The translations under genes and the position numbers were made by a program. Below the pieces are notes generated by a model. It made no database searches. It saw nothing but the letters and a program-made list of their open reading frames with translations, and was not told where the DNA came from. DNA of 64,000 nt from contig NZ_VYQF01000001.1 of assembly GCF_008710285.1 (NCBI RefSeq), positions 868,001 to 932,000 of the forward strand, read 5' to 3'. Source of the stretch: Ginsengibacter hankyongi (lineage in GTDB: Bacteria > Bacteroidota > Bacteroidia > Chitinophagales > Chitinophagaceae). Positions 1-64,000 of the stretch are shown one piece after another; position 1 is the first letter of the stretch; the number at the start of each line of letters is the position of its first letter.

Positions 1-249
1 TAATACATGCAGAACTTTCATTCCTTTTTGAGTAGAATCGATAAAACCTCTCAGATCAAAATAAACCATTGCGGATGGCTGTTCTGCAACGAAATCAATT
101 CCTGCAGTTCCCTGAATTATGTTATTGCTATCATTAAGAGAAATTGCAAAACTATAATGCCGCACGTCTATTGCTCTATTCTGGGATAAAAGTTTATGGC
201 TACTTATTGTAAGAAAAAAGGTGAACAAGAGGTAACAATATTCCCTCAT
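1..249 (-). CDS. M1-type metallopeptidase, N-terminal 83 codons only (runs off window)
   Basis: Reading the minus strand from an ATG at 249 gives an open frame to the window edge. It starts with a signal peptide (MREYCYLLFTFFLTISS), then has the pattern IDVRHYSFAISLND, then IQGTAGIDFVAEQP and MVYFDLRG. This is how the N-terminal beta domain of secreted M1 (gluzincin) aminopeptidases of Bacteroidota usually begins. The zinc-binding HExxH part lies outside the window, so activity cannot be judged. The start lies 44 bp downstream of the 32-aa microprotein gene, on the same strand. The plus-strand frame at 7-189 is its shadow. The family call rests on the N-terminal domain pattern alone. Confidence 0.6.
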   Translation of the reverse strand, partial: MREYCYLLFTFFLTISSHKLLSQNRAIDVRHYSFAISLNDSNNIIQGTAGIDFVAEQPSAMVYFDLRGFIDSTQKGMKVLHVL

Positions 250-293
250 ACATTTTTTAATTAAATGATGAATTTTTTTATTTGTAAATATTA

Positions 294-392
294 TTATTTA
301 TTCCGGTATTGATGCCAGAAAAAACCAATGGCAAATCCTACAAGGATGTAAATAAGTATTTTAATAATCCTTTCTTTAGTGTTGCTATTCAT
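294..392 (-). CDS. 32-aa single-span membrane microprotein, overlaps the upstream family gene
   Basis: The ATG at 392 lies inside the end of the preceding gene, and the two frames overlap by 8 nt (shared AATGAATAG). This arrangement suggests translational coupling. The product has a polar start (MNSNTKERIIK), one hydrophobic span (about residues 11-25) and a basic tail containing FWH. A homologous 31-aa frame at 12425-12520 overlaps the end of another member of the same family in exactly the same way, and the two share TKxR, LIYIL, GFA and FWH. Two independent conserved copies make a real gene likely. Function is unknown; it could be a small partner or assembly factor for the MEVHHH proteins. 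Confidence 0.6.
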   Translation of the reverse strand: MNSNTKERIIKILIYILVGFAIGFFWHQYRNK

Positions 393-1155
393 TTTTTAAA
401 TTATATACTTTTTTTAATTTATCAATTAAGGTGGTTGCATGCTGCAATAAGGTATCGGCATCCTTAAGCTGATTGGGCAAAAATCTTGAACGGATCATCT
501 CAAGATATTCGTTAAACAATGTTTTATCATAAGTTAGTAATGGTGGATTGGTCTTCATAAAAGAATCAATTCTCTCCTGGTTAAATGAAGTTTTGTTTGC
601 CAGATAAATATTGTTAGCTGCATCATTGTATTTGAATTCAAAAATTTTTGCCCTTGCTTTTCTCACTTCCGTATAAATTCCAATATCTATTTCTTCTAAC
701 TTCCCCCATCTGCGGCAAAGTTGATCATACTGTGCTACGTTCCGGTTAAGTGAGGCGTCAGTAAAATAACGCAGCGCACCTGAACTTTCCATTTGATGAA
801 TAGTGGCATCGTGTGATACAAAAGAGCCATGAGCCCCGCCAAATAAACCATACCAGTACAATTTGCCCGAAGGAATTTGCCTTGGATCCTTGGCAGAAAT
901 CAGTTGTATGAGTGTATCAATTTTACCAACTCCATATCCGGTATAATTGATGTAGTATTTTAAATCTGCAGTGTCACTTTTAAGATCGCTGATCATTTCT
1001 TGTGCATATTCCTTTGCATGCTTGTGCTCCGTTACGTATTCCCGCAGGCTTTCCGCCAAAAATCCAAGTGTTACGGCAAGAAATATCATTACAAATTCCA
1101 AAAAATATTCTTTGAAGCCTTTTTTTTCTACGTGTGGATGATGATGTACTTCCAT
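385..1155 (-). CDS. MEVHHH-family membrane-anchored protein, paralog 1
   Basis: 256 aa, function unknown. The head is MEVHHHPHVEKKGFKEYF (type I), followed by one hydrophobic span at about residues 18-36 (FVMIFLAVTLGFLAES). The positive charges before the span suggest that the His cluster is cytoplasmic and the remaining 215 residues are outside the inner membrane. After the span come SDLKSDTADL (shared with the paralogs), a central motif IHQMESSGALRYF that corresponds to the family pattern KSSGxLRLI, and a C-terminal KVYNLKNE. There are no Cys-rich or obvious catalytic motifs. The gene ends in an 8-nt overlap with a 32-aa microprotein. It is separated from the other five full paralogs by three kinase genes. 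The layout recalls DUF6090-like proteins (one N-terminal span, then LKxDTxxL), but I cannot assign a named family. Confidence 0.85.
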   Translation of the reverse strand: MEVHHHPHVEKKGFKEYFLEFVMIFLAVTLGFLAESLREYVTEHKHAKEYAQEMISDLKSDTADLKYYINYTGYGVGKIDTLIQLISAKDPRQIPSGKLYWYGLFGGAHGSFVSHDATIHQMESSGALRYFTDASLNRNVAQYDQLCRRWGKLEEIDIGIYTEVRKARAKIFEFKYNDAANNIYLANKTSFNQERIDSFMKTNPPLLTYDKTLFNEYLEMIRSRFLPNQLKDADTLLQHATTLIDKLKKVYNLKNE

Positions 1156-1243
1156 ATTTATTTAAGATGATGTTTGTTTTTATAGAAGGCAATAAGATTA
1201 ATGGCTTTGATTTCTAAACCACTTATTAATAATCGCTGCGCTT

Positions 1244-1402
1244 TTATAGCACGTAAAGACAATTGCAGTTGGTAAACCATTTATTCAACATAGCCCGGTC
1301 ATCCGAAAACAATAAGGGACCGCTTAAAGTGCTGGTGCCAACATCTACAGCAGTACCCCGTGAAACCTCCTGTGCCGGAGCATTTACCCTGAAATCGGCG
1401 AT
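1244..1402 (-). other. Open frame continuing in phase after the kinase stop codon
   Basis: Directly after the TGA of the TPR kinase, the same frame stays open for 52 codons to a TAA at 1244. It encodes a protein-like stretch with DFRVNAPAQEVSRGTAVDVG and then LLFSDDRAMLNKWF. The composition resembles the end of secreted Bacteroidota proteins of the repeat-rich type (GTAVDVG), so it may be the tail of a gene cut off when the kinase core arrived. The remaining gap to 1155 shows nothing else. It is not a gene on its own because it lacks a start. Confidence 0.3.
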
Positions 1403-3361
1403 TCAGACAACTGGTAATTGAATAATAAATTTACTTCCTTCTCCTTCTTTACTCTCCACCTTTATTTCCCCACCATGCGCTTTTACAATATCATAACTCA
1501 AACTCAATCCCAACCCCGTTCCTGATCCTGTCGGTTTTGTGGTGAAGAAAGGCTGAAAGATTTTTTCTTTGATTGACTCAGGAATACCGCCGCCATTATC
1601 TCTAACGGTTATGAGCACACTATTTCCGGATTTATTTGTGGTTACTGATACAGATGGTTCATGCTCTTTGCCTTGGGCTTCTTGCCTTTTGTTTACCGCA
1701 TAAAAAGCATTATTAAAAAGATTCAACAACACGCGACCGATATCCTGCGGAACGATATTTATTTTTCCGATCGAAGGATCAAAATCGGTCTTTATTTCTG
1801 CATTAAAGCCATTGTCTTTTGACCTTAATCCATGATAACTTAACCTTAAATATTCATCACATAATGCGTTTATGTCTGTGGGTTCTTTTTTCCCGGAAGA
1901 TTCTCTTGAATGTTGCAACATACTTTTTACAATCGCATCGGCTCGTTTGCCATGATGAATTATTTTCTGCTCATTACTTTTTATGTCATCAGCAATTTCA
2001 TTTGCCAATTGCAAATTGCCTGTTGCCAATTCATTTTTTAATTCATCGATCATTTCACTGTTCACTTCCGAAAAATTATTGACGAAGTTTAGCGGGTTCT
2101 GAATTTCATGGGCAATGCCCGCGGTGAGTTCACCCAGGCTTGCCATTTTTTCTGATTGTATGAGTTGCGCCTGGGTGGATTTTAGATGATTAAGCGTTTG
2201 TTCAATTACTTCATTTTTATTTTGGAGCAGTTTCTTGGCTTCCTTTTCTTTCCGGTTATTCCGATAAAGAAAGAAAGCAATCAGCAGTAAAATTGCCAGA
2301 CCTGCAATTAATGCATACTGTTTTAATTGGTTTTGGTAGGCAACCCTGGCAGCTTCAATTTCTTTTTGGCGTTGTTCCTCATGCGCAACCAATGTTTGCA
2401 CTGCTTCTATATTTCCCGTCCCAAATATGCTGTCTTTATATGCATTTGCAATTTTAAGATATTGTAAAGATGTTTTAGTGTCTTTGGGTTCGTATAAATC
2501 AGCCAACAAAGTTGCTGCTTCAAGTATTGTTTTCTTTTGATTAATCAATTTCGATTCTTCGAAACCTTTTTGAGCATAATAAATAGCAGAATCCGATTGA
2601 TTGGCAGTCTTATAAAGTGCTGCAATTTTATTATAAGCATAAGCTAAAGCCCTGCTTTCATTATTTTTAAGCGCAATCTGAAGACTTTTTTGATAGTAAT
2701 TCAATGCCTCACCGGGGTTGCCTGATTTTATTTTTATATCTCCAATGGTTTGATAAACCAATGGTTCTTCACGATGATATTTTCCAAAAGTTTCAATTGC
2801 TTTCTTTTCATAAAATTTGGCTGAATCCAACTGGTTTAATCCTTCAAATGCAACTCCCATATCGTAATATGCATAGGCCAATCCCTCATCATTCATCCCT
2901 TTTTCTTCAATCAGTATATATTTACGTAAATAACTTATTGCTTTAGTATAATCTTTAAGTGTAATATAATCTTCACCAATACCATCCAGGGCGGCTCCGT
3001 TTAACGTTTCAAGGTGAAACTGTTGTGCAAGTTGCAATGACCTGAAGCCCTGTTCCATTGATTTGGGCAAGTTGCCCCGCTGTCCAGTTACAATGCTCAT
3101 AAAACCCAGAACATTAATCTGCCCACGTACATATTTTATTTTCTCAGCAGATTCCAATGCCTGTTGTCCGTAGATCATTGAAGAATCTGTATTTCCCAAA
3201 CGATAAAGCAGGCATAATGCTATCTGGGCATTGATACGGCTTGTATCATCTTTTGCAGTAGCTAATTGATGTTGCAAGCTATCAATTGCTTCTTTTGTTT
3301 GGGTAAAACCAACACTACATACAAACGCAAGAAGAATGGTTAATGTGAAAGTCTTTATCAT
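1403..3361 (-). CDS. TPR-sensor histidine kinase
   Basis: 652 aa. The order is a signal peptide (1-20, ending GFTQ), tetratricopeptide repeats (about 25-320, with typical AYYDMGVAFEGLNQLDSA spacing), a membrane span (about 349-366), a short coiled coil, then the kinase core. The phospho-acceptor box is GELTAGIAHEIQNPLNF with His419. The N box is VLLNLFNNAFYAV, the G1 box DNGGGIP, and the G2 box GTGLGLSLSYD. There is no receiver domain, and no intact response regulator lies in the window. The ATG overlaps the stop of the upstream kinase by 4 nt (ATGA), so the two are co-translated. The core is nearly identical over 457 bp to that of the chimera at 7819-9051. The last codons GTT GTC TGA lie in the same GTCTGAATC motif that bounds the GxxExxY cassette. 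Confidence 0.92.
   Translation of the reverse strand: MIKTFTLTILLAFVCSVGFTQTKEAIDSLQHQLATAKDDTSRINAQIALCLLYRLGNTDSSMIYGQQALESAEKIKYVRGQINVLGFMSIVTGQRGNLPKSMEQGFRSLQLAQQFHLETLNGAALDGIGEDYITLKDYTKAISYLRKYILIEEKGMNDEGLAYAYYDMGVAFEGLNQLDSAKFYEKKAIETFGKYHREEPLVYQTIGDIKIKSGNPGEALNYYQKSLQIALKNNESRALAYAYNKIAALYKTANQSDSAIYYAQKGFEESKLINQKKTILEAATLLADLYEPKDTKTSLQYLKIANAYKDSIFGTGNIEAVQTLVAHEEQRQKEIEAARVAYQNQLKQYALIAGLAILLLIAFFLYRNNRKEKEAKKLLQNKNEVIEQTLNHLKSTQAQLIQSEKMASLGELTAGIAHEIQNPLNFVNNFSEVNSEMIDELKNELATGNLQLANEIADDIKSNEQKIIHHGKRADAIVKSMLQHSRESSGKKEPTDINALCDEYLRLSYHGLRSKDNGFNAEIKTDFDPSIGKINIVPQDIGRVLLNLFNNAFYAVNKRQEAQGKEHEPSVSVTTNKSGNSVLITVRDNGGGIPESIKEKIFQPFFTTKPTGSGTGLGLSLSYDIVKAHGGEIKVESKEGEGSKFIIQLPVV
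1681..2137. repeat. Kinase-core direct repeat, copy A
   Basis: 457 bp inside the TPR kinase that align without gaps (offset 6416) to 8097-8553 in the chimeric kinase. By eye there are about 13 differences, roughly 97 percent identity. The 120 bp on the 3-prime-coding side (1561-1680) match far less well, so the high identity has a sharp edge. This is the pattern of gene conversion or recent segment copying between paralogous kinases. Confidence 0.75.
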
Positions 3362-6300
3362 TGATCAGTATAAATAGGTATTTGAATAATAAATTCACTT
3401 CCTTCTCCCTCTTTACTTTCCACTTTTATTTCCCCACCATGCGCTTTAATGATATCGTAACTTAAACTTAATCCCAGTCCCGTTCCTTCTCCCGTTGGCT
3501 TAGTGGTAAAGAAAGGCTGGAATATTTTATCTACTACTTTTTGTGGGATACCATTGCCGTTATCCTTAACCGTTAGTATTACATTACCACCCATCTTTTT
3601 TGAACTAACTGAAACGACCGATTCATAACTATTTAGTTGTTGTTTGGCTTTTTCATTTACTGCATAAAAAGAATTATTGTATAAGTTTAATAATACTCTG
3701 CCGATTTCTTGTGGAATAATATTGATTTTGCCAATAGACTTATCAAAATCAGTTTTCATTTCTGCATTGAAAGATTTATCCTTTGCTCTCAGCCCATGAT
3801 AACTTAATCGTAAATATTCATCCGCTAATGCATTAATATCCGTTGGTTCTTTTACACCTGTGCTTGACCGTGAGTGTTGCAACATTCCTTTTACAATAGA
3901 ATCTGCTCTTTTACCATGAAAGCTTATTTTTTCCTGGTTATTTTTAATATCGTTGGCAATTTCTTCTAAAGGAAGTTTTTGTTCCGGAGAAAGGTTGGTT
4001 CTATTTAGTTCATCTTTTAGTTCGTCGGTTAATTCCATATTCACTTCCGAAAAATTATTCACGAAATTTAATGGGTTTTGAATTTCATGAGCAATGCCGG
4101 CCGTCAATTCTCCAAGGCTTGCCATTTTTTCTGATTGTATTAGTTGTGCCTGAGTTGATTTTAGGCTGCGGTATGCGTCGGCATTGTCCAGTGCCAAAGC
4201 GGTGTAAGTAGCAAGGCTTCGAAGAATGTTAAGATGGTATTCTTTATAGGCATTTTTGCTGAAGCTTTGCGCCGTAATTACGCCAATAGCTTTGCTTTTA
4301 TAAACCAATGGCAAATAAATCACCGATGCTGTATTATCCCCGGCGGCTGATTCCGGAATGTCGGAAATATAAGCAGGGTGTTCTTTTTCAAAATCATTCA
4401 TAATAATTTCTTTTTGATTATTAAAACACCAGCTTGCAGGCCTTTTGGTATCATTGAGGTGATAACTGTAGGGAAGCAAAGTTTCTCCTTTTTCTTTGGT
4501 AGCCGGAAACTCCAGTTGCTGTTTTTCCCTGTTTACGATGCCAATGCCAAATACCGATGCATCCATCAACTTATTTACATGCGTGTAAACCGTATTGATA
4601 ATGTTCCCGATGGAAAGGGATGATGTAATTTCTTTACCCATCTCGCTGATCAGTTCGGTATTTTTTCGCTGTTCATTCTCGGCTTCTGCTTTTAAGTTTG
4701 CTTCCCTGAATGCCGCACGTTGCCTTTCACGCGTAATTACACGGCTGCGTTGCCAGCGAAAAATTAAAAATGCCAGCAGGCCGAAGAGGATTACATACAA
4801 ACTATACGCCCACCAGGTTCTGTACCACGGAGGTAAAATCTCAAATGAATAGGTTCCTGTGCTGCTTTCTATTCCGGCAACGTTTAATGCAGTCACTTTA
4901 AAGGTATATTTACCCGGAGGCAGGTTGGAATATTCTTTTCTTGTTTCTGTTGAATAAGCTGACCAGCCCTTATCAAAGCCTTCTAAAAATGTTTTGAATT
5001 GATTTACGTTTTTTCCTTCGTAACTGGTGGCAGCATACCTAAAGGCAACAGAGTTGTTATTATAAGTTATCTTAGAACTAACCGGTTTATCCAGCATTCC
5101 GCCAAAGTAGAGAGTTGAGTCTTCACCAACATCCACTTTCCGGATAAGGGCTGCATAGTTGGTTTTACCTGAATTCTTCTTTGTAAAATCATATTTAATG
5201 ATCTGATCATTTGCAGTGAACCAGCTAATACCGTTTTTTTCTGCATATACTTTACTAATTGATTCCTCAGCAAACCTGTTGAACGGGGAAGATAGCCATT
5301 TCCAGGATCCATCCGGCTTAAGCGTCCCCATGGTTAATTTATCTTCTCCTCCCATCCATATTCGTCCAAGGTTATCTTGTTGAAAACTTATTTTTACAAT
5401 ATTAGCTTTTATGTTAATGAATTCAGCAATAATTTTATTAGAAGTATCAGCATAAAATATTTTTTTGTTTTCATTGAATAGATAAATGCTGTCAGCTGTG
5501 GTAAAATAATTTACCCCATTAATGCTCGTTACATACGTAATGCCATCCTGAAGTCCGTTCAATTTATTAAAGTGTTCAATAACCGGCTTTTGAAGTAATA
5601 TATTTCCATCATCACCTTTTTGAAAAGTAACCTCGAAAAGGCCGGATGATTGGGTACCCATCCACACCCTTCCATCTTTGTATTCTATGATAGAAGTTGG
5701 TTCGTCAGGGTTATCTAATATGTGACTTTCATCCTTCCACGTGCTGCCGGTTTTTACTACAGACCACAAGCCGCTTGAGGTCCCTGCAAAAACCCTGTCG
5801 GGGTTTACCCGTGATTGTTTTAATGCATAAACAAAATATTCATTTCCAATGGTCTTTCTGATCGGTGATAACTGATCTTTTTCAACCTGAAATAACCCAT
5901 CGTTTGTTCCAACGAGTAGTTGATTTCCAACCTCCGCAAAAGTCCATGACTGATTGTTACTGTTCCTTAAAAGGTGAAATTTTGATGTTTTAGGATTAAG
6001 CGCATAAAGACCGTTATTTGTACATGTATAGATAATTCCATTGTGACGGATAATATCAATTGGAACTCCCGAAATATCATTCCTGGAATCGAAGTAACTT
6101 ACCGGAGAGGAATAGTCTATCCTGGAGATGCCGTTTGCTGTGGCCAGCCAAATAGAACCGGAGCGGTCCTGGAAGGAAAAATCGACAGAATTATTTTCAA
6201 TGCCGTTTTCTAAATTGTACCTACCGACTTCCCTGCCTGTGCTGTCAATTACTACTGCTCCGCTGTTTTGTGTGCCCAGTAATATATTTCCGTCGGAAAG

Positions 6301-7083
6301 CACGGTGCCGGGGAAATAAATCAGGTTATCTTTAATAAACTGATCGGCTTCCGTTTTAAAGGGAATAAAATTGTTGCCGTCATACTTAAATAATCCCATG
6401 GTGCGGGTACCAATCAAAATGGTTCCTTTTTCACCGGGAAAGGGAAGCATTACATAAATCCTTTCATTGGCAAATTTTTGACCTCCTTTTACAACAACCA
6501 GCGAATCGTTCTTCAAAACTTCCAGCCCTTTTCCCCATTCCCGCACATAAATGGTTCCCCTCACGTTAAACATTACGTGAAAGGTATTTTGTGCCTGAAT
6601 AATATGGAATTCCTTTTTTTTTATGTTCCAGATAAAAATGTAATTAAATGTTTCAAAATATACTTTGCCGCCGCTGACATAGGTTGCCCACACATCCGTA
6701 AAGTGTCTTTTATCCTTTGGTAGAAAATTTGTGAGCGAATGAAATTTTAATTGCCCGGAAGAATCTGGCAAGAAGTATCCCAGGTCACCCACTGATCCTA
6801 CATATATTTTTCCGTCATCTCCATTTGCCAAAGAGCGGATAGTGGATTTGTTCGGCAACTGGTAAAGCCGCCACGCATTGCCGTCAAACTCCAGCAGCCC
6901 GACATTATTTCCAAAATACATAATGCCACGCTTGTCCTGTGTGATTGCCCAGTTTTGCATATCTGCGTGGTATTCTTTTGGCAGGTAATTAATAATCTCC
7001 TGGGAGCCGGCTTCGGCATAGTGCTGTGCGGCTGCAATAGCGGTAATAGCCACGTAAGTTAACAGCAGTATCAATTTTCTCAT
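3358..7083 (-). CDS. Two-component-propeller hybrid-type sensor histidine kinase with GAF domain
   Basis: About 1241 aa. The ATG at 7083 is chosen over an in-frame GTG at 7116 because it begins the signal peptide (MRKLILLLTYVAITAIAAAQ) and has AAAGGG just upstream. Domain order: periplasmic Reg_prop beta-propeller repeats (about 30-650, with motifs such as DRSGSIWLATANGISRID), a Y_Y_Y domain (YSNLPPGKYTFKVTALN), one membrane span (about 760), a GAF domain (about 830-970, ASVIYLPLVYKSKAIGVITA), then the kinase core with the acceptor His near residue 999 in GIAHEIQNPL and the G boxes DNGNGIP and GTGLGLSLSYD. Unlike many propeller hybrids it has no receiver or AraC-type domain, so it must signal to a separate regulator. 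The stop overlaps the start of the next kinase by 4 nt. Confidence 0.93.
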   Translation of the reverse strand: MRKLILLLTYVAITAIAAAQHYAEAGSQEIINYLPKEYHADMQNWAITQDKRGIMYFGNNVGLLEFDGNAWRLYQLPNKSTIRSLANGDDGKIYVGSVGDLGYFLPDSSGQLKFHSLTNFLPKDKRHFTDVWATYVSGGKVYFETFNYIFIWNIKKKEFHIIQAQNTFHVMFNVRGTIYVREWGKGLEVLKNDSLVVVKGGQKFANERIYVMLPFPGEKGTILIGTRTMGLFKYDGNNFIPFKTEADQFIKDNLIYFPGTVLSDGNILLGTQNSGAVVIDSTGREVGRYNLENGIENNSVDFSFQDRSGSIWLATANGISRIDYSSPVSYFDSRNDISGVPIDIIRHNGIIYTCTNNGLYALNPKTSKFHLLRNSNNQSWTFAEVGNQLLVGTNDGLFQVEKDQLSPIRKTIGNEYFVYALKQSRVNPDRVFAGTSSGLWSVVKTGSTWKDESHILDNPDEPTSIIEYKDGRVWMGTQSSGLFEVTFQKGDDGNILLQKPVIEHFNKLNGLQDGITYVTSINGVNYFTTADSIYLFNENKKIFYADTSNKIIAEFINIKANIVKISFQQDNLGRIWMGGEDKLTMGTLKPDGSWKWLSSPFNRFAEESISKVYAEKNGISWFTANDQIIKYDFTKKNSGKTNYAALIRKVDVGEDSTLYFGGMLDKPVSSKITYNNNSVAFRYAATSYEGKNVNQFKTFLEGFDKGWSAYSTETRKEYSNLPPGKYTFKVTALNVAGIESSTGTYSFEILPPWYRTWWAYSLYVILFGLLAFLIFRWQRSRVITRERQRAAFREANLKAEAENEQRKNTELISEMGKEITSSLSIGNIINTVYTHVNKLMDASVFGIGIVNREKQQLEFPATKEKGETLLPYSYHLNDTKRPASWCFNNQKEIIMNDFEKEHPAYISDIPESAAGDNTASVIYLPLVYKSKAIGVITAQSFSKNAYKEYHLNILRSLATYTALALDNADAYRSLKSTQAQLIQSEKMASLGELTAGIAHEIQNPLNFVNNFSEVNMELTDELKDELNRTNLSPEQKLPLEEIANDIKNNQEKISFHGKRADSIVKGMLQHSRSSTGVKEPTDINALADEYLRLSYHGLRAKDKSFNAEMKTDFDKSIGKINIIPQEIGRVLLNLYNNSFYAVNEKAKQQLNSYESVVSVSSKKMGGNVILTVKDNGNGIPQKVVDKIFQPFFTTKPTGEGTGLGLSLSYDIIKAHGGEIKVESKEGEGSEFIIQIPIYTDQ

Positions 7084-7208
7084 AAAAACCCTTTGTTTTT
7101 TTAGTTTAGTAATCACATTGGTATTGTTGATTATGAAATGCCCAACATCTCAGGAATTTAATGTATTAGTAATTCATTCCATACAATGGTGCTAATACTC
7201 ATGATCGG

Positions 7209-7304
7209 TTATTCAGAAGGCATTTTAATAATATATTCCTTTCCTTCTCCTTCTTTACTTTCTGGTTTTATTTCTCCGCCATGCGCCTTTACAATATCAT
7301 AACT
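7209..7304 (-). pseudogene. C-terminal fossil of a fourth histidine kinase
   Basis: The minus strand encodes SYDIVKAHGGEIK, then ESKEGEGKEYIIKMPSE and a TAA. This is the last 31 residues of the same kinase core found three more times in this region, beginning just after the G2 box. It has no start or upstream part. The break lies exactly at 7305/7306, where the inverted repeat of the GxxExxY cassette begins. Because the chimeric kinase on the other side of the cassette has its own complete C-terminus, this fossil belongs to a different kinase copy or to a recombination product. Confidence 0.8.
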
Positions 7305-7354
7305 CGTCTGAATCACGGATTTAAATGGATTCATGGATTTCACAGATTTCATTT

Positions 7355-7732
7355 TTAAAGGACGAGTCTTTTAAAGGTTAAGCTTTTACTGCCAAAATTG
7401 ATTAGCAATCCTACTTCGAGTTTATAGGCTTTTAAGTAATTTAATACTTGCGCCATATGTACATCTTCCAGTTCAACAATTGCTTTCAACTCCACTAAAA
7501 CTTTTACTGCCACAACAAAATCGGCTCTTCTTATTCCTATCGGCTCTGTAAGTTCTTTATAAAATATCTCCTGTTCAATTTCCCTGGCAAAAGTTAACCC
7601 GGCTTGTGACAACTCCCAAGCTAATGCCCTTTGGTATATTATTTCCTGAAACCCATTTCCCAGGAACTTATGTACTTCAAAGGAAGCGCCGATAATTTTT
7701 TCCGTTATGTCTTTATATTTTAATTCTGCCAT
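7355..7732 (-). CDS. GxxExxY protein (PD-(D/E)XK-like superfamily)
   Basis: 125 aa, the usual length for this family. It shows the name-giving GNGFQEIIYQRAL (G..E..Y) near residue 25, then RRADFVVAVKVLVELKAI, which gives the D...ExK pattern of PD-(D/E)XK nucleases (Asp of RADF, ELK), and LLINFGSKSLTFKRLV at the end. The biological role of the family is not settled. It is the only gene inside the inverted-repeat cassette at 7306-7825 and breaks the run of kinase and MEVHHH genes. The ATG at 7732 directly follows a short AT-rich stretch after the repeats. Confidence 0.88.
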   Translation of the reverse strand: MAELKYKDITEKIIGASFEVHKFLGNGFQEIIYQRALAWELSQAGLTFAREIEQEIFYKELTEPIGIRRADFVVAVKVLVELKAIVELEDVHMAQVLNYLKAYKLEVGLLINFGSKSLTFKRLVL

Positions 7733-7759
7733 CGTATCAATCTGTGCAATCTTTTAATC

Positions 7760-7825
7760 TTTATAATCCGTGATTCAGACATTTATAATCCGTGATTCAG
7801 ACATTTATAATCCGTGATTCAGACA
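7760..7825. repeat. Three perfect 22-bp tandem repeats
   Basis: The unit TTTATAATCCGTGATTCAGA plus CA occurs at 7760-7781, 7782-7803 and 7804-7825 without mismatch. The last copy overlaps the end of the chimeric kinase, whose TGA stop is read from it on the minus strand. No spacers separate the units, so this is not a CRISPR array. Confidence 0.95.
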
Positions 7826-9051
7826 ACTGGTAATTGAATAATAAATTTACTTCCTTCCTCCTCTTTACTTTCCGCTTTTATCTCCCCACCATGTGCTTTT
7901 ACAATATCATAGCTCAAGCTTAAACCCAATCCTGTTCCAATCCCTGTCGGTTTTGTAGTAAAAAATGGTTGAAATATTTTATCTACAATATTTTGCGGAA
8001 TGCCGTTTCCATTATCACTAACGGTAACCAATACACTATTTCCGGATTTCTTTGTAGTTGCTGAAACAGAGGGTTCATACTCTTTGCCTTTTGCCTCTTG
8101 CCTTTTGTTTACAGCATAAAAAGCATTATTAAAAAGATTCAACAACACGCGACCGATATCCTGCGGAACGATATTTATTTTTCCGATCGAAGGATCAAAA
8201 CCGGTCTTTATTTCTGCATTAAAGCCCTTGTCTTTTGATCTTAATCCATGATAACTTAACCTTAAATATTCATCACATAATGCGTTTATGTCTGTGGGTT
8301 CTTTTTTCCCGGAAGATTCTCTTGAATGCTGCAGCATACTTTTTACAATCGCATCGGCTCGTTTGCCATGATGATTTATTTTCTGCTCATTACTTTTTAT
8401 GTCATCAGCTATTTCATTTGCCAATTGCAAATTGCCTGTTGCCAATTCATTTTTTAATTCATCGATCATTTCGCTGTTCACTTCCGAAAAATTATTCACG
8501 AAGTTTAGGGGGTTCTGAATTTCATGGGCAATTCCGGCGGTGAGTTCACCCAGCGAAGCCATTTTTTCGGATTGAATGAGTTGTTTTTGCGTAGCTTTTA
8601 AATTGTCCAGTGTGTGGCGTATCTCTGCTGTTTGCCTGTTTACTTCTTCCTGCAATATTTGTTGCTGGTTTTCTGCCTGTATTCTTTTTTCTTCTGAAAG
8701 CTGTACTACCTTATCCGCATTTATCCTCACTTCCTGTATCATTTCTTTAAATCGCATAGATACATATACTAATAAGGAGATTGGGAATGAGAGAATGAAG
8801 CAAGTAAAAAGAAAAAAGGTAAAATATTGGCTAGTGATGCCTGTTACGTAAGCATAAATAATGCCTGCAAAAAAGGTGAAAAGAGAAAAAAATAGTCCCA
8901 CGACGATGGCCCATTGTGCTCCCTGCAGTTTTTTCCAGGAACTGATTATATAATACAGGCAAATGGTTACCGCCAGGAATATCATTAAGAACTCCAGGAA
9001 ATATTCCTTGAATCCTTTCTTTTCTACGTGTGGGTGATGATGTACTTCCAT
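7819..9051 (-). CDS. Chimeric histidine kinase with MEVHHH-family head
   Basis: 410 aa. Residues 1-29 (MEVHHHPHVEKKGFKEYFLE and FLMIFLAVT) are the head and half of the membrane span of the MEVHHH family. From residue 30 the sequence changes to ICLYYIISSWKKLQGAQWA and two more spans (about 47-65 and 78-97), then a long coiled coil (101-160), and a kinase core with His176 in GIAHEIQNPL and G boxes DNGNGIP and GTGLGLSLSYD. The first 29 residues were therefore joined to a kinase whose own start is missing. The frame is intact, so a functional membrane kinase carrying the His cluster is possible. The stop lies within the cassette repeat. It lies downstream of paralog 2 on the same strand. Confidence 0.88.
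   Translation of the reverse strand: MEVHHHPHVEKKGFKEYFLEFLMIFLAVTICLYYIISSWKKLQGAQWAIVVGLFFSLFTFFAGIIYAYVTGITSQYFTFFLFTCFILSFPISLLVYVSMRFKEMIQEVRINADKVVQLSEEKRIQAENQQQILQEEVNRQTAEIRHTLDNLKATQKQLIQSEKMASLGELTAGIAHEIQNPLNFVNNFSEVNSEMIDELKNELATGNLQLANEIADDIKSNEQKINHHGKRADAIVKSMLQHSRESSGKKEPTDINALCDEYLRLSYHGLRSKDKGFNAEIKTGFDPSIGKINIVPQDIGRVLLNLFNNAFYAVNKRQEAKGKEYEPSVSATTKKSGNSVLVTVSDNGNGIPQNIVDKIFQPFFTTKPTGIGTGLGLSLSYDIVKAHGGEIKAESKEEEGSKFIIQLPVV
8097..8553. repeat. Kinase-core direct repeat, copy B
   Basis: Partner of 1681-2137: same length, no gaps, about 13 differences by eye. Outside this tract the two kinases differ much more, both at the C-terminal end and before the H box. Confidence 0.75.
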
Positions 9052-9122
9052 ATTTTTTATTTCTGATGTTGTGATGCCTTATTGATTGATTTTAATTTCT
9101 TCATTCACCATTCACTTGTTTT

Positions 9123-9207
9123 TCATTCTTCGCTTTTGTCAAGGTCTGCAATTACATTCTTTGCGTTTGCCAATCGTATCGCTGTGTCGGTGATGATGTA
9201 CTTCCAT
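9123..9207 (-). pseudogene. Deletion scar of an MEVHHH-family gene
   Basis: The ATG at 9207 begins MEVHHH with the same codons as the paralogs (ATGGAAGTACATCATCAC), but the seventh residue on is unrelated and the frame ends after 22 codons. One frame over, the DNA reads TDTAIRLANAKNVIADLDKS followed by EE and a TGA at 9123. This is like the C-terminal end of a family member (compare ADTLLQHATTLIDKLKK in paralog 1). So the head and tail of one gene were joined by deletion of the middle. The head match is direct; the identity of the tail is inference. Confidence 0.6.
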
Positions 9208-9218
9208 ATTTTTACTGT

Positions 9219-9980
9219 TTATTGTAAATGATACTCTTTATTCAATAGGCTAATCAATTTTCTGGCCTTGTCAAATTGTGAGGTTTCGAGACTTAAGTGG
9301 CTATCCAGCATCATCATAAGTGACTTTACTTTATTCATGTATTCTTTTAAAACAATACTATCCGAACTGATTAATTTCTGTGAAAGTGAATCATTCAAAA
9401 AAATATCGGCACCTCCTCGAAAACCGAATCTTTTGATCAGCGAATAATCAAATATTGTTTGAGACATCTTATTGAGGTCGGTCATCCAGTTCTCAACGTC
9501 AACAGCCTCATGTTGAATATCCCCGTCATAAAAATTGTAATAAAAAGTAATGCTGTCTTTACATGCTTTATTTTCAATCAGGTTAAAGGCTCCGGTGCTT
9601 TTTATTTGTGAAATGGTTCTTTCATTTTGCTGAAAAAGAATCAAACCGAAACTGTACCTGAAATTGAGATAGTAAAGCCGGTGTATATCGTAGGTATTTT
9701 TATTGGCTGCAAGGTTCAATAAAATACAAAGGCTGTCAAGTTTGTCAAGCTGTAATTGTGCCCTGGGAATTAAGTGGCTTAAGGATGAAGTATCTGTTAA
9801 CAGGTCTTCTTTTAAAGTAATGATATACTCCTTTTCTTTCTTGACGTTTACTAAATGCTCACGAATATTCTCTGCAAAAAAGCCAAGCGTTACAGCGAGA
9901 AAGATCATTAAGAATTCCAGAAAATATTCTTTGAAATTTTTCTTCTTATGTTGGAGGTCGGGGTGATGATGTACTTCCAT
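9219..9980 (-). CDS. MEVHHH-family membrane-anchored protein, paralog 2
   Basis: 253 aa, function unknown. This is a type II head (MEVHHHPDLQHKKKNFKEYF), two residues longer than type I, then one span (about 20-38, LMIFLAVTLGFFAEN). After the span come EKEYIITLKEDLLTDTSSL, a central ISQIKSTGAFNLI (family pattern KSSGxLRLI, here weaker) and the C-terminal LLNKEYHLQ. The distal domain is predicted mostly helical from its composition and has no recognisable enzyme motif. The gene starts 32 bp downstream of paralog 3, so it is probably in the same transcript, and it is followed by the deletion scar. Confidence 0.85.
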   Translation of the reverse strand: MEVHHHPDLQHKKKNFKEYFLEFLMIFLAVTLGFFAENIREHLVNVKKEKEYIITLKEDLLTDTSSLSHLIPRAQLQLDKLDSLCILLNLAANKNTYDIHRLYYLNFRYSFGLILFQQNERTISQIKSTGAFNLIENKACKDSITFYYNFYDGDIQHEAVDVENWMTDLNKMSQTIFDYSLIKRFGFRGGADIFLNDSLSQKLISSDSIVLKEYMNKVKSLMMMLDSHLSLETSQFDKARKLISLLNKEYHLQ

Positions 9981-10012
9981 TATTTAATTGTTTTGATTTT
10001 CATTTTCTCATT

Positions 10013-10756
10013 TCATTGAAGATTGTATTTTTTCTGAATCATTTTAATTAGTCGAATCGTAACATCTTTTTCCTGCACTGCATAGCTTAAATTAATTAAA
10101 ACTTCCGCACTGTAATAATGCAGTAACCCTACAAATTCATTGATAATGGCTGCATCGTTTGTAATCAATTGCGGATTCCCTTGTGGTGGATTTACCCGGT
10201 AAGGAGATTTTTGCAGCATATTTTGGAAAACCGCTCCATCAAAAACCTTCACTGCTGAATGAATGTATGCTATCATTTCCTGTATTTGTATTTCAGATTG
10301 TTCTTTAAAATGAGTTTGTGAGGCATAGTACTTTGAAACTGAATCGGAAAGCGCACCATCCCTGATCAGCCGCAATGAACCGGAATTTTTCATTTCTTCG
10401 TACGTTCTTTCATTTAGCTCAAACCTTCTAAGTTTAGTTGTAATAGTTCTTCCGAAATAATACATCGTTCTACCATACTTAGCTCTATCTCGACTTTGCA
10501 TCAAATGTATTAATGAATCCATTTGGGTGAGCGCTACGTTAGCTTGCATGGAAAAAGAATTAATTTTTGCTGTGTCTGTTTTTAAATCTTCAAGCATTGA
10601 CTTCATAAATTCTTTTTCCCGATTGTGATCAGCCACACTTTCACGCATTTGCTCCGCAAAAAATCCCATTGTTACCGCAAGAAATATCATTAAGAATTCT
10701 AAAAAATATTCTTTGAAATTTTTCTTCTCTACGTGTGGATGATGATGTACTTCCAT
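10013..10756 (-). CDS. MEVHHH-family membrane-anchored protein, paralog 3
   Basis: 247 aa, function unknown. Type I head (MEVHHHPHVEKKNFKEYF), one span (about 18-35, LMIFLAVTMGFFAEQ), then REKEFMKSMLEDLKTDT, the central motif YEEMKNSGSLRLI, and the C-terminal MIQKKYNLQ. It matches paralog 4 in the first 20 residues except for nothing visible, while the distal halves are strongly diverged. This contrast between a nearly fixed head and a variable body is seen throughout the array. It lies 43 bp after paralog 4 and 32 bp before paralog 2. Confidence 0.85.
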   Translation of the reverse strand: MEVHHHPHVEKKNFKEYFLEFLMIFLAVTMGFFAEQMRESVADHNREKEFMKSMLEDLKTDTAKINSFSMQANVALTQMDSLIHLMQSRDRAKYGRTMYYFGRTITTKLRRFELNERTYEEMKNSGSLRLIRDGALSDSVSKYYASQTHFKEQSEIQIQEMIAYIHSAVKVFDGAVFQNMLQKSPYRVNPPQGNPQLITNDAAIINEFVGLLHYYSAEVLINLSYAVQEKDVTIRLIKMIQKKYNLQ

Positions 10757-10799
10757 TTCTTTTACTTTTTAATTAAATAATGAATGCTGATACAACTAT

Positions 10800-11543
10800 T
10801 CATTGTTTTTTTTGCAAATCGAACTCATCAGTTACATAATCCATCAATCTTTCTGCAGTTTCTTTTGTTTTGCTATAATTTGTAATAAATATCTTATCGT
10901 ATGCTTCAATATTCTCCAGGCTTACACTCAACTGTGTCATATCGTTCTGGGTAAGATTTCTTACTTGCGCATCTATAACATGGTTATTAAAGCCGCTTGT
11001 AAGAGAGGAGCGCATGTTAGCAGGAGTAAAATGCGCAATAATAAATGTTTGTGTATATTGCCTTTCATTTTGCTGCTGATAGTTTTTCATGTACCGCAAC
11101 CCCGATAAATCAGATTCATAATCGGTGATGTAAGACATGATTTTTGAATTGGATAATTGTTTTAGATGTAATTCGTTTTTTATTTCCGTTATCGCGCCGG
11201 TTGAAGCTCTGAAAATGGTAACGTTAAAGCAGTCAAGTATTAACTCCTGCATTTTTTTTAAATCTGCTTTTCCTATAGGTTGTTGCAAAAGATAAAACAA
11301 ACTATCTTCCTTTCGTGTAAAAATAGTTTCGAGCGAAATATTTTTATTAAGCGCTGCTGTATCTTTTTTAAGATCATTTACCAGTTGTTCGCAAAGCAGT
11401 TGAACATGCTCCTTATCAGAAATATATTCTCTTATATTTTCAGCAAAAAAGCCAAGTGTTACGGCAAGGAATATCATTACAAATTCCAAAAAGTATTCTT
11501 TGAAATTTTTCTTCTCTACGTGTGGATGATGATGTACTTCCAT
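10800..11543 (-). CDS. MEVHHH-family membrane-anchored protein, paralog 4 (most diverged body)
   Basis: 247 aa, function unknown. Type I head with one span (about 18-35, VMIFLAVTLGFFAEN), then LLCEQLVNDLKKDTAALNKN. The central motif is ITEIKNELHLKQL, the copy that departs most from KSSGxLRLI, because SSG is replaced by NEL. The C-terminus is YVTDEFDLQKKQ rather than KYxLQ. The intact head and open frame argue that it is still a working gene. The ATG is preceded by about 100 bp after paralog 5, the longest gap in the run of five. Confidence 0.85.
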   Translation of the reverse strand: MEVHHHPHVEKKNFKEYFLEFVMIFLAVTLGFFAENIREYISDKEHVQLLCEQLVNDLKKDTAALNKNISLETIFTRKEDSLFYLLQQPIGKADLKKMQELILDCFNVTIFRASTGAITEIKNELHLKQLSNSKIMSYITDYESDLSGLRYMKNYQQQNERQYTQTFIIAHFTPANMRSSLTSGFNNHVIDAQVRNLTQNDMTQLSVSLENIEAYDKIFITNYSKTKETAERLMDYVTDEFDLQKKQ

Positions 11544-11642
11544 GTTTCAGTTTGTAGTTTTTGGTTTGTTGTTCAGAAATATTTTCACTTTCTGTTGTCT
11601 GTAGACTGTCGTCTGCGGACGGCTTTATGTTTTTTTCTTCAC

Positions 11643-12398
11643 TTATTCTAAATGATATTGTTTTTTCAACAAGCTGATTAAATCGATTGCCTCTTTGGAA
11701 GCAGACAATGCCCGCTCGTTCATTAGTTTTAAAATTCCATAATAATATTGATAGCGCATCATTACAGCATTAATTGCCATGCGATCGGTAGAAATAAGCG
11801 CCGGGTTGCTTTCTTGCGTAAAGCCTGAAGTATTTTCATTTTCAATTTTCTTCACTATAGAAAATAAAACTGCTGCATCAAAAATTCTGTCGTTAATTGA
11901 GATAAGCTCATTCATCCTTTGCTTCTGAAAGTCTGACCAATAATCAAACCTTTTTATCCATTGATAATAAGAGCCAATACTATCTGCGATAAACTGCTTT
12001 TTAATAAGTCTGAGCCCGCCGCTGCTTTTCATTTGCTCAAAGGTTTTTGCGGTTGGAGAAATTACACTGCTACCCATTGTAAGTTGCCGGGCCATGTAAT
12101 AAAGTCGTTTATTATTATTGTCTTTATTTTGCGTGAGGTAAGTAATGATAGAATCAATTATACGGCAATGTGCCAGGTTAAAATTAATTGCTTCATTATA
12201 CATTACGGTATCACTTTGCAGATCGTTCACCATTGATTGAACATATTCGTGAAGCTGATTTTTGTCTTTAATACTTTCTCTTATATTTTCTGCAAAAAAA
12301 CCAAGCGTTACAGCAAGAAATATCATTAAGAATTCCAAGAAATATTCTTTGAAATTTTTCTTCTTATGATGAAGATCGGGATGATGATGTACTTCCAT
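11643..12398 (-). CDS. MEVHHH-family membrane-anchored protein, paralog 5
   Basis: 251 aa, function unknown. Type II head (MEVHHHPDLHHKKKNFKEYF) with five His in the first 11 residues, one span (about 20-37), then LHEYVQSMVNDLQSDT. The central motif FEQMKSSGGLRLI is the best copy of the family pattern, and the C-terminus is LLKKQYHLE. It begins 26 bp after the 31-aa microprotein and is probably co-transcribed with paralog 6. The similarity of its head to paralogs 2 and 6 at both DNA and protein level separates a type II group from the type I group (paralogs 1, 3, 4 and the chimera). Confidence 0.86.
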   Translation of the reverse strand: MEVHHHPDLHHKKKNFKEYFLEFLMIFLAVTLGFFAENIRESIKDKNQLHEYVQSMVNDLQSDTVMYNEAINFNLAHCRIIDSIITYLTQNKDNNNKRLYYMARQLTMGSSVISPTAKTFEQMKSSGGLRLIKKQFIADSIGSYYQWIKRFDYWSDFQKQRMNELISINDRIFDAAVLFSIVKKIENENTSGFTQESNPALISTDRMAINAVMMRYQYYYGILKLMNERALSASKEAIDLISLLKKQYHLE

Positions 12399-12424
12399 TT
12401 ATTATATTATTTTTTGTGACGTAT

Positions 12425-12520
12425 TTATTGTTTCATACGATGCCAGAAATAAGCAACCGCAAAACCAATCAAAATATAGATCAGCATTTTAAATAAGCGT
12501 TGCTTTGTTTTTTCATTCAT
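12425..12520 (-). CDS. 31-aa single-span membrane microprotein, overlaps paralog 6
   Basis: The ATG at 12520 overlaps the end of paralog 6 by 8 nt (shared AATGAATGA), the same geometry as at 385-392. The product has a polar start MNEKTKQRLFK, one hydrophobic span (about 11-25) with LIYILIGFAVAYFW, and a short basic tail HRMKQ. It is clearly homologous to the 32-aa product at 294-392. It lies 26 bp before paralog 5. Function is unknown. Repeated overlap with family members suggests coupled production with them. Confidence 0.6.
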   Translation of the reverse strand: MNEKTKQRLFKMLIYILIGFAVAYFWHRMKQ

Positions 12521-13283
12521 TTGAAAAATGGTATTTATTGTTGATTGACTTAATAAGTTGTGTAGCCAATGTATCAGCATGGTTTAGAACATCGGAATAG
12601 CCATAGTTTCTCCCTTTTAGATTTACGAAGCTGTTGGCAAGTTTGTTTAAAGTAACAGAGTCTTTTACAAGCAATGGCATATCATACAAATCACTGTTTT
12701 CAATTGGAATGTTATTTCGAATGTTATCGTCAATTTTTTTATTGAATTCCTTTTCGTCGCTTATTGCATCTTCCTGGGCATAAATATTATCGGCTGCACC
12801 GTTCATAGACCCGGTTCTTGCTTCTAAAATATTGTTTTGAACGTAGGCCGCATAACTCACTATTTTTCCGGCGATGTTTTTATCATCTATCAATCTTAAA
12901 TTGCCTGAACTTTTTAATTGTTCAATAGTCGTTAACGATGGCTGGTATGTATATGACTCTGCATTTACGGGTGTATTCCATCTGCCCTGCAATACATAAT
13001 TAAATCGTTTTGCTTCTTTTGCATTTATATAAAGAGAATCAAGAATAGGCCGCAGGTAATTTAATTTTTGCACTAATTGGCTATACTGAGCTGTATCATA
13101 CTGTAGCTCAGAAACCATTGAAGAAAGATATTCCCGCTCCTTTGATCTGTCGCCCAAATGTTCTCTTATACTTTCTGCAAAAAAACCAAGCGTTACCGCA
13201 AGAAATATCATTAAGAATTCTAAAAAATATTCTTTGAAATTTTTCTTTTTGTGATGAAGATCGGGATGATGATGTACTTCCAT
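12513..13283 (-). CDS. MEVHHH-family membrane-anchored protein, paralog 6 (first gene of the array)
   Basis: 256 aa, function unknown. Type II head (MEVHHHPDLHHKKKNFKEYF), one span (about 20-37, LMIFLAVTLGFFAES), EREYLSSMVSELQYDTAQY, central motif IEQLKSSGNLRLI, and C-terminal NNKYHFSNE. Its last codons overlap the 31-aa microprotein. Paralogs 1 and 6 are the only two ending in xNE and the only two with a microprotein, so they probably keep the ancestral two-gene unit. A promoter for the array should lie in 13284-13500. Confidence 0.86.
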   Translation of the reverse strand: MEVHHHPDLHHKKKNFKEYFLEFLMIFLAVTLGFFAESIREHLGDRSKEREYLSSMVSELQYDTAQYSQLVQKLNYLRPILDSLYINAKEAKRFNYVLQGRWNTPVNAESYTYQPSLTTIEQLKSSGNLRLIDDKNIAGKIVSYAAYVQNNILEARTGSMNGAADNIYAQEDAISDEKEFNKKIDDNIRNNIPIENSDLYDMPLLVKDSVTLNKLANSFVNLKGRNYGYSDVLNHADTLATQLIKSINNKYHFSNE

Positions 13284-13582
13284 GTTTTTGATTGATCGTT
13301 AATAGTGTAATAGTGTCACATGTAAATCATTACTCCAATGTTTGGCGTAAATTTTTATGATATAATAATGGCAGGAGATTTTACAATGCAGGTAGCGAAC
13401 AATATTTCATTAACGGAAAATAGTTTGCAGAAATTTCCGGATATGAATATCGCAACCACAATATTAAGAATTAAAAGAACGTAACGTGACTCCATTAGAT
13501 AGGAATTATGGTTGAACAATAAAAAGTAAAATCAACCTGTTTGCAGAAACAAGAAAATTAATTTTAACTTTAAGGTTAATAA
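13284..13582. other. Intergenic region between the array and tRNA-Gly
   Basis: 299 bp without a clear gene. It should hold the promoter of the minus-strand array, but I see no convincing TAnnTTTG element. Two short frames oppose each other here: a 46-aa minus-strand frame (13355-13495, listed separately) and a 32-aa plus-strand frame (13386-13484). No repeat or strong hairpin is visible. Confidence 0.5.
13355..13495 (-). CDS. Possible 46-aa membrane peptide upstream of the array
   Basis: ATG at 13495, stop at 13355. It begins MESRYVLLILNIVVAIFISG, which would form one membrane span, followed by FCKLFSVNEILFATC. It is on the same strand as the array and ends 71 bp before paralog 6. No ribosome-binding site is visible and 46 codons can occur by chance in AT-rich DNA. 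It is kept as a tentative gene only because of its hydrophobic span and position. Confidence 0.2.
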   Translation of the reverse strand: MESRYVLLILNIVVAIFISGNFCKLFSVNEILFATCIVKSPAIIIS

Positions 13583-13655
13583 GCGGCAGTAGCTCAGTTG
13601 GTAGAGCATTAGCTTCCCAAGCTAAGGGCCGAGGGTTCGAATCCCTTTTGCCGCT
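13583..13655 (+). tRNA. tRNA-Gly (anticodon CCC)
   Basis: 73 bp folding into a full cloverleaf: acceptor GCGGCAG with TTGCCGC, D arm GCTCAGTTGGTAGAGC, anticodon stem TTAGC/GCTAA with loop TTCCCAA (anticodon CCC), T arm GAGGG-TTCGAAT-CCCTT, discriminator T. The CCA end is not encoded. CCC reads only GGG codons and is normally a supplementary glycine tRNA. Confidence 0.95.
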
Positions 13656-13763
13656 CACTTCCCTGTTGTTTAATTATCCCGAAAATATTATCATTACTTA
13701 GCTCCATAATATTAACATAGCGGGAATTATATTATCACTAAATTGATTATTGGAATTATTAAG

Positions 13764-14996
13764 ATGTTTCGCCCTATAAAATTTATCACCTTCTTTTTTG
13801 TATTTGTTTTAATGCATAAATTATCAGCCGCACAGCAGGTATCAAAGCCATTTCCACAACACGTTAGTTACGCCGGTAGCACTATTAAACCCAATCATGT
13901 TTCTCAACAACAATTGGATGACAGCGTGGCCTCATTTTATAATAAATGGAAAGAACGATATATAAATGATGATGCCGGTGAAGGCCAATATTATGTTTGG
14001 GTAGAAGGATCCGTTGCAAGTAATCAATGTGTATCTGAAGGCCAGGGATATGGAATGATAATAGTGGCATTAATGGCAGGATATGATACTGCTGCGCAAA
14101 AAATATATAACGGTCTTTATAAATATTACAAGCTACATCCAAGCAAAAACAGCCCCTATCTTATGGCATGGGCTCAAACAAAAACATTTAAAGATTATGA
14201 ATTAAGCTCAGCCACGGATGGTGATATGGATATCGCCTATTCTTTATTATTGGCAAATGCGCAATGGGGCAGTAAAGGGAAAATTAATTACCTGCAGGAA
14301 GCGCAATCCATGATAGCCGCTATATTGCAGCAGGAAATAAATTCAAAAACATTTTCTGTTTTATTGAGTAATGCAGTAGAATATGACAGCAAAGATTATT
14401 TTGATATGCGTTCTTCAGATTTTATGCCTGCTCATTTTAAAGCCTTTGGTAAAGCCACCAATAACAAAACCTGGAATAAAGTAATTGACGCCAATTATAA
14501 ACTTTTCAATTTTATGCAAAAAAAATTTAGCGGGGATGCCGGACTCCTGCCTGATTTTATAGAGCATATTAATACAAAACCTGTTCCCGCAAAACCTCAT
14601 TATCTTGAATCGAAATATGATGGGAAATATAATTACAATGCCTGCCGCGTTCCCTGGCGGATCGCTACGGATTTTATTATAAATGGTGAAAGCCGCTCAA
14701 AAAAAATTGTTTCAAAAATTAATAAATGGATCAGGGAAACCACGCAGGAAAATCCTGATAATATTTCTGCAGGATATACATTAGAAGGAGATGATATTCA
14801 CAAGCGGTATTATGAAGCAATGAGTTTTATAGCGCCCTTTGCTGTGAGCGCTATGGTTGATGCTAAAAATCAAATATGGCTGAATAAACTTTGGGATTAT
14901 ATTGTAAGTTTTGATATAGACCGATTTGATTACTTTGATAACACTATTAAAATGATTAGCATGATTATACTATCTGGTAATTATTGGGCACCTTAA
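13764..14996 (+). CDS. Glycoside hydrolase family 8 endoglucanase-type enzyme
   Basis: About 410 aa. The ATG at 13764 is preferred over an upstream TTG at 13743 because it starts the signal peptide (MFRPIKFITFFFVFVLM, ending around SAAQQ). The (alpha/alpha)6-barrel family GH8 is recognised from CVSEGQGYGMIIVALMAGYD, where the Glu (about residue 92) is the general acid, and from SSATDGDMDIAYSLLLA, with the catalytic-site Asp pair (about 152 and 154). Further GH8 features are YDSKDYFDMRSSDFMPAHF and CRVPWRIATDF. GH8 enzymes cut beta-1,4-glucan, chitosan, lichenan or xylan; the substrate cannot be told here. It stands alone after the tRNA and has no SusCD next to it. Confidence 0.9.
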   Translation: MFRPIKFITFFFVFVLMHKLSAAQQVSKPFPQHVSYAGSTIKPNHVSQQQLDDSVASFYNKWKERYINDDAGEGQYYVWVEGSVASNQCVSEGQGYGMIIVALMAGYDTAAQKIYNGLYKYYKLHPSKNSPYLMAWAQTKTFKDYELSSATDGDMDIAYSLLLANAQWGSKGKINYLQEAQSMIAAILQQEINSKTFSVLLSNAVEYDSKDYFDMRSSDFMPAHFKAFGKATNNKTWNKVIDANYKLFNFMQKKFSGDAGLLPDFIEHINTKPVPAKPHYLESKYDGKYNYNACRVPWRIATDFIINGESRSKKIVSKINKWIRETTQENPDNISAGYTLEGDDIHKRYYEAMSFIAPFAVSAMVDAKNQIWLNKLWDYIVSFDIDRFDYFDNTIKMISMIILSGNYWAP

Positions 14997-15272
14997 ATGG
15001 TTCCAACAGAAGTTGAGTATTTATGAGCCATACTCAATAATTCACTTAATTCAAAAGGCTTCGATAAAAATCCATCGGCATTGCAATTAATGGATATCTG
15101 CTTTATGTTCTTGTGGTCTGAAATTATTATAACAGGAATATGTCAAAAATTATCGTTCACTTTTAGTTCTTTACAAACAACATTAGCATCAACTCCCGAC
15201 ATGCAGAGATCAAGCATTACATCTGCAATTCCGAAATCATCATCAGCAACCAACACTTTTTTTACCAGGCAT
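14993..15272 (-). pseudogene. Degenerate single-domain response regulator
   Basis: The minus strand encodes pieces of a CheY-type receiver: VKKVLVADDDFGIADV (acidic pocket), then directly MLDLCMSGVDANVVCKELK (phospho-acceptor Asp in MLDL), a TGA, then HIPVIIISDHKNIKQI and ADGFLSKPFELSELLSM (conserved Lys) to a TAA at 14993. About 30 residues are missing between the first two parts. A run of seven A after ATGCCTGGT puts the start out of frame by one base, since six would give MPGKKVLV. With a shift, a deletion and a stop it cannot make a receiver. It is the only regulator-like sequence in a window with three orphan kinases. Its end overlaps the end of the GH8 gene. Confidence 0.8.
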
Positions 15273-15355
15273 ATAAAAATATTTATTGGCAAACTAAAAC
15301 AAATAAATGAGGAGCCCGGCTTGCCAACAAATTTTAGCAATACGATTTGTTTTTC

Positions 15356-15388
15356 TTTGTGCCACATCGGCACTTTAAAATAACTTTG
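15356..15388 (+). promoter_or_regulatory. Bacteroidetes-type promoter of kdsA
   Basis: TTTG at 15356-15359, a 21-bp spacer, and TAACTTTG at 15381-15388. This matches the -33 TTTG and -7 TAnnTTTG consensus known for the Bacteroidetes primary sigma factor. Transcription would start only about 10 bp before the kdsA ATG at 15406, giving a very short leader. Confidence 0.6.
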
Positions 15389-15405
15389 TTTCTTAAAATG
15401 ATATA

Positions 15406-16227
15406 ATGAAAGATTTTCTTAAAGAACTTTTTGCAGGCCAGCAGTATAATGAAAATAATTTCTTTTTAATTGCTGGGCCATGTGTTGTAGAGAGTGAGAC
15501 TTTAGTAATGGACATTGCAAAAAAAGTTTTTGAGATTTGCAAAAGGCTTCAAATTCCTTATACATTCAAGGCTTCTTATCGAAAAGCCAATCGGACCAGT
15601 GGCGATTCTTTTACGGGTATTGGCGATGAAGAAGCAATGCAATTATTAAAAAAAGTAAAAGAAAAATTTTCCATTCCGGTAACAACTGACATACATACTG
15701 CAGAGGAAGCTGCAGTTGCTGCCCAATATGTTGACGTTTTACAGATACCCGCATTCCTCTGCAGGCAAACTGATTTGTTGCTTGCGGCTGCTAGGACTGG
15801 TAAAATTGTAAACGTAAAAAAAGGACAATTTGTGAGCGGCGAAGCCATGAAGTTTGCTTCAAATAAAATAATAAAAGCCGGAAATGATAAAGTGATTTTA
15901 ACTGAAAGAGGAAATTCTTTTGGTTATACCGATCTTATAGTTGATTACAGGAATATACCTATTATGAAAAACCATGGAGTACCTGTAGTTATGGATTGCA
16001 CACATAGTTTACAACAGCCCAATCAAAGCAGCGGCGTTACTGGTGGCAATCCTCAAATGATTGAAACCGTTGCCAAAGCTGCGATTGCAACGGGCGCTGA
16101 TGGCTTATTTATTGAAACACATCCCGATCCTTCCTGCGCTTTAAGTGATGGAGCAAATATGCTGAAGCTTGATTTACTTGAAGAGTTACTTAAAAAATTA
16201 ATTGCCGTTAGAAAGGCTGTTTTATAA
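15406..16227 (+). CDS. kdsA: 3-deoxy-8-phosphooctulonate synthase (KDO-8-P synthase)
   Basis: 273 aa, normal length. It condenses phosphoenolpyruvate with arabinose 5-phosphate in the cytoplasm, the first committed step of KDO for lipopolysaccharide. Family marks are NFFLIAGPCVVESE at the start, FKASYRKANRTSGDSF, QIPAFLCRQTDLLLAAA, NVKKGQFVSGEAMKFA and ERGNSFGYTDLIVDYRNIP. The conserved Cys in IPAFLCRQTD is present in both metal and non-metal types and does not decide the class. The ATG at 15406 follows a close promoter, and the gene is followed by a strong hairpin terminator, so it is probably transcribed alone. Confidence 0.97.
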   Translation: MKDFLKELFAGQQYNENNFFLIAGPCVVESETLVMDIAKKVFEICKRLQIPYTFKASYRKANRTSGDSFTGIGDEEAMQLLKKVKEKFSIPVTTDIHTAEEAAVAAQYVDVLQIPAFLCRQTDLLLAAARTGKIVNVKKGQFVSGEAMKFASNKIIKAGNDKVILTERGNSFGYTDLIVDYRNIPIMKNHGVPVVMDCTHSLQQPNQSSGVTGGNPQMIETVAKAAIATGADGLFIETHPDPSCALSDGANMLKLDLLEELLKKLIAVRKAVL

Positions 16228-16238
16228 ATCAATTGTCT

Positions 16239-16280
16239 TAAAATAGAAAATCCCGCTTAACAACGGGATTTTCTATTTTA
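16239..16280. terminator. Strong bidirectional hairpin terminator
   Basis: A 17-bp perfect stem (TAAAATAGAAAATCCCG and its complement) with the 8-nt loop CTTAACAA. A T-run follows on the plus strand, and A-rich sequence on the other side gives T on the minus strand. It lies between convergent kdsA and the OmpA-like gene and can serve both. Confidence 0.9.
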
Positions 16281-16294
16281 AATATTTTTTTTAC

Positions 16295-17623
16295 TTAATA
16301 ATTCCTAAGTTTCATTTCTACTCTCCTGTTTTTAGAACGGCCTGCAGCAGTTTTGTTATCTGCAATCGGATCATTAATACCATGTCCCGTAGCGGTTATA
16401 CGGCTTTCATCGACTCCATTGGCTATTAAGTATTGCTTAACTGAATTAGCCCTGTTTTCTGATAATGTTTGATTCTTATCTGCAGAGCCAGTAATATCGG
16501 TATAGCCATCAACATCTATTTTATAAGATGGATTATCTTTCAATATCTGTGCTACATCTTTTAATGATTTGTAAGATTTCGCAAGAAGCTTTGAACTACC
16601 TGTTGCAAAGAAAATATTTTTTGCTGCCTTGTTTACTTTTTCAACCACTACCACATCTATTACAGGGCATCCAAAGTTTGATGCAGGCCCTGCTTCGTTT
16701 GGACATTTATCTTCTTCATCATTTACTCCATCATTATCTTTGTCCGGAACCGGGCATCCCTGGTAACGGGCAACTCCTGCAACTGTCGGGCATTTATCTT
16801 CTTCATCATTAATACCATCTTTATCAGTATCGGGTATGGGGCAGCCGTTATACTTCGCGGTGCCTGCAACATCCGGACATTTATCATCTTTATCTGCAAT
16901 TCCATCACCGTCTTTATCAGGACATCCCTGCAAAGCAGTTGTTCCTGCCTGGTCAGGGCATGCATCCAAACTGTCTACTATACCATCTCCATCGCGATCA
17001 ACAACTACAGGTACTTCAACGGCTTTAGGAACAATAACTTTATTGCTGGCGATATTGCCGGCAATAGTTATGCTGTGGTAAAAATGATAGCTTGCATTTT
17101 CAGTAACCGGAATTCTATATTGAGAATTCAAAATTAAATACGCTTCATCCAAAAAATTAACCTGCAAACCAATACCAACAGGAGTAAAAGCGCTAAAATA
17201 TTTTTGATAATTACTGGCGCCTACCCCAAGATCAATAAAAGGTACCACCCAATATTTGTCCGTTAGTAATTTTAAATTAAGGTTTGCTGTGGTTTCTAAT
17301 AAAAAATTATTTGCATTAAAAGCAGGCACGTTATCTATAGGATAGTCCAGAAAAGAACCACCGAGCGTAGCTATAAAATCTACATGTTTACTGATTCCGG
17401 AAAAGTAATCAACTGCAATTCCCGGGTTCATTATCGACGGCTTAAAAAAACTTTTGTCTTTGAGAACACTCACCAAACCGTTAGTTCTGATGTTTGCTGC
17501 GGTTTTAAAATCATTTAAAAAAAAACTAATCCCCAGAGCCTGCTTTTTATGTGTAGTTTCCTGCTGGGCAAATGCTGTTGCAAAACAAAAAATACAAATA
17601 AATAAAAATTGAATTTTTTTCAT
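16295..17623 (-). CDS. OmpA-family outer membrane protein with thrombospondin type 3 repeats
   Basis: About 442 aa. The ATG at 17623 is preferred over the TTG at 17629 because it opens the signal peptide (MKKIQFLFICIFCFATAFAQ). Residues 25-195 look like an 8-stranded beta-barrel. Then follow four calcium-binding TSP3 repeats (DRDGDGIVDSLDACPDQAG, DKDGDGIADKDDKCPDVAG and similar, about 198-315). The last 120 residues are a peptidoglycan-binding OmpA domain (FATGSSKLLAKSYKSLKDVA, DGYTDITGSADKNQTLSENR, TATGHGINDPIADN, SKNRRVEMKL). It anchors the outer membrane to the cell wall. The four genes up to 19897 run on the same strand and three of them concern the envelope. Confidence 0.93.
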   Translation of the reverse strand: MKKIQFLFICIFCFATAFAQQETTHKKQALGISFFLNDFKTAANIRTNGLVSVLKDKSFFKPSIMNPGIAVDYFSGISKHVDFIATLGGSFLDYPIDNVPAFNANNFLLETTANLNLKLLTDKYWVVPFIDLGVGASNYQKYFSAFTPVGIGLQVNFLDEAYLILNSQYRIPVTENASYHFYHSITIAGNIASNKVIVPKAVEVPVVVDRDGDGIVDSLDACPDQAGTTALQGCPDKDGDGIADKDDKCPDVAGTAKYNGCPIPDTDKDGINDEEDKCPTVAGVARYQGCPVPDKDNDGVNDEEDKCPNEAGPASNFGCPVIDVVVVEKVNKAAKNIFFATGSSKLLAKSYKSLKDVAQILKDNPSYKIDVDGYTDITGSADKNQTLSENRANSVKQYLIANGVDESRITATGHGINDPIADNKTAAGRSKNRRVEMKLRNY

Positions 17624-17717
17624 AGCCAATTAGTTTACTGTAAAGCAAAATTAATCCGTCGCAGGCAAAGGGTAAAATTAATTAGTTATCTATTTTATGT
17701 AAACCGTCTCCACAAGC

Positions 17718-18143
17718 TTATGGACGAAAATTGTTGAGCACCTCTACTTTTACCTTTGCCACGCCTCTTCCCAAAAAACCAAGATCCCTGGCGGCAGCTC
17801 TTGACAAATCAACAAGGCGTTTATTTTTATGATTCATCCTGTCGTTTATTCTTACAATAACGGTTCTATGATTGCGAAGATTGGTAACTTTTATCCACGT
17901 GCCAAGAGGTAATACATTACAGGCAGCAGTGTATTTTGCAGAATTATAAATTTCATCGTTCCTTGTAGAGCGCCCCTCAAATTTCTTAGCATAAAAACTT
18001 GCTACTCCGTATTTGACAATCGTTTTTTTGGTACTCTTTTTTTCTTTTGCGTTTATATGCTTTTTTCTCCTAACTGTTTTTTGCGCATATAAATTCTGTG
18101 AAAAAAAAGCAATTAGTAAAAAGACAGGAATTATTTTTCTCAT
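17718..18143 (-). CDS. RlpA-like septal/peptidoglycan protein (double-psi beta-barrel)
   Basis: 141 aa. Signal peptide (MRKIIPVFLLIAFFSQNLYA), a basic Lys-rich linker, then the RlpA-type double-psi beta-barrel: YGVASFYAKKFEGRSTRNDE, AACNVLPLGTWIKVTNLRN, VIVRINDRM and LVDLSRAAARDLGFL. The Asp of NDRM is the conserved position corresponding to the catalytic Asp of lytic-transglycosylase members. There is no SPOR domain, so it lacks the usual septum-targeting part. It probably acts on peptidoglycan in the periplasm. It lies 62 bp after an L,D-transpeptidase on the same strand. Confidence 0.9.
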   Translation of the reverse strand: MRKIIPVFLLIAFFSQNLYAQKTVRRKKHINAKEKKSTKKTIVKYGVASFYAKKFEGRSTRNDEIYNSAKYTAACNVLPLGTWIKVTNLRNHRTVIVRINDRMNHKNKRLVDLSRAAARDLGFLGRGVAKVKVEVLNNFRP

Positions 18144-18205
18144 ATTAATTAATGATGAGGTAATATTTTACAAAATAATAATTAATAGCATAACGTATTT
18201 GTCGC

Positions 18206-19897
18206 TTATTTATTTGCAAAATATTTTTCGGCAAGCATAGCATCGTCATTATAAATGTCTTTATAGATAACCAGTTTATCATCTCTTGCTTCACAGGAAA
18301 AATATTCAATAAAAAGAGGTAGCCTGTTCTTTATAAATATACGTTTCCTGTCTCTATTGCTGAGCCATTTTTTAATAGAATCAACATCGTAAGCGAGCTT
18401 CTGTTCTTTGGTTGTATTTAAACTATCGTTTCTTGCAATATAGAACGCAAGTTGCTCCCATTTTTGAACACGCACACAACCATGGCTCAACCCCCGGTCA
18501 GAATTTTGAAAAAGATAACGTTGATTGGTATCGTGCAGGTAAACGCTATAAGGATTATTAAAGTTAAATTTTAGTACTCCCAACGCATTGTCGTCTCCGC
18601 TGCCCTGCATTATTTTCCATGGAATTCCTTTAGAATATTTTGACCATTTAATAGTGTAAGGATCTACAATGTCTCCCTTGGAATCAACCAAATTAAATCC
18701 CTTCGCTGCAAGGTAACCCGGATCCTTTTTTAATGCCGGCAAAATATCTTTCTTAATAATGCTTTCGGGAATTGTCCATTGCGGATATGTGACCATATCC
18801 GTAATTGCAGAAGTTAATACAGGCGTACGTGTTTCAGGTTTACCTATAATAACTTTAGAACGTATTATTAACGTATCATTATCCCATAATTCGAGGAAAT
18901 AAGATGGAAGATTTACCCAAACATATCGCAGCGGAAGTGTATCGGGCATCAGCTTATAACGGTCAAGCGTAATTGCAATTCGCCTGAATTTCTCCTGGTC
19001 AAAATTATTAAGAGATTCGATAAGCTTCGGGCCAAATTTTCCGTCTTTCCTGAGTTTATTAGCACTTTGGTATTTCTTTATTTCTTTGCTTAATAACACT
19101 GAATCAGGTAATGTGTCGAGCGGCTTGGCCAAACCAGATTGGACCAATCTCTTTTGAAGATTTTTAATAAGTAAAAAAGAATCTTTTTGCGGGTAAACAA
19201 TAAACTGGTACCTGGTAGTATCCATATTATCAACAAAATCCTTCACAAGGTTTTTAAGAGACTGATATCGAAAGTTAGCAGGTTCAACAGAATTAAACAG
19301 GTTAGTTAAAGAAGCAATATTGCGGGCTTCAGTTAAATTTTTAATAAAAAATGAATCAATATATTTTGGCTTCCGGGTTATTGAAAGAGTTTCGGGTAAA
19401 AGTCTTCCCTCTTTAAGATCTCGTAAGGTTTTCATAAAAGCATCGCTTAGCAACAGGTCTGCTTTCGTCCATACTATTGCATCTTTTTTTGCTAAAGTAT
19501 CCTCGATTATCTTTTTTCGTAATGCAGTTAATTCGTTAAAATGATAATCGCGGGGATAGAGTCCATAATATTTGGAATGCTCAATAAAATCAAACATTGA
19601 ATCCGCAAGAGGCATCCATTTTTCTTTCCTGCTCCAGATGTTGTGATAATTGTTGTTATCATAAAATGAGTTTACCACGTTAAAGAGATATAATTTACTG
19701 GAATCATTTATTTTGCCATTATTATCATGGGCAAATTGTAATACCGCTTTTATATTTTCAGTAATCTGATCATCCATCTCCTCAGGCACTTTTACAATCT
19801 CTTTTTTAACTGCAGCATGCTTATTCTTGCAGCCAATTATACCACTCATGAGAATAAGAGTAAATAAAACATAAACTACATTTGTTTTTTGAAGCAT
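18206..19897 (-). CDS. L,D-transpeptidase, YcbB-like lipoprotein
   Basis: 563 aa. A lipoprotein signal is seen (MLQKTNVVYVLFTLILMSGI, then IGCKNK with Cys at 23). A scaffold domain and a peptidoglycan-binding segment (KEIKKYQSANKLRKDGKFGP, about 275) precede the YkuD catalytic domain. The active site is DRGLSHGCVRVQKWEQLA (His and Cys both present), with PETRTPVLTSAITDMVTYPQWTIP-type strands before it. It would form 3-3 cross-links or attach proteins to peptidoglycan. It faces the dipeptidase gene across a 57-bp divergent gap. Length and order match the YcbB/LdtD type rather than short Ykud enzymes. Confidence 0.92.
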   Translation of the reverse strand: MLQKTNVVYVLFTLILMSGIIGCKNKHAAVKKEIVKVPEEMDDQITENIKAVLQFAHDNNGKINDSSKLYLFNVVNSFYDNNNYHNIWSRKEKWMPLADSMFDFIEHSKYYGLYPRDYHFNELTALRKKIIEDTLAKKDAIVWTKADLLLSDAFMKTLRDLKEGRLLPETLSITRKPKYIDSFFIKNLTEARNIASLTNLFNSVEPANFRYQSLKNLVKDFVDNMDTTRYQFIVYPQKDSFLLIKNLQKRLVQSGLAKPLDTLPDSVLLSKEIKKYQSANKLRKDGKFGPKLIESLNNFDQEKFRRIAITLDRYKLMPDTLPLRYVWVNLPSYFLELWDNDTLIIRSKVIIGKPETRTPVLTSAITDMVTYPQWTIPESIIKKDILPALKKDPGYLAAKGFNLVDSKGDIVDPYTIKWSKYSKGIPWKIMQGSGDDNALGVLKFNFNNPYSVYLHDTNQRYLFQNSDRGLSHGCVRVQKWEQLAFYIARNDSLNTTKEQKLAYDVDSIKKWLSNRDRKRIFIKNRLPLFIEYFSCEARDDKLVIYKDIYNDDAMLAEKYFANK

Positions 19898-19954
19898 GTT
19901 GTTATAGGTGTTTAGAAATAATAATGGTTCTTATAAAAATTTAAAATTAAAATA

Positions 19955-20698
19955 ATGATTTATAAAGTAAACAATTCTTTGAAGTTATTACTGCTGTTTA
20001 CCCTTATATTTCATTTTGCAGTTATAAAAATTTCAGCACAATCAAAAGTCGGCAATAAGTATGGGTTAATGGTTATTGATGATGTAAAATTATTACAAAG
20101 CGAAATTGTGACTGATTCCAATAAGAAAATGATTGATGTGAAAAAAGCGATCCCTTCTTTAATTATTGATTTAAGATACTCAACCAACAACAATTTTATG
20201 CATCGAAGGTTGTATCCGTCGCTGCAAACGACCTACCTCCGGCTTGCAGCAGTAAACGCTCTGAAAAAAGTGGTTATTGCCCTTAACAATGAAAATCTTA
20301 CTATAAAAATATTCGATGCTTATCGCCCTTATGCTGTTACCGAAGAAATGTGGGAAGCTGTAAAAGATAATCGCTACGCGGCAGATCCAGCCAAGGGAAG
20401 CGGACATAACCGTGGAATAGCCGTTGATGTTACGTTAGTAAATCTTCGTACAAAAAAAGAGTTAAACATGGGTACTGGCTTCGATGATTTCAGCGATACT
20501 GCCCACGGGGACTTCACGGGATTGCCGCAAGCAGTTTTAGACAATAGGCTTTTATTAAAAAACGTTATGGCAAAATACGGTTTCGTAAGCCTCAGTATGG
20601 AGTGGTGGCATTTTAGTTTGCCAGGTGCTAAGGATTATGAACTCCTGGATATTCCTTTTGCAGCACTAAAAAAAATTAACAGGAAAACAAAATATTAG
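19955..20698 (+). CDS. D-alanyl-D-alanine dipeptidase, VanX/DdpX-like (M15D)
   Basis: 247 aa with a signal peptide (about 1-28, ending ISAQ). The zinc site is complete: SGHNRGIAVDVTLVN (the SxHxxGxAxD motif) and MEWWHFSLPG (catalytic Glu and third ligand His). The start of the fold, IPSLIIDLRYSTNNNFMHRR, and IFDAYRPYAVTEEMW are typical. Such enzymes split D-Ala-D-Ala; in non-resistant species they serve peptidoglycan turnover. The signal peptide and the neighbouring L,D-transpeptidase fit a periplasmic recycling role better than vancomycin resistance. Its stop overlaps the convergent YkgJ-like gene by 4 nt. Confidence 0.93.
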   Translation: MIYKVNNSLKLLLLFTLIFHFAVIKISAQSKVGNKYGLMVIDDVKLLQSEIVTDSNKKMIDVKKAIPSLIIDLRYSTNNNFMHRRLYPSLQTTYLRLAAVNALKKVVIALNNENLTIKIFDAYRPYAVTEEMWEAVKDNRYAADPAKGSGHNRGIAVDVTLVNLRTKKELNMGTGFDDFSDTAHGDFTGLPQAVLDNRLLLKNVMAKYGFVSLSMEWWHFSLPGAKDYELLDIPFAALKKINRKTKY

Positions 20699-21198
20699 CT
20701 CTTTATTGCTTCATACATTTTCTCCACAAGTAGCATTGTTGCCGGGCAATATTCAATGTTCTGTTTATGAACGTGCATGTAATCTTTAAATGGCTTTTTC
20801 AATAAGTGCGGAAATCCGGCACAATCTGCAGGACGCACTTCATAAATAGAACACATATTCGTTTTAAGGTCGAGAAACTGGCAGGGCCTTGATTTGTTCA
20901 TCCAGTCGTTTCCCCTTTTATCAAGGTAAAGCCATTTTTCTTTTAAATCTTTTGGCCTCATACCCAAATGCGCAGCGATTCTTTTTATATCGGTAAAGGT
21001 ATAAGTTGGGCTCATTACCTTACAACAATTAGCACAACCGAGGCAATCAATTTCTTCCCACACTTCCTTATTTTTTTGCAATACAATATTCTCAAAATTT
21101 CTGGGGAGATTATTTTCGGTTTTTGTAATGAAATACCGAAACGATCTTTTATTTTTTTGAAACTTTCTTTTGTGCTTTAGAAGATTAATACGCTGCAT
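20695..21198 (-). CDS. YkgJ-family cysteine cluster protein
   Basis: 167 aa. It contains CLGCANCCKVMSP (CxxCxxCC) near residue 54, CQFLDLKTNMCSIYEVRPADC further on, and a final CPATM. This is the metal- or iron-sulfur-binding pattern of the YkgJ (UPF0153) family, whose function is not established. The N-terminal 35 residues are very basic. It is divergent from xerD (113 bp) and convergent with the dipeptidase gene. Confidence 0.9.
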   Translation of the reverse strand: MQRINLLKHKRKFQKNKRSFRYFITKTENNLPRNFENIVLQKNKEVWEEIDCLGCANCCKVMSPTYTFTDIKRIAAHLGMRPKDLKEKWLYLDKRGNDWMNKSRPCQFLDLKTNMCSIYEVRPADCAGFPHLLKKPFKDYMHVHKQNIEYCPATMLLVEKMYEAIKS

Positions 21199-21311
21199 GT
21201 AAGATGAAAGTTAGATAGGCCGCCGAATAGATTTAAAGTAGTTTGTTTAAAACTATAAAAGTAGCGCATATTTTATTTTAATTTCACACAACTATTAAAC
21301 CAGGGCCTACC

Positions 21312-22211
21312 ATGTGGGATGTTTATAAAAAGGGATTTAAGGCACATCTTCAGCTTGAAAAATCTTTATCAGAAAATTCTGTTGAAGCCTACATTCACGA
21401 TATCGATAAACTAACGCAGTTCCTTTCATTCAGCGAGCCTGAACTAAAACCCGAACAGGTTAATTTAAAACACCTTGAAAAATTTTTGCAATGGATCGGT
21501 GAATTGGGAATGACGCCTTCTTCGCAATCAAGAATTATTTCCGGGCTTAGAAATTTTTATAAATATTGTCAGCAAGAACAAATTTCAAAAACAGATCCAA
21601 CAGCTCTGCTCGAAACTCCGAGGCTAATAAAACATTTGCCGGATGTGTTAAGCTTTAGCGAAATAGAGCGTATAAGTAATTCGATTGATGTAAGTACCAA
21701 TGAAGGCGCAAGAAATAAAGCCATAATTGAAACCTTGTACAGTTGCGGATTACGGGTAAGTGAGTTGGTAAATCTCCGCTTATCCTGCCTGTATTTTGAT
21801 GTGGGTTATATCCGCATTATTGGAAAAGGAGATAAAGAAAGATTAGTTCCTGTAGGCCGCCCAGCCATAAAATACATTAATATCTACCGCCAAAATATTC
21901 GTGTACATGTTCCCGTTATACCAGGCTTTGAAGATATTCTTTTTCTTAACCGCAGGGGAAGAAAGCTGTCACGGGTTATGATTTTTATGATCATAAAAGA
22001 TCTTGCAAAAAAAGCCAGTATACCAAAGACCATTTCCCCTCATACCTTCAGGCATTCATTTGCTACCCATTTGGTAGAAGGTGGTGCAGATTTAAGGGCA
22101 GTACAGGAAATGCTGGGCCATGAAAGCATTACTACAACAGAAATCTATACACATCTTAACCGGGAATATCTCCGGAATACGTTGGAGCAATTTCATCCTT
22201 CCTATAAATAA
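21312..22211 (+). CDS. xerD: Tyrosine recombinase XerD
   Basis: 299 aa, standard length. The N-terminal SAM-like DNA-binding domain (about 1-90) is followed by the catalytic domain with all residues: Arg in LYSCGLRVSELVNL, Lys in GKGDKERLVPV, HxxR in SPHTFRHSFATHLVEGGADL, His in MLGHESITTT and the nucleophile Tyr in EIYTHLNREYL. With XerC it resolves chromosome dimers at dif. The length, the motif set and the housekeeping neighbours argue against a phage or island integrase. Confidence 0.94.
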   Translation: MWDVYKKGFKAHLQLEKSLSENSVEAYIHDIDKLTQFLSFSEPELKPEQVNLKHLEKFLQWIGELGMTPSSQSRIISGLRNFYKYCQQEQISKTDPTALLETPRLIKHLPDVLSFSEIERISNSIDVSTNEGARNKAIIETLYSCGLRVSELVNLRLSCLYFDVGYIRIIGKGDKERLVPVGRPAIKYINIYRQNIRVHVPVIPGFEDILFLNRRGRKLSRVMIFMIIKDLAKKASIPKTISPHTFRHSFATHLVEGGADLRAVQEMLGHESITTTEIYTHLNREYLRNTLEQFHPSYK

Positions 22212-22326
22212 AGTATTTCAATATTTTCCGTACAAAATCTTTATCCGGTTGCCCTATAAAGATGAATCTTAGTAAAATATTAAAAGAGAGAAAAAGCGTA
22301 CTAACGGGATATTTTTTTGAAAGTAA

Positions 22327-23118
22327 TTATTTCCCTTCAACCAGCACCTTCTCGTTTTGATAAGCGCTATTTTCATTGATATTTTTAACCCGGCTCCTGT
22401 AATTCTTAAACATACTCATCCATTTAAGTTTCAGCACGCCGAAAATACCTTCCTTGACAATTCCCTTATTCATTTTCGAAATACCATATTTCCTGTCGAT
22501 AAATGTAATGGGAACTTCCTTTATAATAAAGCCAAGCTTCCATGCAGCAAATTTCATTTCTATCTGGAACGCGTACCCGACAAAACTAATCTCGTCTAAA
22601 TTAATTGCTTCGAGTACATTAGATGTGTAACATACAAAGCCGGCCGTAGGGTCTTTTACCGGCATAAACGTAATTAAACGGGTATAAATTGATGCACCTT
22701 TTGACAAATTTACTCTGATGGATGGCCAGTTTTTTACGTTTCCGCCCTTTACATAACGGGACCCCACCGCTACATCGGCACCATCATATTTGCAAGCCTT
22801 GTAAAGTTTATCTAGATCGTGAGGGTCATGCGAAAAATCGCAATCCATTTCAAAAATGTATTGATAACCCCTGGATATTGCCCACCTGAAACCGAGTATA
22901 TAAGCGGTTCCCAAACCAAGTTTTCCTTCCCGCTCTTCGAGAAAAAGTTTTCCGTTATATTTCGAAAAAAGCCCTCTCACAATTGCCCCGGTACCGTCAG
23001 GAGAGTTATCATCTATAATAAGAATATGAAAATTTTGCTGAAGCGAAAACACTGTTTCAATAACAGAAGCAACATTCTCTTTCTCATTGTATGTAGGTAT
23101 AATAAGAAGTTTTTCCAA
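22327..23118 (-). CDS. Polyprenol monophosphomannose synthase-like glycosyltransferase (GT2)
   Basis: 263 aa. The GT-A fold begins MEKLLIIPTYNEKENV, with LIIDDNSPDGTGAIV (nucleotide-binding Asp) and the metal DxD in FEMDCDFSHDPHDL. VGSRYVKGG, DPTAGFVCY and VPITFIDRKYGISKMN are typical of DPM1-type enzymes. It lacks the C-terminal membrane GtrA part, so it resembles the soluble catalytic subunit form. It would move mannose (or another sugar) from a nucleotide sugar to polyprenyl phosphate for envelope glycan or protein glycosylation. Sugar specificity cannot be read from the sequence. Confidence 0.92.
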   Translation of the reverse strand: MEKLLIIPTYNEKENVASVIETVFSLQQNFHILIIDDNSPDGTGAIVRGLFSKYNGKLFLEEREGKLGLGTAYILGFRWAISRGYQYIFEMDCDFSHDPHDLDKLYKACKYDGADVAVGSRYVKGGNVKNWPSIRVNLSKGASIYTRLITFMPVKDPTAGFVCYTSNVLEAINLDEISFVGYAFQIEMKFAAWKLGFIIKEVPITFIDRKYGISKMNKGIVKEGIFGVLKLKWMSMFKNYRSRVKNINENSAYQNEKVLVEGK

Positions 23119-23188
23119 AAAAGGGCTTGTGTGTTTAAAATGAAATTACAATTAATCTTAAAAATTCCTTTTAAAAAGTTTTACAAGG

Positions 23189-23956
23189 TCATTTTTTTAA
23201 TAAGGTTCGGTTCAATATTTCAGTAAGCTTTTGCTTTGTATGTAATGGGAAGTCGCCTTTCATCATCCAGTCATAATATTGAGGCTCAGCCTTTAAAACC
23301 TCGGAAACGGGGCGGCCTTTATGTTTTCCAAAGTTAAATACTTCTACATCATTATCCATAACAAACCGCCTCGCAAAATCCACGAATTTCTCTTCGCCTG
23401 TAAATTGCAAAATAGTATCTAAAGTATTTCCTAAATGTTCATACCGGGTAAGCTGGGCTTCCAATATTTCCCAGGTGGCTGTGGCATCGGCCTCGGCTGA
23501 ATGGGCATCATGCAATTCCTTTTCGCAATAAAATTTATAGGCGGCCCCGAGCGTTCTCTTTTCCATCATATGAAAAATATGCTGAACGTCAAGCATTTTC
23601 CTGTTTGACATTTCGATTTCAAGGCCAGCTCTCAAAAATTCTTCCATTAACAGCGGGATATCAAAACGATTGGAGTTATACCCGGAAAAATCTGAATCCT
23701 CAATGAATTGTTTCAGCTCGTTAGCAACCTGCTTAAATGTAGGCGCATCTTTTACCTTATCATCCGTAATGCCATGTATTTCACTGCTGTTTTTTGGAAT
23801 TGATATTTGGGGGTTAATAATTTTCTGCTTCACAGCTTTAGTTCCGTCAGGAAATATTTTTATAATAGCTATTTCCACAATTCTATCGGTTGAAAGATTG
23901 GTGCCTGTTGTTTCAAGGTCAATAAAAACTAATGGGCGTTTTAGTTGTAAGGGCAT
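23189..23956 (-). CDS. DnaQ-like 3'-5' exonuclease
   Basis: 255 aa. DEDDh nuclease: Exo I VFIDLETTGTNLSTDRIVEI, Exo II SGYNSNRFDIPLLMEEF, and Exo III with HDAHSAEADATATWEIL (His and Asp present). The IHGITDDKVKDAPTF stretch is typical of polymerase III epsilon-type enzymes. The last 60 residues (FNFGKHKGRPVSEVLKAEP, YDWMMKGDFP) form the small exo-associated domain common in Bacteroidota. It may be a stand-alone proofreading or repair nuclease. It lies between the Mpl gene and the glycosyltransferase, same strand, 38 bp after mpl. Confidence 0.92.
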   Translation of the reverse strand: MPLQLKRPLVFIDLETTGTNLSTDRIVEIAIIKIFPDGTKAVKQKIINPQISIPKNSSEIHGITDDKVKDAPTFKQVANELKQFIEDSDFSGYNSNRFDIPLLMEEFLRAGLEIEMSNRKMLDVQHIFHMMEKRTLGAAYKFYCEKELHDAHSAEADATATWEILEAQLTRYEHLGNTLDTILQFTGEEKFVDFARRFVMDNDVEVFNFGKHKGRPVSEVLKAEPQYYDWMMKGDFPLHTKQKLTEILNRTLLKK

Positions 23957-23994
23957 TATTGAATTTTAAATTTAGAATTTAGTTTATTATTAAT

Positions 23995-25347
23995 TCAGTT
24001 ATTATTTAGCGCATTTAAAATATCTATTCCTTCATAATTTCCACTGCTCATGAAAAGAAAATTAGTATTGATGGTGTCTATACTTTTGAGCTTCTTTTCG
24101 AGGTCTTCTTTGCGGGTAAAAACTTCGAGATTTTGTTTATCAAATCCCGCCATCACACTTTGCGGCTCAAGCATTGGCAACCGTTTTAACTCCAACGCGT
24201 GCTTGCTGTAAAAAACAATCCCTTCATCAGCATTATCCATAGCGCCCGAGTATTCATGCATAAATTTTTCATTAAGGCTGCTGAAGGTATGCAATTCGAG
24301 GATTGCCACCAGTTTTCTTTGAGGAAATTGTTGTTTAACTGCGTTTATGCTTGCCGTTACTTTACTGGGCGCATGCGCAAAATCACGATAAATATTATAA
24401 TATTTATTCTCAGCAAGTATTTCAAGACGCTTAGCCGCTCCCGTAAAAGAAGCAATTGCATCTGCAAAATCAATATCGCTTATGCCGAGCGTTTTACAAA
24501 CATTATGAGCTGCCTGCAAATTTAGAAGATTATGGTTTCCAAAAATTTTTAATTTGGCATTCTCCCTGCCAATCACGACGGTTGTTATACCGTCTTCAAT
24601 AAAGTATGTCGGCAGTGCGTAAGGCACATATTTTATATCGCTTCTTTTATTTTCCTCAATTAACTTTTTTAATATTTCATCCGTTGCATTATAAATTAAA
24701 ACACCTTCCTTTTCTATTTTCTCAATGAAAATTTTAAACTGCTCGAGGTAAAAATCAAACGTAGGAAATACATTTATATGATCCCATGCTATACCGGTTA
24801 TTACTGCAATATGTGGAAAAAGAAAATGAAACTTTGGACGTCTTTCTATAGCACTCGCAGGATATTCATCGGCTTCACATACAATCAGTGGTGCATCAGT
24901 AATTTGCACACTCTGTTCAAATCCTTCCAGCCGTGCTCCAACCAGGTAATCGAAATTAATGTGCGAATATTTGAGCACATGCATAATCATCGCGGTTGTT
25001 GTAGTTTTACCATGACTGCCTCCCACCGCAATTCTTTTTTTATCCTCACTTTCTTTATAAATATATTCAGGAAATGAAAATATTTTCAAACCCATTTCCC
25101 GTGCTTTCTTTAACTCCGGATTGTCATCTTTGGCATGCATTCCCAGTATTATTGCATCTATACCGGGAGTTATATTAGCAGGGTTCCACCCGCTTTGAGC
25201 AGGCAATATCCCTTCTTTATGCAAATTGGTGGATGCCGGCTCAAAGATTTCATCATCGCTGCCGGTTACTTCGTAACCTTTACGGTGCAAGGCAATTGCA
25301 AGCTGGTGCATAACACTACCTCCTATGGCTATAAAATGGACACGCAT
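23995..25347 (-). CDS. mpl: UDP-N-acetylmuramate--tripeptide ligase, Mpl (murein recycling)
   Basis: 450 aa. Mur ligase with three domains: N-terminal MRVHFIAIGGSVMHQLAIAL, the ATP site VGGSHGKTTTTAMIM, central FLFPHIAVITGIAWDHINVF, and C-terminal YRDFAHAPSKVTASINAVKQ (Mur ligase C domain). The MHQ in place of the MSG of MurC and the pattern ARLEGFEQSVQ, ICEADEYPASAIERRPKF fit Mpl rather than MurC. It joins the recycled tripeptide to UDP-MurNAc in the cytoplasm. The presence of a periplasmic dipeptidase and L,D-transpeptidase nearby fits a wall-turnover neighbourhood. Confidence 0.92.
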   Translation of the reverse strand: MRVHFIAIGGSVMHQLAIALHRKGYEVTGSDDEIFEPASTNLHKEGILPAQSGWNPANITPGIDAIILGMHAKDDNPELKKAREMGLKIFSFPEYIYKESEDKKRIAVGGSHGKTTTTAMIMHVLKYSHINFDYLVGARLEGFEQSVQITDAPLIVCEADEYPASAIERRPKFHFLFPHIAVITGIAWDHINVFPTFDFYLEQFKIFIEKIEKEGVLIYNATDEILKKLIEENKRSDIKYVPYALPTYFIEDGITTVVIGRENAKLKIFGNHNLLNLQAAHNVCKTLGISDIDFADAIASFTGAAKRLEILAENKYYNIYRDFAHAPSKVTASINAVKQQFPQRKLVAILELHTFSSLNEKFMHEYSGAMDNADEGIVFYSKHALELKRLPMLEPQSVMAGFDKQNLEVFTRKEDLEKKLKSIDTINTNFLFMSSGNYEGIDILNALNNN

Positions 25348-25482
25348 GATGAAGTTTTATCGAGTATTTTAAGATTTTAACAATAGATTGAAATATAATT
25401 CGTTTTTTGAAATAACAACTTAAAAAGTTAGATTTAAATTTGCAAACAGGTGCAAAATAAAGTTTTAACCTAAATTATCGTT

Positions 25483-25596
25483 ATGAAAAAATTGATCATT
25501 ATTCTTACTTTAGCCGGTTCAATTGCAGCAATATTTACGTCTTGCAGCAGTTCCCGCAGGACAGGCTGTCCTATGACGCAAAATATTATTCACTGA
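25483..25596 (+). CDS. 37-aa lipoprotein-like peptide
   Basis: MKKLIIILTLAGSIAAIFTS is a lipoprotein signal, then CSSSRRTGCPMTQNIIH ends the product, so the mature lipopeptide is only about 17 residues with a second Cys. Tiny lipoproteins of this SSSRRxGCP kind recur in Bacteroidota, to my recollection. TAAATTTG at 25435-25442 fits a -7 element. It is divergent from mpl and 28 bp before the YtxJ gene, perhaps in one transcript. Function is unknown. Confidence 0.65.
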   Translation: MKKLIIILTLAGSIAAIFTSCSSSRRTGCPMTQNIIH

Positions 25597-25624
25597 TTTT
25601 AAATATTGCACCTCGTATAAATAC

Positions 25625-25960
25625 ATGAAATGGATTCCTTTGAATAATGAGGAACAGCTCGAAGAAATAAAAACAAATTCCCTACACGTTCCACAGGTAA
25701 TTTTTAAACACAGCAGCCGATGCGCTATAAGCAGCATGGCTAAAAGCCGTTTGGATAGAAAGGAGCAGCCTGAAGGAATGGATTTTTATTTCCTTGATAT
25801 AATAAATCATAGAACTATTTCCAACAAAATAGCCCACGATTTTCATGTTCCGCATGAATCTCCGCAAGTACTCATTATCAACAAGGGAGCATGTGTGTAT
25901 GATGAGAGCCATTCAGGCATTGATATGGACGATATAAAGGCAAATGCAGCCAACACCTGA
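25625..25960 (+). CDS. Bacillithiol-system redox protein, YtxJ-like
   Basis: 111 aa, thioredoxin-like fold. It starts MKWIPLNNEEQLEEI, with the single redox Cys in IFKHSSRCAISSMAKSR, then FYFLDIINHRTISNKIA and HESPQVLIINKGACVYDESH. In YtxJ proteins this monothiol site reduces bacillithiol mixed disulfides. Its presence suggests a bacillithiol-type thiol in this organism. It ends 30 bp from the convergent universal stress gene. Confidence 0.9.
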   Translation: MKWIPLNNEEQLEEIKTNSLHVPQVIFKHSSRCAISSMAKSRLDRKEQPEGMDFYFLDIINHRTISNKIAHDFHVPHESPQVLIINKGACVYDESHSGIDMDDIKANAANT

Positions 25961-25990
25961 TGCTAAAGCGCTGTTACCGCTTACTATTCT

Positions 25991-26794
25991 TTAATCATGC
26001 GCAATAAATAAAGAAGTCCTTGACTGGTTCAGTACTACATTAGCCAGGCTGGGTTTAAAAAGCAGCGAAATGGAGCTCCTTCCATAAGCGCCCATAACTA
26101 CCATCGTATTTTCGGTATGATCGTCAAGAAATTCAATTAATTTTTTTTCAAGCTTTCCTGTAAGCGATACTGTTTCAAGGTCATCAAATCTTTTTTCAAG
26201 TTTTTGAAAGATGGCTTCTCTGTGTTTCCTTTTTATTTTCTCTTTCTCATTGATAGTTACCAGGAAGGTTTTTTTCTTATTCAATTTTGGAAAGAGATTC
26301 GAGTAAGTTTTAATTGCAAGCATTGCATCGTCGCTTCCATCGTATAATAATATCGCATTTTTAATTTTAGTAGCATTGACAGATATAAGGCATAAAGGAG
26401 ATTTCACTTCGGCCATAATATCTTTAAGAGAATATTTTCTAAAATCGTCACGTGAGTCTGCCACTATACAATCTGCTCCGGTACTTAAATCAACTAACTT
26501 TTTTAGAGAAACATTCAGTTCAAAAGAACACTTTACTTTTTCATCTTCGCAAAAGGTTTTAAATAATTGCACATTCTTTTCTTCGAGTATTTCATCATCC
26601 GCCTTTTCCTTTGCAGGCGACAAGTCGTTTTGAACGGAGGTTATATCACTTGGGAACGGATAGGAATTTTCTTCATCTTTCAAAAATATAGCCTGCACTT
26701 CGGCATTATTTTGTTTAGCGATATTTAAAGCAAACGTGGTAATATGCCATGGAGCGTTTATACCATTAAAAAGAACAATAATCTTTTTCATCAT
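25991..26794 (-). CDS. Universal stress protein (tandem Usp domains)
   Basis: 267 aa. It starts MMKKIIVLFNGINAPWHITT and has two Usp-like halves. The second ends with TENTMVVMGAYGRSSISLLF, close to the GxxGxSxxxxLxxxS nucleotide site but with RSSISLLF, and HD at the end. Usp proteins sense stress or nucleotides in the cytoplasm. The first half keeps no ATP motif and may be structural. It is on the same strand as the GH28 gene but 155 bp after it, and belongs functionally to neither neighbour. Confidence 0.88.
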   Translation of the reverse strand: MMKKIIVLFNGINAPWHITTFALNIAKQNNAEVQAIFLKDEENSYPFPSDITSVQNDLSPAKEKADDEILEEKNVQLFKTFCEDEKVKCSFELNVSLKKLVDLSTGADCIVADSRDDFRKYSLKDIMAEVKSPLCLISVNATKIKNAILLYDGSDDAMLAIKTYSNLFPKLNKKKTFLVTINEKEKIKRKHREAIFQKLEKRFDDLETVSLTGKLEKKLIEFLDDHTENTMVVMGAYGRSSISLLFKPSLANVVLNQSRTSLFIAHD

Positions 26795-26949
26795 TAATAT
26801 TTGGTTGCAAATATCAAATTAAAGATTTGAAAGGAATCTTATTTTCCAAATCGATCGATTTTCTTGTAACTAGTCTTTAGAGTAATTGTCGAAGCCAATA
26901 ATTTCCAGGTTTCAACATTAAGTGCACATGTACGATTTGTTCATTAACA

Positions 26950-28593
26950 TCATTTTTCAGACCGGGTCGTTTTAATCTTGATTGTTTGATTTCTCTTTCC
27001 GGGAGCCTTTATATTGTTAAGAACTAATGGTTTTACGTCATTAAAAAATAACGTTGGAAGAGACGTAGCGCCCTCTACAGAAAAATTTTGCACGGTAACT
27101 TTTTGTGCATCATCCATCAGCAAAGACACTCTGTAATCTTTCGTTTTATTAACCAGCTTTATATTTTTTAATGTAATTCCTTTTACGTGCCTGACATATA
27201 AACCCCATGCAGGTAATTCACCAAACATTGAAAACTCTGGATAATTTGTTATCGCTTCAGGAATCTTATTAAATGAATCTAATGGAAAATGCGCTAACGA
27301 TTTATCTCCACCTCCATCATAAATGATAGTAATATTCTGCAGCACTACATTTTCAACAGGATGGCCCGGAAAGCCCGTAACTGAAGAAGGAAAAACATTG
27401 TGCGGAATTAATGCTGAACTTGTATCAATACTAAAATGATCCCACGGCGCTGCATCATTTGGATACTGAACAGTGGTATCTTCATTTTTTGATGGAGCTC
27501 TCAACTCGGGTCCTTCCATTGGGTAATCTTTATCGGGTTTGCCCTTCGGTACTTCTACAGTTACATCGCTAATAAATACATTTCGCAGTTGACTTATAAC
27601 TGAATCTTTATTGCGATGGCCCAACCTGATAAAAATTGCGTTACCCGTATTGACTGCATGAATGTGTTGCACATCTACATCTTCTAACCTGCCTCCATCA
27701 ACTGATTCAATTGCAATTGCAGAGCGGAAGGTATTATAGACTTCAATATTTTTTATTACAATATTTTTGAAACCTCCACGTGAAGCTGTCCCTAATTTTA
27801 CAGCACTGGCACTCGAACGAACTTTACAATTGGCAACATAAATATTTTCGCAGCGCCTATTACTGTCTTCTGATTTTAAACAGATACCGTCATCGGCTGC
27901 ATTAATAATGCAATTTGTTATTCTGGCATTTTTGCAATCCACGACATCAATGCCGTCGTTGTTTAAAAATGTATTGCTGAAAACATGTACGCTATCGATT
28001 TTTAGGTTGCTGCAATTTTTATAATCCTGTATCCATGAAGTACCATTCTGCAGGTGAATATTTTTTATAGTAACACTATCACAATTTCTAAATTCGATCA
28101 TTCGTGGCCGGTTGCTTTCACTCGGCCTTCGCTGGTGCCAGTCATTATACTGCTTCCATTCTATATCATATAATTCACCTGCCTTTAACTTTTTATAAAT
28201 ATCCTGTATTAGCAGGTCGCATTGACCATCTATAGTGCCATTGCCGGTAATAGAAATATTATTTGCATGATCGGCCACGATCCATGCAGAAGCGCTCTGG
28301 CTTGGTCCGTAATCAGCCCTGTCAGTACTTGCAAGCAACACAGCTTCCTCGTGAACAAACAATTCAACATTCGATTTTAAATGAATAACACCGCTTAAAA
28401 ACCGGCCTCTCGGAACAACCACTCTGCCACCGCCATTTTTGTTCGCATCGTCAATCGCATGTTGTAGCGCAATTACATTATTAGTAACTCCGTCCGGGAT
28501 GGCGCCATAATCCGTTATTACAAAATCTCTTTTTTGGCCGAAGCAAGCCACCATCACAAAAAATGTTACTAAGAGTAAATTGATTTTTTTCAA
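26950..28593 (-). CDS. Glycoside hydrolase family 28 (exo-polygalacturonase type)
   Basis: 547 aa with a signal peptide (MKKINLLLVTFFVMVACFGQ). Right-handed beta-helix with pectate-type opening ITDYGAIPDGVTNNVIALQH. The catalytic Asp residues are in FLNNDGIDVVDCKN and NAADDGICLKSEDS, followed by SASAVKLGTASRGGFKNI (family GxGS region) . It would remove galacturonic acid from pectic or related chains in the periplasm or at the surface. It starts 9 bp after the fucosidase gene and is the last gene of the GH27-GH29-GH28 operon. Confidence 0.92.
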   Translation of the reverse strand: MKKINLLLVTFFVMVACFGQKRDFVITDYGAIPDGVTNNVIALQHAIDDANKNGGGRVVVPRGRFLSGVIHLKSNVELFVHEEAVLLASTDRADYGPSQSASAWIVADHANNISITGNGTIDGQCDLLIQDIYKKLKAGELYDIEWKQYNDWHQRRPSESNRPRMIEFRNCDSVTIKNIHLQNGTSWIQDYKNCSNLKIDSVHVFSNTFLNNDGIDVVDCKNARITNCIINAADDGICLKSEDSNRRCENIYVANCKVRSSASAVKLGTASRGGFKNIVIKNIEVYNTFRSAIAIESVDGGRLEDVDVQHIHAVNTGNAIFIRLGHRNKDSVISQLRNVFISDVTVEVPKGKPDKDYPMEGPELRAPSKNEDTTVQYPNDAAPWDHFSIDTSSALIPHNVFPSSVTGFPGHPVENVVLQNITIIYDGGGDKSLAHFPLDSFNKIPEAITNYPEFSMFGELPAWGLYVRHVKGITLKNIKLVNKTKDYRVSLLMDDAQKVTVQNFSVEGATSLPTLFFNDVKPLVLNNIKAPGKRNQTIKIKTTRSEK

Positions 28594-28602
28594 AACATAT
28601 AA

Positions 28603-30258
28603 TTAAATAATTCCTTCAATTTTCATTACGACGGCGTGATCGCAAGGTGGTTGTAAAGGCATTTTAACTTTTAATCCATCATCTGCCTGGTTCCATTGCA
28701 AATTACCGTTGTGGCCTAACAAGGTAACATTATTTACTTTTTTACCATCTAATTTGGGCGAGGTCGATGCTAAGGATTTAATGATTACTTCTTGATCGCC
28801 CGGCCAACCTAACGCAAACGCATAAAGGCTATTATCTTTCGTCGTAAACCTAACATCCTCTGCTGTAAATGGTTTGCCTTTACCCTCATTAAAACCCTCC
28901 GCTTTAAGTGGTGCCACATCTTCAATTGCAGGACCTTCGCCAAAACTTTTCCATGGCCTTGTACTGTAAATGGCTTCGCTATTGATTTTCATCCAGTCGG
29001 TAATTCCTGCCACGACTTTTCTTTCATCATCATCAATAGTTCCATCGCCGCGAACAGGAATGTTTAATAACAAATTCCCGTTTTTACTTACGACGTCGAT
29101 TAAAGTATGAACAACTGTTTTTGCAGTTTTGTACCCGTGTTTATCATACAATGGCCGGTCGTAGTGCCAGTTGCCGATACAAGTATCTGTTTGCCAATGA
29201 AGCGGCTCTATATTATTACTTTGGCCACGTTCTATATCCCAAACCATGCATTTACGCTGTTCTATATCCAAAACTTTTCCGGTAAGAACTGCTTCCAGCT
29301 TGCCGTGTTTTTGAATACTTTGGTTATAATAATGTGCAGCAATTTTAAGCCCTGCATCACTAATGGGCCAAAGCGGCAATGCAGTGTCATCGAAATAAAG
29401 AAGATCAGGATTATATTTATTGATAAGATCAATTGTACGGTTTAAAAATTTATCGCAATATGCTCTTGAAGGAACGATAGCACCGTTACGCCACGCCCAT
29501 TGTTTGCCGATATCATAATTTCCACCAATTAACGGTTTCCTTTGTTCATACAACTCCTGTGGATCGAGCCCATTCCACCATTTACCGCTTCCATCTTTTT
29601 TCTGCAATTTTCCATCATACGGAACGCCTGCAAGAGGGCCGGCTTTATCTGCCGATTGTGAAGGTTCGTAAAATAAAGATGCGTGTGCCGCATGAACGCT
29701 AACACCAAAACGTAACCCGCTTTCTCGGGCAGCTTTTTCCCATCCACCTATCAAATCTTTCATGGGGCCTATTTTGGTAGAATTCCATCTCTGGTATTTA
29801 CTGTTGTAGTTGTCAAAATTGTCATGATGATTGGCTAGTGCGACAAAATATTTTGCACCGGCATTTGCATACAAACTCACCAGCTCTTCCGGGTTCCAGT
29901 TTTCCGCTTTCCATTCATGAATGACATCTTTAAAACCAAATTTAGAAGGATGGCCATATTTTTCAACATGATAATTATAATCCCTGCTGCCTTCTATATA
30001 CATGCTGCGTGCGTACCAATCGCCATACTCGGGCTGGCATTGCGGACCCCAGTGCGCCCACATTCCAAACTTTGCATCGCGAAACCAATCGGGCACTTCA
30101 TATTGTTTCAACGAATCCCATGTTGGTTCAAAGGGCCCTTGCATCAAAGGCTCAAGCTGATTCATATTTGCAAAAAAAGAATTTGCATTCAGTTGATTGC
30201 CTATCCAAATGGCAGGAACAGTGGCCGCAAGGCTTTTTATAACAGTTCTTCTTTTCAT
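28603..30258 (-). CDS. Alpha-L-fucosidase, GH29
   Basis: About 551 aa. The ATG at 30258 is chosen because it opens a signal (MKRRTVIKSLAATVPAIWIG) of twin-arginine look; the frame also extends to 30327, inside the previous gene. Core: WFRDAKFGMWAHWGPQCQPE, YFVALANHHDNFDNYNSKYQ, and the nucleophile Asp in NPDLLYFDDTALPLWP. NGNLLLNIPVRGDGTIDDD and the terminal beta-sandwich follow. It would cut alpha-linked fucose (or a close analogue). It lies 10 bp after the GH27 gene and 9 bp before GH28, so the three are one operon. Confidence 0.93.
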   Translation of the reverse strand: MKRRTVIKSLAATVPAIWIGNQLNANSFFANMNQLEPLMQGPFEPTWDSLKQYEVPDWFRDAKFGMWAHWGPQCQPEYGDWYARSMYIEGSRDYNYHVEKYGHPSKFGFKDVIHEWKAENWNPEELVSLYANAGAKYFVALANHHDNFDNYNSKYQRWNSTKIGPMKDLIGGWEKAARESGLRFGVSVHAAHASLFYEPSQSADKAGPLAGVPYDGKLQKKDGSGKWWNGLDPQELYEQRKPLIGGNYDIGKQWAWRNGAIVPSRAYCDKFLNRTIDLINKYNPDLLYFDDTALPLWPISDAGLKIAAHYYNQSIQKHGKLEAVLTGKVLDIEQRKCMVWDIERGQSNNIEPLHWQTDTCIGNWHYDRPLYDKHGYKTAKTVVHTLIDVVSKNGNLLLNIPVRGDGTIDDDERKVVAGITDWMKINSEAIYSTRPWKSFGEGPAIEDVAPLKAEGFNEGKGKPFTAEDVRFTTKDNSLYAFALGWPGDQEVIIKSLASTSPKLDGKKVNNVTLLGHNGNLQWNQADDGLKVKMPLQPPCDHAVVMKIEGII

Positions 30259-30268
30259 GTAATTGAAA

Positions 30269-31729
30269 TTATTTATAAGATTCAAGCTTAAATACTTTAA
30301 CACCGTGTGGAGGGATATTTTCTCCAACTAAAACATCGTTATTGACATCCTTAATTACTTTTGTCCACAGTTCTGTTGCTTTGAATTTCCCTTTCCACAA
30401 CTCCCATTGAGTGTTAAATGTTACATCGGCATTTACATCTTCAAGATTAAATAAAGCCACATATTTTATTTTGCCTTTTACATCCTCGGCTATCCATATA
30501 CGATAGTCCTTGTTAAATGCCCGTTGGCCATAGTTCGTCATATAAACCTGGTGGTTATTAAAACTGTTTTGCTGAATATGCAAAATATCCCTGTTGGTCA
30601 ACACGGCAAAGGCGCTATCAGAACTGTACAATGCTGAACCACCCCACATTAAAGGAGAACGGGCCATACACCAAAGTGTCATAAATGTTTTTTGCTCATC
30701 ATAAGATAAAAAGCAAAAATGTTCTCTTTTTTCTGAATTTGGACTGTTACGAGCCTCGGGGTAACCGGTGAGGCAAAGTTTACCAAAAGGAATCATATCA
30801 GCGTCAGGCCAGGAGCCATTTCCAATAAAAGATGACCAATCGTTTGTCATGTCAAACATATGGAGTATATCTTCCCAACGGTCCCAAACATCATTAGCCA
30901 TCCTGTACATATTGGCATTATTATCTACATGCTCTGCATAGCCCATTAAAGCGTCGCCTGGTGACAAACTCAATACGATCTTTCTCCCGCATTTATCAAT
31001 TGCTTTTCTAATCAATTCTATTTCTCCCTTGTGATAAATGGGAGATAATATATCATCCACTTTTATAAAATCAACTCCCCATGATGCATATAAATTTATT
31101 AAAGACTGATAATACGCTGCAGCTCCGGGTTTTGTTGCATCCACACCATACATGCTCCCGTTCCACCTGCAGCTATCAATATAACTTACAATATCCTTTG
31201 CATGAAAATTTGTTCCGTAGACCGGCATATTTTTTTCTACGGCTTCTCTTGATATTCCCCTCATGACATGAATTCCAAACTTCATTCCTTTTGCATGAAC
31301 GTAATCGGCCAGCGCTTTAAAACCTTTACCATTTGCTGTTGAAGGAAAACGGTTGAGGGCAGGTAATAAACGGCCATATTTATCAATTGCCATTCCTCCA
31401 AAATTATTATCGTTATAAACTTTACCCACATCAAAGGTTATCCAGTTATCCGAATCCCAACCTTTCGGGCCCGGATTAAACCAACAATAATCCACTATCG
31501 CATATTGGTAACCGTAAGGCAATAATTTTTTTGCTAATACATTCACTTCATTTTTAAACTGGCTTTCCGTAATGCAGCCATAATAGGCATCATAACTATT
31601 CCAGCCCATCGGCGGCGAAGGTGCCCATTTTTCAAAATTTTTTTGTTGAGAGAAAACAGGGAAAGACAGCACAAGAATCAGAAATACGAAAATTATTTTC
31701 CTAATAATTATTTTACCTGTAAATATCAT
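30269..31729 (-). CDS. Alpha-galactosidase-type enzyme, GH27
   Basis: About 486 aa. The ATG at 31729 has AAAAGGTAG upstream and opens a hydrophobic signal (KIIFVFLILVLSFPVFSQ); the longer frame uses TTG at 31762. GH27 motifs are APSPPMGWNSYDAYYGC, YQYAIVDYCWFNPGPKGW, and the nucleophile Asp in ASWGVDFIKVDDILSP. The acid/base Asp is probably in YRMANDVWDRWED. Alpha-galactosidases release galactose from galactinol, raffinose-type sugars or galactolipids. Its place 156 bp after the inositol operon makes galactosyl-inositol (galactinol) a possible substrate. A CGGAAACGTT motif lies 72 bp upstream. Confidence 0.93.
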   Translation of the reverse strand: MIFTGKIIIRKIIFVFLILVLSFPVFSQQKNFEKWAPSPPMGWNSYDAYYGCITESQFKNEVNVLAKKLLPYGYQYAIVDYCWFNPGPKGWDSDNWITFDVGKVYNDNNFGGMAIDKYGRLLPALNRFPSTANGKGFKALADYVHAKGMKFGIHVMRGISREAVEKNMPVYGTNFHAKDIVSYIDSCRWNGSMYGVDATKPGAAAYYQSLINLYASWGVDFIKVDDILSPIYHKGEIELIRKAIDKCGRKIVLSLSPGDALMGYAEHVDNNANMYRMANDVWDRWEDILHMFDMTNDWSSFIGNGSWPDADMIPFGKLCLTGYPEARNSPNSEKREHFCFLSYDEQKTFMTLWCMARSPLMWGGSALYSSDSAFAVLTNRDILHIQQNSFNNHQVYMTNYGQRAFNKDYRIWIAEDVKGKIKYVALFNLEDVNADVTFNTQWELWKGKFKATELWTKVIKDVNNDVLVGENIPPHGVKVFKLESYK

Positions 31730-31800
31730 TTCGCTACCTTTTAATGTAATACAAAAAAACAATCGCTTTATTCTATTTTCGGCTACTGTCAGACGTTAGT

Positions 31801-31810
31801 AACGTTTCCG
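31801..31810. promoter_or_regulatory. Possible LacI-type half operator before the GH27 operon
   Basis: Minus-strand CGGAAACGTT is identical to 10 bp of the site at 53151-53168 before the GH2 gene. The second half is not conserved (ACTAACG follows), so it is at best a weak or partial site. It is 72 bp before the GH27 ATG. Confidence 0.3.
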
Positions 31811-31885
31811 TTCTTAATATCTTTTCAAAAGACTTTTTTTACTCAATATAAAAAATGAATAAAATTCTATTTTATTCAAATGATA

Positions 31886-32914
31886 TCAAGCTATTTCCTT
31901 TGCCTTAACCTTTACCTCTGAAAGCTTTACCGGGCGGCCGTTTTCCATAGACATTTTGGCTGCATAAGCAATTTGTGTCGCCTTTAGTCCATCTGCTCCG
32001 CCGGCAGGCATTTCCTTATCACCGGTTAATGCATCAATAAATAATTCCATTTCATTTAAATAGGATTTTGCATAACGGTCCATAAAAAAATCAAGCGGTA
32101 ATGCATGATGTATTCCTTTTTCATTATAAAGTACATTCCGGTTATGCAAATTATTTTCAACTTGTATCATTCCTTCGTTTCCAAAAATTTCTAATCTCTG
32201 ATCATACCCGTAAGCAGCTTTCCGGCTATTATCAATAACAGCGTAGGTGCCATCTTCAAAAGTTAATGTAGTCAATGCCGTATCAATATCGCCAGCTTCT
32301 CCCACTTTTTTATCTATAATATTTAAACCCTTTGCATATACTTCCACTACTTCTTTACCCATAATATACCTGGCCATATCAAAATCGTGTATGGCCATAT
32401 CCATAAATAGACCCCCGGAATTTTTTATATAATCGATCGGTGGCAATCCCGGGTCACGACTGGTAATTTTTACAATTTGAATATCACCTATGGTTCCTCC
32501 ACGAACCGATTTGTAAGCCTGCATAAAATCAGGATCAAACCGCCTGTTGAATCCAAGCATCAACTTTACGCCGGCATCCTCTGCCATTGAACTCAAAGCA
32601 TCAGTTCTTTCCAAAGAAAGGTCCATGGGCTTTTCACAAAAAATATGTTTTTTATTTTGAATTCCTTTTTCAATTAAATCAGCATGGGAACTTGTTGGCG
32701 TGCAAATTAATATTGCATCTACTCCAGGTAATGCAATTACTTCATTCGCATCTTTAGAAAAGAAGATGTTACTATATTTTTCTTTGAGAGATATATCGTA
32801 AAGAGGATCAGCAACCGCTGCAATTTTTGCACCCGGGAAATGTTGTTCAATGTTTTTGAAATGGATTTTACCTATACGTCCCATTCCCAATAGCGCAATA
32901 TTAACTCGCTTCAT
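31886..32914 (-). CDS. iolG: Inositol 2-dehydrogenase-type oxidoreductase (Gfo/Idh/MocA)
   Basis: 342 aa. Rossmann NAD site LLGMGRIGKIHFKNI, then the catalytic Lys in FCEKPMDLSLERTD, LGFNRRFDPDFMQAY and the active-site pair in MAIHDFDMARYIMGKEV. It oxidises myo-inositol to 2-keto-myo-inositol (scyllo-inosose), the first step of the pathway. The assignment to inositol rests on its being the last gene of a seven-gene iol operon, 38 bp after iolE; the fold alone would allow other sugars. Confidence 0.9.
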   Translation of the reverse strand: MKRVNIALLGMGRIGKIHFKNIEQHFPGAKIAAVADPLYDISLKEKYSNIFFSKDANEVIALPGVDAILICTPTSSHADLIEKGIQNKKHIFCEKPMDLSLERTDALSSMAEDAGVKLMLGFNRRFDPDFMQAYKSVRGGTIGDIQIVKITSRDPGLPPIDYIKNSGGLFMDMAIHDFDMARYIMGKEVVEVYAKGLNIIDKKVGEAGDIDTALTTLTFEDGTYAVIDNSRKAAYGYDQRLEIFGNEGMIQVENNLHNRNVLYNEKGIHHALPLDFFMDRYAKSYLNEMELFIDALTGDKEMPAGGADGLKATQIAYAAKMSMENGRPVKLSEVKVKAKEIA

Positions 32915-32952
32915 CTTTTTGTTTTTTAAAAGTATATTAAAAAGTGATTCAA

Positions 32953-33864
32953 TTATAAACCCTTACTTTGTAAATAACGCCTGTTGTTTTCAGCGCATTG
33001 TTTAGGATTACCCATTCCCGGTAAAACATCCTGTTCCACTACAATCCATCCATTGTAATTTTTATTTTTTAAAAATTGTATGATCGATTCGAAATCAACA
33101 TCGCCTTTACCCAGCTGGCAAAACACACCATGCTGAATGGATTGAAAATAATCCCAATTATTTTTTGCGGATAATGCTGCTACTTCTGATGAAAAATCTT
33201 TAAAATGTACATGCCAGACGCGATCCCAATATTTTTCAAGAATTTCAACAGGATTCGTTCCCCCACCAAACATGTAATGGCCTGTATCAAAGCAAAGTCC
33301 CACCAGTTGCGGATTGGTTATTTGCAGGAACGCATCAATTTCTTCAGGCGTTTCAATATACCCGGCACAATGATGATGAAAAACAGTTCGCATCTCATAT
33401 CTATCTTTTACGGCTTTGGCAACCTTCTCCGCACCTGCGCCAAAAATTTTCATTTGAGAATCATTAAGGCTGCCATGTCCATTTGTTCTGCCAGCATTCT
33501 TTGTTCGATATTCCACTGTTCCATTCTCATCGGCCAATACAATAAACGCATTTGTGTAACCTCCATCATACATGAGTCCAGCAACTTTCAATGCTTTTTC
33601 CACACCTTCTTCATGGGCACTTTCATTTGACAAAGCAACTGGTACGAAAGCACCTAACAAGCTAATATTTCGTTTTGCAATTTCATCATGCAAAGCGCCA
33701 GGTTCAGTTGGCATAAACCCCCAATCGCCCAATTCGGTACCCGCATAACCCGTTTCAACCAATTCATTCAAAACTTGTTCATATCCCAAAGATTTCCCTT
33801 CCAATTCAAACTCCAATGCTCCCCATGAACAAGGTGCGTTCGCTATTTTAATTTTATTTTCCAT
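32953..33864 (-). CDS. iolE: Inosose dehydratase (2-keto-myo-inositol dehydratase)
   Basis: 303 aa TIM barrel of the xylose-isomerase-like AP-endonuclease 2 family. It opens MENKIKIANAPCSWGALEFE, with TELGDWGFMPTEPGAL, TVFHHHCAGYIETPEEIDA, LCFDTGHYMFGGGTNP and RVWHVHFKDF; these Glu, Asp and His residues bind the metal. It removes water from scyllo-inosose to give 3D-trihydroxycyclohexane-dione, the substrate of IolD. It starts 7 bp after the iolA stop. IolE is preferred over the isomerase IolI because of length and of the GALEFE and HHH patterns. Confidence 0.9.
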   Translation of the reverse strand: MENKIKIANAPCSWGALEFELEGKSLGYEQVLNELVETGYAGTELGDWGFMPTEPGALHDEIAKRNISLLGAFVPVALSNESAHEEGVEKALKVAGLMYDGGYTNAFIVLADENGTVEYRTKNAGRTNGHGSLNDSQMKIFGAGAEKVAKAVKDRYEMRTVFHHHCAGYIETPEEIDAFLQITNPQLVGLCFDTGHYMFGGGTNPVEILEKYWDRVWHVHFKDFSSEVAALSAKNNWDYFQSIQHGVFCQLGKGDVDFESIIQFLKNKNYNGWIVVEQDVLPGMGNPKQCAENNRRYLQSKGL

Positions 33865-33871
33865 AGTATTA

Positions 33872-35344
33872 TTAAAATTTTCTTGACCATTCTTTCGGCC
33901 AACGTTCTATTACAACTTTTGTTTGTGTAAAAAATTCGATGGCATGCTTGCCTTGTCCATGAAGGTCGCCGAAGAAACTTTCTTTCCATCCACTGAAAGG
34001 GAATTGTGCCATCGGAGCCGCAACGCCAATATTAATTCCTATATTCCCAGCCATTGCCTGGCTTCTGAATTTACGGGCACTGGAACCACTACTCGTAAAT
34101 AAACATGCCATATTTCCGTACTTACCGTTATTGATAAACGCAATCGCATCGTCTACCGTTTTCATGTGCAACAAGCTCATAACGGGACCAAAGATTTCTG
34201 TTTTAATCAGATCACCATCTATTGGTATATTTTCAAGAATTGTTGGTTGAATAAAATTCCCCTGCTCATAATCTTTTACAGAAGCATTTCTTCCGTCTAA
34301 TAAAATAGAACCTCCTTCTGCTTCACCTTGAGCAATCAGCGTTTCAATTCTTCTCTTGCTTTCTTTGCTTATAACAGGCCCCATTTCTACTCCTTTGTTT
34401 AACCCAAAACCAACAGTTCTTGCTTTTGCAGAAGCATATAAAGAATCGCGAATTTTTGAATTATCATCAATAGCTATTACCACAGATGCAGCAAGGCAAC
34501 GTTGACCGGCACAGCCATACACGCTATCCGTAATAATCTGGGAAGTAATTTCAAGATCAGCATCCGGTAATATGACAACGGGATTTTTTGCACCTCCTTG
34601 CGCCTGAACCCTTTTTCCTTTGGCGGTGCCGCGGGAATAAATGTATTTAGCCACTGCTGTACTTCCTACAAAGCTTATGGATTTAATATCCGGATGATCG
34701 AGTAAGGCATCAACAGATTGTTTTCCGCCATGAACCAAATTAATTAATCCGCTTGGAATATCTAACTGACCGATCAATTCAAAAATTTTCATCATGGTTA
34801 GTGGCACCTTTTCAGAAGGCTTTATAATCATGCTATTGCCACACGCAATAGCATAAGGAAGAAACCAAAAAGAAATCATTGCAGGAAAATTGAAAGGCGC
34901 TATACACGCTGTTACACCCAACGGTTGCCTTATCATGTACTCATCAATTCCTGTTGTGATGTTTTCTAAAAACTCGCTTTGCAAAAGCATTGGAGCGCCG
35001 GCAGCTACTTCTATATTCTCAATTGCTCTTTGAACTTCCCCATTTGACTCTGCTAACGTTTTACCACACTCGAGCGTGATGGTCCGGGCGATCTCATCAG
35101 CGTTATCTTCGAAAAGCTGCTTCAATTTAAACAGCGGCTGAATACGTTTTAAAACTGTCACATCCTTCCATTGTTGATAAGCAATCTTTGCTGCATTTAC
35201 AGCCGTTTCCACATCGGTTGCAGTATAAACTCCAAAAGGCACCTTCGCCAAAACTTCACCAGTAGCGGGGTTCACTACATCTATTGTTTCTTTGGAAACA
35301 CTGTTAACCCACCGGCCATTAATATAATTTTTTAACACGTCCAT
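33872..35344 (-). CDS. iolA: Methylmalonate-semialdehyde dehydrogenase, CoA-acylating
   Basis: 490 aa aldehyde dehydrogenase. VTACIAPFNFPAMISFWFLP, IIKPSEKVPLTMMKIFEL, ISFVGSTAVAKYIYS and the catalytic Cys in SVYGCAGQRCLAASVV are the MmsA/IolA marks. The GQRC form and the lack of a general-base Glu in the usual place fit the CoA-acylating type. In inositol breakdown it turns malonate semialdehyde into acetyl-CoA and CO2. It lies 23 bp after iolD and 7 bp before iolE. Confidence 0.95.
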   Translation of the reverse strand: MDVLKNYINGRWVNSVSKETIDVVNPATGEVLAKVPFGVYTATDVETAVNAAKIAYQQWKDVTVLKRIQPLFKLKQLFEDNADEIARTITLECGKTLAESNGEVQRAIENIEVAAGAPMLLQSEFLENITTGIDEYMIRQPLGVTACIAPFNFPAMISFWFLPYAIACGNSMIIKPSEKVPLTMMKIFELIGQLDIPSGLINLVHGGKQSVDALLDHPDIKSISFVGSTAVAKYIYSRGTAKGKRVQAQGGAKNPVVILPDADLEITSQIITDSVYGCAGQRCLAASVVIAIDDNSKIRDSLYASAKARTVGFGLNKGVEMGPVISKESKRRIETLIAQGEAEGGSILLDGRNASVKDYEQGNFIQPTILENIPIDGDLIKTEIFGPVMSLLHMKTVDDAIAFINNGKYGNMACLFTSSGSSARKFRSQAMAGNIGINIGVAAPMAQFPFSGWKESFFGDLHGQGKHAIEFFTQTKVVIERWPKEWSRKF

Positions 35345-35367
35345 TTTTGTTTTTTTATTATGCTTTT

Positions 35368-37233
35368 TTATAAATGATATTTTTGTTTTTTCTTATTGTT
35401 TTGCAATTTTTCAAGACTCTCTTTTACCGAACTAACGGTTGATACTTCTGCCACCGGGACTTCCCACCAGGCATAACCATTCACTCTTTGCTCACGGTCA
35501 GTCTCAATATAAATTACTGTTGTCTTATTTTCCTTTTTTGCATCCGCAAGCGCCAGTCTAAATTCATCGATACTTTTTGTACGAATTACAGTTGCGCCTA
35601 AACTCTCCGCATTGGTGGCCAAATCAACCGGCAAATAATTGCCAGTAAGCTGCCCGGTTTTCTTATCGCGGTATTTATAAACTGTTCCAAATCCTTTTGT
35701 TCCCAAAGATTTTGAAAGGCCGCCAATACTTGCATAACCATTATTATTAAGCAATATAATGGTAAGTTTATAACCCTCTTGTATAGACGTAATTATTTCC
35801 TGCGACAACATTAAATAACTTCCATCGCCCACCATCACATATACCTCTCTTGAAGGATCAGCCATCTTCGCACCAAGGCCACCCGCGATTTCATATCCCA
35901 TGCAGGAATAGCCATACTCGAGATGAAACCCCTTGCTGTCAGCAGTTTTCCAGAGCTTATGCAAATCACCCGGCAAGCTTCCTGCAGCACATACCACAAT
36001 ATCTTTTGCTGATGAAAAATTATTCACCGCACCAATCACTTCACCCTGGCTTACTGGTATGCCATGATTTAATGAATAGACCTTATCAACAATTTTATTC
36101 CAATCTGTATGGCTCTTTTTGATGGCACCATCATATTTATCAGGAACCTTATAATCTTTTAATAATTTATCAAGCTCTTTGATTGATTCTTTCGCATCTC
36201 CCACGACAGGTAAAGCACCTTGTTTAAAAGAATCGAACTCAGAAACATTCAGATTAATAAACTGAACCGAAGGATTTTGAAATCCACCTTGCGAAACCGT
36301 TGTAAAATCGCTGTAACGTGTACCAATCCCAATAATTACATCTGCTTTCTCGCAGGCAGCAATGGCACCGGGAGTACCTGTAACGCCTGCCGCGCCCAGG
36401 TTTTGAGGTTCATCAAAACGCAGGCTCCCTTTACCGGCAAAAGTTTCAGCAACAGGAATGCCTGTTCTGTTTACCAGCTTTTTTAATTCGTTACATGCAT
36501 CGCTATATATAACTCCACCACCTGCAATTATCACAGGGTTTCTTGCCTGGCTTATAATTGCTGCTGCCTTTTGTAATATGTTTTTGTCTGCTCTTATTCT
36601 TGGAATCTGCCACGCTCTTTTTTTAAAAAAGCTAAGAGGAAAATCATAAGCTTCTGCCTGAACATCCTGCGGAATAGCAATGGTAACAGCTCCCGTTTCA
36701 GCCGGCGACGTTAGTATGCGCATCGCATTCATCATAGCAGGTATCAACTGTTCAGGACGATTGATACGATCCCAATATCTCGAAACCGGTTTAAAACAAT
36801 CATTGACTGAAAGGTCTTTGGAATATTGATATTCTAATTGCTGTAATACAGGATCCACGAGCCTTTTAGCAAATATATCACCTGGCAAAAGCAACACGGG
36901 CAACCTGTTAATAGTGGCGGTAGCTGCGCCAGTAACCATATTGGTAGCACCCGGACCAATCGACGAAGTACATACAAATGCGCCTAACCTGTTTTTTACT
37001 TTCGCATAGGCGATAGCGGTATGAACCATTGCCTGTTCATTTCTTGATTGATAATATTTAAAAGCCAGGTATTGAAATAGTGCCTGTCCTATGCCGCCGA
37101 CATTTCCATGCCCGAATATGCCAAAACATCCGGCAAAGAATGCCTGTTCAATTCCATCTCTTTCTACAAATTGCTTTTGCAAAAATTCAATGGTAGCCTG
37201 TGCAGTGGTTAGTCGTTTTGTTTTCTCTGCCAT
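35368..37233 (-). CDS. iolD: 3D-(3,5/4)-trihydroxycyclohexane-1,2-dione acylhydrolase
   Basis: 621 aa ThDP enzyme. The order is PYR domain (FAGCFGIFGHGNVGGIGQAL, TSSIGPGATNMVTGAAT), a central FAD-fold-like domain (IIAGGGVIYSDACNEL), and PP domain with the ThDP motif VGDGSYLMLSQEIITSIQ through LLNNNGYASIGGL. It opens the six-carbon ring to 5-deoxy-glucuronate. The ring-opening hydrolase gives the pathway its name and is the most specific marker of inositol breakdown in this operon. Confidence 0.95.
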   Translation of the reverse strand: MAEKTKRLTTAQATIEFLQKQFVERDGIEQAFFAGCFGIFGHGNVGGIGQALFQYLAFKYYQSRNEQAMVHTAIAYAKVKNRLGAFVCTSSIGPGATNMVTGAATATINRLPVLLLPGDIFAKRLVDPVLQQLEYQYSKDLSVNDCFKPVSRYWDRINRPEQLIPAMMNAMRILTSPAETGAVTIAIPQDVQAEAYDFPLSFFKKRAWQIPRIRADKNILQKAAAIISQARNPVIIAGGGVIYSDACNELKKLVNRTGIPVAETFAGKGSLRFDEPQNLGAAGVTGTPGAIAACEKADVIIGIGTRYSDFTTVSQGGFQNPSVQFINLNVSEFDSFKQGALPVVGDAKESIKELDKLLKDYKVPDKYDGAIKKSHTDWNKIVDKVYSLNHGIPVSQGEVIGAVNNFSSAKDIVVCAAGSLPGDLHKLWKTADSKGFHLEYGYSCMGYEIAGGLGAKMADPSREVYVMVGDGSYLMLSQEIITSIQEGYKLTIILLNNNGYASIGGLSKSLGTKGFGTVYKYRDKKTGQLTGNYLPVDLATNAESLGATVIRTKSIDEFRLALADAKKENKTTVIYIETDREQRVNGYAWWEVPVAEVSTVSSVKESLEKLQNNKKKQKYHL

Positions 37234-37278
37234 TTTATATATTATTTCATTTATGCATTTAAGTTATATTCTATCTTT

Positions 37279-38292
37279 TTACAGTCCTCCCCATGAGTCA
37301 ACAAACTGTATCAATTCATCATGGTAAGGCATTGCATTAGCGCATCCTGATTTTTGCACTACCCATGCACCGCTGGCATTGCCTAACCTGCATGCTTTAT
37401 AAATATCCCAACCCTGCAGGTACCCATAAATAAATCCACTGGCAAAAGCATCGCCCGCACCTAACACATTTAATATTTCCACCGGAAACCCGGGCACATC
37501 TCGCTTATTGCCGTCTTTATAATAAACGGTGGCGCCTTTAGAACCTCGTTTTACAATCAGTAATTCAGGGCCTGACTTGATTATTTTTTGAATAGATGCT
37601 TCTATATCTCCTTTAATTTCCGGAGCAGAAATCTGTTGATGACTGATGTGCACCTGGTCTGCATGTTGCAATGTAGCAGCAAGTATTTCTTCTTCAGTTC
37701 CAATAGCAATTTTTACCTTTGGCAAAATAGCCCTTACCATTAAACCAAACGATCGCAAATCCTTCCATTGATCGGCCCTGAAATCCATGTCTAAAAAGAC
37801 TTCTACATTATTGTCGAATGCAGTTTCGACTGCATAAAAAACAGCGCTTCGACTTGGTTCAATATTTAATGCCGTTGCTGAAATTTCAAGTATTTTATAT
37901 TGATCAATCTTTGCAGCAATCACATGATCAATCGTCACCTGGCTATCGGCTGCATTATCCCTGTAATACACTAACGGGAACCTGTCCGGCGGTTCTATGC
38001 CCAGGACAACCGCACTTGATCTTGCTCCATCTATTCGGGCAATAGTATCCGTATTTACATTTTGTTCTTTTAAAAAATTAATGATGAAGTCACCGACCTT
38101 ATCATTGCCAATGCCCGTTAGTAAAGAAACTTTAGCTCCCAGGCGGGTCGCCCCAACGGCAATATTCAGCGGGGATCCTCCAACAAAAGCATCAAAGCCT
38201 TTTATATCAATAAAGTCTGCACCAATGTCCTGAGAGTACAGGTCGATTGAAGAGCGGCCGAATGTTATTAAATCAAATTCCTTTTCTTTCAT
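37279..38292 (-). CDS. iolC: 5-dehydro-2-deoxygluconokinase (PfkB family)
   Basis: 337 aa. The start FDLITFGRSSIDLYSQDIG and AFVGGSPLNIAVGATRLGAK, and the ATP-site LNVLGAGDAFASGFIYGYLQ with the catalytic Asp, are the PfkB marks. It phosphorylates 2-deoxy-5-keto-gluconate, which IolJ then splits. It begins 9 bp after iolB and ends 45 bp before iolD. Confidence 0.94.
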   Translation of the reverse strand: MKEKEFDLITFGRSSIDLYSQDIGADFIDIKGFDAFVGGSPLNIAVGATRLGAKVSLLTGIGNDKVGDFIINFLKEQNVNTDTIARIDGARSSAVVLGIEPPDRFPLVYYRDNAADSQVTIDHVIAAKIDQYKILEISATALNIEPSRSAVFYAVETAFDNNVEVFLDMDFRADQWKDLRSFGLMVRAILPKVKIAIGTEEEILAATLQHADQVHISHQQISAPEIKGDIEASIQKIIKSGPELLIVKRGSKGATVYYKDGNKRDVPGFPVEILNVLGAGDAFASGFIYGYLQGWDIYKACRLGNASGAWVVQKSGCANAMPYHDELIQFVDSWGGL

Positions 38293-38301
38293 AAAAATAT
38301 T

Positions 38302-39183
38302 TCATTGATTATTCATAGCTGCAGTTACCATCGGTATACGCGGATCAATTCCTTTCCATGAATTAAAGATCCATTCATGATCCGGATCAGGTGTGTTGGC
38401 TAATGACTGGTCGCTGCCTGCTAAAAAATTTAAATAATAACAATTGTACCCATGTGCTGCAGCAACCGGGTGATAGCCTTTTGGGACTAACACAATATCG
38501 TTGGTTTTCACCTGCATCAATTCATTCAGCGTTCCATCTGCTGTATATACTTGTTGAATAGCATATCCTTGTTCTTTATCTATTTTATAAAAATAAAATT
38601 CTTCAAGAGATGCTTCGAGTACGGCACCGTTAGTATCCACTTTTCTTTCATCATGCTTATGTGCGGGAAACGAACTCCAGTTGCCTGAAGGCGTATAAAC
38701 CTCAACCGCTACTATTTTGCTACAACCAAAACCAGGCTCAACAAGACTGTTTATCTGGCGGGTGGCATTATCACCACCGCGAATCTCAATAGCAGCTTCT
38801 TCCGGCCTCTTAAACTTTGCAGGAAAATCTGCGCTTGCCAAACACCAGCCGGCAGCAATATCAAGAATTTCGCTTTGCGCAGTTATACTAAAAGAAGTAT
38901 GTCTTGGTAAATACAACGTGTGAGCAATACCGGCAAAAACATTTTTTCTGCCGTTGATCGTTTCCCAATTTCCTTTATCAGTTGTTACCGAATAGTTGCC
39001 GCTTAACAAAATAATAGCGTATTCATTCTCACCTGTATTGCCATTCCAGACTTCGCCCTTACTCATTAATCTTGCTTCAAAATTAAGATGGTTCCAATTT
39101 GCATCTCCGGTAGTCACCTTTTGATATACACCCATTTTTTGAGAAGGATGTTTAGCCAAATTATATTGTTTCCTTTCTTTCAT
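38302..39183 (-). CDS. iolB: 5-deoxy-glucuronate isomerase
   Basis: 293 aa double cupin. WNHLNFEARLMSKGEVW, ENEYAIILLSGNYSVT, GNWSSFPAHKHDERKV (metal His pair) and YFYKIDKEQGYAIQQVYT, VPKGYHPVAAAHGYNCYYL are typical. It converts 5-deoxy-glucuronate to 2-deoxy-5-keto-gluconate. The ATG overlaps the iolJ stop by 4 nt (ATGA), which suggests translational coupling. Confidence 0.94.
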   Translation of the reverse strand: MKERKQYNLAKHPSQKMGVYQKVTTGDANWNHLNFEARLMSKGEVWNGNTGENEYAIILLSGNYSVTTDKGNWETINGRKNVFAGIAHTLYLPRHTSFSITAQSEILDIAAGWCLASADFPAKFKRPEEAAIEIRGGDNATRQINSLVEPGFGCSKIVAVEVYTPSGNWSSFPAHKHDERKVDTNGAVLEASLEEFYFYKIDKEQGYAIQQVYTADGTLNELMQVKTNDIVLVPKGYHPVAAAHGYNCYYLNFLAGSDQSLANTPDPDHEWIFNSWKGIDPRIPMVTAAMNNQ

Positions 39184-40130
39184 AATTCATTTAATTTAAT
39201 GGTTGATGATTTTCCTTTACAGCCAAAAACCTCGAACCTTTCTATCATAAATTCTTTATAAGCTTTCATATAATCTTTACCAGGTATAATAAGGTCAAAT
39301 AAATCCGGGTGCTCAACAAAAAATTTACGATGAATTTTTGTCCACAGAAGCCGCAGATCTGTTGCAATATTTACTTTACATATTCCATAATGAATCGCTT
39401 TCTTTAATTCCTCATCGGTAACACCACTGGCATTTTCATTTAGCTTTCCACCATAGCGGTTTATTTCAGCAATATCATTTTTATTTACTCCCGAACTTCC
39501 ATGAAGTACCAAAGGATAACCGGGTAATTGTTGTTGAATTTTTTCAAGTACGCTAAATTGCAGTCCCCTGCCGCCACTAAATTTATAAGCGCCATGGCTT
39601 GTTCCCACGGCAACAGCAAGGCTATCGCATCCCGTTTTTTCAACAAATTCTTTCGCCTGGTTAGGATTGGTATATTTTGCGCGAGCCTCTTCAATATTTA
39701 AATCATCTTCTACTCCACTTAATACACCCAATTCAGCCTCAACAACTATATTTTTTTTATGCGCAGCATCTACAACTGCTTTGGTTCTCTTTATGTTCGT
39801 TTCAAATTCATCATGCGAAGCATCGATCATTACCGACGTGTACCCTTTACCGATAGCATCAAATACATGCGCTTCCACGCCATGATCTAAATGAATTGTA
39901 TATACTGTTTTCGGGTAAATTTTTGATGCAGCTTCGACCATCGCCATCAGCATGTCCGGATGTGCATAATTTCTTGCCGCAGGTGTCAATTGAATAATAA
40001 CAGGTGTTTCAGAATCCTGCGCTGCCGCAAACAAACCATGCACCTGCTCCATCGTAAATACGTTGACCGCCGCGATAGTGTATTTACCATAGCAATGATC
40101 AAATAATATTTTAGAAGAAATGGGATTCAT
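39180..40130 (-). CDS. iolJ: Class II aldolase for 6-phospho-5-dehydro-2-deoxygluconate
   Basis: 316 aa class II fructose-bisphosphate-aldolase family. The zinc site is in VYTIHLDHGVEAHVFDAI, followed by SVMIDASHDEFETNIKRT, VEAELGVLSGVEDD, GTSHGAYKFSGG and PLVLHGSSGVNKNDI. In this operon it should split the phosphorylated deoxyketogluconate into dihydroxyacetone phosphate and malonate semialdehyde. A general fructose-bisphosphate aldolase is the alternative, but its position as first gene of the iol operon makes IolJ more likely. Confidence 0.88.
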   Translation of the reverse strand: MNPISSKILFDHCYGKYTIAAVNVFTMEQVHGLFAAAQDSETPVIIQLTPAARNYAHPDMLMAMVEAASKIYPKTVYTIHLDHGVEAHVFDAIGKGYTSVMIDASHDEFETNIKRTKAVVDAAHKKNIVVEAELGVLSGVEDDLNIEEARAKYTNPNQAKEFVEKTGCDSLAVAVGTSHGAYKFSGGRGLQFSVLEKIQQQLPGYPLVLHGSSGVNKNDIAEINRYGGKLNENASGVTDEELKKAIHYGICKVNIATDLRLLWTKIHRKFFVEHPDLFDLIIPGKDYMKAYKEFMIERFEVFGCKGKSSTIKLNEL

Positions 40131-40346
40131 TTACAATATCTCTTTTAATTACACTCTACTATTTTTAAACACTTGAGAAAAATTTTCAATCATGCCTAGA
40201 TTTACAGTAAAAAAGCAAACAACGTTTATACTAAGATTTTTTGAAAAGCTGTCGTAAAAAGAGGTAATTAATTTATTTAATTTCAAGTTACTCATTTCAG
40301 GTTAAAACGTTTATCGAATCATAATAAAAATACTTCAGTAGTCTTA
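40131..40346. other. Promoter region of the inositol operon
   Basis: About 215 bp between the SusD terminator and iolJ. Two direct copies of AACGTTTAT (40221-40229 and 40306-40314) contain the ACGTTT core seen in the LacI-type sites of this locus. Spacing and symmetry are poor, so binding by the same regulator is only a possibility. I see no clear TAnnTTTG. Confidence 0.3.
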
Positions 40347-40379
40347 AGAAAATAAAACCCAGGGCACGATAACCCCGGG
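40347..40379 (-). terminator. Terminator after susD
   Basis: On the minus strand CCCGGGG, loop TTATCGTG, CCCTGGG, followed by TTTTATTTTC. The 7-bp stem has one G-T pair. It lies 35 bp after the SusD stop and separates susCD from the inositol operon, which must therefore have its own promoter. Confidence 0.7.
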
Positions 40380-40413
40380 AATTGTGACTACTTGATTACT
40401 ATATAAAAAAATA

Positions 40414-42081
40414 CTAATAGCCGGGGTTCTGTACCAATTTAGGATTCGTTGACAATGCCGTTGTAGGTATTGGAAAAATCCGGCGATAGGTATCTGCGTT
40501 GTTTTTGAAGCCATAAGAGTCTTCAAATTTTCCAAAGCGAATCATATCATTCCTGTGCCAGGTTTCCCATGCAAACTCACGACATCTTTCAGCATAAATA
40601 TCATCTAATGTCACAGAAGTCCGCGCAGCAGACGTAGTACGATTCGCTCTTAACATATTAACCAATGAAAGCGCTGTTTGTCCCAGTGTAGCAGTTCCAC
40701 CACGTAGAATAGCTTCAGCTTTCATTAACATAATATCTGAATAGCGAAAAATAGGTACATCGTTACTTTGGTTCCGGCTCGTAGTATTGGTGTAATCTGG
40801 ATAAAATTTAATATTACGTGTTCCCATATTCCATCCAATTTCATCGTTGCCTACGTCAAAGAGAGCTGGGTTTGCTCTTAATACAATATTTGGATCAATT
40901 ACTAATGGGTAAATATATTCGGCACCTCCGTCAGAACCTGTATAAAACTGGTCATAGCCCGATTTTGTCGTCTTAACCATAATTGGATTTCCGTCAGGCC
41001 AATATTGCGGGCCTGTCAGCCATTGTTTATCTCTTATATCGTTAGGGTCATTAAAATTTGCATAGTACTCCGGCAAAGTTGCCCTCGGACCGCTTGGTTT
41101 ATTATTAGACAATCCATTGCCTGTTGTTTTATTCATGATGGGATCAATGTTTCCACCAGCAGTAGATCCGGAATAACTGTAACGGATTCCCAGGTTGCGG
41201 TTAAGATCATAACGGGCATAAAACATGGTACCGTTAGACGTGGAAGGATCATAAGGAATTGCAAAAATAAATTCCTTCATGGATGGGCCATTCGTAGGAT
41301 AAAACATTTTCAGGTAAGTACTCATTGGCTCTAATGAGTAATTGCCGGAATTCATAACGCTATCACACGCTGCAATACATTCATTGTATTTTGCAGTTCC
41401 TGTATACACTTCCGCATTTAGGTACATTTTTGCCAACAAGGCAAAAGCTGTGTATCTATTTGGTTTACCATAAGTAGAGGCCCCGGAGGCAGTGCTTAAA
41501 TAAGGTATTGCCGATTTTAATTCGCTTTCAATAAAATTAAAAACCTGTGCCCGTGGGGTATTGGTTTGCAACTCTCCTGTGCCATAAGCAGTATCAAGAG
41601 GAACATTTCCATATGAATCCATCAAATAAAAATAAGATAGTGCCCTCATGGTTTTTAGTTCGGCCAGACTTGCATCCTTAGCAGGTCCATCCGGAGATTT
41701 CTTAACAATATAAATAGTCTGGTTGGTGGTACCTATAATATTTTCAAGATAGCTCCATACAGAGTTTACCCACCCATTATCTTTTGTCCAGGTATGCCTG
41801 TGTAATTCCTGGTATTTGTTTCCGTCGTACCAGTTAGCACCATAGGCAGGTAATATGGCTTCGTCCGAACTGCAACTCTGCAAAAACCAGTAAGACACGG
41901 CATAATCTGATCTAAGCGCAGTATATACAGGACCAATTACGGATGCATATTGAGCGGGCGTAACAGGAAAACTTTCAGGTGTAAGTTCGGAAGTTACTTT
42001 AACGTCTAACTTATGACAGGATGATAATATACCTGCTGCCACGAAAGCAGGCACTATCAAAAATTTAATTATTTTTTTCAT
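40414..42081 (-). CDS. SusD/RagB-family surface glycan-binding lipoprotein
   Basis: 555 aa. Lipoprotein signal (MKKIIKFLIVPAFVAAGILS, then SCHKLDV). TPR-rich SusD fold with AELKTMRALSYFYLMDSYGN, YTAFALLAKMYLNAEVY, and the C-terminal SusD domain with VPIFRYSDIMLMKAEAILRG, RCREFAWETWHRNDMIRFGK and YRRIFPIPTTAL. It caps the SusC pore and binds the oligosaccharide at the cell surface. It starts 26 bp after the susC stop and ends before a terminator. The ligand cannot be predicted from sequence. Confidence 0.96.
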   Translation of the reverse strand: MKKIIKFLIVPAFVAAGILSSCHKLDVKVTSELTPESFPVTPAQYASVIGPVYTALRSDYAVSYWFLQSCSSDEAILPAYGANWYDGNKYQELHRHTWTKDNGWVNSVWSYLENIIGTTNQTIYIVKKSPDGPAKDASLAELKTMRALSYFYLMDSYGNVPLDTAYGTGELQTNTPRAQVFNFIESELKSAIPYLSTASGASTYGKPNRYTAFALLAKMYLNAEVYTGTAKYNECIAACDSVMNSGNYSLEPMSTYLKMFYPTNGPSMKEFIFAIPYDPSTSNGTMFYARYDLNRNLGIRYSYSGSTAGGNIDPIMNKTTGNGLSNNKPSGPRATLPEYYANFNDPNDIRDKQWLTGPQYWPDGNPIMVKTTKSGYDQFYTGSDGGAEYIYPLVIDPNIVLRANPALFDVGNDEIGWNMGTRNIKFYPDYTNTTSRNQSNDVPIFRYSDIMLMKAEAILRGGTATLGQTALSLVNMLRANRTTSAARTSVTLDDIYAERCREFAWETWHRNDMIRFGKFEDSYGFKNNADTYRRIFPIPTTALSTNPKLVQNPGY

Positions 42082-42107
42082 TTTATTATATTTAATAATA
42101 GAAGGAT

Positions 42108-45100
42108 TTAGAATGATACGTTTACCCCAAATAATATGGTTCTTGTTTTAGGATAAAAATTTTGAAAATCAATGCCCGGTGCCGCACCTCCCTGGTTAAT
42201 TTCAGGATCAACACCTTTATATTTGGTGATAACAAAAAGGTTATTTACTGATGAGTAAACTCTTACAGAATGAACATAGTTGCCCTTAATATTAAAAGTA
42301 TAGGCAAGTGTTGCATTATCAAATCTTACATAATTTCCACTCTCTATGAATCGGGTAGAATAAGTGGAATTTCTAACATCGGTAATTTTATCATTTGCTG
42401 CATCCGGTGAAATATTGTTAGTGGCAGCGCCCGATACATAAAACTCGTCAGCACGTGTAGCATCGAATATTTTATTTCCAAATACTCCACGGATAAAGAT
42501 ATTCAGATCAAAGTTTTTATACCGGAAGGTGTTGCTCCAGCCTGCTAATAATTTGGGTTGTGCATTGCCTACATACCAATAATCAGCGCCAATTACAGGA
42601 GCAGTTGTTAGTGTGCCATCATGTTTCAGGAACTGTGAATTTCCATTCTGGTCTTTTCCTGCATATTGCAAAGAGAAAAACTGGCCGAGTGGTTTACCCA
42701 CTTTTAAAATTTGCAGCGTGCTATTGGTTTGCCCGGGACCTTCGGGATCAGAATATAATATTGAGTCACCATTTCCATAAGGATTGGTAAGGCTGGTAAT
42801 GAGGTTCTTATTATGAGCAAGATTCAAAGAAGTATTCCAGCTAAAGTCTTTTGTTCTTAATGGTGTTGCATTCAGGTTTAATTCAATTCCTTTGTTTGTC
42901 ATACTACCACCATTAGCCCATATTTTACCACCGGGAACAATGGCTGAACTAACGGAGTAATTAAAAATCATTCCGGTGGTTGACTTATCGTACCAATCGA
43001 ATGAACCACTTAATTTACCATTGAGTATTGTAAAATCTGCTCCAATATTTGTAGTGGCAGTTTTCTCCCATTTCAAATCAGGATTAGCGCCTTGTATAGG
43101 CCCGTAAGCTCCAGCCTGCACTCCATTAGAATAATAAGTACCCGTGCTTCCATACAAGAATTGGGCTGTGTAGGCGCCAAAGCCTTGTGAATTACCTGTT
43201 ACACCGTAACTGCCTCGTAATTTTAATTCATTTATAAACGACTGATTTTGCATAAAACCTTCCTGCGATATTCTCCATGCTGCACCTACTGAAGGGAAAT
43301 AACCCCATTGGTTATTTGTTCCAAATACTGATCCTCCGTCTCTTCTTAAAGAACCCTGTAAAAGATATTTATTTTTATATCCATAATTGACCCTGCCAAA
43401 ATCTGAGATCAGGCGGGTCTGACCATAAACACCATCCGGGCCAAACTGCACACGGTAAGATGAAAGAGCATAAGGATTGCCCAAAGCAAGGTTATTAAAC
43501 CCAACGTTATCTGCCGGAAAATTAGTACTGGAAGTTTGAAAACCATCACCATAAACATTATCCTGCCATGAATAACCGACTACTGCGTTTATAGAATGGT
43601 CTCCCAATTTTTTATCCCAGGTTAAATAAGATTCAATTGTTTTGGTTGTGTTTTGATAAGAGCTTCTTAAAGCAGAACCGTTTGTTCCGAAAAGATTACC
43701 TATTAACGTATGCGAAATTCCTATACCAGGATCCGGGTTATTGTAAAAATTGCTGGTTGGATAATTAGAATAATAACTGTCATAAAATTCTCCATGCAAA
43801 GAAGATAATTGCTGATAAGAAAGATTGACATTATAGGTAAATCCAAATGGAAGTTTTACTTCTGTGGTAAATATCCCGATCAGGTTATTATATTTTGTTT
43901 CATCTGTTGCATGATCGATAAGCGCAACAGGATTAAAATAACCGGTTGTATTAAAATTTTCAAAATAAGTACCGTCGGCATTTTTTACAGGAGATACCGG
44001 AAGATGGTGTGCAGCCTGGAGTAACACAATATTTTGTATTGGAACATAAGATGCATCGCTCCTTGAATTAGATACATTTAAGCCAAACTTCACTTTATTA
44101 TTCAATGCATACTGTTCAAGGCTTAAGCGAGCTATAAATCTTTTTAACCCACTATTAGTTAATATACCTTCTTTATCGAGATAGTTAATACTGGCGCTAT
44201 AGTTAGTGTGCTCTCCACCTCCGCTAAACGAAAGATTATGATTTTGGGAAACAGCAGAAGACCTTTCAATTGCCTTCATCCAGTCAGTGTTGGCCCCAAG
44301 GTCATCAGCAGGTAAAAAGGATTTATTGTTTGCAGCAAGATATGCCCGAATCTGGCTCGAGTTCATAAGACTAAGATTGCTGCTTACTTTTTCTAATCCT
44401 ACATACCCGTTATAATTTGTTTGCAACTGGCCCTTGCTTCCTCTTTTGGTTGTAATGATTATTACTCCGCTGGTAGCGCGGTTTCCATAGATAGCGGTTG
44501 CGGCAGCATCTTTCAATACATCAATTGATGCTATATCATCAGGTGCAATCAGAGAGATATCGGCACCGGGAACCCCATCAATAACATAAAATGGAGCAGA
44601 GGGACTATTGATGGTTGAAGCACCACGCAAAATAACGGCTGCAGCCCTGTTGGGATCGCCACTGGCGCTAATGTTTAAGCCCGCAACTTTACCTTGCAGC
44701 AACTGTCCAACATCACCAATTGCTCCTTTGTTAAGTTCTTCAGGCTTAATAGTGGTTATAGAACTTGATAAATTTTTGCGGCTGCTTCTGCCATACCCCA
44801 CCACTACAACATCACTTAAGGTAGTTACCGATGCTTCCATTACGATATTATAAGAAGAAGCAGAAGTTACTTTGATTTGTTGCGCAGTAAAAGACGCTGA
44901 ACTAAAAACGAGAATGTCACCCTCCCTCGCTTTAATGGTATAAATGCCACTGGCGTTAGTAACAGTAGCAATCGTAGTTGATCTAACAGAAACAGTTATC
45001 CCCGATAAATCATTGCCCGATTTATCAGTCACTTTACCGGTAACATCCTTAGTACCTGTTCGCTGTGCCAATAATAAAACAGGTAACAACATTACCATTG

Positions 45101-45152
45101 TAAAAATTGCAGCCGTTCTTTTTTTTGGCAGCAAAAAATGAAGCACTTTCAT
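42108..45152 (-). CDS. SusC/RagA-family TonB-dependent outer membrane transporter
   Basis: About 1014 aa. The ATG at 45152 is chosen over TTG at 45158. After the signal (AAIFTMVMLLPVLLLAQ) comes a carboxypeptidase-D-like domain (KDVTGKVTDKSGNDLSGITV), the TonB box and plug (SDVVVVGYGRSSRKNLSSS, LLQGKVAGLNISASGDP, SIDVLKDAAATAIYGNRATS) and a 22-strand barrel ending ILFGVNVSF. It imports oligosaccharides with SusD using TonB energy. The LacI gene is divergent, 490 bp away, with a perfect palindrome between. Together with the surrounding hydrolases this makes a polysaccharide utilisation locus. Confidence 0.97.
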   Translation of the reverse strand: MKVLHFLLPKKRTAAIFTMVMLLPVLLLAQRTGTKDVTGKVTDKSGNDLSGITVSVRSTTIATVTNASGIYTIKAREGDILVFSSASFTAQQIKVTSASSYNIVMEASVTTLSDVVVVGYGRSSRKNLSSSITTIKPEELNKGAIGDVGQLLQGKVAGLNISASGDPNRAAAVILRGASTINSPSAPFYVIDGVPGADISLIAPDDIASIDVLKDAAATAIYGNRATSGVIIITTKRGSKGQLQTNYNGYVGLEKVSSNLSLMNSSQIRAYLAANNKSFLPADDLGANTDWMKAIERSSAVSQNHNLSFSGGGEHTNYSASINYLDKEGILTNSGLKRFIARLSLEQYALNNKVKFGLNVSNSRSDASYVPIQNIVLLQAAHHLPVSPVKNADGTYFENFNTTGYFNPVALIDHATDETKYNNLIGIFTTEVKLPFGFTYNVNLSYQQLSSLHGEFYDSYYSNYPTSNFYNNPDPGIGISHTLIGNLFGTNGSALRSSYQNTTKTIESYLTWDKKLGDHSINAVVGYSWQDNVYGDGFQTSSTNFPADNVGFNNLALGNPYALSSYRVQFGPDGVYGQTRLISDFGRVNYGYKNKYLLQGSLRRDGGSVFGTNNQWGYFPSVGAAWRISQEGFMQNQSFINELKLRGSYGVTGNSQGFGAYTAQFLYGSTGTYYSNGVQAGAYGPIQGANPDLKWEKTATTNIGADFTILNGKLSGSFDWYDKSTTGMIFNYSVSSAIVPGGKIWANGGSMTNKGIELNLNATPLRTKDFSWNTSLNLAHNKNLITSLTNPYGNGDSILYSDPEGPGQTNSTLQILKVGKPLGQFFSLQYAGKDQNGNSQFLKHDGTLTTAPVIGADYWYVGNAQPKLLAGWSNTFRYKNFDLNIFIRGVFGNKIFDATRADEFYVSGAATNNISPDAANDKITDVRNSTYSTRFIESGNYVRFDNATLAYTFNIKGNYVHSVRVYSSVNNLFVITKYKGVDPEINQGGAAPGIDFQNFYPKTRTILFGVNVSF

Positions 45153-45643
45153 ATGCAATTGATTTTAGTTAAAGAAATATTTATACCCTTAATAATGTAT
45201 TTTATACACTTATTTTTCGCCTATAATTTTATATACCTTTTTACGTTGACAAAATGTAATTTGATTTACTCTTAGCAATCTGAATTAATCGCCTGGCACT
45301 TATTTTTCAAGCCGGTAAAAGGACACTTTACGGCTGCTCGAGAGTTTTATATTTTACAAATTCCTTATCAGACCTCCCTGACGAATTCTTTAACCAACCA
45401 GGATAACCATCCCAATTAGTAATTTTTTGTATCCTATAAAATCAAAATGTTAATTTGTTTTATAGCAGGATCTTGTTCCTGAATTTTCATTAGCAATCGT
45501 TTTACCTTTATTAAAATTCTCAATGCTAAATTGCTTTTTTTTTTCAAGAGTTTCACATAATGGATTAGATTTATTTACGAAACCGGTTTCGTAATACAGT
45601 ATGTGTATTGTAAAATTTTAGTGTAAAAAAAAACAACAAACTG
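45153..45643. other. Divergent control region between susC and lacI-type gene
   Basis: 490 bp without a gene. The palindrome at 45576-45593 is near the regulator. On the minus strand TACATTTTG (about 45248-45256) comes within one base of the -7 consensus and could drive susC. No clear -33 element goes with it. The rest shows no repeats or strong hairpins. Confidence 0.5.
45576..45593. promoter_or_regulatory. LacI-family operator (perfect 18-bp palindrome)
   Basis: TACGAAACCGGTTTCGTA is a perfect inverted repeat with central CCGG. LacI/GalR-family regulators usually bind even palindromes with a central CG, and their genes are often autoregulated. It lies 50 bp before the LacI-type ATG and about 430 bp before susC. 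Confidence 0.75.
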
Positions 45644-46660
45644 ATGGTAAAAGTAAATATGAAAGAACTTGCAAAAGAGCTCAATGTTTCGGTTGCCACT
45701 GTTTCAAAAGCAATGCGTGATAGCCACGAAATCAGCGAGCAAACTAAAAAGAAAGTGCTGGAAGCCGCCGCCAGGCTTAATTATACACTCAATCCTTATG
45801 CAAGCAGTTTAAGAAAAAGACAAAGTAAGACGATAGCCTTAGTTCTTCCAGAAGTGGCAGATAATTTTTTTTCGCTTGCTATCAACGGTATTCAATCTGT
45901 CGCAGAAAGAAAAGGATATCATGTTCTCATCTATCTTTCACATGAAAAATTTCTCAACGAAGTTTCTATTCTTTCTGAATGCAGCAGCGGCCGTGTCGAC
46001 GGCGTTCTTATTTCAATAAGCAGTGAGACCACCAGTGCTGAACACATCCTTAAACTGCAGCGGGAAAATATACCTATCGTTTTTTTTGACCGAGAGTTTG
46101 AAGGACTTCGGATAGCCAGGGTCGTTACAAATGATTTTGAATGTGGATATAACGCTGCAATACATTTAATAAATAACGGTTGTACGAATCCTGTCTTCTT
46201 ATCAATTTCCACAAGCCTTGGCATTTGTAATAAACGGGCAGAAGGGTTTAAAGCTGCACTTCTTGAAATGAAAGCAGGTGATATCGAAAACGCGGTTGTT
46301 GTATGTAAGGGAACTAGCGGTGACGAATATTCGCAGATAAAAAAATTACTTACAGGTAAAAACAGGCCTGATGGTATTGTGGCATCTGTTGAGAGGCTTG
46401 CTATGACAGTGTACCTGATGAGCCATGAAACCGGGATATCTATTCCAAATCAATTAAAGGTTGTAGTATTTTCAACTCTCGAAACGGCTCCCATACTTAA
46501 TCCACCCCTTACCACTATTACACAGCCTGCATTTGAAATTGGAAAGGCCGCCGCTGAACTCCTGTTTAAGGGAATTGAAAAAAAAGGATATAATCTCGCC
46601 GATGAATATGTGGAACTTCCATCAGTCCTCACTGAAAGAATGTCATCACGCAACTCGTGA
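45644..46660 (+). CDS. LacI/GalR-family transcriptional regulator
   Basis: 338 aa. Helix-turn-helix VNMKELAKELNVSVATVSKA, hinge TLNPYASSLRKRQSKTIAL, then a periplasmic-binding-like effector domain (VLPEVADNFFSLAINGIQSV, GRVDGVLISISSE, IPIVFFDREFEG, VTNDFECGYNAAIHLINNG). The hinge has SSLRKRQSK instead of the usual ARSLxxxxS, still compatible with minor-groove binding. The inducer is unknown but is probably a sugar or cyclitol of this locus. The operator at 45576-45593 suggests autoregulation, and related sites lie before two or three hydrolase genes. Confidence 0.94.
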   Translation: MVKVNMKELAKELNVSVATVSKAMRDSHEISEQTKKKVLEAAARLNYTLNPYASSLRKRQSKTIALVLPEVADNFFSLAINGIQSVAERKGYHVLIYLSHEKFLNEVSILSECSSGRVDGVLISISSETTSAEHILKLQRENIPIVFFDREFEGLRIARVVTNDFECGYNAAIHLINNGCTNPVFLSISTSLGICNKRAEGFKAALLEMKAGDIENAVVVCKGTSGDEYSQIKKLLTGKNRPDGIVASVERLAMTVYLMSHETGISIPNQLKVVVFSTLETAPILNPPLTTITQPAFEIGKAAAELLFKGIEKKGYNLADEYVELPSVLTERMSSRNS

Positions 46661-46785
46661 ATAAATAATTTTGCCGATCACTTTATGATATAATATTTAC
46701 AATGTTTGAAAAAACTTTTCTCTAGTTGTTTTTATAAATAATATATTGTGGCAATTTTTATTACTTTAATAATTGCACGATTGAT

Positions 46786-48447
46786 ATGAATCTTCACATT
46801 GCAGATTACCTGATAATTATTGTTTATTTCCTTTTTGTTATCGGCGTTGGCTTTATCATAAAAAAGCGAATTAAAACAAGTAATGATTTTTTAACAAGCG
46901 GCAGAAATATTCCGCTATGGATAACCAGCCTCGCATTTATATCTGCAAACCTTGGCGCACAGGAAGTATTAGGCATGGTTGCATCCGGAGCAAAGTATGG
47001 AATAATGACCGTGCATTTCTATTGGGTAGGCGCAATTTTCGCAATGGTTTTTTTGGGTGTGTTTATGATGCCTTTTTATTATGGCAGCAGGGCCAGGAGT
47101 GTTCCTGAATTTTTAAAACTTCGTTTCGACGAAAAGACAAGGGGGCTAAACGCAGTTTCTTTTGCAGTGATGACCATTTTTTCATCTGGTATATCTTTAT
47201 ATGCTTTGGCAAAATTGCTTGAAGTTATTTTGCATTGGGATTTTGATGTTTCAATTTGGCTGGCTGCAAGCATTGTAATGATCTATACTTTTTTGGGCGG
47301 ATTAACAAGTGCAGTTTATAACGAAGTACTCCAGTTTTTTTTGATCGTTCTTGGTTTGTCACCTTTGGTGATTGTTGCTTTACACGATGCCGGCGGATGG
47401 ACAAACATTAAAACTTTATTACAGCCGGAAATGACTCATGCATGGAAGTATATGGGCAATGCCGAATCGAACCCGATGGGAATAAATTTCATGTCATTAA
47501 TATTTGGGTTAGGATTTGTTATGTCATTTGGATATTGGTGCACCGATTTTTTGGTAGTGCAAAGAGCCATGATGGCAAAAAATATGAGCGCTGCGCAACG
47601 CACACCTATTATTGCAGCAATCCCTAAAATGTTCATGCCGCTTATTGTAGTGTTGCCCGGCGTTATTGCCATTGCGTTATTACAGCCTGCTTTAGCATCC
47701 AAAGGTTTTAGTATTCCTTCTGACGGAAAAGGCGGGCTGGATTATACCATGACACTGCCTTCGCTTATTTCACACTATTACCCAACCGGCTTGCTCGGCG
47801 TTGGTATCACGGCGCTTATCGCATCATTTATGAGTGGCATGGCCGGCAACGTAACAGCATTTAATTCAGTTTTTACTTTTGATATTTATCAATCTTATTT
47901 TATAAAAAACAAATCAGACCGGCATTACCTGGTTGTTGGAAAAATTGTTACTATTGCCGGAATTCTTTTATCTATTGTAACAGCGTACATCGCCAAAAGC
48001 TTTAATAATATTAACGATTTTCTTCAACTGGTTTTTAGTTTTGTCAACGGTCCTTTGTTTGCAACTTTTTTACTGGGAATGTTTTGGAAAAGAACAACAG
48101 GCCATGGTGCTTTTTGGGGCCTTCTCGCTGGAACTGTGGCTGCAGCGCTTACTCACGGTTTAACCTTGGCCGAAGGAAAAGGTGGTTGGATTTATCCTTT
48201 ATATGAAATTCACAGCGGCATGGGACAAGCATTTATTGTAGCTTCTGTTTCATGGATTGTCAATTTTTGTACCGCAATTTTTGTGAGCCTCTTTACAAAA
48301 CCAAAACCTGAGGCGGAATTAAAGGGACTGGTGTATTCATTAACTGTTAAACCGACTTATCACCAGGATAAATGGTATCTAAGGGTTGTTCCCTTAGGTA
48401 TTATTTTAATTGTGATTACTATTCTCCTTAATATAATTTTCTTTTAA
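46786..48447 (+). CDS. Sodium:solute symporter (SSS family, SGLT-like)
   Basis: 553 aa with about 14 spans. Starts MNLHIADYLIIIVYFLFVIG, then KTSNDFLTSGRNIPLWITSL, SANLGAQEVLGMVASGAKYG, TFLGGLTSAVYNEVLQFF, and FMSGMAGNVTAFNSVFTFDI. These sodium- and sugar-site regions are of the SGLT type used for sugars and inositol. In this locus it is the only inner-membrane transporter, so it may import inositol, a uronic acid or a freed sugar. It starts 125 bp after the LacI gene on the same strand. Confidence 0.93.
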   Translation: MNLHIADYLIIIVYFLFVIGVGFIIKKRIKTSNDFLTSGRNIPLWITSLAFISANLGAQEVLGMVASGAKYGIMTVHFYWVGAIFAMVFLGVFMMPFYYGSRARSVPEFLKLRFDEKTRGLNAVSFAVMTIFSSGISLYALAKLLEVILHWDFDVSIWLAASIVMIYTFLGGLTSAVYNEVLQFFLIVLGLSPLVIVALHDAGGWTNIKTLLQPEMTHAWKYMGNAESNPMGINFMSLIFGLGFVMSFGYWCTDFLVVQRAMMAKNMSAAQRTPIIAAIPKMFMPLIVVLPGVIAIALLQPALASKGFSIPSDGKGGLDYTMTLPSLISHYYPTGLLGVGITALIASFMSGMAGNVTAFNSVFTFDIYQSYFIKNKSDRHYLVVGKIVTIAGILLSIVTAYIAKSFNNINDFLQLVFSFVNGPLFATFLLGMFWKRTTGHGAFWGLLAGTVAAALTHGLTLAEGKGGWIYPLYEIHSGMGQAFIVASVSWIVNFCTAIFVSLFTKPKPEAELKGLVYSLTVKPTYHQDKWYLRVVPLGIILIVITILLNIIFF

Positions 48448-48457
48448 AAAAAATACG

Positions 48458-48655
48458 ATGTATAAAAAATTAAATGACCTTGGTTTTGTAATTGGAATTT
48501 TTTTTATAATTATTTCACTGATTCTTATCATCGGTGGTTTTGTTTCTGCAGCGCTATGCTATAAATTAAATTTTTATACCGGCTTTTCATTTCTCGTGTT
48601 TGGCATTTTCATGGCATTATTCAACAGGAACAATCATAAAAAAGAAGAGGTATAG
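48458..48655 (+). CDS. Small two-span membrane protein, likely symporter partner
   Basis: 65 aa. MYKKLNDLGFVIGIFFIIIS, LILIIGGFVSAALCY forms a first span and TGFSFLVFGIFMALF a second; the tail is polar (NRNNHKKEEV). It begins 10 bp after the symporter stop on the same strand. Small hydrophobic proteins often follow SSS genes in Bacteroidota, so it could stabilise or modulate the symporter. Homology is not established here. Confidence 0.75.
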   Translation: MYKKLNDLGFVIGIFFIIISLILIIGGFVSAALCYKLNFYTGFSFLVFGIFMALFNRNNHKKEEV

Positions 48656-48680
48656 TCTGCGAAGCAAACTATAAATTATT

Positions 48681-50135
48681 TTATGTGTTGTTTGTTTTAA
48701 AATAATTACGGGCATTATAATAACAAATATCACTTATAATGCCACCTATCCATTTTTCATCACCTGGCAATTCACCTTTTAAAATATCAATAGCAAACAG
48801 GTTGCATAATATTCTACGGAAATATTCATGCCTTGAGTAGGAAAGAAAACTGCGTGAATCTGTCGTCATACCAATGAAAGTACTTACCAGTGACATATTT
48901 GCAAGATCATTCAAATGTTTTTCGATACCATTTTTTTGATCGAGATACCACCACGGGGGACCATACTGGATCTTCCCTTTTATTTCAGAATTATTGAAAT
49001 TTCCCGTCATAGTAACAAACAGTTCATTATCTGCAGGATTATTATTGTAAAGAATAGTTTTCGCCAATTGATCGGTATTATCAAGTTCATTGAGAAATGC
49101 CGACAACTTCTCTGCATGCCTGAAGTCTCCGATTGAATCATATCCTCCATCCGTGCCAATTGTTCGCAACATGCGGCTATTGTTATTTCTCAAAGCGCCC
49201 AAATGAAATTTCTGTACCCAGTTTTTCTTATGATACATCTTGCAAAGTTCCTGCAATATAAACCCTGTAAACGCTTCGGGATTAGAAAATGATTTAGCAG
49301 ATTTATTATTAATGAAAATATTAAACTCAGTAATATATTCCTTGTTAAACCCGGTTACAGCAGGCATTTGCGATAAGCCATGGTCGGCTACATTGCAATC
49401 ATTATCATGAAAATAATCAACTCTTTTTTGCAATGCCCCAAGTAAAGAAATTACATCTGTTATTTTAAACTTGACTGCTTCTTCCAACGAGGCAACATAA
49501 GACAAAAACGAATCCTTGTTTTCAATGTCTAAAATTTTATCAGGGCGAAAACTTGGCAAAATCTTTATATGAAATTCATCATCTTTTATTTGTTGGTGCC
49601 ACCGGAGGTCATCACACGGATCGTCTGTGGTGCCTACCAGTTCCACATTAAAATATTGAAGCAGAGATCGTGAAGAAAAAGAATCCTGTTGCAGCATTTC
49701 GTTGCATTGTTTATAAACGGCTGCAGCAGTTTGTTCATTAAGATACGTATTGATATTAAATGGTTTTAATAATTCCATTTGAGTCCAGTGAAACAATGGA
49801 TTTTTTAAACTATAAGGAACGACCGACGCCCATTTCATGAATTTTTGCTCATCCGTTGCATCGCCTGTTATATACTTTTCATCTATACCAAAAGCCCTCA
49901 TGGCTCTCCATTTATAATGATCACCTTTCAGCCAGAGAGCAGTCATGTTCTCAAATTTTTTGTTTTCTGCAATTTCTTTAGGTATAAGGTGATTATGATA
50001 ATCTATTATAGGAAGATCTTTTACATGATCATGGTATAGCCTTTTTGCCACATCGCTTTGTAATAAAAAATCATCGTTTAAAAATTTCGATGAGTCGTTA
50101 CCGTTAGTACTCCTTAAAATTTCCAGGCTTTCCAT
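48681..50135 (-). CDS. uxaC: Glucuronate (uronate) isomerase
   Basis: 484 aa amidohydrolase-like enzyme. DLPIIDYHNHLIPKEIAEN, NPLFHWTQMELLKPFNINT, VELVGTTDDPCDDLRWHQQI and GALRNNNSRMLRTIGTDGGY and STFIGMTTDSRSFLSYSRHE are family marks, with the metal-ligand His pair in YHNHL. It converts glucuronate or galacturonate to fructuronate or tagaturonate. The oxidoreductase and kinase that follow in the pathway are not in the window. It is convergent with the symporter unit. It would use galacturonate from GH28 and glucuronate from the GH115-like enzyme. Confidence 0.95.
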   Translation of the reverse strand: MESLEILRSTNGNDSSKFLNDDFLLQSDVAKRLYHDHVKDLPIIDYHNHLIPKEIAENKKFENMTALWLKGDHYKWRAMRAFGIDEKYITGDATDEQKFMKWASVVPYSLKNPLFHWTQMELLKPFNINTYLNEQTAAAVYKQCNEMLQQDSFSSRSLLQYFNVELVGTTDDPCDDLRWHQQIKDDEFHIKILPSFRPDKILDIENKDSFLSYVASLEEAVKFKITDVISLLGALQKRVDYFHDNDCNVADHGLSQMPAVTGFNKEYITEFNIFINNKSAKSFSNPEAFTGFILQELCKMYHKKNWVQKFHLGALRNNNSRMLRTIGTDGGYDSIGDFRHAEKLSAFLNELDNTDQLAKTILYNNNPADNELFVTMTGNFNNSEIKGKIQYGPPWWYLDQKNGIEKHLNDLANMSLVSTFIGMTTDSRSFLSYSRHEYFRRILCNLFAIDILKGELPGDEKWIGGIISDICYYNARNYFKTNNT

Positions 50136-50261
50136 TTTTCTAATTAACAGTTTGGCAAAAAGGTTTTATTACATCGCGTTATTCTATTGTAAAACAATAA
50201 TTCCGTTGAATTTTTCTTCCGTTGAATTATTTTCAAAATAAATTTTTAATAAATAGTCATC

Positions 50262-53009
50262 CTATTTGGCGTTATAAATAGTTTCATTAAGTAGCATCTT
50301 TTTTACATTTCCTCCGCTTATCATCAGCTGTATTTTTTTTTCATTTATTAATTTATCATCTACGTCAATGCGGATGTCTTTTTCTTTACCGGGCAGCAGT
50401 GAAATAAAATTATCAGAATAGAAAGATGGCCTTACCGGTTTACCATTATCATATTGCAATTGTAGCCTGGTAAAAAAAGAAAGTGACTTTGCAGGATTTT
50501 TAACCTGTACAAAAAAATATGCCCTGCCGTTTTTTATTTCCTTTTTTACATTTATTTTAAGGTTAACCTCGGGTAATTTATCTATCTCCTGGAACCCTGA
50601 TACAGCAGGCCCTTCAAGCGCCCCGGCTTTTTCATACTTGTCTTTTGATCTCCAATAAAATGAATTTGATACCGGCTTATTTTTTGCATCAAATAATTCC
50701 AATTGTATAAAATGCACCTGTGTAATATCTTCCGGGAAATCAATTTTAAATACATCATTTACTACTCCATCTTCGGGAATATTTATATTTTCCTTTTTGA
50801 CAAATCTTACTTTCATATTTAAATCGTACACGGTAGCTTTTACTGCATAACCTTTAAAGGCTGTGCGGTAATCATTACAAACTGACACGGTATTTTTTAA
50901 ATAATCAAACTGCGGGTGTAAAGGCTGGAGGGCATTTTGTGTATAATATAATGCCGCTGTTGGTTCAAGCGACCAATCCCACATGCGCCCGGCAGTTTGC
51001 CTTACCGGGCTATTGAGGTACCAGAATAAAAATCCTGAACAAAACCGGTCGCCATAATTAAATTTATTATAATCCCATACTTCCCAAATGGAACGGTAAC
51101 CCATAGCGCCCACGTATTGGGCCTTCATCGCATATTCATCAATAGATGATGATTTACCAAATTCGTTTACGGCATCCCGGTAGGTTGTAGTCATATTATG
51201 AAAACCACCGCCATCAAGATATTGCCACACAGAATCATTAATAGGCCATAGATCTTCCTTTGGCATCATTTCCCTGAGGCATTCAACTGTTGGCAAACAT
51301 GGCGTACCATATTCAGGATTAAAACCATCTATACGGCTTCCCCTTCCTGATGCAGTATTTTCAAAGTATTGCATCGGGTTTAAATATTTGTAGGGGCTGC
51401 CATCATGTATTCCACAGCATTCAGATGTTGCCTGGTAACTTGTTGCACTATCAATATTATGAATAACTTGTTCTGCCCCCGGCAGGTCATGCGATTCGTT
51501 GGCAGAAACATAAAACGCAACAGACGGATTACTCCTGATGCGTTTTATAGTGCCGGCAAGGTTTTTCATATATAAAGATGTATCAACAGGAAAAACTGTA
51601 TTACCCGTTATCCAGAATTCACTCCATACCATAATGCCAAATTCATCACAGAGCTTATAGAAATAATCAGATTCTGCAACGCCACCTCCCCATAATCTTA
51701 AAAAATTAACCCGTGCCTGCCGGGTATAACGGAGCTGCGTATACGTTCTTTCTTCAGATTCATTGCACATCCCTTCAGGTATCCAGTTGGCTCCGCGGAT
51801 AAATATTGGAACACCATTCACCAGGAATCTTTTCGATGAATCGGGCGTATCCCTATCAGTGCTGACCTGGCGAATACCGAAAGTGGTATTCAACGAATTG
51901 CTGATTCCCTTTTTGTTTATAAACTTTAGATTAAGCTTATATAGATACTGGTTTCCTTTATTGATTGGCCACCAAAGCCTGGGGTTTTTAATATTGAGTT
52001 GAGGAAAATCAGCAGCATCAAAAACAATTTGTTTAGTTTCTCCCGGCTTTAATTCAACCTCTTTTGCAAACGATTTATCCAATAATGCAATAGTGCCTTT
52101 AACAACACCTTCCTGTATTTTATCAGAAGCATTAAATACTTCCACAGAAATGGTTTCTTTCGCCGAAGCTGTGTCCGGTAGCGGAAGCAGGGATTGCACA
52201 TAAGGATGTTGTAACACTACATCGCCGGTAGCAAACAATTCTACATCGCGCCAAATACCTGTATTTCTATCCCTGATACCATCATGAAAAGTAAAATCCC
52301 AACCGGCGCTCATGAGCATGGTCACATTTTTACCAATGATTCCATCGCCTCCGTTCTTCGCCTCCCTTATGGCGCCTGGCATTTTCCCTTTAGTAGGTTT
52401 ATTTGACCCGGGAAAATCAACCGGGTCAACATCAAGGGCGAGCGCATTATGTCCTTTAAGATTTGCAAATGAAGTAATATCAATTTCTTTATCATTGAAC
52501 ATTCCCGCCATATGTCCTATAACGTGCCCGTTCAGCCAAATAACACAACGGTAATTGATACCATTAAATTTTAACCAAATCCGCTTGCCATCAAAGGCCG
52601 GTGGTATTGCAAACTCAGTCCTGAACCAATAATGATAAAATTCTTTGCCTACACTTGCAATGTCAGGAATAAGGTTTTTATTTAGTTTATTATTATCGCC
52701 AAAATAAGGATCTGGGTAAACATTATTTTTAACCAATGTATTCAATACAGTTCCCGGAACCATAGCATTGTACCAATTATTTGTGTTGTATCCCGCTTTT
52801 GATATTATGTTTCCGCTATCGCCAACAAGGTTTACCCTTTTAATTTTCCAGGAAGCGGAACCATTAAAACCGAGGGAAGATCTTAGGAAAACAGATTGAT
52901 CGCTGGAACGCTTGCATAAGCGATCTGTTGAAGACTGAGAGAAAGCAACGGAATAATAATTAAATGACAACAAACAAAACAATACAGCTACTCTACTTTG
53001 CATTCTCAT
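50262..53009 (-). CDS. GH2 beta-mannosidase / exo-beta-glucosaminidase-like enzyme
   Basis: About 915 aa. The ATG at 53009 (or 53003) is better than TTG at 53012. Signal peptide ends near VAFSQ. Order: sugar-binding beta-sandwich (FYHYWFRTEFAIPPAFDGKR, IWLNGHVIGHMAGMFNDKEI), immunoglobulin-like domain, TIM barrel with RGANWIPEGMCNESEER, acid/base Glu in SVAFYVSANESHDLPG and nucleophile Glu in FNPEYGTPCLPTVE. The pattern FLFWYLNSPVRQTAGRMWDW resembles exo-beta-D-glucosaminidases (CsxA type). Mannosidase activity is possible too. A LacI-like site lies about 148 bp before the start. Confidence 0.85.
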   Translation of the reverse strand: MRMQSRVAVLFCLLSFNYYSVAFSQSSTDRLCKRSSDQSVFLRSSLGFNGSASWKIKRVNLVGDSGNIISKAGYNTNNWYNAMVPGTVLNTLVKNNVYPDPYFGDNNKLNKNLIPDIASVGKEFYHYWFRTEFAIPPAFDGKRIWLKFNGINYRCVIWLNGHVIGHMAGMFNDKEIDITSFANLKGHNALALDVDPVDFPGSNKPTKGKMPGAIREAKNGGDGIIGKNVTMLMSAGWDFTFHDGIRDRNTGIWRDVELFATGDVVLQHPYVQSLLPLPDTASAKETISVEVFNASDKIQEGVVKGTIALLDKSFAKEVELKPGETKQIVFDAADFPQLNIKNPRLWWPINKGNQYLYKLNLKFINKKGISNSLNTTFGIRQVSTDRDTPDSSKRFLVNGVPIFIRGANWIPEGMCNESEERTYTQLRYTRQARVNFLRLWGGGVAESDYFYKLCDEFGIMVWSEFWITGNTVFPVDTSLYMKNLAGTIKRIRSNPSVAFYVSANESHDLPGAEQVIHNIDSATSYQATSECCGIHDGSPYKYLNPMQYFENTASGRGSRIDGFNPEYGTPCLPTVECLREMMPKEDLWPINDSVWQYLDGGGFHNMTTTYRDAVNEFGKSSSIDEYAMKAQYVGAMGYRSIWEVWDYNKFNYGDRFCSGFLFWYLNSPVRQTAGRMWDWSLEPTAALYYTQNALQPLHPQFDYLKNTVSVCNDYRTAFKGYAVKATVYDLNMKVRFVKKENINIPEDGVVNDVFKIDFPEDITQVHFIQLELFDAKNKPVSNSFYWRSKDKYEKAGALEGPAVSGFQEIDKLPEVNLKINVKKEIKNGRAYFFVQVKNPAKSLSFFTRLQLQYDNGKPVRPSFYSDNFISLLPGKEKDIRIDVDDKLINEKKIQLMISGGNVKKMLLNETIYNAK

Positions 53010-53309
53010 CAACTTTAGTTTAATTAATTTTTGGTACCGAAAATATTTCGCGCTTTTATATAGATGCCCAAAAGTGCAATGTCATTTTCTCAAAAAATAA
53101 TAATTGTACTAACAAAGTTGTAATAATTTATTTCAGTTAAATGGTTTATTCACGGAAACGTTTTCGTAGGAGCTAACGCGGGCTAGCTCTGTGTAATTGC
53201 AGACTTATTGCCAACGAATTTTAATAAAAATCGCAGCAGGAAATAATTCTATAGCAATCAATTTTTAATAAAAAAAAAGACAGTGACTATCAGATAGTAT
53301 TGCCGTATG
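53010..53309. other. Intergenic region before the GH2 gene
   Basis: 300 bp containing a LacI-like site at 53151-53168 and otherwise AT-rich sequence. No gene or strong hairpin is seen. Confidence 0.5.
53151..53168. promoter_or_regulatory. Imperfect LacI-type operator before the GH2 gene
   Basis: CACGGAAACGTTTTCGTA matches the perfect palindrome at 45576-45593 in 14 of 18 positions, including the outer ACG and TTTCGTA. Its centre is about 150 bp before the GH2 ATG, nearly the same distance as the site before the next gene. Confidence 0.45.
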
Positions 53310-55475
53310 TTATTTAATCCTCAAATTTATATTAACACTATTTCCCGTGGCTGGCGCATCTACCACCAAATTAAAAAGATGCGTTGCATTATCATAACTC
53401 GCCTTTCCCCTGTCGCAGGCAACAGTATGTCCGGCATAACCGTGTAGGGTAACCGCAGATTCTCCTTTGGCAAATAATACTTTTACCTGTAAATTTTTAC
53501 CGTTAGTAATAATATCGGCTATTCTTTTTTTACCGGTAGATGTTATTTTTCCGGCATCTCCCAAAAATGCAATTCCTGTTTTAGTAACCGGCGCTATTAT
53601 GTAATAAGTATATTTTTTTGATGGCAATACATCTGTAAAAATTTTATCTGCTGCTATAATTTGCAACTTGTTTTGCAAAGGTTCATAAATAGCCACGTTT
53701 CCTTTCATACCTATATCAGCGGGTTTAAAAGTTACCTGCATATCTGTAGTTTGGGCGGTTGCAAAAGCAAACACATAGCTGGTAGTTGCACCTGGGTGTT
53801 TCGTGTAAGTGTACGCCAGCACGGGCTTGTGATCCATGCGTGCCATATCGATATAATCTTCATCCACAGGCAATAAAGGCGCATCTGGTTTTACAAGCAC
53901 GCCGTCATTTCTACAAGTCATAAAAATATTTGCCTTATCTTCTTTACCAATTGCATCACCGGTTCCCACTGGTCCTGCAGATAAGTTAGAAACGATCATA
54001 TTACCTTTTTCGGAACTTTTAAATACATCACACCATGGCCATATACCCATTTCATACCCTAACTGTGATGTGAAAATAAAAGGCATCCATTTCTTCGGTT
54101 CAAAACGATCTCCGCTGGTACGGATGGTCGTTAGGTTATTATATTTTACACCCTGCAAAAAATGCCTGGGCATGGCCATACAATATTGCATATTCAGTCC
54201 ATCTGCTTTTGCCGCATTCGCCATTCCGTCAGTGAAGGCATTACCAACAGATAAATCAGAGCTCATTTTTGGGCTTTGCATATAAATTTGATTGAGCCAG
54301 TCTTGTTCGTAACAAATAACTCCGGAATGTTTGATATAGCCCATTATATCTTTCCAGTATGCCGGGTCAATAGCCGCATACCTTGAAATTTTGTACATTT
54401 TTTGGTATGGGCTCGACGGATCAACCCAACGATTGTGAGTAACCAATGGCAGTCCTAATTTTTGCTGAAAAGAAGTTAATCCTTTAGGAAACAAAAAAGG
54501 ATCAGCCCTGTATTCCATTAAACCACCATAACGGTTCCACGCACCCGAAGGTAAACGAGGATTTTTATGATCCGCTGTTGGCTGTCCTCTTGGATCAGTA
54601 ATTGATTTCTCATACCACCAACTATCAAGTTGCATATAACCTAACGGTATACCCTGTTCGTCATAATGCTTTTTCAATAAAAGCAATGTATTTGCATAGC
54701 CTTTTGTAGTGTCGTAATTGTAATAATAATCGGCGCCATTGTCTGTCCAGTAGCCATAATATTTCAACACTTTATCCGCATCATTTGAGGGGCGTTGACG
54801 GTGATATAAGGCCCTTAAAGCGCCTCCCCAAACATCCCACATATTGTGAATGCCTTTGTCGAAAACCATAATTGTTGAATGGATAAAATTCGATGGCAAT
54901 TGCTGAACCTCTTCATTTATTCCGCTGCTAATATTCGTCGTTCCATCACCGGTTAATTTGGCAACAATAAAATCGGAAGCAGGAGAAATAACGCAGGAAT
55001 TTTTATTTTCATCAAATAACAGCCATGGCGTTGAAGTTTCATTTAATGTAAACTCGGGAGTAGAAAAATCGACATCATGATAGCTGAAATGGTAAAGGGA
55101 TGCCGGCATAGAAGTGAAGTGGGGAAAGGCTTCCAGCGATTGATTAGCAGCTCCCTTTGGTGTGGACAAAGAAAATATAACCACCGGCGAATTCGTATAC
55201 CAGCGAATAGTTCCAACATAATTGTTATTACTTTTCCATTTAAAAGAAATTGATTTATATGCGCCAATAGCATCGCTGCCTTTTGAAGATTTTAAATTAT
55301 TCAGGGGCTTGTCGACACTTCCTCCAAATGTCCAATTCAAACCTGCAGAACTTATTATATAATTACCATTTTCAGCATTAACTTTTACCGAAATATCATT
55401 TTTCTGCTGTGCCGATGTGGTTAAATTAATTCCTGTAAAAACAAATAATAAGAGCAAAGATTTTATCATCTTCAT
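53310..55475 (-). CDS. Secreted TIM-barrel glycoside hydrolase, family unassigned (clan GH-D-like)
   Basis: 721 aa. Signal peptide (MKMIKSLLLLFVFTGINLTT, ending SAQQ), an N-terminal beta-sandwich (about 25-220), a TIM barrel (about 230-560) and a C-terminal beta domain. The barrel shows YYGYWTDNGADYYYNYD, IPLGYMQLDSWWYEKSI, GVICYEQDWLNQIYM and TIRTSGDRFEPKKWMPFIF. By analogy with GH27/GH36/GH31 enzymes, the Asp in EQDWL would be the nucleophile and the Asp in TSGDR the acid/base; this is inference. I cannot name a CAZy family. It lies between the GH2 and FGE genes, with a LacI-like site 145 bp upstream. Confidence 0.75.
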   Translation of the reverse strand: MKMIKSLLLLFVFTGINLTTSAQQKNDISVKVNAENGNYIISSAGLNWTFGGSVDKPLNNLKSSKGSDAIGAYKSISFKWKSNNNYVGTIRWYTNSPVVIFSLSTPKGAANQSLEAFPHFTSMPASLYHFSYHDVDFSTPEFTLNETSTPWLLFDENKNSCVISPASDFIVAKLTGDGTTNISSGINEEVQQLPSNFIHSTIMVFDKGIHNMWDVWGGALRALYHRQRPSNDADKVLKYYGYWTDNGADYYYNYDTTKGYANTLLLLKKHYDEQGIPLGYMQLDSWWYEKSITDPRGQPTADHKNPRLPSGAWNRYGGLMEYRADPFLFPKGLTSFQQKLGLPLVTHNRWVDPSSPYQKMYKISRYAAIDPAYWKDIMGYIKHSGVICYEQDWLNQIYMQSPKMSSDLSVGNAFTDGMANAAKADGLNMQYCMAMPRHFLQGVKYNNLTTIRTSGDRFEPKKWMPFIFTSQLGYEMGIWPWCDVFKSSEKGNMIVSNLSAGPVGTGDAIGKEDKANIFMTCRNDGVLVKPDAPLLPVDEDYIDMARMDHKPVLAYTYTKHPGATTSYVFAFATAQTTDMQVTFKPADIGMKGNVAIYEPLQNKLQIIAADKIFTDVLPSKKYTYYIIAPVTKTGIAFLGDAGKITSTGKKRIADIITNGKNLQVKVLFAKGESAVTLHGYAGHTVACDRGKASYDNATHLFNLVVDAPATGNSVNINLRIK

Positions 55476-55611
55476 TGTTGAAATTTTTAGATTAATTGTT
55501 TCATTAAAAAGTAATTGACAATCGTTATGCTATTTGCAGTATTATGATTAGCATTCTCAATCCTTAGCACGTTTGAAATTAATGATAGCTTTTAAGTAAT
55601 TGAAAATTTTC

Positions 55612-55629
55612 TCTGCAAACGATTTCGTA
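55612..55629. promoter_or_regulatory. Imperfect LacI-type operator before the TIM-barrel hydrolase
   Basis: TCTGCAAACGATTTCGTA matches the perfect palindrome at 13 of 18 positions, with an intact right half TTTCGTA. Its centre is about 145 bp before the ATG at 55475. Confidence 0.4.
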
Positions 55630-55732
55630 GAAATATTATTTACAATTAATTATTGTAAGATTTATATAAAGAAATAAAGTATAGTAGCAAACCGTTTTTT
55701 GCATTTTATCATTACAACAAAAGTTTATAAAG

Positions 55733-56872
55733 TCAATTGGAAGAAACACACCTGAATCCTACATTCTCCAAACCAGAATCGGGAGAGGTTTTCATTCTTG
55801 ATGAAACCCTGTATCCTTTGCAATAAGAAGCATTACACATAAACGATCCACCTCTTGTCACTCTTTTTGGCACAGTAGGTTCCATCGGATCATAACTTTC
55901 TGCAGGCCCACCGGGATTGACAGATGTTTTACCAGCTAATGATGCATAATAATCGGGAGCATACCAATCGTTGCACCATTCCCAAACATTGCCAGCCAAA
56001 TCATATAATTTATAATTATTAGGAGCAAATGATTTTACAGGAGCTAATCCTTTATATCCATCCCAATCATTATTATAATTAGGAAAATTGCCTTGCCAGG
56101 TATTGGCTTTAGGCGAGCCTTTTTCTACCGGCTCATTTCCCCATGAGTATGGTTCATTTTTCAAACCGCCACGGGCAGCATATTCCCATTCAGCTTCAGT
56201 AGGTAATCTTTCACCAGCCCATTTAGCATAAGCTTGAGCATCATCCCACGAAACCTGCACAACCGGGTAATTATCTTTTTCTTTAATAGTACTGCCGGGG
56301 CCTTCCGGATGTTGCCAGTTGGCACCTTTTTTCCAGGCCCACCATACGGAAACATTATCTAAAGGAACAGGATGATCGGGGGGCGTAAACACCAATGAAG
56401 CCGCCACCATTAAGCTATCGGCCGGCTTTGGCGTACCGGCGGGCAATTGCTTTTGCAGATCTTCCCAAACAGGAGCTTTTTCCGCAGTTGTTACATAACC
56501 GGTCGCTTCTATAAATTTTCTAAACTGGGCATTGGTCACTTCATGAACATCCATCCAATATCCCGAAAGCTTTACTTTGTGAACAGGTAATTCGTCCGGT
56601 CTTCCTTCCTCATCACTGCTACCCATGTCAAATTCTCCACCTGGTATCCATACCATTTCATTATGGGAAACTATTCCCATTTTTATATTATTGGTTGCAT
56701 CGATCGCCACTGAAGGAAAACGTGCGGGAATATTGGAACTGCATGAAACTGTGTCTGCACGGCCTGATGAAATTTTATCCTTCGTGGCATTATGGCATGA
56801 TATAACGGTGCAGGTAAAAATAAACAGGATAGTAAGCCGCAAATAGAATGTATTATTCTTCGTGTGTATCAT
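55733..56872 (-). CDS. Formylglycine-generating enzyme family lipoprotein (SUMF1 type)
   Basis: About 379 aa. ATG at 56872 is better than the GTG at 56875. A lipoprotein signal (LRLTILFIFTCTVISC) is followed by the FGE domain: MVWIPGGEFDMGSSDEEGRP, GYWMDVHEVTNAQFRKFIEA, PVVQVSWDDAQAYAKWAGER, LPTEAEWEYAARGG and YDLAGNVWEWCNDWY. The end reads RVTRGGSFMCNASYCKGYR, with the two Cys five residues apart that are the active pair in true FGE, and then NVGFRC. So it can probably oxidise the sulfatase Cys to formylglycine. Yet no intact sulfatase lies in the window, only a fossil 98 bp upstream. Confidence 0.9.
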   Translation of the reverse strand: MIHTKNNTFYLRLTILFIFTCTVISCHNATKDKISSGRADTVSCSSNIPARFPSVAIDATNNIKMGIVSHNEMVWIPGGEFDMGSSDEEGRPDELPVHKVKLSGYWMDVHEVTNAQFRKFIEATGYVTTAEKAPVWEDLQKQLPAGTPKPADSLMVAASLVFTPPDHPVPLDNVSVWWAWKKGANWQHPEGPGSTIKEKDNYPVVQVSWDDAQAYAKWAGERLPTEAEWEYAARGGLKNEPYSWGNEPVEKGSPKANTWQGNFPNYNNDWDGYKGLAPVKSFAPNNYKLYDLAGNVWEWCNDWYAPDYYASLAGKTSVNPGGPAESYDPMEPTVPKRVTRGGSFMCNASYCKGYRVSSRMKTSPDSGLENVGFRCVSSN

Positions 56873-56970
56873 CACAATTCAAAATTATCTTTTTCCTTTG
56901 TTATTTGTATAAATTCAATGTCATCTTCATAAATGACAATCAAATTATCGCCAGCAAAAAATGGATACTG

Positions 56971-57114
56971 CTATTCATTCTGACTTTTTGGTTGCCCGTT
57001 AAACACACCAACCTTACCGGCCCATTTTGCCCACATATCAGCCATCATCTTTACCTTGCCGGGATACTTACCGGCAAGATCTTTCAGTTCGCTCCTGTCG
57101 TCTTTGTCTATTAT
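56971..57114 (-). pseudogene. C-terminal fossil of a sulfatase
   Basis: The minus strand encodes IIDKDDRSELKDLAGKYPGK, VKMMADMWAKWAGKVGV, then FNGQPKSQNE and a TAG. This is the usual end of Bacteroidota arylsulfatases (DRSEL.DLA...P.KV..M...W..WA..VGV). The frame is closed by TAA just upstream, and 5-prime of it is the end of the GH115-like gene in another frame. A deletion has therefore removed nearly all of the sulfatase. The neighbouring FGE gene is the expected partner of a sulfatase. Confidence 0.8.
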
Positions 57115-59188
57115 TTAATTTTTCAAGCCTATCCAAATTTTGCTCAATAGATGTAATCATATGCGGTGTCGGGAAACCATTATTGGGCCTTCTCTTCACA
57201 GGGTCGTACCAGGTAGCCCATTTACGATTTTTATCTCCTTGCAAGGATGTTTTATAAATTAATTTCAATTGCACCGAGGCATTTAGCATTAATTTTTTTG
57301 CCGCAACCAATTTTCCTTTTTCATGGCCGCCAGTTATATAATCCCATTTTAAGTGAGCGGCAACAAGCAACGTGTTTTCAAAATCGAGGAGTTCGTGATA
57401 CATTAAAGCAGGTAAATAAATATAATCAAAATAAAAATCAGCCTGGTCTTTTGCTTTTGGCAAACCCAGCGAAGCTTCTTCTACAGCAGTTTCTACCAGG
57501 CTGGAGCGCTTCACCAAATCGGAAGAAATTTTATTAATGAAATCCGACATGATTTGATTGTTTATTCCTTTTCCGCCTTGAAGAAACCCGATGAGTCTTT
57601 TTATTTCGGATAGATTTTCTACATATCCATTCCGGGCAAATTGGGCCCGGTGCAAAGCTTTCATAGAAGACATTGCAAATGGTGCACAAACTTTTCCAAA
57701 ATAATTCACAGCCCAGGCATGATAAAACCTTTCTCCGTTAAACGCATGCGGATCATAAGCCCAATCACCAAATGCTTCGAGGTTGAGCAGGAAAGGGCGG
57801 AAGGTTTGCCCATTTACATCGATATAGCTTTTAGCGTTATAACGCTTAAGCATATACGACAAAACCGAATCTATTTTTTCCGGGTAAGGATCATGAACTG
57901 TATGGTTTTTCCAAAACCCTGCGTGCATATACGTTCCAAAATGATATCCCTTTGTGCTTGCGGGAAGCGAATTAAAATCACCGTATCCATCATCAGACCA
58001 TACAACAGTAAAATCTTTCGGCGGGTTAAATCCATGGTTAAACATCTCCATCCCATCATCATAACAAATACATAACTTTTGTGCATCCGGTTTATAAATA
58101 TCAAGAACACTATCCAGCGCTGCATATACTTCATTAAACACCTCCGTTTTATTTTCTCCGCAACTACTTACATAAGCCCTGTCCCAAACCTGGTTCCTGG
58201 GACGTAAAGAAAATATATCCGCTTTGCCTAAAGGTGTTTTAGTGAGGTAATAAACCCAGGTGTCTATCCATTTTTGCTTGTATTGAGTCCAACACACCGC
58301 CTCACTATCAGTGAGGGATTTCATTTCGTAGCCGGGGCTCAGGTCAATTTGAATTTTCATTCCTTTTAGGTGAGCATAATCAATGAGGCTATCCACGAGT
58401 TTAAGATTGGTATGATAGTTTGGCCGTAATTTTTTATAAGGTTCACGGGTAAAGAATTCTGCTCTTCCTAACATATCAAACAACTGGATTGCATTATAGT
58501 GTATGCGTCTCAGTGAGTTTACCATTCCTTTCCATGTTTCCATATCATATTCCAGGTAAGGTTTGTGTAAGTTGGCCAGTTCATCTACATCATTTTCAAA
58601 ATAACAAATGGTGGGCACAACAGGAGGATCAACAATTCTTGCTGATGTGTTATATGGATTGTAATTCTTTCTTACGGCTGGTTTATATCCCGTCCAGTAA
58701 GATAAGGGGTCAATACCAAAATCTTTGCTGCAGAAATCATACACTGCATTTTGAGCGCCTTCAGCATCACTGCCGGCAAGTAGTAATATTTTTTGCTTTC
58801 CATTATTAATTACCTGGATCAATCCACCCTGCGGACCGGGTTGTATACTGCTGATATTGATCAAATCTTTTTTTGCAAGTAAGTCCATCAAACGATTACT
58901 GGCTCGCGAACCAACAAGTATGCGATAATCACCCGAAGGAGCAATATCTTCGGGTTCCACTTTCACCATTACATTCGCATGGGTAGCTTCTTTAAGATCA
59001 TTCTTTAAATCCTCACAGGTTGCCCTTTCAACTGCAGAACTGTTTTTGCCGTAATAGATAATATATTTTTTGCCAGGTTGAAATGAGCATAAAAGTATAA
59101 TACAGAGTAGAGGTGAAATCAGTTTTATATAATAAATTCCTATCGCAAAATATTTTTTTATTTTTCTTATTTTAATTGTTGATTGCAT
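57068..59188 (-). CDS. GH115-like alpha-glucuronidase, probably shortened at the C-terminus
   Basis: 706 aa. N-terminal hydrophobic segment (about 15-38), then an alpha-glucuronidase N-terminal domain (KILLLAGSDAEGAQNAVYDF), and a TIM barrel (about 180-520) with LRRIHYNAIQLFDMLGRAEF, KGMKIQIDLSPGYEMKS, KLCICYDDGMEMF and DFTVVWSDDGYGD. This is the layout of GH115 enzymes that remove glucuronic acid from xylan or other glycans. Canonical members are longer and carry a C-terminal beta-sandwich that is missing here. The last residues (RQRRQERTERSCR) are read from the DNA of the sulfatase fossil in another frame, so a deletion formed the present 3-prime end. It lies 24 bp after the GH106 gene. Confidence 0.7.
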   Translation of the reverse strand: MQSTIKIRKIKKYFAIGIYYIKLISPLLCIILLCSFQPGKKYIIYYGKNSSAVERATCEDLKNDLKEATHANVMVKVEPEDIAPSGDYRILVGSRASNRLMDLLAKKDLINISSIQPGPQGGLIQVINNGKQKILLLAGSDAEGAQNAVYDFCSKDFGIDPLSYWTGYKPAVRKNYNPYNTSARIVDPPVVPTICYFENDVDELANLHKPYLEYDMETWKGMVNSLRRIHYNAIQLFDMLGRAEFFTREPYKKLRPNYHTNLKLVDSLIDYAHLKGMKIQIDLSPGYEMKSLTDSEAVCWTQYKQKWIDTWVYYLTKTPLGKADIFSLRPRNQVWDRAYVSSCGENKTEVFNEVYAALDSVLDIYKPDAQKLCICYDDGMEMFNHGFNPPKDFTVVWSDDGYGDFNSLPASTKGYHFGTYMHAGFWKNHTVHDPYPEKIDSVLSYMLKRYNAKSYIDVNGQTFRPFLLNLEAFGDWAYDPHAFNGERFYHAWAVNYFGKVCAPFAMSSMKALHRAQFARNGYVENLSEIKRLIGFLQGGKGINNQIMSDFINKISSDLVKRSSLVETAVEEASLGLPKAKDQADFYFDYIYLPALMYHELLDFENTLLVAAHLKWDYITGGHEKGKLVAAKKLMLNASVQLKLIYKTSLQGDKNRKWATWYDPVKRRPNNGFPTPHMITSIEQNLDRLEKLNNRQRRQERTERSCR

Positions 59189-59212
59189 TTATTTTAATGG
59201 ATTTCTTGCGAA

Positions 59213-62200
59213 TTACTGTATATCTTTTATGGCGATTTGTATAGAATCTCTCACATAGAGAATAATTTTAACAGGCCCCAGAAGCCCGGAAGTCAATTTT
59301 TCTTTCTCCCTCACAATACTTCCAAAATTCCACCAGCGGGCATCTTTGTTATCTATGTTGGCATCCATCATATCCCAGCTTGCCTGGTTCGCAAGGAGGT
59401 TAGCAACCGCGATAGTTATTTTATTTTCTCCCTGGTGAACGTACTTAGTAATATCGGCATTAAAAGGAGTCCATGGCCTGTAGCATACTAACCGATCGTT
59501 TACCCATATCTCAGCGAAATAATCAACCTTGCCAAGGTCAAGAATCATCTTCGTTTCTGGCTTAAAATATTGCTCACTTATTTGGACGCTATGCGTATAC
59601 AAAGCCCGCCCCGAATACCATCCTAGATTCATATCTCCCCATGAACGCAAGGGAACGGACGCTTTGCTACATATGAATTTTACCGGTTTCTGAAGCCCAT
59701 CATTATAATCTTTGACATGTACTTTTATAGAAAGTATATTTGAATCCTGTCTCAGGAATTGATTGATCCGGGCAATTCCTTGATCGTTGAATTTGATTAA
59801 ATGATCATTTATAAAAATATAATATCGCCCTTTTACAGATGGCTTTATTATGGCTTCAACTCCAGGCGGCAACGCCTGCCTGTACCAAACGGTCAATGGA
59901 AAATGAAGCTTATGAGAAGGCCTTTCGATATCACCCCAGTGCCCTAATGGAGGCGCAGCGTATAATAATGCCGGAAGCCAATTGACCTTATCTTTTGAAG
60001 CCTGCCAAGTAGTATCTGTCATTAATAAAATAGTATTATTATTCTTTAGTGTAACAGCACCTTCCAGTAACAGTCCCTTTGTATTAGAAGTTTTCACTAA
60101 TATGGTGTTAGTACCGCTAATAATAAAATCTGTTATAGAATAATGATCCACATTTTTCCAATTGGCATTTTTTCCAACGAGCTTACCATTAATAAACAAT
60201 TCGTAAGCTTCATCAGCAGTAATATCCAATGAAGCGTCTTTTACTGCGCCATTCGCAACAATATTTTTTCTGAAATAAACAGTTCCTCCCCCGAGCGGCG
60301 AAAGATGCATACTGTAATCATAATAACTGATCCATGAGGCTTGCCAGCTACTTAAATAACGGGCACATCCTTTTATTGAGCTAAATTGATCTTCTACTTT
60401 TATATTTTTCCATTGCTGATTATTCCCTGCTTTAAAATTCATTACAGGTATTGCAAGCGTGTCTGAAATAACAGACGGAGACCATTTATAATTAAGTGCA
60501 TCCGGGCATAATTGAAATTGCCAGTTACCCATTAAAGGAATTTCGGGAAGAGACGAAGTACCCCGCCATTTTTTAGAAACGAGTGTATTGCCGTTCAAGA
60601 AGTTTATTTGGTGAGAACTATTACCTGATGACCAGCCATTGATAGTAACGCTATCATTTTTTTGCATTAATCGCACATCTTCCAAGTCAACAGAGCTTAC
60701 CAATACATTGTTTGATTTTATTTGACCCGGCTCTATTACAATAAAATAACTTTCCCAGGGTTTAAAATCCAATTGCATTTCAAGACGGTTGTTGTACACC
60801 CGGTAATTACTAACCTCGCTGATAGCGCCAGTTTCAGGATTCCATAGATAAGGTTTGCCAATATTTTCAAAACTTATCTTAAAAGAATTGGCAACCTTAT
60901 GACTGTTCACTAAAAAAAATACTTCTTTCCCTGCGATGGTACGATGCTGGTATTGAAGCCAATCGTTCTGCGCTCCTTCTACCAATATATCCGGGGTGAT
61001 TTGATCGTGAATAATATCCGTTAGCTGTTCTACATATCTTGTGAATATTCCTTTTCCACCTGCGGTATTTGACTTAAGTGTATAATGATATTTTCTTTCT
61101 TTATCCCATGTATGATACTGATCTTGTCTCAGATCGTTCGGTTCAAATCCAAATATATCCGTCATTGATTTTATGATGAAAGGATCTGCGGGTGTGCCTT
61201 TTTCAGAAGCGGAAGGCAATTGATTCAAGCCAATTACAATACCACCTTTTGATATGAATGCATTTATTTTTTTCATTGCCTCAGTTTGGATTGCTTTTAA
61301 AGCAGGTAAAATCAAAACTTTATAATGATTTTTTCCAACCTGTAATCCATTGCTGTCACTTACCGCCACAGATAATGAATACGGATCAACGATATCATAA
61401 TCTATATGATGCTCCAGTAATTGCCGTTGCACTTCTTTATAATATTCATCATTTACCGGTGTAGCGTAGCCGCCAAGCCAAAGTTCGGTAAGCGGATAAG
61501 CGATCGCAACCTTGCAATTATATTTTCCCTGTGACAACATATAAGAAATACGTTGGGCGTAGGTGGCCAACGGTTTAAAATATTTCCAGTAAGGATTTTG
61601 ATAAAACCAGCTCGGCGGCCAGTCCGCCTGGTTTTCAGGCCTGTCCATGGAATAATGAAACAAGTGCGGTATAAACATATTTACACCGTATACGCCCAGC
61701 ATAGAAAAGCCGTAACGATATTCTTCTAACGGTATTGTGTAGCCGCCGCTTCCCATAGATTCGGCAGCCACCCGGCTTTTTCCATAATTGCGCCCAACTG
61801 AACTGATCTGTTTAGGATTAAACCAATCAATTTCACGTGGATTACCGTAGCGAAAATCTTCGTTATCGGTACAAGGTCTTTGCAGTTGACCTTCAGTATA
61901 AAAATAGTCAGATTGGCGAATGTATTGAATCAATTCTTCAGTAGTGTGCCCTGTAACCCAGATATGATGCTCGTTTGTCCACTGTGCATATTGTTTAAAC
62001 CATGCCTTGCTATAAAGGTTTCTTACCACGTCAAAAAAATCATACCTGGCAATTGATGAATATTTTGGATCATTAAAAATCATCAGGGGTAAATAAGGCC
62101 TAAGGTCATAGCCTTTTATTTTTTTGAATTTTTGAAGGAAATCATCTGTCCAGAAAATATTGTTATTCCTGTCTGATGAATTGGCATATATCTCATCAAA

Positions 62201-63022
62201 AAATACACCGGGAATGGTATTACCAAAATATTTTCCTAACCGCTTATAGTATTCATCGTGTGTAATATGAATAAAATCGGCCACCGAGGTCGAATCCATA
62301 TAATTAATTTGTTCCTGCGGATCTTTGATCAACGTAAAAACAATGATCGCCCATTTGCCGGGAGGCACTTTCCAATCCTTTCCTAACAAAGGTGTTAAAT
62401 CCTGCTGGCTGGAAAAATCATAGACACCGCGATCAGAAATTTTGCCTGCAAATATTGCCATTGGATCATAGGGAAAATTAAGTTGCATCGTTTGAGCTCC
62501 CGGTACTTCGAAATCGCTATAGCGCATGATTTTTTTAATGTTCCTTTCCGGATTAGCTCTTATCGTTCTTCCGCCGGCACTGCCACTCGGCCATTTATCC
62601 TCGTCATAGAGACCGGTAAAAAATCCTTTTTCATGTGCATGTTTTACAGTTGATGCTATTGCATTCCACCATCCATCCGAGAAATACGGCGTTGCACTTT
62701 CATCGAGACCTTCCCTTGCATGCATGAAAGCCCCATAAACTCCTTTATCTATCATTTGGTCTGTCTGCCAATTAAGCTTCGCAGAATCCAGTGTATTATT
62801 CAATGACCAAAAAGGAAACAGGCTATATTCCGGCGGCGGATTTTTAAAATGCGCAGCGAGTGTATCCACGATAGTGGTATCTCCGTTAGAAATATTTTTG
62901 AGACTTGTTACCACCAATCTTTTTCCTGGAGAAAATGAGCTTGACAACAACCCAGCAAGTACAATCGCAGTAACAGTCATTAAAAAATAATGATAGGCAA
63001 TTCTATTTTTCTCGCGGTGCAT
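59213..63022 (-). CDS. GH106-type alpha-L-rhamnosidase
   Basis: 1269 aa. N-terminal membrane or signal segment (about 10-32), then FKNPPPEYSLFPFWSLNNTL, MIDKGVYGAFMHAREGLDES and FTGLYDEDKWPSGSAGGRTI, which are typical of GH106. The central part has GVFFDEIYANSSDRNN and VAAESMGSGGYTIPLEEYRY, containing conserved acidic residues. Two beta-sandwich domains follow, the last with LDLGKVDYFAEIWVNDRLVC and ITKYVHQGENKITIAVANLL. Enzymes of this kind release rhamnose from rhamnogalacturonan or other rhamnosides. It is 15 bp after the PhoD-like gene and 24 bp before the GH115-like gene, one operon. Confidence 0.85.
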   Translation of the reverse strand: MHREKNRIAYHYFLMTVTAIVLAGLLSSSFSPGKRLVVTSLKNISNGDTTIVDTLAAHFKNPPPEYSLFPFWSLNNTLDSAKLNWQTDQMIDKGVYGAFMHAREGLDESATPYFSDGWWNAIASTVKHAHEKGFFTGLYDEDKWPSGSAGGRTIRANPERNIKKIMRYSDFEVPGAQTMQLNFPYDPMAIFAGKISDRGVYDFSSQQDLTPLLGKDWKVPPGKWAIIVFTLIKDPQEQINYMDSTSVADFIHITHDEYYKRLGKYFGNTIPGVFFDEIYANSSDRNNNIFWTDDFLQKFKKIKGYDLRPYLPLMIFNDPKYSSIARYDFFDVVRNLYSKAWFKQYAQWTNEHHIWVTGHTTEELIQYIRQSDYFYTEGQLQRPCTDNEDFRYGNPREIDWFNPKQISSVGRNYGKSRVAAESMGSGGYTIPLEEYRYGFSMLGVYGVNMFIPHLFHYSMDRPENQADWPPSWFYQNPYWKYFKPLATYAQRISYMLSQGKYNCKVAIAYPLTELWLGGYATPVNDEYYKEVQRQLLEHHIDYDIVDPYSLSVAVSDSNGLQVGKNHYKVLILPALKAIQTEAMKKINAFISKGGIVIGLNQLPSASEKGTPADPFIIKSMTDIFGFEPNDLRQDQYHTWDKERKYHYTLKSNTAGGKGIFTRYVEQLTDIIHDQITPDILVEGAQNDWLQYQHRTIAGKEVFFLVNSHKVANSFKISFENIGKPYLWNPETGAISEVSNYRVYNNRLEMQLDFKPWESYFIVIEPGQIKSNNVLVSSVDLEDVRLMQKNDSVTINGWSSGNSSHQINFLNGNTLVSKKWRGTSSLPEIPLMGNWQFQLCPDALNYKWSPSVISDTLAIPVMNFKAGNNQQWKNIKVEDQFSSIKGCARYLSSWQASWISYYDYSMHLSPLGGGTVYFRKNIVANGAVKDASLDITADEAYELFINGKLVGKNANWKNVDHYSITDFIISGTNTILVKTSNTKGLLLEGAVTLKNNNTILLMTDTTWQASKDKVNWLPALLYAAPPLGHWGDIERPSHKLHFPLTVWYRQALPPGVEAIIKPSVKGRYYIFINDHLIKFNDQGIARINQFLRQDSNILSIKVHVKDYNDGLQKPVKFICSKASVPLRSWGDMNLGWYSGRALYTHSVQISEQYFKPETKMILDLGKVDYFAEIWVNDRLVCYRPWTPFNADITKYVHQGENKITIAVANLLANQASWDMMDANIDNKDARWWNFGSIVREKEKLTSGLLGPVKIILYVRDSIQIAIKDIQ

Positions 63023-63037
63023 TATTACAACTAAATT

Positions 63038-64000
63038 TTAAACAATAGGTTTATATTCAAACAATACTTTTCCATCTACACTTCTATGCGTAAAAACAAT
63101 TGAAGGACGATCTTGTGAATGAATAACATTTACCTCTAAATAACCACCTACTACATTCACATATAAGTGTTCAGGCTTTTTGTGGCCCTGGGTCCATCCT
63201 CCTGCATGTTCGTTACTAACGGGCCCGCACCCAAACTCTAAAAGGCCTGTTTCTACATCTTTGGAAGCATATTGCCAATGCCTGTCGCCATTCACCACGT
63301 ACATCTTTTGTTGCTCCACAAATTTGCGAAGCAATTCACCTTCATGATAAAAACCTTCGTTAGCATAATTATCATTCTTCTTTGGCCGGTCGGGCCCTAC
63401 AAGCGGCGTTGGGCTAATGAGTATTTTAAAAGTGGCATTGGAAGCCTGGACCGTTTGCTTAAACCATTCAATTTGCTCTTTGCCCCAAATGGTTTTACCG
63501 GGGCCATCAGGCAGGTTATTAGGACTTCTGAAATCACGGCCTTCTACCAGCCAAATTTGCAAATCCTTTCCCCATTGAAAAGTGCGATACGGTTTATCTC
63601 CCATAGGTACCTGCTCCAGGAACACCTGTTGTCCCTGTTGGAAAGTAAAATCTCCCATAAACTTTGTCTCCATTGTTGGCCAGCAATCGTTCATCCAGGT
63701 ATCATGATCGTCCTTCATAAAATAACTGCTTACATTTTTATGAAATTCAACTAAAGTAGGAAAGCTATAAACACGCTGCCAATGCCATCTTGCCAAATCA
63801 ATATTTTTTGCCTGCTGATCATAATACACAACGTCGCCGGTATGTACAAAAAAATCAGGTTGCTGCCGAAGCATAGCTTCATATATTTTAAACCCTTTTG
63901 CTGCATAATCCCGGTCGTGATATTCCTGGCAGGTAACTACCATAAATTTTATATCATCACTGTCATTTATTGCGGGTGCTGTTTTAAAACTTCCTTCAAC
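63038..64000 (-). CDS. PhoD-like metallophosphatase, C-terminal part (runs off window)
   Basis: The frame is open to the window edge, so the start is beyond 64000; the internal Met at 63943 is not the start. 320 residues show the metallophosphatase motifs PDFFVHTGDVVYYD, SYFMKDDHDTWMND, PTPLVGPDRPKKND and VNGDRHWQYASKDV (GDxxY, DDHD and GDRH-type metal ligands). PhoD enzymes split phosphomonoesters or diesters such as teichoic acid or phospholipid headgroups outside the cytoplasm. Its place as the first visible gene of the GH106 operon links phosphate removal to this glycan locus. Confidence 0.88.
   Translation of the reverse strand, partial: VEGSFKTAPAINDSDDIKFMVVTCQEYHDRDYAAKGFKIYEAMLRQQPDFFVHTGDVVYYDQQAKNIDLARWHWQRVYSFPTLVEFHKNVSSYFMKDDHDTWMNDCWPTMETKFMGDFTFQQGQQVFLEQVPMGDKPYRTFQWGKDLQIWLVEGRDFRSPNNLPDGPGKTIWGKEQIEWFKQTVQASNATFKILISPTPLVGPDRPKKNDNYANEGFYHEGELLRKFVEQQKMYVVNGDRHWQYASKDVETGLLEFGCGPVSNEHAGGWTQGHKKPEHLYVNVVGGYLEVNVIHSQDRPSIVFTHRSVDGKVLFEYKPIV

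Follow-up and report, generated by a model that had tools for sequence, protein, structure and literature searches.

Comparisons between species indicated that the heads and tails of the MEVHHH genes have different histories, which is a new finding. These genes form an array in the window, a 64,000-nucleotide stretch of the Ginsengibacter hankyongi genome (G000; the other G-numbers denote compared genomes). Their products are predicted, from sequence and a structural model, to span the inner membrane once, with a short head rich in histidine and lysine in the cytoplasm and a helical domain of ~200 residues outside. The head, which extends ~30 codons from the ATG, would be kept by purifying selection as an anchor. 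Since every array gene begins with this head, it would also offer a homology stretch for recombination. The head is thus probably both a membrane anchor and the joint at which cassettes consisting of a tail and a spacer recombine between species.

The six MEVHHHP genes and the kinase chimera described in the sequence-only reading were all recovered at about the same positions, all on the minus strand (Table 1).

Table 1. Positions of the array genes, the head remnant and the kinase genes in the window.
Feature	Position	Strand	Remarks
g6	12513..13283	-	First gene of the array by order of transcription; DLHHKKK-type head at 13283-13189
g5	11643..12398	-	Array gene; head 12398-12304
g4	10800..11543	-	Array gene; head 11543-11456
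g3	10013..10756	-	Array gene; head 10756-10668
g2	9219..9980	-	Last intact array gene; head 9980-9886
Head remnant, 19 nt	9189..9207	-	11 nt behind g2 stop
Kinase chimera	7819..9051	-	Head 9051-8963, in-frame fusion to kinase C-terminal membrane part and HisKA/HATPase
Two-component regulator-propeller / Y_Y_Y / GAF histidine kinase	3358..7116	-	
TPR histidine kinase	1403..3361	-	
g1	385..1155	-	Lies apart from the array, beyond the kinases; HVEKK-type head at 1155-1068

The near-identical MEVHHHP head is indeed common to the six genes and the chimera. The seven proteins shared 27 invariant columns, of which 26 were within residues 1–34; the exception was D210. The DNA pattern for MEVHHHP matched the 5.5-Mb genome eight times, seven times in the window and once on contig C29, and the reversed pattern used as a control had no match. 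The two head types also differed in length, the IFLAV motif being completed after 28 codons in the HVEKK type and after 30 in the DLHHKKK/DLQHKKK type. Among the array genes, DNA similarity began sharply at the ATG, and no alignment was found upstream of it. Beyond the head, the proteins varied substantially, and g1 was 31–36% identical to the other five array proteins over their length. The two further motifs proposed for the family were only partly conserved. The central KSSGxLRLI motif was found in g5 and g6 only, the corresponding sequences being KNSGSLRLI in g3, ESSGALRYF in g1, KSTGAFNLI in g2 and KNELHLKQL in g4. The C-terminal motif was KxYxL-like, except for DEFDL in g4 and NKYHF in g6. 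Recent duplication alone, raised as a possible cause of the head conservation, was not supported. At single-gene loci (27 genes, 25 genomes, some of which hold further copies elsewhere), the mean identity was 75% for the head (residues 1–34), a figure inflated by fetching these loci largely with head peptide patterns, and 25% for the tail.

Nine cross-species pairs had tail DNA identities of at least 0.90. The head was less conserved than the tail in eight of them, with p < 0.01 in six, in which head identities ranged from 76 to 90% and tail identities from 91.5 to 98.6%. For instance, the tail/head identities of three pairs were 0.965/0.76, 0.961/0.78, and 0.955/0.79. Moreover, the head length type differed in four of the six pairs. 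The tail of g2 was ~95.5% identical in DNA to those of genes of G018 and G007, while the heads were only 79 and 86% identical, respectively. Relatives of the g6 tail were found in G001 (94.5% DNA identity) and G003 (85.8%). In the six pairs of lowest tail dS (0.04–0.10), head dS was 0.5–1.7 in five and saturated in one. Head dS is thus far above tail dS, and protein selection cannot produce such a mismatch. The identity and dS comparisons, in which the same tail was found under different heads, also bear out the earlier suggestion that these parts are interchangeable. Among the nine pairs, CAIPDP/CAIPPO showed no swap, G000/G001 showed little (p = 0.39), and CANBSW/G298 reached only p = 0.015. 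The signal was weak in the 20 pairs with tail identities of 0.80–0.90 (head lower in 13, p < 0.01 in 2), as would be expected if old swaps were blurred, but also if swaps were occasional. Duplicate loci from one genome were left out of the pair comparisons, and loci were assigned to genomes by hand.

For core comparison, kdsA was 70–81% identical to that of G000 in 8 of 8 genomes, and the dS of a 7-gene operon between G000 and G001 was 0.93–1.37; at the sensitivity used, the search did not detect this operon in G007 or G018. As a control, the first 90 nt and the remainder of the seven operon genes were compared, and the values were 0.829 and 0.831, respectively.

The changepoints in the MEVHHH pairs were at nt 66–166 in seven of the eight pairs tested and at nt 292 in one, and one interval was very wide. 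In the clearest pairs, the shared block covered the tail and the spacer and stopped in the next head, and spacers of equal length (17/17 and 11/11 nt) were common to both members of a pair up to the next head. For example, the block common to g2 and its counterparts in G018 and G007 comprises the tail, the spacer of 11 nt and the next head up to its nucleotide 17. The divergence of heads and tails and the block ends indicate that tails pass between species while heads stay local. A cassette, comprising a tail and the spacer behind it, would enter at a resident head and end at the next head. Between G007 and G018, the linked kinase varied from 0.68 to 0.90 among bins of 300 nt (0.79 overall); from this patchiness, heads are not the only places of exchange in these regions.

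The agent of this exchange would be ordinary homologous recombination. The start codon was also considered as the place of a site-specific DNA element, as only one base varied within the first 20 nt among the eight pattern matches in the window genome. This candidate was disfavoured. In the MEVHHHP-starting genes among 251 family genes, the fraction of GAA was 0.98 vs. 0.77 in tails and that of GTA was 0.77 vs. 0.33, and His codons were not enriched in the heads. Given that the codon bias at the gene start is only modest across the family and His codons are not enriched, homologous recombination is preferred over a dedicated site.

Some arrays end in an extra, often cut-off head. Such a tail-less head was found at 11 of 82 array 3′ ends and 1 of 84 5′ ends (p = 0.002), and 71 of the 82 runs had no detectable terminal head. 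From 101 runs, 19 were dropped from the 3′ count for a 3′ flank of <400 nt, and 17 from the 5′ count because the first head was not found or the 5′ flank was short. Of 13 truncated last genes (the 11 extra heads and 2 truncated tails), 7 ended within the first 77 nt of a full gene of roughly 756 nt, which by this conservative count gave p = 1.1e-4. Counting all 11 extra heads as cut gave p = 4e-9, which is too generous because 4 of the 11 span nearly the whole head model; one of these four, L123, continues to about residue 70. In the window, a 19-nt head remnant behind g2 had been missed by the sequence-only reading. The 11-nt spacer before it is common to the G018 and G007 tail twins, which have a full head there. 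The kinase chimera fits as another extra terminal head, joined to a neighbouring truncated kinase. Its kinase part lacks more than 300 N-terminal residues; the relatives of this kinase have frames of 726–749 amino acid residues. In G007, G018, and G015, a full-length relative of this kinase starts within ~70 nt of the end of the last tail. Thus, the chimera is better explained as such an array end than as a designed receptor-kinase.

The distal parts were variable, as had been noted from the sequence, but they are not unrelated receptors. Comparisons of profiles indicated that they form one helical family that is remotely homologous to the tail of DUF6090 (PF19578), with an hhalign probability of 98.1% (E = 8.8e-14, 114 columns). 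This relation had reciprocal support, because a DUF6090-only profile found six places in the window genome, five of the six window genes and the C29 gene; its best match there was g3 (E = 6.2e-15). At its gathering cut-off, the Pfam PF19578 model itself had no match in G000, nor did it match the window proteins or 96 aligned members. The AlphaFold2 model of g5 was all helical (pLDDT 93.4), and in that of g4 (pLDDT 89.9) the main helices were ordered as in g5. The idea of a constant head in the membrane and a variable domain, probably in the periplasm, is supported. Searches of the distal halves against Pfam, NCBIfam, and PADLOC models gave no supported match, the one PADLOC match having an E value of 0.014. 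Pfam searches of the 96 aligned members returned 13 families, each in one member, with a best E value of 4e-4, and none was an immunity family. Structure comparison with Foldseek found no match at E ≤ 0.001 in PDB or BFVD, and a sequence search of PDB found none at E up to 1.

Similar to the MEVHHH genes, DUF6090 genes carry a divergent tail behind a constant membrane head, form large arrays and show a mismatch of head and tail between species. Their head is MIKFFRKIRQ..YAIGE..NNWNE, in place of MEVHHHP..KEYFLEF.MIFLAVT. Dozens of copies occur in some Bacteroidota genomes, with 36 matches in G079. The mismatch was seen with this other head family in a separate genome set that included G064, G075, and G137 (99–100% complete). 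Among 16 DUF6090 pairs with tail identities of at least 0.90, the head was lower in 10, with p < 0.01 in 6 and p < 1e-6 in 4; the other 10 pairs showed no head/tail difference at p < 0.01. The changepoints were at nt 96–123 in all three pairs tested. A literature search on DUF6090 found no paper on, and no role for, proteins of this type.

Intragenomic gene conversion alone would homogenize heads among the paralogues of one genome, with inheritance or transfer of genes as intact units; the mismatch would then mark conversion tracts. For codons 2–9, same-residue codon identity was 0.743 within genomes and lower, 0.588, between them (codon usage uncontrolled), and the G075 and G064 arrays contain matching genes in the same order, with single heads differing within otherwise matching genes, as conversion would have it. 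We nevertheless consider this explanation unlikely: the block shared by G000, G007, and G018 consists of tail and spacer with unrelated sequence upstream, the next tail is unrelated in the G007/G018 pairs, the heads of the window genome are of two lengths rather than uniform, and extra terminal heads are not predicted. It is very unlikely that the genes are ordinary tandem duplicates of an envelope protein, with high-identity tails from recent whole-gene transfers and head mismatches from metagenome assembly. Most partner genomes are metagenome-assembled genomes with many contigs, in which repeated heads could cause false joins. However, the pattern recurs in the nearly complete genomes mentioned above, two of the swapped genes, as well as terminal heads or remnants, belong to the window genome, and the 10–24% head difference in the six significant pairs is too much for simple overlap errors.

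Cassettes of integrons are separated by a repeated element, and a repeat is left at the end. The MEVHHH arrays are similar in both respects; different from integrons, the repeat here is the coding start of each gene. Orphan immunity arrays of the rAID type are gained by transfer. In Bacteroidales, which belong to the same phylum, they likewise consist of diverse genes, but they are recombinase-associated and have recognised immunity domains (PMC12247911). For the MEVHHH arrays, no immunity domain had a supported Pfam or PADLOC match, and the most frequent Pfam families of the neighbours included no integrase or transposase. In Neisseria, cassette recombination at tpsA/tpsC was proposed to collect protective genes (PMC3848433). 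There, a gene exchanges its 3′ part by recombining with externally acquirable cassettes, which bring small neighbouring genes. The tps proteins are secreted and unrelated to those of the MEVHHH arrays, and one gene recombines with shorter related cassettes (PMC3848433), whereas here every cassette comprises a complete gene including its head.

With these two precedents, the tails could act in the periplasm as immunity or blocking proteins that counter toxins, bacteriocins or phages, and the array would be a resistance library acquired from neighbours. The horizontally traded runs of up to 12 genes and their patchy occurrence (matches in 18 of 39, 34 of 198, and 28 of 98 genomes) agree with such protection, which is still rather unlikely given the lack of supported matches to PADLOC and Pfam defence or immunity models. 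Moreover, a test for diversifying selection on the tails did not find it, the median omega of 0.13 over 27 pairs indicating purifying selection, and the recurrently linked genes encode kinases, amino-acid permeases and peptidases. The linkage to histidine kinases held beyond the window, as a related kinase was within 2 kb in 20 of 55 genomes. Of the 146 distinct non-kinase neighbours, 125 were covered by a Pfam search (the other 21 were >400 nt away, too short, too long or held X), and the 25 commonest of their 149 families included no integrase or transposase. From gene neighbourhood, it is a tentative possibility that the tails are recognition domains in the periplasm, different in each protein, and that the linked histidine kinases read their state. 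Thus, sensing with linked kinases and acquired protection are both candidate roles of the tails.

DUF6090 and MEVHHH genes might, somewhat doubtfully, both belong to a single system found throughout Bacteroidota and represent two branches of it. In this system, the gene start would serve as the joint, periplasmic recognition tails would be traded with their spacers and local kinases would read the constant anchor, providing a modular, horizontally renewed repertoire for envelope sensing or protection. Head/tail exchange gives the DUF6090 superfamily a concrete evolutionary mechanism and suggests that its members are not idle duplicates but a repertoire under trade and selection, the function of which is made testable via the linked kinases and competition assays. 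For the bacterium, exchange of tails at the anchor could allow its set of envelope proteins to be renewed.

The first 28-30 residues of the seven MEVHHHP heads in the window, including one hydrophobic span, were near-identical, while the full-length identities between g1 and the other five array proteins (g2-g6) ranged from 31 to 36%. DNA similarity among the array genes began at the ATG, and none was found upstream. In the whole genome of Ginsengibacter hankyongi (G000) the head pattern had eight matches, of which the eighth is on contig C29 and adjoins another kinase. The 125-aa ORF, which we take to resemble GxxExxY/PDDEXK-like small proteins, had relatives in loci of 4 genomes, G000 counted.

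Features of the array region
Feature	Position	Strand	Remark
g6, g5, g4, g3, g2	within 385-13283	minus	listed in transcription order
Head remnant, 19 nt	9207-9189	minus	all that is left of the next head behind g2
Kinase chimera	7819-9051	minus	MEVHHH head; 3' of g2
Small ORF, 125 aa	7355-7732	minus	between chimera and next kinase
Histidine kinase	3358-7116	minus	
Histidine kinase	1403-3361	minus	
g1	within 385-13283	minus	last in transcription order

Head and tail, the variable distal part of the array proteins, diverged differently. Among nine cross-genome gene pairs with tail DNA identities of at least 0.90, the head was below the tail in eight, with p<0.01 in six. In one pair of G000 and the related genome G007 the tail was 96.5% and the head 76% identical. 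The six pairs of lowest tail dS (0.04-0.10) had a head dS of 0.5-1.7 in five cases and a saturated one in the other. At tail identities of 0.80-0.90 the signal was weak, which limits the result: the head was lower in 13 of 20 pairs, significantly in 2. The tested core genes were far more diverged than the swapped tails. The gene that we take to be kdsA was 70-81% identical to that of G000 in 8 of 8 genomes, and the seven genes of an operon presumed from its gene order to be bat-type had dS values of 0.93-1.37 between G000 and G001. Searches for this operon found nothing in G007 or G018, and in G003 they matched just 32 nt. As a control, the seven operon genes showed no greater divergence at their start (first 90 nt, 0.829; rest, 0.831). 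Given the mismatch of head and tail in identity and dS and the greater divergence of the core genes, the tails have moved between species and the heads have not moved along with them. Homologous recombination would be the agent of this exchange.

Similar to the MEVHHH arrays, arrays of DUF6090 (PF19578) genes, which have a constant head of their own, also differed in head and tail divergence. Among 16 cross-genome pairs (G075, G064, G137, and G091) with tail identities of at least 0.90, the head was lower in ten, of which six reached p<0.01 and four p<1e-6; a difference at p<0.01 was absent from 10 of the 16. The four strongest pairs represented three tails (head, 0.79-0.85; tail, 0.94-0.99).

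In the clearest pairs the exchanged blocks had cassette-like boundaries. In the two clearest, both from G007 and G018, the spacers matched in length (17 and 11 nt) and belonged to the common block, which reached the next head and then faded; the tails beyond were unrelated. The g2 tail was common to G000, G018, and G007, and so was the 11-nt spacer behind it, apart from two base differences. The three genomes also agreed over the opening 17 nt of the following head, after which the window sequence departs, and the complete chimera head lies 137 nt past the remnant. Of the eight MEVHHH pairs tested, seven had their changepoint at nt 66-166 (one interval being very wide) and the other at 292; all three DUF6090 pairs tested had theirs at 96-123. 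Moreover, exchange in array regions was not limited to heads, because an array-linked kinase of G007 and G018 (L115 3035-5278 and L121 1531-3777) was patchy, as if it had swapped segments itself. Its identities in 300-nt bins spanned 0.68-0.90: the opening 600 nt had 0.90 and 0.89, the following 600 nt 0.68-0.69 and the remainder 0.68-0.85.

The 3' ends of arrays were enriched in heads. An extra head with no detectable tail stood behind the last gene in 11 of the 82 runs (rows of adjacent array genes) with full 3' flank, vs. 1 of 84 at the 5' end (p 0.002), and 10 of the 11 began 6-68 nt past the last tail, the spacing of an ordinary next gene. The lone C29 gene also carries one. Among 13 truncated last genes, seven were cut inside the first 77 nt (p 1.1e-4). 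Several terminal heads precede unrelated genes, permease-like or lipoprotein-like by eye. Lone heads ahead of unrelated genes were observed at L075 (8771, 10464, and 10743), L058 (10159), L120 (628), L041 (12122), and L067 (8773), that of L058 being fused in frame to an apparent lipoprotein start. The chimera fits this series, most simply as a terminal head fused to a kinase shortened by more than 300 N-terminal residues, because six other congeneric genomes have relatives of it with frames of 726-749 aa whose alignments begin at residue 334-352, and in G007, G018, and G015 the full-length kinase begins within about 70 nt of the end of the last tail.

Pfam, NCBIfam, and PADLOC models gave no supported match to the window array proteins. 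When 96 aligned members were scanned against Pfam, 13 families came up, each in a single member (best E, 4e-4). The predicted models of g5 and g4 (pLDDT 93.4 and 89.9; 28% identical in alignment) agreed in main-helix order, a long helix out of the membrane span followed by a helical bundle; Foldseek found nothing at E ≤0.001. The layout of DUF6090 proteins, which we took to be similar, prompted a homology test. Their Pfam model scored nothing in G000, and the MEVHHH-protein profile and DUF6090 picked out some identical loci in other Bacteroidota. Comparison of the two tails with hhalign gave a probability of 98.1%, and a profile from 14 DUF6090 proteins matched six places in G000 (g2-g6 and the C29 gene, g1 being missed), all confined to the region behind the head. 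The tails are thus homologous to DUF6090. The head was recognized by the search pattern in 22 of 56 longer matches and by eye in six more; the remainder were DUF6090-type, other heads or fragments. At least two more head types, MKKKKTPWWGN..DFF and M.EE..KHTKKI-like, occur on the same tail superfamily (L168, L171, L186, L212, L213, and L215). Five loci (L048, L050, L055, L093, and L114) have long low-complexity N-terminal extensions ahead of the head, resembling translated dispersed DNA repeats. A literature search found no paper on DUF6090, and among the papers listed for array, cassette and constant/variable themes none dealt with the family; PMC3848433 and PMC12247911 were considered as precedents.

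Of 39 relatives, 18 had matches, as did 28 of the 98 genomes from the family and 34 of the 198 from the phylum, the last count taking in remote DUF6090-type matches. Most relatives are metagenome-assembled genomes, in which repeated heads may have led to false joins. The 101 distinct runs included 42 of a single gene, and the longest had 12. In single-gene loci the identities were 75% for heads vs. 25% for tails, the former being inflated because loci L039-L114 were retrieved by head peptide patterns. A DUF6090 array region of ~53 kb in G079 (C2:77321-130286; L231-L233) held most of that genome's 36 DUF6090 matches. G256 had at least 27 MEVH-type matches, mostly at C1:1075-1127k, within L227-L229 (C1:1072000-1130000). 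Its array genes are interspersed with those for beta-lactamase-family hydrolase, penicillin amidase, and M19, S58, and M20 peptidases, together with amidohydrolases, an amino-acid permease and a DcuC carrier, a neighborhood with a flavor of peptide or D-amino-acid salvage.

In 20 of 55 genomes a window-type kinase was no more than 2 kb away, a count confined to array neighborhoods, and of 40 related kinases in the loci 19 were at most 500 bp from an array gene. The tails are probably periplasmic, and it is possible, though tentative, that they sense together with the linked kinases. That they instead confer acquired protection is somewhat less likely. Among the non-kinase neighbors (125 of 146 distinct), amino-acid permeases (7) and M19 dipeptidases (5) recurred, as did amidohydrolases, related amidases and peptidases, which suggests that the arrays are linked to peptide or amino-acid uptake.
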